Source: a virus
Length of the DNA stretch: 25,717 nucleotides
Direction: 5' to 3' (one strand)
Virus record (IMG/VR): IMGVR_UViG_3300021403_000050
Location: 1 to 25,717 of that record
Part shown: positions 1-25,717 of the stretch, piece after piece
Position numbering within the stretch: position 1 is the first letter of the stretch
How the letters are laid out: the number at the start of each line of letters is the position of its first letter
Notes under the pieces: generated by a model
The model's database searches: none
The model's input: only the letters and a program-made list of their open reading frames with translations
What the model was told of the DNA's origin: nothing
Made by a program: the position numbers and the translations under genes

Positions 1-30
1 GTCGGCCAGCAGGTACGTCCACTGCGCCAT
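1..30 (-). CDS. Start of next tail gene (partial, runs off the window)
   Basis: Only the first ten codons are present (ATG at 30; MAQWTYLLAD), reading leftward off the window edge. The start follows the stop of the fibre gene by 13 bases, and a purine-rich GAGGGG lies upstream. An opening of the form 'WTYLLAD' resembles the first residues of actinophage minor tail proteins encoded downstream of Dit-like genes, but ten codons do not allow assignment. Its place after the distal tail and fibre genes suggests a baseplate or tail-tip component. Confidence 0.55.
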   Translation of the reverse strand, partial: MAQWTYLLAD

Positions 31-43
31 CCGGGAGGCCCCT

Positions 44-1459
44 CTACTGCCGGATGCAGGCGATGAGGCGGATCATGCCGACGGCGCCGTCGCCGCCGTC
101 CTGCCAGTAGGTGTTGTTGGAGATGCCGCCGCCGCCGCCGCCCCCGAAGTACCCGCCGTCGTGCGCGAGACCGCCGTAGGTGTCGCCGGCCCGGCCGCCC
201 GCACCCACGTGGGAGGCTCCACCATCGCCCATGAAGATGTAGGTCACAGCAGTGGTTGTGCCGCTGTATATGGTTCGCCCGTGCTGCCCGTCCTCGCCGG
301 GGATGGCGATGAAGTTCGCGGCGTACGAGGTGATATCCCCGCCCACGCCGAAGGTGGCGGAGGCGGGGGTGTTGCTCGCGGTTGCCCCGCCGCCGCCGCC
401 GCCGCCCTGGCAGACCGTATACCACCATTCGCCGGACGATCCGAACGACGTGATACCTCCGACGCCGCCCGTACCGTTGTTTACGCCCCCGGCGCCGCCC
501 GCACCGACCTTGAGGGAGACGTTCGCGCCGGCGGTGAACAGCTTCCCGGAGAACCAGCCCTCCGCATAGCAGCCGCCGCCGCCGCCGCCGGCCTGACCGA
601 CACCGGCGGACCCGGCATTGGCGCCGCCTCCGCCGCCTCCGCCGCCGACCATCATCACCCGCAGCCATTCCAGGCCCGACGGCACAGTCCAGGTGCTGTT
701 GCCCGCGGACTCGTAGTAGTTCACCGACATCTGAATAGTGCCCAGCGTGACCTGCGGGGCCGCCTGGGTCCAGGTCGTACCGGACACGAACGTTTCCAGG
801 CGTTGGGTCTGCTGGTTGTAGACGGTCATGCCGGGCCAGGCCTTGCCGTTGAGCAGGTTCCGGGCGGTGGTGGTGGGAACGGGCAGGCTCCCGCCGGCAG
901 CGACGGTCCACCGGTCGGTCGAGCGCATGTCGGTGATGGTCACCTTCGTCATGTCGTTGGCGTTGGCCGGCAGCGTGTACCGGGCCAGCTCGACCCACGC
1001 CGGGGAACCGGTCACCGTCGGAACAGCCGGTGTCGCCGAAGGGGTACCCACGACGATGCGGATATGCGCATCCGAGTCGCCGTCGCCGTAGAACTGGTCG
1101 TTCTGTTGCAGGATGACCCGGTCGATACGCGAGTAGGTGCCGTCGGGAATCTGCCCGTCCGTGCCCATCGGCAGCAAGGTCAGGGCCGTGTCGGAGGTGA
1201 TCAGGTACGCGCCGCCGTTGGCCGAGCGTTGCGCCGGCATCACGTATTGCAAGGGGGCGACGGACAGGCTGGTCGTGCTGACAGCGGTGACCCTGCCGGG
1301 GTCGGTGTTGAACCCGGGCTTGAACCCGGACCGGGTATGCGGCTGGTCGAGGTAGGTCGCGGTATCGCGCATGCCGGGCGTCAGCAGCAACGCGATCGCC
1401 ATCCGCGCCTCTTCGACGTCGATGTTGTCGTTCACGGCCCACGACGATCGGATCGCCAT
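44..1459 (-). CDS. Tail fibre/adhesin with C-terminal polyglycine-rich domain
   Basis: This is a 471-residue protein, probably a receptor-binding or fibre protein at the tail tip. Residues 1-190 look like an N-terminal attachment region (WAVNDNIDVEEARMA, then a strand-rich segment). Residues 255-268 (STWTVPSGLEWLRV) lead into a glycine-rich domain to about residue 468, with uninterrupted Gly runs at 272-279, 291-296, 352-358 and 439-445. The phrase 'TWTVPsG..wlrV.mvGGGGGG' matches the glycine-rich domain common in phage fibre proteins, and polyglycine-II sandwiches are known from T4-like gp38 adhesins. The ATG at 1459 is preceded by GAAGAAGGGGG about 9 bases upstream. It lies 29 bases after the Dit-like gene. 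The role is inferred from position and composition; the receptor is unknown. Confidence 0.75.
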   Translation of the reverse strand: MAIRSSWAVNDNIDVEEARMAIALLLTPGMRDTATYLDQPHTRSGFKPGFNTDPGRVTAVSTTSLSVAPLQYVMPAQRSANGGAYLITSDTALTLLPMGTDGQIPDGTYSRIDRVILQQNDQFYGDGDSDAHIRIVVGTPSATPAVPTVTGSPAWVELARYTLPANANDMTKVTITDMRSTDRWTVAAGGSLPVPTTTARNLLNGKAWPGMTVYNQQTQRLETFVSGTTWTQAAPQVTLGTIQMSVNYYESAGNSTWTVPSGLEWLRVMMVGGGGGGGGANAGSAGVGQAGGGGGGCYAEGWFSGKLFTAGANVSLKVGAGGAGGVNNGTGGVGGITSFGSSGEWWYTVCQGGGGGGGATASNTPASATFGVGGDITSYAANFIAIPGEDGQHGRTIYSGTTTAVTYIFMGDGGASHVGAGGRAGDTYGGLAHDGGYFGGGGGGGISNNTYWQDGGDGAVGMIRLIACIRQ

Positions 1460-1488
1460 CGCTCAACGCCCCCTTCTTCGTCGGTCGG

Positions 1489-2424
1489 TCATAGCAGTGC
1501 GGCGCTGCGCCAGGCGATGGTCAGTACCGCGTCCGGGTTGACCCCCATGGAGGTGAACAGCACGGCCGAGCGGCCCGGCGGCAGCGGGAACCAGTTGCGG
1601 ACGGTCAGCTTGTCGTTGCGGCCGATCCACGACGGATCGGTGTCCGGGTCGGTACCGGCATTGCCCTGGGCCGGGTAGAAGTTGGCGGTGTCCAGCAGCA
1701 GTGCCTGCCCGGCCGGGATGCTGAACCCGGCCGCGGTGGCCAGGGCGCCGGTGCCGCCGACCAGCGAGACGGCGGGGGAGTCGACGGGGCCGGTGATGGT
1801 GAACGTCGGCCAGACCGGCAGCGGGCCGTCGTTGTCGACGATGCCGGTGCCGCCGCCGCGGGCGGTGCCGAACTCCAGGCCCGCGCCCGAGGGTGGCAGG
1901 GTGTCGAAGTGCAGCGGGAAGTGCAGCCCGGCCGCGGGGTCCTTGTACGGCAACGCCACCTGCACCTGCTGCTCGTCGAGGCTGTAGCGGCGCGGGTCGG
2001 TGGCCAGCCACGACACGGTGACGGTGTGCAGGCCCATGCTGAACTCGCGCGGCGACGGGATCGCGGCCTTGTCGATCCGGGCGTACACGATCTCCGGGTT
2101 CGCGGTGCCGGCCCACACGACCAGGGGCTGCTCCTGCGGGTCCTCGACCGGTGTCAACGCCCGCCGCAAAGGCTCGAGGGTGTCGATGTCGCCGTAGTCG
2201 GTGTAGGTGAACGTGGCCTCGACGGTACGGGTGCCGAAGGTCTGCAGCCCGGCGATCGAGCCCCAGCGGCCCTCCCGGTTGATGTTCGTGTTGATCGAGT
2301 CGGGCAGGGTCAGCCAGCCGGACAGGTCGGTCAGCGTCCACGCCGAGCCGGGCCAGCCCAGCAGCATGCCGTCCCATTCGAGGTGCCACTGCCCGGCGGG
2401 CACGACCAGATCTCCGGCAGCCAT
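1489..2424 (-). CDS. Distal tail protein (Dit-like, siphovirus tail component)
   Basis: A 311-residue protein starting at the ATG at 2424, which overlaps the tape-measure stop as ATGA, so the two are translationally coupled. Dit proteins form the hexameric hub between the tail tube and the tip in Gram-positive siphoviruses. The N-terminal half (W14HLEWDG, then TLPDSINTNINREGRWGSI, then TFGTRTVEATFTYTDYGD) has the usual Dit/siphovirus-tail pattern of a short greeting domain, followed by the 'LRRAL' and 'RIDKAAIP' segments. The C-terminal half is strand-rich (PTFTITGPV, then NDKLTVRNWFPLPPGRS) and may be a carbohydrate-binding-like lobe. Position directly after the tape measure is diagnostic for Dit. 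Longer upstream starts in this frame would overlap the tape measure by more than 260 bases and are unlikely. Confidence 0.82.
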   Translation of the reverse strand: MAAGDLVVPAGQWHLEWDGMLLGWPGSAWTLTDLSGWLTLPDSINTNINREGRWGSIAGLQTFGTRTVEATFTYTDYGDIDTLEPLRRALTPVEDPQEQPLVVWAGTANPEIVYARIDKAAIPSPREFSMGLHTVTVSWLATDPRRYSLDEQQVQVALPYKDPAAGLHFPLHFDTLPPSGAGLEFGTARGGGTGIVDNDGPLPVWPTFTITGPVDSPAVSLVGGTGALATAAGFSIPAGQALLLDTANFYPAQGNAGTDPDTDPSWIGRNDKLTVRNWFPLPPGRSAVLFTSMGVNPDAVLTIAWRSAALL

Positions 2425-5400
2425 CAGCCGAGCCCCCTCGCCAGCCAGTCCAGGTCCCGGGCCACGACGGCCGCGTCGGCGCCGTGCTCGTGGTAGTTCT
2501 CGATGTTCAGCCCGCCCCGGGCACCCGCGCCGGCTTGCCGGGCGAGGGCGTGCATGTCGGTGAACTGCTGGTCGGTCAGCACCGCATCCGGGGCGCTCGA
2601 GCCGTGGTAGACGGGCATGACACCGCCGGGCAGGCCACGGGTGTCGGGCAGCAGCCCGCCCGCGTCGAACGACATCGGCGGCTCCGGCCACCCGTAGGCA
2701 AGGAACGCCTTGAGCCGTTCATCCTTGGAGGCGTCCAGGATCGTCGAGCCGCGGGCCGGGCCGCCGGCGGCGAGGCCGGGCAGGTGCAGGATCTCGTCGT
2801 AGTACGACAGCTTGGTCCCCACGTGCCCGATCGCCAGCGGGGTGCCGTTGCCGTGGTAGGCCTCGGCGTGCAGACCGTCGATGTTGGCCGCCGTGTGCGA
2901 GCCGCGCTTGAGGTAGACGGTGAACCGGCCCGGCCCGGCCGCCATTCCGAATTTCCCGGCACCCATGCCGGAGGTGGTGAAATACCGCTTGTAGAGACTG
3001 TTGCCGGTGGCCAGACCCCAGAGATTGCCGACCAGGCCGGAGCAGTCGTACCGGTCGGGCCCGACAGCGGTCCACAGATATGTTTTCCCCTGCTGCCCGA
3101 GCGCCCATTGCTGCATCGATTTGAGCAGCGGATCGGGCGACAGGGTACCGGTCCACGGTTTCGTGTCGCCGGGTGTGCTCTTGTAGCCGCCGACCACGTT
3201 CTTGAGCCATCCGACGGCGGTGTCGGTAATCCGCTGCGGGATCCCGGCCATAAGTTTGAACCAGGTGCTGTCCTGGAACGGGATCTGCGCCACGAGTTTG
3301 TTCGACAGATCGGTGAGGAATTTCTTCGGGTCGCGGACCGCGTCGAAGGCGGCCTTCGCGAAATCGGCGACGACACCGGCGACACCTTTGATCTTGTTGC
3401 CGATCCAGCCGAACACCCCGCCGCCGTCCTTGTAGGCGGGCAACCCGTCCGCACCGGTGCGCGGGCGTGCACGGACGGCGCCGCCGGCGGCGAACCCGGC
3501 GAGCTCCGACAGCCGGCCTGCCAGGGCGGCGCGGCGCAGCTTGAGCATGTTCTCGTGGCCGCCGATCGCGGCGACCTCCGCAGCCGTCCACACGTGCTCG
3601 TCGTCGGAGAGCCGGGCCAGGATGCTGTCGCTGGTGCTCGTGCCGGGGCCGTGCACCGGGCCGCCGGTGGCGAACGTCTTGGGCAGGCTGATGCGGGGGA
3701 TCGGGAACCCGAAGCCGGTGATCTTCAGGAATCCGGCGACCTTGTTCAGGGTGTCGATGATGCCGTCGTCGATGACGGTGTTCACGACGAACCTGACCGG
3801 GGCCTTCATCAATTCCTCGAGGCCCTCCCACACTTTGCCGATTGCTTTTACGCCGTCTTCGAAAAGCGGTTTCACTGTTTTGGAAACGTAGTTTCCGAGT
3901 TTGTCGAATACGCCTTGTATCCAGCCCCAGACGGTGTTGATCGTCGTCCAGATTTTGTCCCAGGCCGGTTTGATCGCATTTTCGTAGAGCCAGGTGAAGA
4001 CCGGCCCGAGCGTAGTCTTCAGGTACGTCCAAATTGTAGAGAAGATACCGGATATCAACCCCCACGCCCATTGAATGGTGCCCCAGATCCCTTTGAACGC
4101 GGGCTCGATGATCGTGTGCCACAGCCAGCCGAAAATACGGCCGAGGACGACGACCGCGATCACGAAGATCCCGAAGATGACGCGGATGATTCCCCAGGCG
4201 ATACCGATCGCGACCTGGATGCCCTGCCAGGCCGGCTCGATCACGTTGTGCCACAGCCACTCGAAGATCGGCGCGAGCACGGTGGTGATGAACGTCCAGA
4301 TCGCCTGGAACACGACCTGGATCACCGTCCAGGCCACCTGGATCGCCGCCCAGATCCCCGCGAACGCGGGCTCGATCACGTTGTGCCACAGCCACAGGAA
4401 GATCGGCGCCAGGACCGTGGTGATGAACGCCCAGACAAGCTGGAGGTAGATCTGCACGCCGGCCCACCAGAGCTGGATCACCGTCCAAATGCCCTGGAAC
4501 ACAGGGATGAAGACGTTGCGCCACAGCCACAGCAGGATCGGCACCAAAGTGCCGGTGATGAAGTCCCCGATGGCCTTGAGCGCAGGCCAGATGTACTGGT
4601 TCCAGGCGGTGACGAAGAACCCGGCTATTGCCTTCCATGTGCGGTCGACGAAGTCGTGGAACCACTGGTTCTTCTTGTAGAGGATCACGATCGCCGCGAC
4701 GACCGCCACGATCGCCACGATGATCCCGGTGATCGGGGAGGTCAGAACGGCCAGGGCCCCGGTCAGGCCGACCGTAGCGGCCTCGGCAACCCCCTCGGAG
4801 GCGGCCAGGCCGTCGGCGCCGACCGCGGCGACACCCTCGGAAACGGCGAGCTCGTCGGTTGCGACGGCCGCCGCGCCCTGGGACACAGCCAGGGTGTCGG
4901 CGCCGATCGCCGCCGCCGTCTGCGCGGCGGGCATCAAACCCAGGCGCGTGAGAACTATCTTGATGCCGTCGCCGACCTGGCCGAACGCGCTGCTGATCTT
5001 CGACACCGTCTGGATGACCTTCGCCACGCTGGCGAGGCCGGCGATCGCGGCGGCGCCGGCGATGAGGAGCCCGAGGATCGTGGTCAGGGTGCCGGTGTCC
5101 ATGCCCGCGATGTAGTCGAACAGCTTGGTGAAGAACCCGAGCGCCCATTCGCCGATCGGCGCCAGGGCGACGATGACGTTCTTGACCGCGCCCCACATGG
5201 CTTTGAGCAGCGCGGCGACCTTCGGGATCTGCGCCATGGCGTAGGCGAGGAAGTCGTGGAAGCCCTTGCTCTGCCCGAGGTTCGTCGCCCAGATTGCGAC
5301 CTTCTGCAGGATGTCCAGGAAGCCCTGCCCGACGGTGCCGGCGATCGGCCCGAACGCCTCGAGCAGCCCGGCGACGGTCCGGGCCGCGTAGCCGAGGGCC

Positions 5401-7697
5401 TTGGCGAAGCCGGGCAGGGCCTGGGCGGTGATCCCGGCCAGCCATGTCAGGAAGTCCTGCCAGAACGGGGAGGAGAACTCGGTCAGCAGCGACCCCATCG
5501 CCCCGCCGATCGCGGCCGACACCTGCGTGGCGAACGTCGTGAGGATCGGCAGCATCGTCGGCAGGAACCGCTTCAGCCCCGCCTCCAGGGGGCCGGCGAA
5601 CCCCTGGGCGGCGCGCAGCAGCGGCCCCAGATCGAGGCCCTTCAAATACTTGACCAGCGACGCGGCGGCCGGTGACAGCTTCGCGAGTTTCTTCGCGGCG
5701 TCGTCGGCTGCCGACCCGGTGCCGGCGATCGCGGTGTTCTGCTGTTGCTGGGCGCGGGTGACCGCGCGTTGGGCGTCGGCGACCGACTGGGCGGCCTGCA
5801 CCCGCTGGTAGGCGGCATCCGACTCGGACTTGGCCAAGGCACGCTGCGCGTCGGCGATCTTGGTCGCACCGTCCTGCGCGACGGTGACCTGATCGGCCTG
5901 GGCCTTCGCGTAGGCAGCGCGCCGGTCGGCGAGATCCTGCTCCGCCTTGAGCTCGGCCTTCTTCGCGGCGACGACCAGGTCGGAACCCTCGATGCCCTGC
6001 TTGTCCTGCTTGGCCTTGGCCTGCGCGAGCCGTTGCGCCTGGGTCTGCAGGTCGCCGTTCTGGGTACTGAGCCGGTCGTAGTTGAGCTGGGCCTGCTCGC
6101 GCTGGGCCTTGGTGGAGGCCGGATTCGCCAGGACCGAGTTGAGGTCCTTCTGCGCCGCGGCCAGGTCGAGGGCGTTCTGCCGCTGGTCCTCGGCGTTGTG
6201 CGCGATCTGGGAGGCAAGGTCCTCCTCGTCGCGGCGGGCCTGGTCGCGGGCGTCGTTGACGGCCTTCTGCGCGGCGGCGACGTCCAAGGTCGCCTGTCGC
6301 ACCGCGGTGTACGCATCGCGGGTGCGCTGGGCGGCGGCCTGCTCGTCGGCGGCGACCCGCTTGGCGACCTCGCCGACGTTGCGGCGGGCGTCGGCCACGG
6401 ACTGGTCGGCGGCCTCGATCTGCCGGGCCGCGGAGACCTTGGTGCGGGCCAAGTTGCGTTCCGCGTCGGCTATCGCCTGGGCGCTCTGGACGGACTTCTG
6501 CGCGGCCTGCCCGGACTTGGTCTGCGCCTTGCCCATCGCCATGTAGGCGGCAACCATCGGGGCGATACCGGCCAGCAGCACCGCGGCGGCGCCGAATGCG
6601 ACGGCGGCGCCGACGGCGATCGCCCCGAGGATCGGCACGACCGCGGCCAGCGCCGGGACCAGCAGCGCGGCGATCAGGCCGCCGACGGCGACCATCGCCC
6701 CCATCTTGATCGCGGCCCCGGACGCGGCGAAGTCGACCAGCTTCATCCCGCCGGCCGCCGCACCGGCCGACACCGCGGTGCCTTCCAGCTCGGCGTTGAC
6801 GCCGGCGATCTTCGCCTGCGCCTCGCCGATGTCGAACTTCAAGTTCGCGTGCGCCGAACGCTTGAGGACCTCGAGTTCGGCCAGCAGTTCCGCGATCTTC
6901 GCCTTCGCCGCGGTGTCGTCGAGGTCCCCGCGGATGTGCAGGTCACGGATCGAGGCGATCTTCACCTTGATCGCGGCGACCGCCTCGTCGATCGGGGACG
7001 CGTCGACACCCGGGCGGATGTCGGGCAGGGCCTTGTTCGCGGCGTCCAGCGCGGCACGCAGCCGGGCGGCGAACGCGCCGGCGTCGACCTGCGGCTCGAC
7101 CTTCGGGGTGGCGTGCTCTTTCGCCAGGCCCCGCAGTTCGGCGTGCACGGCGGTGAGCTGCGCCATGACCGCGACCGCGTTGGTGTCGATCTTGACGTCG
7201 GGGTGTTCGGTCTTGAGCTTCTCGATCTCCCGCGCCAGGCTCGAGGCCTGCCCGCGCAGCAGCTGCAGTTTCGCGACGGCCTCGTCGGCGGAGATGTCGA
7301 CGCCGATCCGTTTGCCGCCCAGGTCCTCCAGTTCCTTGCGGATGTGGGCGGCCTTCTTGTCCACGTCGGTGGAGTCGGCGGTGAGGGTAATTTTCGGCAG
7401 GCCTTTGAGTGCCTTGCTGATGCCGTCGCCCATTGTGTGGCCGAACCGGTCGCCGAAGTCGCGGCCCATCTTGTCGGCCTGTGCCGGGATGTCGCGCTGG
7501 GCGCCCTTGAGGCCGGAGATCACGGACGAGGACACCTGCCGGCCGATCGGGGCGGCCATCCGCCGGCCGAGCTGTTCCCCGGCCGCCGTGGCCTCGGTGT
7601 CCAGGTCACGTTTGACGGCGGCGGCGAACCCGCGCGCGTTCGGGACGACGTCGACCTCGACCTTGCCGAACGGCTCTTCTCCTCCGGGTTGGGTCAC
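2424..7697 (-). CDS. Tape measure protein with embedded NlpC/P60-like domain
   Basis: At 1757 residues this is the longest gene in the window. At about 1.5 angstrom per residue it predicts a tail near 260 nm. The GTG start at 7697 has AAGGGGAGGG upstream. In order: an alpha-helical N-terminus, a very hydrophobic stretch (about 330-390), a long Ala/Gln/Arg/Asp-rich coiled coil (about 390-670), a second hydrophobic stretch (about 985-1007), and five Trp-rich units of 44-45 residues (1058-1281). A C-terminal domain around 1530-1640 carries YDCSGL with Cys1552 and a His at 1601 in 'SHTAANIDG'. That Cys/His layout is typical of NlpC/P60-type peptidases built into actinophage tape measures, which are thought to act on the cell wall during DNA entry. 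The gene follows the frameshifted tail chaperones, as expected, and its stop overlaps the Dit start. Catalytic activity is inferred, not shown. Confidence 0.95.
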   Translation of the reverse strand: MTQPGGEEPFGKVEVDVVPNARGFAAAVKRDLDTEATAAGEQLGRRMAAPIGRQVSSSVISGLKGAQRDIPAQADKMGRDFGDRFGHTMGDGISKALKGLPKITLTADSTDVDKKAAHIRKELEDLGGKRIGVDISADEAVAKLQLLRGQASSLAREIEKLKTEHPDVKIDTNAVAVMAQLTAVHAELRGLAKEHATPKVEPQVDAGAFAARLRAALDAANKALPDIRPGVDASPIDEAVAAIKVKIASIRDLHIRGDLDDTAAKAKIAELLAELEVLKRSAHANLKFDIGEAQAKIAGVNAELEGTAVSAGAAAGGMKLVDFAASGAAIKMGAMVAVGGLIAALLVPALAAVVPILGAIAVGAAVAFGAAAVLLAGIAPMVAAYMAMGKAQTKSGQAAQKSVQSAQAIADAERNLARTKVSAARQIEAADQSVADARRNVGEVAKRVAADEQAAAQRTRDAYTAVRQATLDVAAAQKAVNDARDQARRDEEDLASQIAHNAEDQRQNALDLAAAQKDLNSVLANPASTKAQREQAQLNYDRLSTQNGDLQTQAQRLAQAKAKQDKQGIEGSDLVVAAKKAELKAEQDLADRRAAYAKAQADQVTVAQDGATKIADAQRALAKSESDAAYQRVQAAQSVADAQRAVTRAQQQQNTAIAGTGSAADDAAKKLAKLSPAAASLVKYLKGLDLGPLLRAAQGFAGPLEAGLKRFLPTMLPILTTFATQVSAAIGGAMGSLLTEFSSPFWQDFLTWLAGITAQALPGFAKALGYAARTVAGLLEAFGPIAGTVGQGFLDILQKVAIWATNLGQSKGFHDFLAYAMAQIPKVAALLKAMWGAVKNVIVALAPIGEWALGFFTKLFDYIAGMDTGTLTTILGLLIAGAAAIAGLASVAKVIQTVSKISSAFGQVGDGIKIVLTRLGLMPAAQTAAAIGADTLAVSQGAAAVATDELAVSEGVAAVGADGLAASEGVAEAATVGLTGALAVLTSPITGIIVAIVAVVAAIVILYKKNQWFHDFVDRTWKAIAGFFVTAWNQYIWPALKAIGDFITGTLVPILLWLWRNVFIPVFQGIWTVIQLWWAGVQIYLQLVWAFITTVLAPIFLWLWHNVIEPAFAGIWAAIQVAWTVIQVVFQAIWTFITTVLAPIFEWLWHNVIEPAWQGIQVAIGIAWGIIRVIFGIFVIAVVVLGRIFGWLWHTIIEPAFKGIWGTIQWAWGLISGIFSTIWTYLKTTLGPVFTWLYENAIKPAWDKIWTTINTVWGWIQGVFDKLGNYVSKTVKPLFEDGVKAIGKVWEGLEELMKAPVRFVVNTVIDDGIIDTLNKVAGFLKITGFGFPIPRISLPKTFATGGPVHGPGTSTSDSILARLSDDEHVWTAAEVAAIGGHENMLKLRRAALAGRLSELAGFAAGGAVRARPRTGADGLPAYKDGGGVFGWIGNKIKGVAGVVADFAKAAFDAVRDPKKFLTDLSNKLVAQIPFQDSTWFKLMAGIPQRITDTAVGWLKNVVGGYKSTPGDTKPWTGTLSPDPLLKSMQQWALGQQGKTYLWTAVGPDRYDCSGLVGNLWGLATGNSLYKRYFTTSGMGAGKFGMAAGPGRFTVYLKRGSHTAANIDGLHAEAYHGNGTPLAIGHVGTKLSYYDEILHLPGLAAGGPARGSTILDASKDERLKAFLAYGWPEPPMSFDAGGLLPDTRGLPGGVMPVYHGSSAPDAVLTDQQFTDMHALARQAGAGARGGLNIENYHEHGADAAVVARDLDWLARGLG
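3855..4526 (-). repeat. Five tandem Trp-rich 45-residue repeats inside the tape measure
   Basis: Units begin at residues 1058, 1103, 1148, 1192 and 1237 of the tape measure and share the pattern L[WY]xN[VA][FI]xP[AV][FW]xGIW. At DNA level, units two and three are nearly identical across their starts: the plus-strand stretches ending at 4395 and 4260 both read cggctcgatcacgttgtg or one base off, exactly 135 bases (45 codons) apart. Unit number would directly change tail length. Confidence 0.85.
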
Positions 7698-7720
7698 AGT
7701 GCCCTCCCCTTCGGCGCGTG

Positions 7721-8736
7721 CTATTCAGGTGGCGGTTGCTGGGGGTTGTGGAGCTGCCGGTACAGCCATGCGCGTTCGGCCGGGCCCAGATGCTTGGCCC
7801 GGGCGGCGGCGATGTGCGGCGGCACCTGCGGCGGCTCGGGCGCCCGTACGGCGCGGCGTGCCCGCATGGTGGACAGGAAGTCGCGGCCGGCCGCCGACAG
7901 CCGGCGGCGGGCCTGCGGGGCGACCCCGGGGCGCGGGTACTGGTGCGGTTTACCGGGCTTGCCGCCCTGGGCGTGGTAGACGGCGTAGCGGATCCACCGC
8001 AGCTCGTCGACGATCATCCCGAGGTGCATGTCGGTGTTGGAGTACGAGCCGTAGCCGTCCCACTCACCGTCGTCGTCCTGTTGTTGCGGGGTGGGGCCGA
8101 GGTTGTCGCGGATGGCGGTCTTGGTCGCCGACTCCGGCGGCAGCCGGTCGATCAGCACCCCCAGCCGGCGCCACGTGAGCCTCGAGGCGCCGCCGTTCGG
8201 GCGCCACAGGTCGCGCAGGTCCAGGCCCGCGTAGTGGAAGGCGAGGTCGCCTTCTACCTCCGTCTGCCATTGCGCAAGGAGCCGCGCTGTACGTCGGCTT
8301 TTCCCAGGTCCTCGCCGGTCAGCTTCTGCCAGACCTCGAGCATGTCCATGACCTCGCCGACCGTGGGGTCGACGCCGATCCAGATCTTGTAGTCCGGCTC
8401 GTGCAGGCACAGTTGTGCCCAGCCGTCCAGGTTGCCTTCGTGCAGGCAGGTCAGCGCGGACGACCGCCAGTTGCGGCGCGGGATGACGTGCACCAGGTCG
8501 CCGTGCGGGCCCAGCGGTACGGCGACGGCCCCTTCGGGCAGGTCCTCGAGCAGGGCTTCGGCCTGCGCCGCCGGGGTGTCCTCGCCGTTGGCGATAGCCT
8601 GGTGCCGGGCGATCCATTCCTGGTCGTCGGGTTCGAGCTCGACCGGCTCGGCCGGCGCGGCCGGCGCGGCGGACGGTCCGCGCCGGGCCGGCGCGCGTTT
8701 CGCGGCGGTGGTCTTCCGCGCAGGCGACGATGCCAT
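7721..8736 (-). CDS. Tail assembly chaperone, frameshifted long form (gpGT-like)
   Basis: Predicted 338-residue fusion made by a -1 ribosomal frameshift at GGGAAAA (minus strand, 8305-8299). Residues 1-146 are shared with the short chaperone; 192 residues come from the -1 frame, continuing SRRTARLLAQWQTEVEG. The extension carries a plausible conserved helical region (DLRDLWRPNGGASRLTWRRL, then VLIDRLPPES) and ends just before the tape-measure start. Paired G and GT chaperones from a frameshift are a widely conserved feature of long-tailed phages and coat the tape measure during tail assembly. The extension would otherwise be an orphan ORF without a good start or ribosome binding site. The heptamer, its reading phase and the gene order all agree; frameshift efficiency is not known from sequence. 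Confidence 0.88.
8254..8736 (-). CDS. Tail assembly chaperone, short form (gpG-like)
   Basis: A 160-residue protein encoded between the major tail protein and the tape measure, the standard place for the tail chaperone. The ATG at 8736 has GAGGGGG five bases upstream. Residues 1-35 are a basic, Ala/Pro-rich leader (KTTAAKRAPARRGP). The folded part contains HVIPRRNWRSSAL at about 83-95 and IWIGVDPTVGEVMDMLEVWQ at about 119-138. The zero frame continues 14 residues past the slippery site and stops at 8254. This form should be the more abundant product; the frameshifted form is the minor one. An ATG four bases upstream, at 8740, is in the -1 frame and is not used here as a start. Confidence 0.87.
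   Translation of the reverse strand: MASSPARKTTAAKRAPARRGPSAAPAAPAEPVELEPDDQEWIARHQAIANGEDTPAAQAEALLEDLPEGAVAVPLGPHGDLVHVIPRRNWRSSALTCLHEGNLDGWAQLCLHEPDYKIWIGVDPTVGEVMDMLEVWQKLTGEDLGKADVQRGSLRNGRRR
8299..8305 (-). promoter_or_regulatory. -1 ribosomal frameshift slippery heptamer GGGAAAA
   Basis: The minus strand reads CTG GGA AAA GCC in the zero frame, so the heptamer G-GGA-AAA fits the X-XXY-YYZ rule in phase. After slippage the next codon is AGC at 8299, and the -1 frame stays open for 192 codons to 7721. The zero frame stops 45 bases downstream of the heptamer. Confidence 0.88.
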
Positions 8737-8748
8737 ACATTCCCCCTC

Positions 8749-8808
8749 AAAACGGGCCGGTTTTCACGATAGGGTCGCCGGCCCGCCCGCCGGGGGGTTT
8801 CCCCCGGC
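8749..8808 (-). terminator. Hairpins after the major tail protein gene
   Basis: Immediately after the major tail stop, the minus strand can fold GCCGGGGG-AAAC-CCCCCGGC (8808-8789), a perfect 8-bp stem sharing a base with the stop codon, without a U tract. Further on, AAAAC-CGGCCC-GTTTT (8764-8749) is a weaker 5-bp stem with a U run just before the chaperone ribosome binding site. Either could lower transcription from the highly expressed tail tube gene into the chaperone and tape-measure genes. Confidence 0.45.
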
Positions 8809-9434
8809 TACGGGCCGGTGGCCAGGGCGTCCAGGACGTAGAACCAGTGGATGGCGACACCGTCGGAGCCCGGGTAGGCGGTCATGGTCACGCCGTAGGT
8901 CAGCGGCGCGCCCGGCGCCGCGGCGAAGTCCTCCTGGCCGGTGACCTCCAGGGTCGGCACGACCGCCCGCACGTGGTTGTTGCCGTCGACGACGTCGAAC
9001 ACCGCCGCGTACAACTGCGACCGGGCCGCACCCTCGGTGAAGTCGAACGACCCGTCGGTGTCGTCCACGGTGATGCCCGGGTCGCCGGGTGCGGGCGTGC
9101 CCAGCGGCAGCTCGTGGTAGATCGCCAGGCTGACCGGGTTCGACTCGAGGAACTTGATCGAGAACGTCGTCGTCCGCGACGTCTTGATGATGCGTACCGG
9201 CACGGACGAGCCGTAGGCCTTGACGTCGTTGGTGTCGACGTTCACCGCCCGGGTCAGGCCGTCCTCGGTGATCCATCCCGGGTCGTGCCAGGCCGTGCCG
9301 CCGGCACCCACGGTGGGGTCGGTGGTCGCGTCGGCGGGCATGGTGGCGCCGACGTTGGCGAACAGTGCCAGGGCGGTACCGGCAGCACCGCCGCCGTTCA
9401 TCCCGGCCAGGATCATGTTGCGGTCTGCGGTCAT
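8808..9434 (-). CDS. Major tail protein (tail tube)
   Basis: A 208-residue protein in the expected place for the tail tube subunit, between the tail terminator and the tail chaperones. The ATG at 9434 has GGAAGGA ten bases upstream. The sequence is strand-rich, with segments such as VPVRIIKTSRTTTFSIKFLE (about residues 78-97) and LTYGVTMTAYPGSDGVAIHW near the C-terminus. This is the alternating pattern of the tube fold shared by phage lambda gpV and HK97-like major tail proteins. Length fits the family (about 180-250 residues). A terminator-like hairpin precedes it and another follows it, consistent with separately controlled, high expression. Assignment rests on position plus fold-like pattern. 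Confidence 0.82.
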   Translation of the reverse strand: MTADRNMILAGMNGGGAAGTALALFANVGATMPADATTDPTVGAGGTAWHDPGWITEDGLTRAVNVDTNDVKAYGSSVPVRIIKTSRTTTFSIKFLESNPVSLAIYHELPLGTPAPGDPGITVDDTDGSFDFTEGAARSQLYAAVFDVVDGNNHVRAVVPTLEVTGQEDFAAAPGAPLTYGVTMTAYPGSDGVAIHWFYVLDALATGP

Positions 9435-9466
9435 CGCTGCGGGTCCTTCCCAACGGTGGGCATACG

Positions 9467-9497
9467 AAGAACCCCGCCACCGAGGTCCGGTGCGAGG
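9467..9497 (-). terminator. Terminator-like hairpin before the major tail protein gene
   Basis: On the minus strand CCTCG-CACCG-GACCT-CGGTG-(G)-CGGGG forms a ten-pair stem with one bulged G and one G-U pair, followed by TTCTTCG. It lies in the 95-base gap between the tail terminator and major tail genes. The stem plus short U-rich tail resembles an intrinsic terminator or attenuator. Confidence 0.5.
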
Positions 9498-9529
9498 TGA
9501 TGCGCGGCGAGGAAGTTCGAGCAGTGCGC

Positions 9530-10054
9530 TTAGCGGTAGCGGATGTTGAGCCGTACCGATCCGCCGAAGCGGCGGATGTCGGAGGCGTCGTCGTAATACA
9601 GCAAGGTCGGCCGGCGCATTTCGACGACCCGGTTCACCCACATCTGCCCGTCGGCGGACATGTGCCCGGCCGCGCCGAGCAGGATCTGCCGGCATTGGGC
9701 AGCGATCTGTTTCGCGGTCGCCCGGGTGGCGGCATAGCCGTCGTAGTCGATCACGGCGGTGTCGTGCGCAGGCACGATCTGCCCGCCCCCGGGAGTCTCG
9801 ACGACCTGCACGATCGGCAGGTGGTTCTCGATCTCGACGGGCAGCTCGGTCACCACCCGCACCGGCAGGCCGGCCTGCAGCAGCTCGACGGCGAGCAGCT
9901 CGGCGTCGGAGGCCGCGGCCGGCGGCGCCCAGGCGCTGCCGCCGCCGGGCCCGGCGGCGGCGGCCGCGGCCAGTGCGGCCGGCCCGGCAATGCCGGTCTT
10001 GGCGCCGCGGCCGCCGGGTATCCGGGCGGTGGTCGTCAGCGGCAGGACCGTCAC
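9530..10054 (-). CDS. Tail terminator protein
   Basis: A 174-residue protein placed between the gp10-like gene and the major tail gene, where the tail terminator (tube-capping ring protein, HK97 gp10/lambda gpU position) is found. The first 50 residues are a Gly/Ala-rich low-complexity extension (GPAALAAAAAAGPGGG). The body starts at about residue 50 (DAELLAVELLQAGLPVRVVT) and ends in RFGGSVRLNIRYR. A central segment with HDTAVIDYDGYAATRATAKQ and a C-terminal strand pair match the usual terminator layout of an N-terminal helix, sheet and ring-forming strands. The GTG start overlaps the upstream stop as GTGA, so the two genes are coupled. The N-terminal extension is unusual for the family. Confidence 0.72.
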   Translation of the reverse strand: MTVLPLTTTARIPGGRGAKTGIAGPAALAAAAAAGPGGGSAWAPPAAASDAELLAVELLQAGLPVRVVTELPVEIENHLPIVQVVETPGGGQIVPAHDTAVIDYDGYAATRATAKQIAAQCRQILLGAAGHMSADGQMWVNRVVEMRRPTLLYYDDASDIRRFGGSVRLNIRYR

Positions 10055-10404
10055 GGCGTGCTCAGCGACTCGCCGGCCCCGTGCTGCTGCCGGCCGGCCC
10101 GGCTACCGGCGGGGGCCTGCTCGGGGGCCGGCCGCGGACCGGTCCCGGGCACGACAACGGCGGGCGGTCCGGGCGCTGGTCCCGGCTTGGGGGCAGGCGG
10201 CGGCCCTGGCTGCGGGGCGGGCGGCGGACTCGGATGCGGAGGGGCCGGCACGGTCGTACCGGTTCCGTCCCGATCGGCGTAGCGGACCCGTCCCTGGGAA
10301 ACGAGTACAGCAGCCTCGTCACGGCGCAGCTCCTTCGTGGTGCCGATCTCGCCCAGGCACGGCGAGTAGGCGACCTGTACGGTCACGGTGTCGTTGCTGT
10401 CCAC
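10051..10404 (-). CDS. Small virion-associated protein with proline-rich tail
   Basis: A 117-residue protein of unknown function. The GTG at 10404 is chosen because GAAGGGGG lies about nine bases upstream and the next gene starts inside its stop codon. Residues 1-48 look folded (DTVTVQVAYSPCLGEIGTTK, then DEAAVLVSQGRVRYAD), similar in style to the small 'DEA..LV..GRVR' proteins found near phage connector genes. Residues 50-98 are a Pro/Ala/Gly linker made of PxP and PGP steps, and the rest is polar. Its location between the gp10-like and tail-terminator genes suggests a head-tail joining accessory. I do not recognise a family with certainty. Confidence 0.6.
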   Translation of the reverse strand: MDSNDTVTVQVAYSPCLGEIGTTKELRRDEAAVLVSQGRVRYADRDGTGTTVPAPPHPSPPPAPQPGPPPAPKPGPAPGPPAVVVPGTGPRPAPEQAPAGSRAGRQQHGAGESLSTP

Positions 10405-10432
10405 GGCAAACAGCCCCCTTCGAGTTGGTGGT

Positions 10433-10732
10433 TCAGCGGCGGACCTGGGCGATCGCGCGGGCCAGCACCCGCCGCGCATGCATATATCTCGTGCCAAACT
10501 CCAAATATCCGGCATAGTAGACACTGTTATAGACGGTCGCCGATGCATAGCCTTGGTTGTTCAGGCCGGACCGGTAGTGCCAGGACCCCCGATAGCGGCC
10601 GGTACGCACAGGCGACAGGTCCTGGGCGCGTTGCTTGACCCGCGCCGCCCGGACCCGCATCGCCTCGATCATGAACGGGGCACGCAGCATCGCCTGGACC
10701 CCGCCGGGGTAGATCGTCGTATGTGTGGGCAT
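10433..10732 (-). CDS. HK97 gp10-like tail completion/head-tail joining protein
   Basis: A 99-residue protein with the signature layout of the HK97-gp10-like family. It has a helical start with MRVRAARVKQRAQDLSPVRTGR at about residues 25-46, in which 'A..L.PVRTG.yR.S' is the family core. Next comes a strand pair, then 'YNSVYYAGYLEFGTRYMHAR' at 68-87, in which 'Y..YvEfGTr...a..fl' is the second core motif. These proteins sit at the connector and terminator interface and help join tails to heads. The ATG at 10732 has AAGGAAG and GGGGG upstream. It lies 16 bases after the stopper gene. Confidence 0.85.
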   Translation of the reverse strand: MPTHTTIYPGGVQAMLRAPFMIEAMRVRAARVKQRAQDLSPVRTGRYRGSWHYRSGLNNQGYASATVYNSVYYAGYLEFGTRYMHARRVLARAIAQVRR

Positions 10733-10748
10733 CCGCCCCCACTTCCTT

Positions 10749-11441
10749 TCAGCCGGTGGTGCGGACGGCGCGCACGACGATCCCGGCGGTGAGCCCGAGA
10801 ACCGGTTCGACGACGACGGAGGGTTCGCCGTCGATGCCCCACCGCTGACCGAAGATGATCAGCCGATCCTGCGGGCTGACACTCGTACCGGGCGGGAACA
10901 CGACGGTCCGCTGCCTGGTGACCCGGGAGTTGCCGGGCTGCTGGCTGTCCTGGCTGGTGATCTGCCCGACGGCGACCCCGGCGACGTCGAACCGGGTCTC
11001 GCCGTAGACGTCGTTGCCGTACGGGTCGCGGCCGGTCACCTGCCGCCGCACGATCGTGACCGTGACCGCGCCGATCGGGGTCGGCGCGTACACGCCCAGC
11101 CGCACATGGGCCTCGATGTGCTTCGGGACAGGGAACAGGCTGGTGAGCCCGCGGCCGGCGACAGCCTGCACCGACCCCAACCTGCCGTCCGCCAGGGTGA
11201 CCTTGGAGCCCTTCGGGATGTCGGTGTCCGGGGGGCAGAACAGCCGGACGGTGACGTCGCTGATCGTGCCGGTGTTGGTCAGCAGGTCCGACGGGGTCTC
11301 GTCGACCAGGCAGCGCACGGCCGTCGCCGTATCCCAGGAGTCGACGTCCCGGTAGGGTTCGACGGTCACGACGTCGGTCAGCAGCACCCCGGGCAGCCCG
11401 GTCATCCGATTGCGGCCGTTGGTCCTGGCCCGCCCGATCAC
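10749..11441 (-). CDS. Head-tail stopper (head closure) protein, possibly internally duplicated
   Basis: A 230-residue protein between the connector and the gp10-like gene, the usual place of the head closure or stopper protein that plugs the portal. Two halves have similar layout. The first (about 22-115) has VVTVEPYRDVDSWDTATAVR, then LFCPPDTDIPKGSKVTLADG. The second (about 125-228) has VTVTIVRRQVTGRDPYGNDV, then VVFPPGTSVSPQDRLIIFG. Each half gives a strand pair, a 'PP.T...' turn and a final 'G..W/LGSV' strand, as expected for a stopper-type barrel. Single-domain stoppers are about 100-130 residues, so this is about twice the usual size. The GTG at 11441 is favoured over ATG 11405 because GGTGA lies seven bases upstream. 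It starts 4 bases after the connector stop. Confidence 0.68.
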   Translation of the reverse strand: MIGRARTNGRNRMTGLPGVLLTDVVTVEPYRDVDSWDTATAVRCLVDETPSDLLTNTGTISDVTVRLFCPPDTDIPKGSKVTLADGRLGSVQAVAGRGLTSLFPVPKHIEAHVRLGVYAPTPIGAVTVTIVRRQVTGRDPYGNDVYGETRFDVAGVAVGQITSQDSQQPGNSRVTRQRTVVFPPGTSVSPQDRLIIFGQRWGIDGEPSVVVEPVLGLTAGIVVRAVRTTG

Positions 11442-11445
11442 GAGG

Positions 11446-12135
11446 TCACCACGTGTCCGGGGGTTGCTGGCTCAGGCCGGCGGCGCGCAGGATCCCGGCG
11501 ACCTGCGGGCTGATCCTGGTGGAGGCGCTCTTGGCCTGCCCGGCGGCGACCCGGCCGGTCGCCCGGCCGATCGAGATCGACCCGGCGGACAGGCTCGAGT
11601 AGACGTCCAGGGCACCGGACGGGTCGCCGGTGTCGTTCCACCAGGCGACGAGCTCGCAGACCGCGTCGCGGACCGCCTGGCGTTGGCCGGGGTCGGACGG
11701 GAACCCCTGGTCGTCGACGCAGTAGCGGGCCGTCAGCAGCATCAGGTCGATCTCGCGAGTCGCGTCGGCGAGCATCCGTTCGCAGTCCGGCGGCGGCTCG
11801 TCGCGCATGTAGGCGGCCAGGTCGGCGCTGGTGGCGTACGAGTACTGGTCGGGCACAGCCATCCGGTCGGGGGCGACCGGGACCTCGTTGACGATGCGGC
11901 CCTTGCCGGTGCCGGTGACCGTCCACTCCTGGTACCACAGGCCGCCGACGTCGTAGGGGTCGACCACAGCCGTCCACGTCTTGTGCCCGTCGGAGCTGAC
12001 CGCGACCGCCGGGACCTGCCGGCGCAGCCCGTCGACCGGATCGGGCGGCGACCACACCACGAGCGTCGCGGACGTGGTCTCGTCGTAGCGGTCCAACACC
12101 AGCGTGGCGACCTGCCCGATGCCCACCTCGGCCAC
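11446..12135 (-). CDS. Head-tail connector (adaptor) protein
   Basis: A 229-residue protein with a strand-rich N-terminal part (about 1-85; IGQVATLVLDRYDETTSATL) and a helical C-terminal part (about 105-215). In the latter, 'DLAAYMRDEPPPDCERMLADATREID' and 'VRDAVCELVAWWND' have the pattern of HK97 gp6/SPP1 gp15-like connectors, which form the ring below the portal. The GTG at 12135 is preceded by GAAGGGGGTGGGG; an upstream Met in the frame lacks a site and would overlap the previous gene. It is followed by the stopper and gp10-like genes, an arrangement that confirms the head-tail joining module. The extra N-terminal domain makes it longer than many stand-alone connectors. Confidence 0.75.
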   Translation of the reverse strand: MAEVGIGQVATLVLDRYDETTSATLVVWSPPDPVDGLRRQVPAVAVSSDGHKTWTAVVDPYDVGGLWYQEWTVTGTGKGRIVNEVPVAPDRMAVPDQYSYATSADLAAYMRDEPPPDCERMLADATREIDLMLLTARYCVDDQGFPSDPGQRQAVRDAVCELVAWWNDTGDPSGALDVYSSLSAGSISIGRATGRVAAGQAKSASTRISPQVAGILRAAGLSQQPPDTW

Positions 12136-12163
12136 AACCCCACCCCCTTCTCGTGCTTGTTGT

Positions 12164-12469
12164 TCAGGTGATGCCGGCGCCGGCACCGGCCGCCTCGGAC
12201 ACGGCGGTGGTACCGGTGTCGGGTCCGGTGGACGCCCGCGGCCCGGCCTTCGCAGGCGTTGCCGCGGCCCGGGGCCCGGTATCGGTCGTGCCGGCCCGCG
12301 GCCCGCGGCCGCCGGCCGCCGGGCCGGTAGTCGCCGCGGTGGTGAGCCCGGCCGGCAGGACCGGCAGCGGCGCGACCGCGACCAGCCTCACGTGCACGGT
12401 CAGCCGGGCGTTGGCGAACCGGGCGCCGCCGGGGGTTACCTCGGCCGGCAGCAGCAGTGTCAGCAGCAC
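12164..12469 (-). CDS. Small protein with Ala/Thr/Pro/Gly-rich tail, unknown function
   Basis: A 101-residue protein starting at the GTG at 12469, with GAGGGGG about seven bases upstream inside the end of the previous gene's stop region. Residues 1-38 may form a short strand domain (LLTLLLPAEVTPGG, then NARLTVHVRLVAVAPLPV). The remainder is low complexity: A, T, P and G with scattered R and K (GPRAAATPAKAGPRAS). The first residues are hydrophobic, but no clear signal peptide or membrane span is present. It lies between the repeat protein and the connector, at the edge of the inferred head-decoration block. Composition alone gives no function; a linker-bearing virion protein is plausible. Confidence 0.55.
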   Translation of the reverse strand: MLLTLLLPAEVTPGGARFANARLTVHVRLVAVAPLPVLPAGLTTAATTGPAAGGRGPRAGTTDTGPRAAATPAKAGPRASTGPDTGTTAVSEAAGAGAGIT

Positions 12470-12481
12470 CAGCAGCCCCCT

Positions 12482-12979
12482 CTACGGTCCGACCCAGAGC
12501 GAGCCGGCCCAGGCGGTGAACTCGGTCAGCGGCGCCCACCGGCTGCCGTTCCAGACGGTCACGGTGTCGGCGGACACCCACCGGGTGCCGTTCCACAGGA
12601 AGGCGCGGGTCATCGTGTTGGTATAGAAGACGCTGCCGGGCCGGGCGGCGGACAGGTAGACCGGTGTCTTGAGCGACCGCCGGCCGCTGCCCAAGTTCGT
12701 TATCCGGGGCCCGTAGTAGACACTGTTGGGTCCGACGGTCGGCTCCACCCGGAACGCCGGGATCGCGCCCTGCCCGAGTCGCGCCCCGGCCGGGATACCC
12801 CGCAGCGTGTAGTACACGCTGCTGCCGGTGGCACCGGCGGGGCTTTGCACGACCAGGAACGGCCACCAGCCGACACCGAGGTAGATGCCCTGCTTGGGCA
12901 TCGTGTAGTAGACGTTGTCGGTCAGACCGGCGACCGGTGTGCGCGGCGCATAGGTGACACCCGTTCCCAGGTCGGCCAC
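12482..12979 (-). CDS. Virion-associated protein of four ~32-residue SVYY repeats
   Basis: A 165-residue protein starting at a GTG with GAGGG upstream, nine bases after the 341-residue gene. Four units begin with closely similar motifs: NVYYT at 22, SVYYT at 54, SVYYG at 86 and SVFYT at 116, giving spacings of 32, 32 and 30. A partial unit (GVTYAPRTP) starts near residue 7. The end carries two Trp repeats, FLWNGTRW (127-134) and TVWNGSRW (141-148). Strand-rich repeat proteins with aromatic faces are common on virion surfaces, so I infer an accessory structural or carbohydrate-binding role, but no named family is recognised. Confidence 0.65.
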   Translation of the reverse strand: MADLGTGVTYAPRTPVAGLTDNVYYTMPKQGIYLGVGWWPFLVVQSPAGATGSSVYYTLRGIPAGARLGQGAIPAFRVEPTVGPNSVYYGPRITNLGSGRRSLKTPVYLSAARPGSVFYTNTMTRAFLWNGTRWVSADTVTVWNGSRWAPLTEFTAWAGSLWVGP

Positions 12980-12988
12980 GACAAGCCC

Positions 12989-14014
12989 TCAGGCGGCCGT
13001 GTTGATGAACACGCCGGGCAGCGCGTATCCGCCGGCCGATACGTGCTCGTAGGTCTTGCCGTTGACCGTGATCGTGTCCCCGGTCAACACCGACGCCTTG
13101 CGGAAGAACAGCAGGAAGTCGTCGGGCACCAGGCCGATGGAGTGCCCCGCGGCGGGCATGTTGGCGCCGCCGCCGGTGTTCGGCCCGCCGACGCTGCGCG
13201 TGATGTGCATACGGGAGCCGACGTAGACACCGTTCCAGTTCAGGTCCGGGACGCCGTCGCCGGAGCCGATCTGCCCGGCGAGCGCGGTGAAGATCGCGGG
13301 GTCGAAACCGGTAGTAGTGGTGGAGAGGATGGACGCATAGGCGGTGCGGCACACAGTCGGGGCCGTCGCCGCCGGGTGCTGCCAGGCCGTCGTGCCCGTG
13401 CCGGCGCAGGCGTGGGCCATGAACGCCAACGGCCGCGAGTCGGTGGTATTGGGGTGCAGCCGATCGTAGGTACCGACCCCGCACGCATAGACCGGGACGG
13501 TCGCCGTCCCCCAGTGCATCCACACGAAACGACCGGTCACCAGCACCCGCAGGATGTTGCCCTGCACGGCCTGCGGCGGTCCAGTGCCGGACAGGGCACC
13601 GGTGCAGCCGGTCTGGTAGCCGCCGGAATTGCCGAAGGAAGCAAGACCGATCGTCAGCTCGTTGCCGCCCGCCGCGTCCAGCGGATACCCGTTGGCATCC
13701 AGGAACCCGAGCCCGGAGTAGCCACGTAAGGCCTTCTTGGTGATCCTGGTCGGGTCGTCGTACTCCAGGCAGCCGCCAAGCTGGACGCGGCCCTGGCTGG
13801 CCGTGTCGTACACCGTGATCAAATACCACTGGTAGCCGTCGGTGGTGCCGTCGTTGCGCCACACGTCGTAGAAGCGAGTGCCGAAGACATACCCGGCAGA
13901 GACCTTCGAGTACTTGCCGGAGGCATTCAGCGCCGAGTCCAGGACGCCTTTCATCTCGTCGGTGGACGCCTGCGTGCCCGTGGCCTGTGTGAGGGTCACC
14001 TTGCTGTACGTCAT
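12989..14014 (-). CDS. Unknown virion-block protein, 341 residues
   Basis: The ATG at 14014 follows the collagen-like gene by five bases and has GGAAGGG about ten bases upstream. The first 50 residues ([20 protein letters not shown], then [14 protein letters not shown]) look folded and are followed by '[21 protein letters not shown]'. Five cysteines are spread along the protein (82, 137, 178, 203, 222), and the 170-225 region has Cys, His, Asp and Trp in a pattern that could be a loop-rich fold or surface enzyme. The end ([20 protein letters not shown], then PGVFINTAA) is typical of a short final strand domain in fibre-like proteins. There is no signal peptide or membrane segment. Location next to the collagen-like gene suggests a partner on the virion surface. 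I do not recognise the family. Confidence 0.6.
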
Positions 14015-14019
14015 GCGGT

Positions 14020-15570
14020 TCAGCCCTTCCACCAAAAGTCGCCGACCTGCGGATTTACCGGGGGAGTCGGGCTGAAACTGACGACGTTCAAACTGGTCGG
14101 TCCGGCCGGGCCGGTCGCCCCGACCGGGCCTTGCGGGCCGACGGGTCCGGACTGGCCGGTCGGCCCGATAGGGCCGGTCGCACCGCCGGGCCCGGCAGGG
14201 CCGGTCGCCCCGGCAGGCCCGGTAGGGCCGGTCGCGCCTGCGGGGCCGGGATCGCCCGCGGGGCCGGCGGGGCCGGTCGCCCCGGCCGGGCCGGTACCGC
14301 CGGCAGGGCCGGGGTCGCCCGCAGGTCCGGCGGGGCCGGTCGCACCGGCCGGGCCGGTGCCGCCGAGCGGGCCGGCGGGTCCGGTCGGCCCGGCAGGTCC
14401 GGGGTCGCCTGCGGGGCCGGCCGGACCGGCGGGTCCGGTGGCCCCGGCCGGGCCGGTCGCGCCGGCCGGGCCGGGCTGGCCCTGCGCACCGGCAGGACCC
14501 GGCGGGCCCTGCGTGCCGCGCATCTGGTGGAACAGGGTGACCGACTGGTTGTTCTTCGCTACGCCGACACCGTTCTGGTAGGCGACGGGTACCTCGATGT
14601 ACGTCTGGGCCGGATAGTCGACGGCGTCGGCGGTAACGGTGAACACCGCGAAGGCGGACGAGTTGCTCCGGTCCTGGACGGTGAGGGTGTCGCCCGCGGT
14701 GATGGCGCGCAGCAGCGGGGCGACGGCGTCGCCGGAGGATTGCACGTAGTCGATCCACAACAGCGCCGAGACGTCGGCGGTGGCGCCGTCGGTACGCAGT
14801 TGCCCGTTCGAGGGCGGCGCGACCGAGGTAAGGGACCAGTTGTAGGCGTAGGCCGACGACGACGACCCGGCAGGGCCTTGCTCGCCGGTCGGGCCGGGAA
14901 TGCCTTGCTGGCCGGGGTCGCCCTGCGGTCCGGTCGGTCCGGCGGGTCCGGTCGCGCCGGCCGGTCCGGTCTGGCCGGTCTGCCCGGCGGGGCCTTCCGG
15001 GCCGGTCTGCCCGGTAGGGCCTTCCGGGCCGGCGGGTCCGGTGCCACCGGCCGGGCCGGCAGTGCCGGCCGATCCGGGTTGGCCTTGCGGGCCAGGGTCG
15101 CCCGGCGCTCCGGCGGGTCCGGTCGGGCCGGTGGCGCCGGCGGGTCCGGTCGGCCCGGCCGGGCCTTGCGGGCCGGTCGTGCCCGGGTTGCCCGGCATGC
15201 CGGGCGGGCCTTGGGCGGCGTTGGTCGCGTCCTGCAGGACCTCGACAACGGCGCGAATGTTGCGCAGCAGCAGGTTCTGGGCGTAGGCGACGTCCCTGGT
15301 TTCGGCGGCCTGCCAGTCCAGTTCGCCGCGCAGGGTGTAGTCCGGCGGCGGGGCAGCAGTGTCGTCGAAGCCGGCGGACAGCACGATCTGGGAGAACGTG
15401 CCGCCGGGGCCTTGCGGTCCGGCGGGTCCGACAGGGCCGGCAGGTCCTTCGCCTCCGGCCGGTCCCGCAGGTCCCGGGTCGCCCGCGGGTCCGGGGTCGC
15501 CGGCAGGCCCCCGGTCGCCTTGCGGGCCGGTTGCCCCGGTCGGGCCGCGAACAGCCAGGCCGGTCCTCAT
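14020..15570 (-). CDS. Collagen-like virion fibre protein with three Gly-X-Y tracts
   Basis: A 516-residue protein with three collagen-like tracts: residues 9-58, about 121-235 and about 354-491. They are separated by two non-collagen segments: 59-120 (helical, [18 protein letters not shown]) and 236-353 (strand-rich, [20 protein letters not shown]). The tract triplets are mostly [12 protein letters not shown] and GPQ. The last 25 residues ([19 protein letters not shown]) resemble short end caps found on phage fibre proteins. Collagen-like stalks form trimers in known phage fibres. The gene sits between the capsid gene and the connector, so a capsid or neck fibre is more likely than a tail fibre. 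The ATG overlaps the upstream stop as ATGA. Function is inferred from composition and place. Confidence 0.85.
14098..15546 (-). repeat. Collagen-coding Gly-X-Y repeat tracts
   Basis: Three imperfect nine-base periodic tracts encode the collagen segments (about 15546-15397, 15210-14866 and 14511-14098). The periodicity is a glycine codon every third codon, mostly GGC/GGG followed by CCG GCC or GCG ACC. Such tracts are prone to gain or loss of units by slippage. Confidence 0.8.
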
Positions 15571-16004
15571 GCGCTCACCCAGACCATCGCGACCGCGTCG
15601 TTGCGCTGCTCGGCGTCGATATAGACCGCGGAGCTGTCGCGCACGTCGAGGCTGATCGCCTCGCCCGGGGCGAGGGGAAAGCCGGAGAGCATGGTCACGG
15701 CCGGGCCGCCGAGGAAGATCAACCCCTGGTTGCCGGGCATGGCCCGGACGGTCAGGCCGTAGATGCCGGCGTGGGCGGGCAGCGGCTGCGCGGTGCCGGG
15801 GTCGGCGACCGCGGCCCGGTCGTTGCCTACGACCGGCCCGGCGAGGATCTGCGCGGGCAGCGGCGCCGTGTCGCTGACGTCGGTATAGACGCCGTCGGCA
15901 CCGGAACCGATCTTGACGCGTTGGACCTTCACCCCGGCGATGTCGTCGGCGGCGATGACCGGGCCGCCGGACATGGGGGAGAGGATGACATTATCGCTGC
16001 CCAC
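15567..16004 (-). CDS. Small virion structural protein, likely decoration/fibre base
   Basis: A 145-residue protein. The GTG at 16004 is selected because a perfect AAGGAGG (16019-16013) lies eight bases upstream; a later ATG inside the protein lacks this. The sequence is strand-rich, with '[28 protein letters not shown]' spanning about 25-52. That 'QRVKI..GADG....DVS...PLPv' phrase recurs in small phage structural proteins. It ends with a strand pair ([20 protein letters not shown]). It is coupled to the collagen-like gene by an ATGA overlap, so the two products may be made in similar amounts and assemble together. Specific function is unknown. Confidence 0.65.
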
Positions 16005-16012
16005 GGCCGTCG

Positions 16013-16019
16013 CCTCCTT
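16013..16019 (-). promoter_or_regulatory. Ribosome binding site deciding the GTG start at 16004
   Basis: The minus strand carries AAGGAGG, a near-perfect match to the 16S rRNA tail, with eight bases before GTG. It touches the stop codon of the upstream 124-residue gene, so reinitiation is likely. Confidence 0.75.
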
Positions 16020-16393
16020 CAACCGGCGTCGACGGTCAGCGGGGCGGTGGTCACGGTATAGGTGCCCTGCCCGCTGAACGTCTCGACGATCGGGTTGCCC
16101 AGGTCGTCGACCAGCTCGTCGGCACCGATGAACTTGCCGCCGGAAAGGGCGGTCCAGTAGCCGAACCAGGCGACGATCGCGCCGGCCGGGATGTTGAAGG
16201 TAGCCGGGTCGGACAGGTCCCGGGTGCCGGGGCCGCTCGGGCTGCGGACGACCTGCTGCCGCTGGTAGGGCGGGGCGCCGCCGGTCAGCTCGTTGTCCCC
16301 GGCAATGCCGGGGTCGTCGGCGTGCAGGCTCATGTAGCCGGCGGCGGCCGCCAGGCCGTCCACGGCGGCGTCGCGCCCGTCGTCGCTCAGCAT
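16019..16393 (-). CDS. Small phage structural protein (fibre-associated type)
   Basis: A 124-residue protein with a perfect AGGAGG seven bases before its ATG. The first 20 residues form a helix (DDGRDAAVDGLAAAAGYMS), followed by 'LHADDPG..G.NELTGGAPPYQRQQV'. Then come a strand domain with 'FNIPAGAIVAWFGYWTALSGGKFIGADEL' and the end 'ETFSGQGTYTVTTAPLTVD'. The pattern of 'LhtadPg..G.nEvtGg.paY.R..v' with a final 'f.gqGtYt' strand is seen in small phage structural proteins often linked to fibres. It follows a 120-base gap with an inverted repeat and leads the accessory block toward the collagen-like gene. Confidence 0.65.
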   Translation of the reverse strand: MLSDDGRDAAVDGLAAAAGYMSLHADDPGIAGDNELTGGAPPYQRQQVVRSPSGPGTRDLSDPATFNIPAGAIVAWFGYWTALSGGKFIGADELVDDLGNPIVETFSGQGTYTVTTAPLTVDAG

Positions 16394-16400
16394 CGGCCGG

Positions 16401-16406
16401 CCTCCT
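16401..16406 (-). promoter_or_regulatory. Strong ribosome binding site AGGAGG before the 124-residue gene
   Basis: A perfect AGGAGG lies seven bases upstream of ATG 16393 and settles the start. It is among the strongest sites in the window, suggesting abundant product. Confidence 0.7.
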
Positions 16407-16432
16407 GCTGTTTGTTGTCGGGGTGGTTGGGG

Positions 16433-16496
16433 GTGGCGGGCGCAAGGTGGGAGTCCCCTCGCCGCGAGATCGACCCGTAGGCCGTACGCCCGCCAC
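16433..16496. repeat. 10-bp perfect inverted repeat in the 120-base intergenic gap
   Basis: The arms gtggcgggcg (16433-16442) and cgcccgccac (16487-16496) are exact reverse complements around a 44-base spacer that holds a small CTCG-CCG-CGAG stem (16458-16468). The gap between the 193- and 124-residue genes (16394-16513) has no other coding signal. The element could fold in the mRNA as a processing or attenuation structure. Confidence 0.55.
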
Positions 16497-16513
16497 GATC
16501 GGTGGGCCGGGCT

Positions 16514-17095
16514 TCAGCCGGCCGGTTTGCCGGTCCTGTCGACGGCGGCCTTGTCGGCGGCCTGGGTCCGCTGCTGGTGCTTCTCGGCGGCCTTGTGCGC
16601 GGCGGCCGCGGTCTTCTTGACACCGGACTTGCCGGGGTCGCCGACCGGCGGGGCGTTGACGATGTCCGCGTTCAGCGCGTCGACGTGCACGCGGGTCTTC
16701 GACCCGTCGACGTTGTCGGCCAGGACGCCGTGGGTGGCCAGGGCCTCGGTATCGGCCGCGGCCTGCGCGCGCAGCACCTCCGGCGGTGTGCCGGACACGA
16801 CGTTGCGCGACAGGACCCCGCCGAAGCCGCGGCCCGGGCCGGGGGCGAGGGTGTCCGGGACCGGGTTGGTGATCGCGACCCCGCCCAGGCCGCTGGGTCC
16901 GCCGGGCTCGGCCTTGGCGGCCTCGGTGATGACCCGGGCGGTATGCGACTGCGCGGCGACCGCGTCGACGACCGCGTCGTCGAGGTCGCCGGCGTCGGTC
17001 TTCTCCCAGTTGGGTCGGGCTTCGAGGTCGGGGCGGGCGTCGCCGAAGGCGAACACCTCGCCGGTGACCAGGTTCTTGTAGGCGTGAACAGTCAT
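16514..17095 (-). CDS. Protein encoded next to the major capsid gene, unknown function
   Basis: A 193-residue protein starting at ATG 17095, with GGAGG about ten bases upstream and 41 bases after the capsid stop. The first 40 residues (AYKNLVTGEVFAFGDARPDL, then PNWEKTDAGDLDD) resemble the small acidic proteins often found just after phage capsid genes, which read as a residual 'TGev....rpdle..p.We..d' motif. The middle is Gly/Pro-rich (TLAPGPGRGFGGVL). The C-terminus (155-193) is Lys/Ala/Gln-rich (KKTAAAAHKAAEKHQQR) and could bind nucleic acid or form a helix. A head-associated minor protein is plausible; no function is claimed. Confidence 0.65.
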   Translation of the reverse strand: MTVHAYKNLVTGEVFAFGDARPDLEARPNWEKTDAGDLDDAVVDAVAAQSHTARVITEAAKAEPGGPSGLGGVAITNPVPDTLAPGPGRGFGGVLSRNVVSGTPPEVLRAQAAADTEALATHGVLADNVDGSKTRVHVDALNADIVNAPPVGDPGKSGVKKTAAAAHKAAEKHQQRTQAADKAAVDRTGKPAG

Positions 17096-17136
17096 GATGA
17101 TCGGTCCTCCACTCGTGGTGGGGTAGCAGCGGGCGG

Positions 17137-18048
17137 TTACGGCAGCGGTGCGGCGTGGATGAGAACGGCCCGCTGCGCGTCGACGACCGTCATGCCGTAG
17201 AGGATGTCGAGCGACACCATGTCGACCTTGTGCGTGATGTCGTAGCCGTACGTGACCCGGATGCCCAAGCCGTTGTAGTTGGCGATCGCGCACTGCCCCG
17301 CGGCGACGCCCATCGGCACGGCCAGGGGCCGCACGGCGAGGGCGATGGCGTCGCGGTGGAATGCCAGGGACACCTCGCTGGCGGGGTTGCCGGTGGTCTG
17401 CGGCGGCAGGCTGATCCCGTTGTGCTCGTAGGCGTCGAACGAGAAGAGCCGGTTGCCGAGGCTGGCTTCGCGCAGGCCCTGCGTGTCGCCGCGCTCGTTG
17501 GCCTTCTTCAGCAGGTCGTTCTTGAGCCATTCGCCGGAGGTGATCGATCCGACGACGGCGTACCGGTCGGTGATCGGCACACCGCGCAGCGACAGCTCGC
17601 GGCGGGCGGCGATCAGCGACTCCGGCGTGTTCCACATCTCGCCCGCGACGTTGCCGACGTAGGTGGGGATGCTGGAACGCAGCGCCAGCAGGTCGGCCTC
17701 GAGCTGCTGGATGATCGCCGCGACGGCCGGCTGGATGAACCGTCCCGAGAAGTCGTCGATCTTCAGGGTCAGTTCCTCCGCGGTGATCGCGAAGGACACG
17801 TCCTTGAACTTGTTCAAGGTCATCGGGATGCCGGTCTCGGTGTAGTTCTGCAGCACAATGCCGGTCGCCCGGTTGAAGTCGTTGGCCACGAAGGTCTGCG
17901 GCTTGCGGATCGTGATGGTGTCACCGATCTTGTTCGCGAACTCGTCCTCGTAGTCGCGGTGCACGAGCTGCGACAGGACGGTGTCGCGGTACAGGATCGC
18001 GATCGCCCGGCGGGCGATGACGGTCGGGGTAAGGATTGTGTTAGCCAC
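17137..18048 (-). CDS. Major capsid protein, P22 coat type
   Basis: A 303-residue protein forming the head shell. The N-terminus (ANTILTPTVIARRAIAILYR, then LVHRDYEDEFANKIGDTITI, then RKPQTF) is the highly recognisable opening of P22-coat-like (HK97-fold) major capsid proteins of Gram-positive phages. Later 'NKFKDVSFAITAEELTLKID' and 'DRYAVVGSITSGEWL' fit the E-loop and core regions. The end (GYDITHKVDMVSLDILYGM, then RAVLIHA) is the family's C-terminal strand region. The start is GTG at 18048 with GAGGGAGA about nine bases upstream. It follows the scaffold gene after a terminator-like hairpin. P22 coat itself is longer; about 300 residues is common for the actinophage branch. Confidence 0.92.
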   Translation of the reverse strand: MANTILTPTVIARRAIAILYRDTVLSQLVHRDYEDEFANKIGDTITIRKPQTFVANDFNRATGIVLQNYTETGIPMTLNKFKDVSFAITAEELTLKIDDFSGRFIQPAVAAIIQQLEADLLALRSSIPTYVGNVAGEMWNTPESLIAARRELSLRGVPITDRYAVVGSITSGEWLKNDLLKKANERGDTQGLREASLGNRLFSFDAYEHNGISLPPQTTGNPASEVSLAFHRDAIALAVRPLAVPMGVAAGQCAIANYNGLGIRVTYGYDITHKVDMVSLDILYGMTVVDAQRAVLIHAAPLP

Positions 18049-18098
18049 GGTTCGGTCTCCCTCAACGGAAGTGCCGGGAGAACCGCACCCCTAGACGC

Positions 18099-18135
18099 GC
18101 AAAACCCCGCTAACGCCTGCCGGCGACAACGGGGT
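18099..18135 (-). terminator. Terminator-like hairpin between scaffold and major capsid genes
   Basis: On the minus strand ACCCCG (18135-18130) pairs with CGGGGT (18109-18104), enclosing an inner CGCC-GGCA-GGCG stem, and is followed by TTTTGCGCG. The stem spans the scaffold stop codon and ends in a short U run, as in an intrinsic terminator or a partial read-through attenuator. Confidence 0.5.
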
Positions 18136-19021
18136 CGATCTTGCGGATGTGGTCCTCGATGGACATTTCTTCGTCGTTGGGTCGTCCGCCGGGCCCGCCG
18201 CCGAACTCGCCTCCAGACTGTTTGGGCGGCACCGCAGGCGGCACCACCTTGAATCGAGCGGGGTTGGACTCCACGTGGGCGGTGATCAGGGCGGCGAGCT
18301 TGCCGCCGAAGTCGCCGGCCGCGGGGTCGAGGCCCTCGAGCTTGCCCAGGAACGCGGCCGAGTCCATGAGCTCCTTGGTGTTGGCGCCCTGCTCGGCGGC
18401 GGTCTGCCAGACCGCTTCCCGGACCTGCAACTGCCGGTACTTGTCCATCCACTCCTGCACCCGGCCGTTGGAGGCCTCGATGCGCTGCATCGCCTCGTCG
18501 ATCGTCTTGGGCCGGTCCTCGGGCTCCTGGGTCAGGCCCATGACCTTGGCGAAGCCGTCCAGGAAGCCCTGGAGCTTGTCGGCGTTGTCCTTGACCCGCT
18601 CGTCGGCCGTCTCCTGGGCGGTCTTGGCCTTGACCCGGTTGTCGCCGTTCTCCTTCTCCAGGCCCCGGATGCGTTTCTGCGCCCAGGGCGGGAGCTGGTC
18701 GAACTCCTCGGACACCTGACCGCCGCCGGGTGCCGGCGGCGTAGTCGGCGCCGGGGCCGGGGGCGTGGTCGGGGTCGGTGCGGAGGCCGGTGGTGCGGTG
18801 GACCGCACAGCCGGACCGCCGATCGTCGTACCGGTCGCGGTGCCCGTCGTCCCGTCTCCGGGGGCGGCTTCGCGGCCGGTGGCGGCCTGCTCGATCTGCT
18901 CGACCGTCATCGGGCTGCCGCCGTTGTCGCCGGTGCCGCTGTCGGTCGTGGTGGTGCCGCCGGTCCCGCCGGCCGCCCCCGCGTCGCCGGACCCGCCCGG
19001 GGTTCCTGCTCCGTCGCTCAT
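18110..19021 (-). CDS. Capsid scaffold protein
   Basis: A 303-residue protein directly before the capsid gene. Residues 1-100 are Gly/Thr/Pro-rich and disordered (GTPGGSGDAGAAGGTGGTTT). Residues 100-200 are charged and helical (LPPWAQKRIRGLEKENGDNR, then VKAKTAQETADERVK), as expected for a scaffold that templates capsid assembly and is then removed. The C-terminus has a helix-turn region, then DEEMSIEDHIRKIDP, a typical capsid-contacting tail. The ATG at 19021 is chosen because GAGAGGCGAG lies upstream and a longer frame would run through the toxin-antitoxin operator. A strong hairpin lies 24 bases upstream of the start. No protease motif is seen, so proteolysis would need another protein. 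Confidence 0.82.
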   Translation of the reverse strand: MSDGAGTPGGSGDAGAAGGTGGTTTTDSGTGDNGGSPMTVEQIEQAATGREAAPGDGTTGTATGTTIGGPAVRSTAPPASAPTPTTPPAPAPTTPPAPGGGQVSEEFDQLPPWAQKRIRGLEKENGDNRVKAKTAQETADERVKDNADKLQGFLDGFAKVMGLTQEPEDRPKTIDEAMQRIEASNGRVQEWMDKYRQLQVREAVWQTAAEQGANTKELMDSAAFLGKLEGLDPAAGDFGGKLAALITAHVESNPARFKVVPPAVPPKQSGGEFGGGPGGRPNDEEMSIEDHIRKIDPVVAGRR

Positions 19022-19044
19022 GTGCAGACTCGCCTCTCGACATG

Positions 19045-19079
19045 GGAAAGGCCGGTCGCGCCCGGCGACCGGCCTTTCC
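19045..19079. terminator. Perfect 15-bp hairpin between scaffold and toxin-antitoxin genes
   Basis: GGAAAGGCCGGTCGC and its exact complement flank a five-base loop (GCCCG on the plus strand). There is no long U tract, but the ends are A/T-flanked (GGAAA, TTTCC). It may stop or weaken transcription coming from the portal/MuF side and insulate the plus-strand operon. Confidence 0.6.
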
Positions 19080-19159
19080 GTGTGATGTGGATGGAACTTT
19101 TCTCCGTGCGCCCCGCCCGCCCCTGGCTGGGACAGCGGGGTTATGTGAATGTGTTGGGG

Positions 19160-19190
19160 TAGTCTGTGGTGGTAGTCAGTGGTGACCACT
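19160..19190 (+). promoter_or_regulatory. Probable operator of the toxin-antitoxin pair
   Basis: Two direct copies, tagtctgtggt (19160-19170) and tagtcagtggt (19173-19183), are 13 bases apart with one mismatch. The second overlaps a palindrome AGTGGT-G-ACCACT (19178-19190). The segment ends just before the antitoxin ATG at 19194 and contains GGTGA (19181-19185), a likely ribosome binding site. Tandem short repeats of this spacing are typical targets of ribbon-helix-helix antitoxins that repress their own promoter. A clear -35/-10 pair was not found. Confidence 0.6.
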
Positions 19191-19193
19191 AAG

Positions 19194-19457
19194 ATGACCG
19201 TCATGGCGAACCATCGGAGCGTGACGCTCCCCGCAGCCGAGCTCGAGCGGTTCCGGCAGGCCGCCCAGGACGCCGGGATGAGCCTGGCGTCCTGGCTGAC
19301 CGCGGCCGGCCGCGAACGCCGGCGCCGGCAGGCCGCCGACGCCTACGCGACCTACTGCGCGCAACCGCAGATCGCCGAGCAGATCACCGCCTACCGGCAG
19401 GCCGTCGTGCCGTTGCAACAGGCCGCACGCCGTACCGCCGAGGCGTGGAACGCATGA
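19194..19457 (+). CDS. Ribbon-helix-helix antitoxin of a MazF-type pair
   Basis: An 87-residue protein from the ATG at 19194 (84 from the ATG at 19203), on the opposite strand to all structural genes. The N-terminal part has the ribbon-helix-helix layout: a short strand (HRSVTLPAAE), a helix (LERFRQAAQDAGMS), then the second helix (LASWLTAAGRERRRRQA). The C-terminal helix (about 50-87) would wrap the toxin and neutralise it. Its stop overlaps the toxin start as ATGA, so the pair is translationally coupled, as is normal for toxin-antitoxin operons. The repeat/palindrome just upstream supports autoregulation. The antitoxin class is inferred from pattern. Confidence 0.78.
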   Translation: MTVMANHRSVTLPAAELERFRQAAQDAGMSLASWLTAAGRERRRRQAADAYATYCAQPQIAEQITAYRQAVVPLQQAARRTAEAWNA

Positions 19458-19747
19458 GGCAGGGCGAGTTCTGGGAGCTGAACTTCGGCAAGGTCCTGGT
19501 CGTCAGCTCCGACCCGCACAACGACCACCCGTTGAACGCCCCCGTGGTGGTGCCGGTGGTCCGCGGCTACGGCCGCCCGGCCGGCGCCGCGGTGGCCCTG
19601 TCGGAGGCCGATCCGGTGTCCGGGGTGGTGCTGTCGACCCTGGTCGCCGCGGTCGAGCGCCCGCAGGACGGCAGAGCGCTCGGGATGATCACCGGCGCAT
19701 CGATGCACCGGGTGATGGCCGAGATCGGCGAGCTGTTCGCCTACTGA
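19454..19747 (+). CDS. MazF/PemK-like toxin
   Basis: A 97-residue protein with the MazF-type layout: 'GEFWELNFGKVLVVSSDPHN' at about 4-23 corresponds to the 'Gdiw.v.l....RPvlVvs.d..N' opening of MazF ribonucleases. 'VVVPVVRG' and 'SGVVLSTLVAAVER' match the core strands, and 'MITGASMHRVMAEIGELF' is the final helix. MazF-type toxins cut mRNA to slow translation. The usual Arg after the first motif is replaced by GK here, so activity needs testing. The ATG at 19454 overlaps the antitoxin stop. Its end overlaps the convergent MuF gene end by seven bases, and the cassette looks like a moron inserted into the head module. Confidence 0.78.
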   Translation: MRQGEFWELNFGKVLVVSSDPHNDHPLNAPVVVPVVRGYGRPAGAAVALSEADPVSGVVLSTLVAAVERPQDGRALGMITGASMHRVMAEIGELFAY

Positions 19748-20832
19748 CCTCGAAGGTGCCGGGCGGTGTCGGCCCGCCGCGACGGCCTGGCCGCGTACCC
19801 GGCGCCGGGGTACTCGCGGTGGACCTTGCGGGCCAGCCCGGTGCGGTGCAGGTGTGCGACGAGCTGCTTCTCCCATGCCGCGGCCTTTGCGGTCGCGCCG
19901 GCCCGGCCCTCCGGAGTCAGCGCGCCGGTCTGCCGTTCGCGCCATCTGCGCACACCGCGCTCGAGGTAGCGCTGATGCTGGCGGGCCGCGTCGCCGACCG
20001 GATCGGGTTTGCCCGGGGCCAGCCGCAGGCCGGGTATCCAGGGCACGAGGGTGTGCCGGCAGTTCGGGTGCCCGAGCCCGGCCCGGCGGGCCTGCCCGAC
20101 CGTGCCGACCGCCGGTTTCTCGACCGGGTAGGTGATCGACAGGATCTTGTGCTCCCACGGCCGGCACCACCGGCATTCCTGGGGCCGGTCGGTCACGTAC
20201 ACCAGCCGGCCGCCCGCGGCCTGCACCTGGTCGATCACGCCGACGTCGATCGACCTGGCGACCGCCGTGCGGGTGGCCATCTCGACGTACGACGACAGCC
20301 GCCAGCGGCGGCCGGAGGTGTCGGTGAACGAGACGATCCCGTCGTCGACCAGCGCGGCCCAGGCGGCCTGCGCGGCGCGGCGGGTGGAGGCGACCCCGGA
20401 CAGGCTGCGGCCGGTCGCGGCGCCGATCGCGTTGCGGTAGGCCGACTCGGCCCGCGGCAGGATCTGCGAGTGCAGCGGCCGCAGCTCCGAGACCAGCGCG
20501 TCGGCCAGGGCCTGGACGGCCTGTGGGGCTTTCTGGGCCACTTTCCCGACCCCGCCCAGGTCCTCGACCGCCGACTGCGATCCGGCCCGCCAGCCGGCCG
20601 CTACAGCGGCCCGGGCGGCGGTGCTGCCCTCACCGGCGAGGCGGGCGGCGATCGCCCGCAGCCCGGTCCGGAGCTGGCCGATCTCGGCCAGCCGCCGGGT
20701 CTGCCAGTCGGCAGCGTCCAGGCCGCGGGCCAGCCGGGCGGTCACGTACCGCAGGATCGCCAGTTCGGCGTCGTCGTAGATGTTCGTGGCCGCCGCGACG
20801 ATCTGATCGACCAGGGTTTCGTCGACCGGCAT
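19741..20832 (-). CDS. MuF-like minor head protein (phage minor capsid protein)
   Basis: A 363-residue protein between portal and scaffold, the usual place of MuF-like proteins that accompany the portal and sometimes enter the cell with DNA. Residues 1-160 are helical. The MuF-like C-terminal half starts near residue 165. It has a strand-helix core 'RRWRLSSYVEMATRTAVARS' and four likely metal ligands: Cys220 and Cys223 (ECRWCRPWEH), then His255 and Cys258 (GHPNCRH). 'HPNCRHTLVPWIPG' is a characteristic family signature. The ATG at 20832 follows the portal stop by six bases. No separate toxin domain is fused to this copy; the short Lys/Arg-rich tail (about 300-363) is ordinary. Confidence 0.85.
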   Translation of the reverse strand: MPVDETLVDQIVAAATNIYDDAELAILRYVTARLARGLDAADWQTRRLAEIGQLRTGLRAIAARLAGEGSTAARAAVAAGWRAGSQSAVEDLGGVGKVAQKAPQAVQALADALVSELRPLHSQILPRAESAYRNAIGAATGRSLSGVASTRRAAQAAWAALVDDGIVSFTDTSGRRWRLSSYVEMATRTAVARSIDVGVIDQVQAAGGRLVYVTDRPQECRWCRPWEHKILSITYPVEKPAVGTVGQARRAGLGHPNCRHTLVPWIPGLRLAPGKPDPVGDAARQHQRYLERGVRRWRERQTGALTPEGRAGATAKAAAWEKQLVAHLHRTGLARKVHREYPGAGYAARPSRRADTARHLRGQ

Positions 20833-20838
20833 GGCAGG

Positions 20839-22683
20839 CTACCGGCGCTTGCCGCCGCGACCGGGCGGGGGCGGGCCCTTGCGGCCGAACGGCGGCGGCC
20901 CGCCCGGCCGGCCCGGCTTCGAGCCGGGCTGCTGCGGGGGGCCGGGCGGCGGCTGGCCGGTGTCCTGGCCGATGGTGTCGGGCTGGCCGGGTACGGGACC
21001 GGCGACCGACTGGTCCGGGCCGCCGGTGTCGGCCGGCAGTGGCTGTTCGAGGCCGGCCGCGGCGGTGTCGTTGGGCCCGGTGCCGGGTTCGGGCACCGCC
21101 GGGGTGTTGATCTCGACGGTGGCGCGTTGGTCGTCGCGGATCCGGTCGATCTCCTCCCGGATCTGCGGGTCCTCCCAGTCCGGGTTCAGCCAGGCGATCC
21201 GGGTGTAGAGCGACGCCGACTCGGCCCCGGCGATCAGGCTCACGGTCTGCGCCACCGACAGCGGGTCCTGGGCGACACCGTCGGGGAACCGGATCTTCGG
21301 CCGGACCGCCTGCACCCCGTCGGGTTTGTAGTGCGCGATGTCGATCTCGAGCGCCGTCTCCAGCAGCCGTGCCAGGGCCGGTTTCCAGTAGAGGATCTTG
21401 CGGCCCCGGGTGGTGTACGAGCGCCGCTCGCGGGCGACGACCTCGGTCGCCGTAGCGGCAACATCCCCCGCCAGGCCGAAGGTCTGCGCGCTGTAACCGG
21501 CACCCCTCAGCGCTTCGGCGACCAGGGAGGTGACGGTCTGCTGGTGCTCGGCGACCCGGATCGCGAACTGCACCTGCTGCATCGCCAGGCCCTCGGAGGC
21601 GGGCATCGCGTCGACCATGGTGAAGATCGCCTGCTCGGCGTCGAACACCGCGCCGCGGCCGCGGCCCTGGTTCTGCAGGTAGGACTCGGGGATCAGGATG
21701 CGGCCTTTGCCGATGCGCAGGTCGCGCATCCACGACGACCACGCCTCGTCGATCGAGTCCAGGACCGGTTCGATGCCGTCGTAGTCCGACCGGCCGTAGG
21801 CGGTGCCTTTGAGCCGGCGCGGCGGCCGCATGTTCGGGATCCACTCGACCGCGATCCGTTTCGCGCCGGTCACGACCTGCTGCACCAGCGGGTTGTCGAC
21901 ACCGGCCGCGGACTCGGTCGTCTCGGCCAGGGCCTCGGTGTCCGGGTACGTCCTGAGGTCGACCAGGGAGCCCAGTTCGCTGTCGGTGCCCTGGTAGAGG
22001 GCGTGCAGGACCCGGCCGGCGCCGGTATCGGCCTCGTGCCGCTCGAGGTGCCGCAACGTCTTGCCGGTCGTCTCGCCGTCCAGGATCCGCCAGAACGTGA
22101 CCGCCTTGAGCCGGCCGGCGGCCCATTCGGGGACGGCGCAGTCGGGTTGGATCGCGTCGATGATCGCGTGGTCGGCGATGTCGTCGACCCAGCCGGCGCG
22201 CAGGAACACTCCCGACAGCGACGCGCCGATCTCGGCGCCCTCGATGAGTACCGGCAGGAAGCCGCCCTCGCCCATCAGCATGGCCAGCCGGTCGGTCGTC
22301 GGCCGTGGCCCGTCCTTCGACAGGCCGCCGTCCTCGCCTTCGACGGCGATCGCCGGGGGCTCGGCGAACAGCAGGTCGGCCGATGTGGTGGCGATGTCGC
22401 CGGCCAGGGGCACGTGCAGGCGGGCGTCGGACAGGTCCGGGGTGCGCCGGTCGAGGCGCCGCCCCCAGAACCAGCGTTGCCGTTCGCGGCCGATGATGCT
22501 GGCCCCGGACTCCAGGGCGGGGGTTTCGTAGCCGTAGCCGACCATCTTGTCGTAGATGCGGGCGAGCTCGTTCGGGTCGCCGGAGTACCAGGCGGCCCAG
22601 GTCGCGAATGCCCGGTAGGGGCGCTCGAGGTTGTTCGGGGGCCAGACGGTGCGGGGGTCGGTCGGCAGCGGCACCTCGGTCAC
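20839..22683 (-). CDS. Portal protein, SPP1 gp6-like
   Basis: A 614-residue protein (from the GTG at 22683) forming the dodecameric ring through which DNA enters and leaves the head. The opening 'PLPTDPRTVWPPNNLERPYR' with 'FATWAAWYSGDP' is typical of actinophage SPP1-type portals. The clip/stem region includes 'VARERRSYTTRGRKILYWKP' after 'TFGLAGDVAATATE', a hallmark of the family. The last 80 residues are a Pro/Gly/Gln-rich tail (PPPGPPQQPGSKPGRPGGPP). The GTG start is preferred: ATG 22875 is far upstream, would overlap the 83-residue gene and adds a basic, non-homologous leader. The gene lies just downstream of a large inverted repeat. Confidence 0.9.
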   Translation of the reverse strand: MTEVPLPTDPRTVWPPNNLERPYRAFATWAAWYSGDPNELARIYDKMVGYGYETPALESGASIIGRERQRWFWGRRLDRRTPDLSDARLHVPLAGDIATTSADLLFAEPPAIAVEGEDGGLSKDGPRPTTDRLAMLMGEGGFLPVLIEGAEIGASLSGVFLRAGWVDDIADHAIIDAIQPDCAVPEWAAGRLKAVTFWRILDGETTGKTLRHLERHEADTGAGRVLHALYQGTDSELGSLVDLRTYPDTEALAETTESAAGVDNPLVQQVVTGAKRIAVEWIPNMRPPRRLKGTAYGRSDYDGIEPVLDSIDEAWSSWMRDLRIGKGRILIPESYLQNQGRGRGAVFDAEQAIFTMVDAMPASEGLAMQQVQFAIRVAEHQQTVTSLVAEALRGAGYSAQTFGLAGDVAATATEVVARERRSYTTRGRKILYWKPALARLLETALEIDIAHYKPDGVQAVRPKIRFPDGVAQDPLSVAQTVSLIAGAESASLYTRIAWLNPDWEDPQIREEIDRIRDDQRATVEINTPAVPEPGTGPNDTAAAGLEQPLPADTGGPDQSVAGPVPGQPDTIGQDTGQPPPGPPQQPGSKPGRPGGPPPFGRKGPPPPGRGGKRR

Positions 22684-22725
22684 ACCCCCAGCTCGTGATA
22701 GTTCCTGTTCGGTGGTGGTGCGGGG

Positions 22726-22825
22726 CCCGGCGTTGCGGGCACGGAAGGGGCAATCGCGGCCGGGACCGGTGCTCGACGATCGGGCCGGGGTCGCCCCGGG
22801 CGGGCACGATCCCCGCAACGCCGGG
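22726..22825. repeat. 14-bp perfect inverted repeat upstream of the portal gene
   Basis: cccggcgttgcggg (22726-22739) and cccgcaacgccggg (22812-22825) are exact reverse complements around a 72-base spacer. The spacer also holds a 6-bp CCGGGG-TCG-CCCCGG stem. The 148-base gap (22684-22831) has no convincing gene, so the repeat may form a cruciform in DNA or a processing site in late mRNA. Confidence 0.65.
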
Positions 22826-22831
22826 TGCCTC

Positions 22832-23083
22832 TTATTTGCCTTTGGCCTTGGCGATCGCCGCTTCGGCGGGCGCATGGCCGGGTGTCGCGCCGGTGGCCAG
22901 CTTGTGCAGGGTCGCGCACCAGCCGGGGATCATGCGCAGGGGGATCTTGTCGGCATAGAAGTCCTGGCAGCGCTTGAAATCTCCGGGGGTGCCCCAGCGG
23001 AACTGTTTCTGGCCTTCGGGGCCGACGGCCCACGCGCGGAGCCGGTTGACGGCGGCTTCCTGCTGCGGTGTCTTGGCGGCCAT
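22832..23083 (-). CDS. Small conserved-type phage protein, unknown function
   Basis: An 83-residue protein starting at ATG 23083 with GGGGGG upstream, 14 bases after the stop of the zinc-finger-like gene. It begins with a helix (KTPQQEAAVNRLRAWAVG) and has 'GTPGDFKRCQDFYADKIPLR' and 'MIPGWCATLHKLATG' in the middle, then a Lys/Ala-rich end (IAKAKGK). The two cysteines (39, 56) could be buried or metal-linked. Proteins with this 'WG.pGDf.rC..fy' phrase look like they belong to actinophage packaging-portal neighbourhoods, but no function is known to me. An earlier Met in frame would run through the upstream gene and lacks a site. Confidence 0.68.
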   Translation of the reverse strand: MAAKTPQQEAAVNRLRAWAVGPEGQKQFRWGTPGDFKRCQDFYADKIPLRMIPGWCATLHKLATGATPGHAPAEAAIAKAKGK

Positions 23084-23097
23084 CGGTAACCCCCCGG

Positions 23098-23301
23098 TCA
23101 GGTCGTGTGGTTGTGGCAGATGAACGCGGTCGTGTCGTCCAGCGCGGCCAGCGAGGCGGCGACGCCGTCGTCGGGGTTCTGCAGGTCGGCGCCGCAGATC
23201 GCGCACCGCGGCGGGTGGGCCTGTTCGTGCAGCCGCTCGACGGTGCCGTCGTCGTAGGCGGCCTCGACGACCAGCCGCAACTGTTCGAGTCTGGGGGTCA
23301 C
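23098..23301 (-). CDS. Small zinc-finger-like protein
   Basis: A 67-residue protein with the GTG at 23301 inside the stop of the 24-residue peptide gene (GTGA), so it is translationally coupled. It carries CAIC at 33-36 and CHNH at 62-65, a likely zinc site of CxxC plus CHxH type. The first 30 residues (LEQLRLVVEAAYDDGTVERL) are amphipathic and may dimerise. Small zinc proteins in this place of actinophages sometimes bind DNA or aid packaging, but this is inference. Codon use follows the local pattern. Confidence 0.65.
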   Translation of the reverse strand: MTPRLEQLRLVVEAAYDDGTVERLHEQAHPPRCAICGADLQNPDDGVAASLAALDDTTAFICHNHTT

Positions 23302-23372
23302 CAGTACACCGCGAGGATCAGCCCGAGGACGAAGGCCAACATGGACACGGTGACCGCATGCCGCACGGTCAC
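23298..23372 (-). CDS. 24-residue single-span membrane micro-protein
   Basis: From the GTG at 23372 to the TGA at 23298 the product is 24 residues: a short basic start (VTVRHAVT) followed by a hydrophobic span VSMLAFVLGLILAVYW. Its start overlaps the stop of the 126-residue gene as GTGA, and its stop overlaps the next start as GTGA. Both overlaps follow the rule used by neighbouring genes, and without this ORF there would be a 67-base unexplained gap between two tightly packed genes. The hydrophobic segment is long enough (about 16 residues) to be inserted in a membrane. Function is unknown. A spurious ORF is possible, but the double overlap makes it less likely. Confidence 0.58.
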   Translation of the reverse strand: MTVRHAVTVSMLAFVLGLILAVYW

Positions 23373-23749
23373 GTGCCGTCTTTGTCGTCGGGGCCTTTGG
23401 GGGCGGTGATCCCGCCGCGTGCAGCGCAGACCGCGGCGATCTGCCGGTACTGGTCGGCGACGGCCAGGAACTGCGACACCCCGTCGGCCTTGCCGACGGC
23501 GGCGAGTTTCTCCGCCATCTCGCAGGCGGTGACGGCGCGCTGGGCGGCCAGCCAGCCGATGTGCTGGGCGGCGGGGGCGTGGTCGTCGGCGACCGCGATG
23601 CGCCGGCCGAGCCAGGTCGCGGCACTGTCCGGCGGGGCCGGGTCGTCCGGGGGCGGCAGTGTCGTGAGGGTCCGGTCGACCGGGGAGGTGTCGCGCTCGT
23701 CGAGGGTGCGTACGCCGCGGCGGGGCAGGTCGCTGCTGGTGGCGGTCAT
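23369..23749 (-). CDS. Protein next to the terminase, unknown function
   Basis: A 126-residue protein starting at ATG 23749 inside the terminase stop (ATGA). Residues 1-45 are polar and Pro-rich (TTLPPPDDPAPPDS) and probably disordered. Residues 45-112 look helical, with 'WLGRRIAVADDHAPAAQHIG', 'WLAAQRAVTACEMAEKLAAV' and 'VSQFLAVADQYRQIAAVCAA'. The end is charged (PKGPDDKDGT). The helical core might mediate dimer contact or bind the packaging machine. No family recognised. Confidence 0.65.
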   Translation of the reverse strand: MTATSSDLPRRGVRTLDERDTSPVDRTLTTLPPPDDPAPPDSAATWLGRRIAVADDHAPAAQHIGWLAAQRAVTACEMAEKLAAVGKADGVSQFLAVADQYRQIAAVCAARGGITAPKGPDDKDGT

Positions 23750-25059
23750 CGGGCCGGTTCCTTCCGGGTGTCGGGCAGGTCCGGTTCGCGCAGCCGGAAC
23801 CGCCAGGTCCCCTCCGTCGTCGCAAGTACATATCTGAGGGCGTCGATTGCATGATCGTTGGCCTTCACCGGCGCGTCCTCGCCGGCCGCGGCGGCCTTCG
23901 GATCCCACGAATAGCCTGGCAGCTCGGCGATCAGGCCCGTGCACGAATGGTGGATCTTGAGCCGTCGTGTCGCGAGAAGACCGGCCGCCAGCCGGATACC
24001 GGGCAGGACCCGGTTGTCGGCCATCACCGACGGCAGCCCGTCGTGGTGCAGCTTCACCCGGAACGAGGCGGCGGACGGATCGATGACGGTCCACTGCGGG
24101 CGTACCCCGGCCAGGCCGCCGCCGTGCGGGATCGGGACGTGCTCGAGCCAGTCCAGGACGTGTTTGCTGTACTCGTCGTCGGACAGTTGTCGGTAGGTAG
24201 CCTTCGAGTCGTAGTAGTACTCCGACACCACATACAGCACGCCGTCGACGCCGAGGCCGAGCAGCTCGGCCGCGAACGGGTTGGTGGTGCCGTAGTCCAC
24301 ACCGGTGCCGATCCACCGTTCGATCGCCGGCAGCTCGGTCACCACGTGCACGTCCGGGTCGAACATGTCGAAGATCGCGCCCTCGGCCAGGCACCACAGG
24401 CCCTGGATGAACCGGCGGAAGAACAGGCCGACGTACTCGGCGCGCAGGGCGGTCTTGTACGCGTCGGTCAGGCTGGGGTTGTCCTCGAGGTCGAAGTGCC
24501 ATTGCCGCAGGTCGAGGTCGGCGGCGCGCAGCAGGAAGTTCTTGCGCAGCCAGTGCAGGGGCCCGTCGGGATTGGTCGTGCCGAACAGCCGCGCCCCCGG
24601 CACCCGCAAGCGGCTGAGGCACATGGTGAAGAAGCCCTCGGGGATGAGGGTGATCTCGTCGATGTAGATCAGGGCGGCAGTGACGCCGCGGATGCGGCCC
24701 TCGGCACGCACGTCGTTTGCGCCGATCAGGTGCACGACCCGGCCGAACACGATCGCGGTGTTCGCGCCGCGCGAGTGCACGACCCACCGCGACACCAGCC
24801 CGAACGGGCCGGCCGGCTGCATCAGCACGTCGATCACGTTGCGCTCGACCGTCTGGATGGTGCGGCCGACGACCAGGATCAGCCCGTTGCGCGGGGCGGT
24901 GACCACGGCCAGCAGGAACGCCAGCAGGCTCGCGATCGTCTTGCCCGAGCTGACGGCGCCGTGCCAGACGTTCACCCGGGCGGTGGCCTCGAAGACGCTG
25001 CGGATCTGCTTGCGGGACATCACCGCCAGCGCCGCCTCGTAGGCCGCGTCGGCGACCAT
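23746..25059 (-). CDS. Terminase large subunit (packaging ATPase-nuclease)
   Basis: A 437-residue motor that packages DNA into the head and cuts it. The ATPase half carries the Walker A GAVSSGKT (34-41), the Walker B LIYIDE (130-135, with D134 and E135) and a coupling motif FGTTNP (159-164). The nuclease half has an RNase-H-like set of acidic residues: GVDYGTTN with D255, VIDPSA with D327 and NDHAIDAL with D402 and D406. The length is normal (420-480). The ATG at 25059 overlaps the small-terminase stop as TGATG. All key residues are present, so the protein is expected to be active. Together with the portal it indicates a complete packaging module. Confidence 0.95.
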   Translation of the reverse strand: MVADAAYEAALAVMSRKQIRSVFEATARVNVWHGAVSSGKTIASLLAFLLAVVTAPRNGLILVVGRTIQTVERNVIDVLMQPAGPFGLVSRWVVHSRGANTAIVFGRVVHLIGANDVRAEGRIRGVTAALIYIDEITLIPEGFFTMCLSRLRVPGARLFGTTNPDGPLHWLRKNFLLRAADLDLRQWHFDLEDNPSLTDAYKTALRAEYVGLFFRRFIQGLWCLAEGAIFDMFDPDVHVVTELPAIERWIGTGVDYGTTNPFAAELLGLGVDGVLYVVSEYYYDSKATYRQLSDDEYSKHVLDWLEHVPIPHGGGLAGVRPQWTVIDPSAASFRVKLHHDGLPSVMADNRVLPGIRLAAGLLATRRLKIHHSCTGLIAELPGYSWDPKAAAAGEDAPVKANDHAIDALRYVLATTEGTWRFRLREPDLPDTRKEPAR

Positions 25060-25592
25060 CAGGCGGTGTCCTCGAGGCCGGCCGCGTCCTGGTCCTCGGC
25101 GACGATCCGCTCGTGCACCAGCCCGAGCGCGTCCATCAGGTCGCCGAGCATCGTGCGTCCGGCGGTCAGGCCGGCGTCGTCGTCGTACCGCTCGAGCGCC
25201 AGGGCCTTGTCCAGGGCGATCCCGACAGACGTGTAGGCGGCCTGCTGGTCGCGGAACGACGGCAGCTCGTAGGTCACCCAGGCCGCCGCCGCGCCCGTAC
25301 CGACCAGCGTCGTGGAAGGTTCCCAGGCGCGTCGGCGCAGCCGTTCGGCGTCGCCGTGCAGCCGTTCGACCATCGCTGCGCGGGCGGCTTTCGCGTCGAA
25401 GATCCGCGCTTCGGTCGCCGCGCGCGTTTTTGCCTCTGAACGTTCGAACGACAGGCCGTGTTCGCGGGCCAGCGCCGAGACGGTGGCGGGGGAGACGTTG
25501 TGGGCCTTGGCGATCGCCCGGCAGGACTTGTCGCCTCGGCGGATGGCGGCGAGGATCCGCTGTCGTTGCTTGTCGGGGATGCGCGCACCCAT
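25059..25592 (-). CDS. Terminase small subunit-like DNA-binding protein
   Basis: A 177-residue protein from the ATG at 25592, with GAGAGGGGAG about eight bases upstream; an earlier ATG at 25640 has no site. Residues 5-47 form a helix-turn-helix (RQRILAAIRRGDKSCRAIAK, then AHNVSPATVSALAREHGLSF) of the resolvase/Mor type that recognises the packaging site. The rest is helical (AKAARAAMVERLHGDAERLR, then FRDQQAAYTSVGIALDKALA), as in the oligomerisation region of small terminases. It directly precedes the large terminase with an overlap, which supports the role. Similar HTH proteins in phages are also annotated as general DNA-binding, so the assignment is by position plus fold. Confidence 0.8.
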   Translation of the reverse strand: MGARIPDKQRQRILAAIRRGDKSCRAIAKAHNVSPATVSALAREHGLSFERSEAKTRAATEARIFDAKAARAAMVERLHGDAERLRRRAWEPSTTLVGTGAAAAWVTYELPSFRDQQAAYTSVGIALDKALALERYDDDAGLTAGRTMLGDLMDALGLVHERIVAEDQDAAGLEDTA

Positions 25593-25640
25593 CGGGCCGG
25601 CTCCCCTCTCCTCATGACCCGTGCGCCCGGCCGTGGTCAT

Positions 25641-25669
25641 CCCGGCACCCGGCCGGGGGTTGTTTCTTT
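25641..25669 (+). terminator. Possible plus-strand terminator at the right end
   Basis: The plus strand reads CCCGGC-ACCCG-GCCGGG followed by GGTTGTTTCTTT, a 6-bp stem with a U-rich tail. No plus-strand gene is seen nearby, so it could end a transcript from outside the window or be chance. The remaining bases to 25717 show no gene. Confidence 0.25.
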
Positions 25670-25717
25670 GTCACGTCGTTTCGGTGTGTCTCGGATCCCG
25701 GTGCCTGACGCTTCGCT

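Follow-up and report, generated by a model that had tools for sequence, protein, structure and literature searches.

The protein encoded on the minus strand at positions 12482–12979 of the window (the whole 25,717-base stretch of viral DNA analysed here) is, as judged from its sequence, a new arrangement in which a known phage fibre-tip module is joined to an orphan region. The module, a three-copy W-x-G-x-x-W ‘triplet’, occupies residues 126–163 (12491–12604, minus strand); the orphan N-terminal region carries a V-Y-Y motif every 30–32 residues. The product, referred to here as the SVYY protein, is best explained as a small component of the virion of a siphovirus that infects actinobacteria and is related to the Streptomyces hiyaaviruses. 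We tentatively suggest, at somewhat less than an even chance, that it serves a collagen-like fibre, probably one of the head, as an accessory component or as its tip, and is docked there by its C-terminal triplet.

The source record is that of a virus with a GC content of 71% and its structural genes on the minus strand. The SVYY open reading frame encodes 165 residues from a GTG start, six bases before which stands the sequence GAGGG (12986–12990, minus strand), a putative ribosome-binding site. Its GC content by codon position (0.59/0.60/0.90) follows the pattern of the neighbouring genes, and it is for this reason very likely translated. Very long antisense open frames also occur on the plus strand—for example 2484–5675, of 1063 residues—but chance alone would be expected to produce these at such a GC content, and they were not counted as genes. 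The sole other copy of the SVYY gene in IMG/VR is carried by a sister contig, identical across 16,495 bases around the gene, with the compared stretches at 99.8–100%.

The C-terminal triplet

A preliminary description of this DNA had noted a paired WNGxRW ending, which is indeed present but proves to be a triplet with WAGSLW as its third copy, and a separate module: a 14-residue unit, repeated three times (WNGTRW, WNGSRW, WAGSLW), that forms the strongest internal repeat of the protein. A search of phage records matched the triplet region weakly, at E 0.3, to Rhodococcus phage Mbo4 and, at E 3, to Mycobacterium phage Sheen; the translated proteins of both open with three W-x-G-x-x-[WF] units, ~14 residues apart. 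A profile trained on seven actinophage tip proteins, with the SVYY protein left out, matches residues 126–163 with a score of 33.7 bits, equalled by none of 2000 shuffles. Among the 30,256 distinct frames that 313 loci yield, the same profile picks out the SVYY protein at E 2.6e-8. Of the 66 rows of that scan, 58 come from the loci of the Donkeykong gp24 scan (see below), seven are the training proteins and one is the SVYY protein itself; all the other matches are tip proteins of the training type. We consider the presence of the triplet to be firm. The profile matched no PDB chain, and found nothing in 394 actinobacterial genomes, a set that holds no positive control.

The triplet-bearing tip proteins include Mbo4_023 of Rhodococcus phage Mbo4, gp7 of Mycobacterium phage Sheen, gp24 of Mycobacterium phage Donkeykong, and gp33 and gp31 of the Gordonia phages Neville and LittleFella. 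The SVYY protein shares with these the three W-x-G-x-x-[WFY] units, ~14 residues apart, and a fibre gene nearby. It differs in several respects: across the 313 loci the triplet is N-terminal in every other protein found, whereas here it lies at the C-terminus (126–163 of 165); their genes sit directly behind that of the shaft, whereas the SVYY gene is two genes behind the fibre gene and within the head-gene region; and their glycine-rich or other body is replaced by the unrelated VYY region.

The triplet also touches on a longer phage fibre module, GDxYY..GkLYvWdGtsW, of which we collected 19 instances and which has been solved in the crAss001 tail fibre gp22 (PDB 7qoj, residues 786–817; E 6e-4). 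Residues 112–137 of the SVYY protein fit this GDxYY..WDGTxW module less firmly than they do the triplet, with a best-domain score of 9.4 bits (0/3000 shuffles), with the whole-protein score being reached by 51/3000; the fit overlaps the evidence for the triplet, leaning as it does on the W-x-G-x-x-W part, and motifs 1–3 of the N-terminal region do not match the module.

Gene neighbourhood

Following the direction of transcription, the major capsid gene (17137–18048, minus strand) is succeeded by three small genes, one of which (16019–16393, minus) encodes a small head protein (phrog_240 head protein, E 7e-11; Pfam Gp80, E 2.6e-6), then by the gene for a collagen-like fibre protein (14020–15570, minus; Pfam Collagen, E 4e-42, with matches to many tail-fibre PHROGs), a 341-residue orphan (12989–14014, minus; no family, its sole relative being on the sister contig), the SVYY gene, a 101-residue open reading frame (12164–12469, minus; no family in Pfam or PHROGs) and the head-tail adaptor (11446–12186, minus; true start probably near 12138). 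The closest relatives of both capsid and adaptor are found in the Streptomyces phages Galactica, Keanu, Spocter and Hiyaa, the capsid being 51–54% identical to their annotated major capsids and the adaptor 38–42% identical to annotated head-to-tail adaptors.

The content of the slot between capsid and adaptor varies. It holds one small gene only in the Gordonia phages Aleemily, Morgana and VanLee and in Corynebacterium phage PSonyx, and several genes, one of 3.3 kb, in three hiyaaviruses, the Streptomyces phages Galactica, Keanu and Hiyaa. The 3.3-kb gene product, annotated as a minor tail protein only, has long C-terminal degenerate repeats of the TAHxVxVRK... LGxA type in both Galactica (L008:4523-7834) and Hiyaa (L013:4540-7872). 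In a closer relative (locus L005), with a capsid 83% identical to that of the window, residues 16–143 of an orthologous collagen-like protein match the middle domain of the window fibre (62.5% identity over 128 residues), but this protein then ends in a different domain of ~180 residues. From such comparisons the slot is, in sequence terms, a variable fibre cassette, its fibre core being kept and its end exchanged; a pattern that points, in turn, to the SVYY protein as a fibre-end part. No relative of the SVYY protein was found in L005. Homology of the 101-residue open reading frame to an L005 reading frame was considered and not established (1.6 bits).

SPP1 gp12, described as a collagen-like, capsid-bound trimer (PMC7602432), provides a possible model for the collagen-like gene lying here among head genes. 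On account of that precedent and of the gene position, we would place the fibre of the window on the head and not the tail. We know of no SVYY-like partner of SPP1 gp12. The same gene position, flanked by the genes for major capsid and head-tail adaptor and near that for the phrog_240 head protein, would also suit a capsid decoration protein, binding the head lattice directly and independently of the fibre in the manner of small beta-rich decoration proteins; but with a collagen-like fibre gene close by, and with a triplet known from fibre-tip contexts and not from lattice binders, we think this unlikely.

The N-terminal motif region

The preliminary description had placed its feature at 12554–12916, an interval that does lie within the open reading frame but spans residues 22–142 only, clipping both ends. 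The four motifs it listed are all present on the minus strand: NVYYT (motif 1, residues 22–26; 12902–12916), SVYYT (motif 2, residues 54–58; 12806–12820), SVYYG (motif 3, residues 86–90; 12710–12724) and SVFYT (motif 4, residues 116–120; 12620–12634), the last of which leads into the triplet. Their recurrence is beyond chance. The pattern [NSDT]V[YF]Y occurs four times in residues 1–121, as against at most twice in any of 20,000 shuffles, and the best four five-residue windows of this region are exactly the four motifs, a result equalled by none of 1000 shuffles. Wider windows gave two shuffles in 1000 as good at 7 residues and seven at 10; the width-5 test, applied across the whole protein, likewise gave two in 1000. 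A cruder count of similar 4-mers was weaker, with 14/500 shuffles reaching the observed value. As for the 32/32/30 spacing, assessed post hoc, gaps within 2 of each other arise in 0.57% of random placements, and in 0.03% when a mean gap of at least 30 is also required.

The intervening linkers, by contrast with the motifs, are dissimilar: the summed local-alignment score of units 1–3 was reached by 351/1000 shuffles, and the similarity of the best pair (units 1 and 2) was equalled in 99/1000. Because shuffled sequences match one another as well as the stretches between motifs do, we accept the region as a regular periodic motif without demonstrable homology of its four units; the ~32-residue period first proposed thus survives, while the reading of four whole-unit repeats is not confirmed. 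An apparent in-register match between units 1 and 4 was rejected, as 550/2000 shuffles were as good over 20 residues.

Searches with the SVYY protein returned the sister contig only from IMG/VR; 24 of 50,697 phage records, all partial matches with a best E of 0.3; and, among 142 loci, its own copies together with Mbo4 and Sheen, both matched weakly through the triplet. In 394 actinobacterial genomes, 63 gave scattered hits at E ≤ 0.1 (best 0.001); the open reading frame lists of two of the ten loci taken from this search (L305 and L306) show nothing phage-like. At the DNA level, a search pattern with three VYY motifs set at intervals picked out 65 stretches in IMG/VR, of which, after filtering for reading frame, only the sister contig resembles the SVYY protein. 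No family was matched in Pfam or NCBIfam, and the best values in PHROGs and the PDB were E 0.25 and E 0.35. The earlier remark that the repeat was not recognised accordingly holds for the N-terminal region, though not for the WNGxRW part, which belongs to the actinophage fibre-tip module; and because nothing searched holds a relative of residues 1–121, their role is read from position only.

Structure models of the whole protein (mean pLDDT 36.6) and of residues 104–165 with 11 relatives (mean pLDDT 59.8) are poor; both put strands near the VYY motifs, and a strand-rich fold, as previously suggested, is plausible at that low confidence. The fuller proposal—four equivalent blades forming a small beta-prism or solenoid with a repeated, predicted sugar-binding face—can draw on a regular aromatic motif matched by none of the shuffles and on its near-regular spacing. 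We nonetheless judge it improbable, as the units lack similarity outside the motif, arguing against four equivalent blades, the fourth motif runs directly into a different module, and no lectin family or solved structure was matched in Pfam, NCBIfam, PHROGs or the PDB.

Triplet proteins in other actinophages

The triplet gene is preceded by a fibre-like or collagen-like gene in Sheen, Mbo4, Donkeykong, locus L039, Neville, LittleFella and BuzzLyseyear, and the upstream ‘shaft’ proteins of these seven all end in LPxxGxxGVLYVVx-stop or a variant thereof (GVIYWIPV in Mbo4, GVIYHVTE in L039, GKIYVVLP in LittleFella). A scan with Donkeykong gp24 found the triplet in 68/79 loci and an upstream end of LPxxGxxGVLYVV type in 68/68 of these, the 68 loci being mutual close relatives and hence not independent cases. 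We infer that the shaft end and tip start resemble the two halves of the longer GDxYY..WDGTxW module. Pairs of shaft end and triplet start that look as if one module had been split can be seen at L007:2087-3975, L006:613-3699, L217:899-2358 and L039:6376-8184, as well as in L300, L301 and L302. Programmed frameshifting was rejected as the cause of the split, since neither in Mbo4 nor in L039 is there any overlap between the two genes.

The collagen-like protein of the window differs from these shafts in that it lacks an LPxxGxxGVLYVV end: the shaft-end profile scores at best -2.8 bits against its terminus, with 1335/2000 shuffles as good, and the candidate half-module there was rejected on this count, the longer module faring no better (1087/2000). 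Motifs 1–4 of the SVYY protein were also considered as copies of the half-module, which they resemble by eye, and rejected, with 63, 478, 360 and 203 of 1000 shuffles reaching the scores of units 1–4, respectively.

Two of the triplet proteins fall in PHROG families, phrog_2804 (‘virion structural protein’) and phrog_754 (‘minor tail protein’). In addition, Bxb1 gp33, the ‘tail wing brush’ (PDB 9d93), is homologous to the body of Sheen gp7 (E 1.8e-17) and to that of Donkeykong gp24 (E 4.9e-118); the homology covers their glycine-rich body and not the triplet, the N-terminus of gp33 being of another sequence type, and gp33 and the SVYY protein are dissimilar in sequence. Polyproline II bundles have been described in gp33 (PMC13243192). 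The chains of 9d93 comprise three copies of gp33 and six of gp31; the 63-residue gp32, which precedes gp33, matches none of them. Bxb1 (L220:2944-3935) and Aeneas (L303) display the same arrangement in other letters, with gp32 ending in DTIYVVVE-stop and, in place of the triplet, a brief VGG/VGD/VGA run at the start of gp33. Literature on the Bxb1 tail wing, collagen-like fibres and minor tail proteins, head fibres and Hiyaavirus yielded no title or abstract dealing with the triplet or the split; the main Bxb1 structure paper lay outside that scope.

That the SVYY protein is instead a fibre-assembly helper (chaperone), absent from the mature virion, is improbable: the gene is small and confined to its lineage, and it follows a fibre gene, which is a usual position for such helpers, but triplet proteins fall in families whose names describe components of the virion, and gp33, its body homologous to that of two of them, is present in the solved Bxb1 tail.

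Proposed role of the SVYY protein

Under the fibre-docking reading that we favour, the triplet would form small beta-hairpins, docking the protein on a trimeric fibre with perhaps one hairpin for each fibre chain; the N-terminal region, with its V-Y-Y strand every 30–32 residues, would then be the exposed part, either touching the host or capping the fibre. Several findings count against docking at the fibre end: the triplet is C-terminal here only, another gene separates the SVYY gene from that of the collagen-like protein, and the shaft-end half-module profile matches neither the collagen end of the window nor the SVYY motifs.

A more specific scheme, which we put forward as speculative and rather unlikely, sees the triplet as a ‘three-for-three’ adaptor. 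Three tandem hairpins of one chain would complete the three identical half-modules with which a homotrimeric fibre ends, thereby mounting a single tip protein; the halves would be those divided, in many actinophages, between a shaft gene (end LPxxGxxGVLYVV) and a tip gene (start VWNGTxF), with the SVYY protein as a rearranged form, its adaptor placed C-terminally behind a row of VYY strands of its own. What began as an unrecognised repeat thus becomes a testable idea about fibre attachment, in which a small module may let phages swap tip proteins on trimeric fibres, and a solved tail could offer a direct check of the recurrent division between shaft end and tip start. Until a relative or a structure comes to light, interest in the orphan VYY region is local.

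Elsewhere in the window, the gene at 44–1459 (minus strand) encodes a further virion protein, perhaps the tail tip, whose front resembles phrog_3398 and whose end matches Pfam Gly_rich_2.
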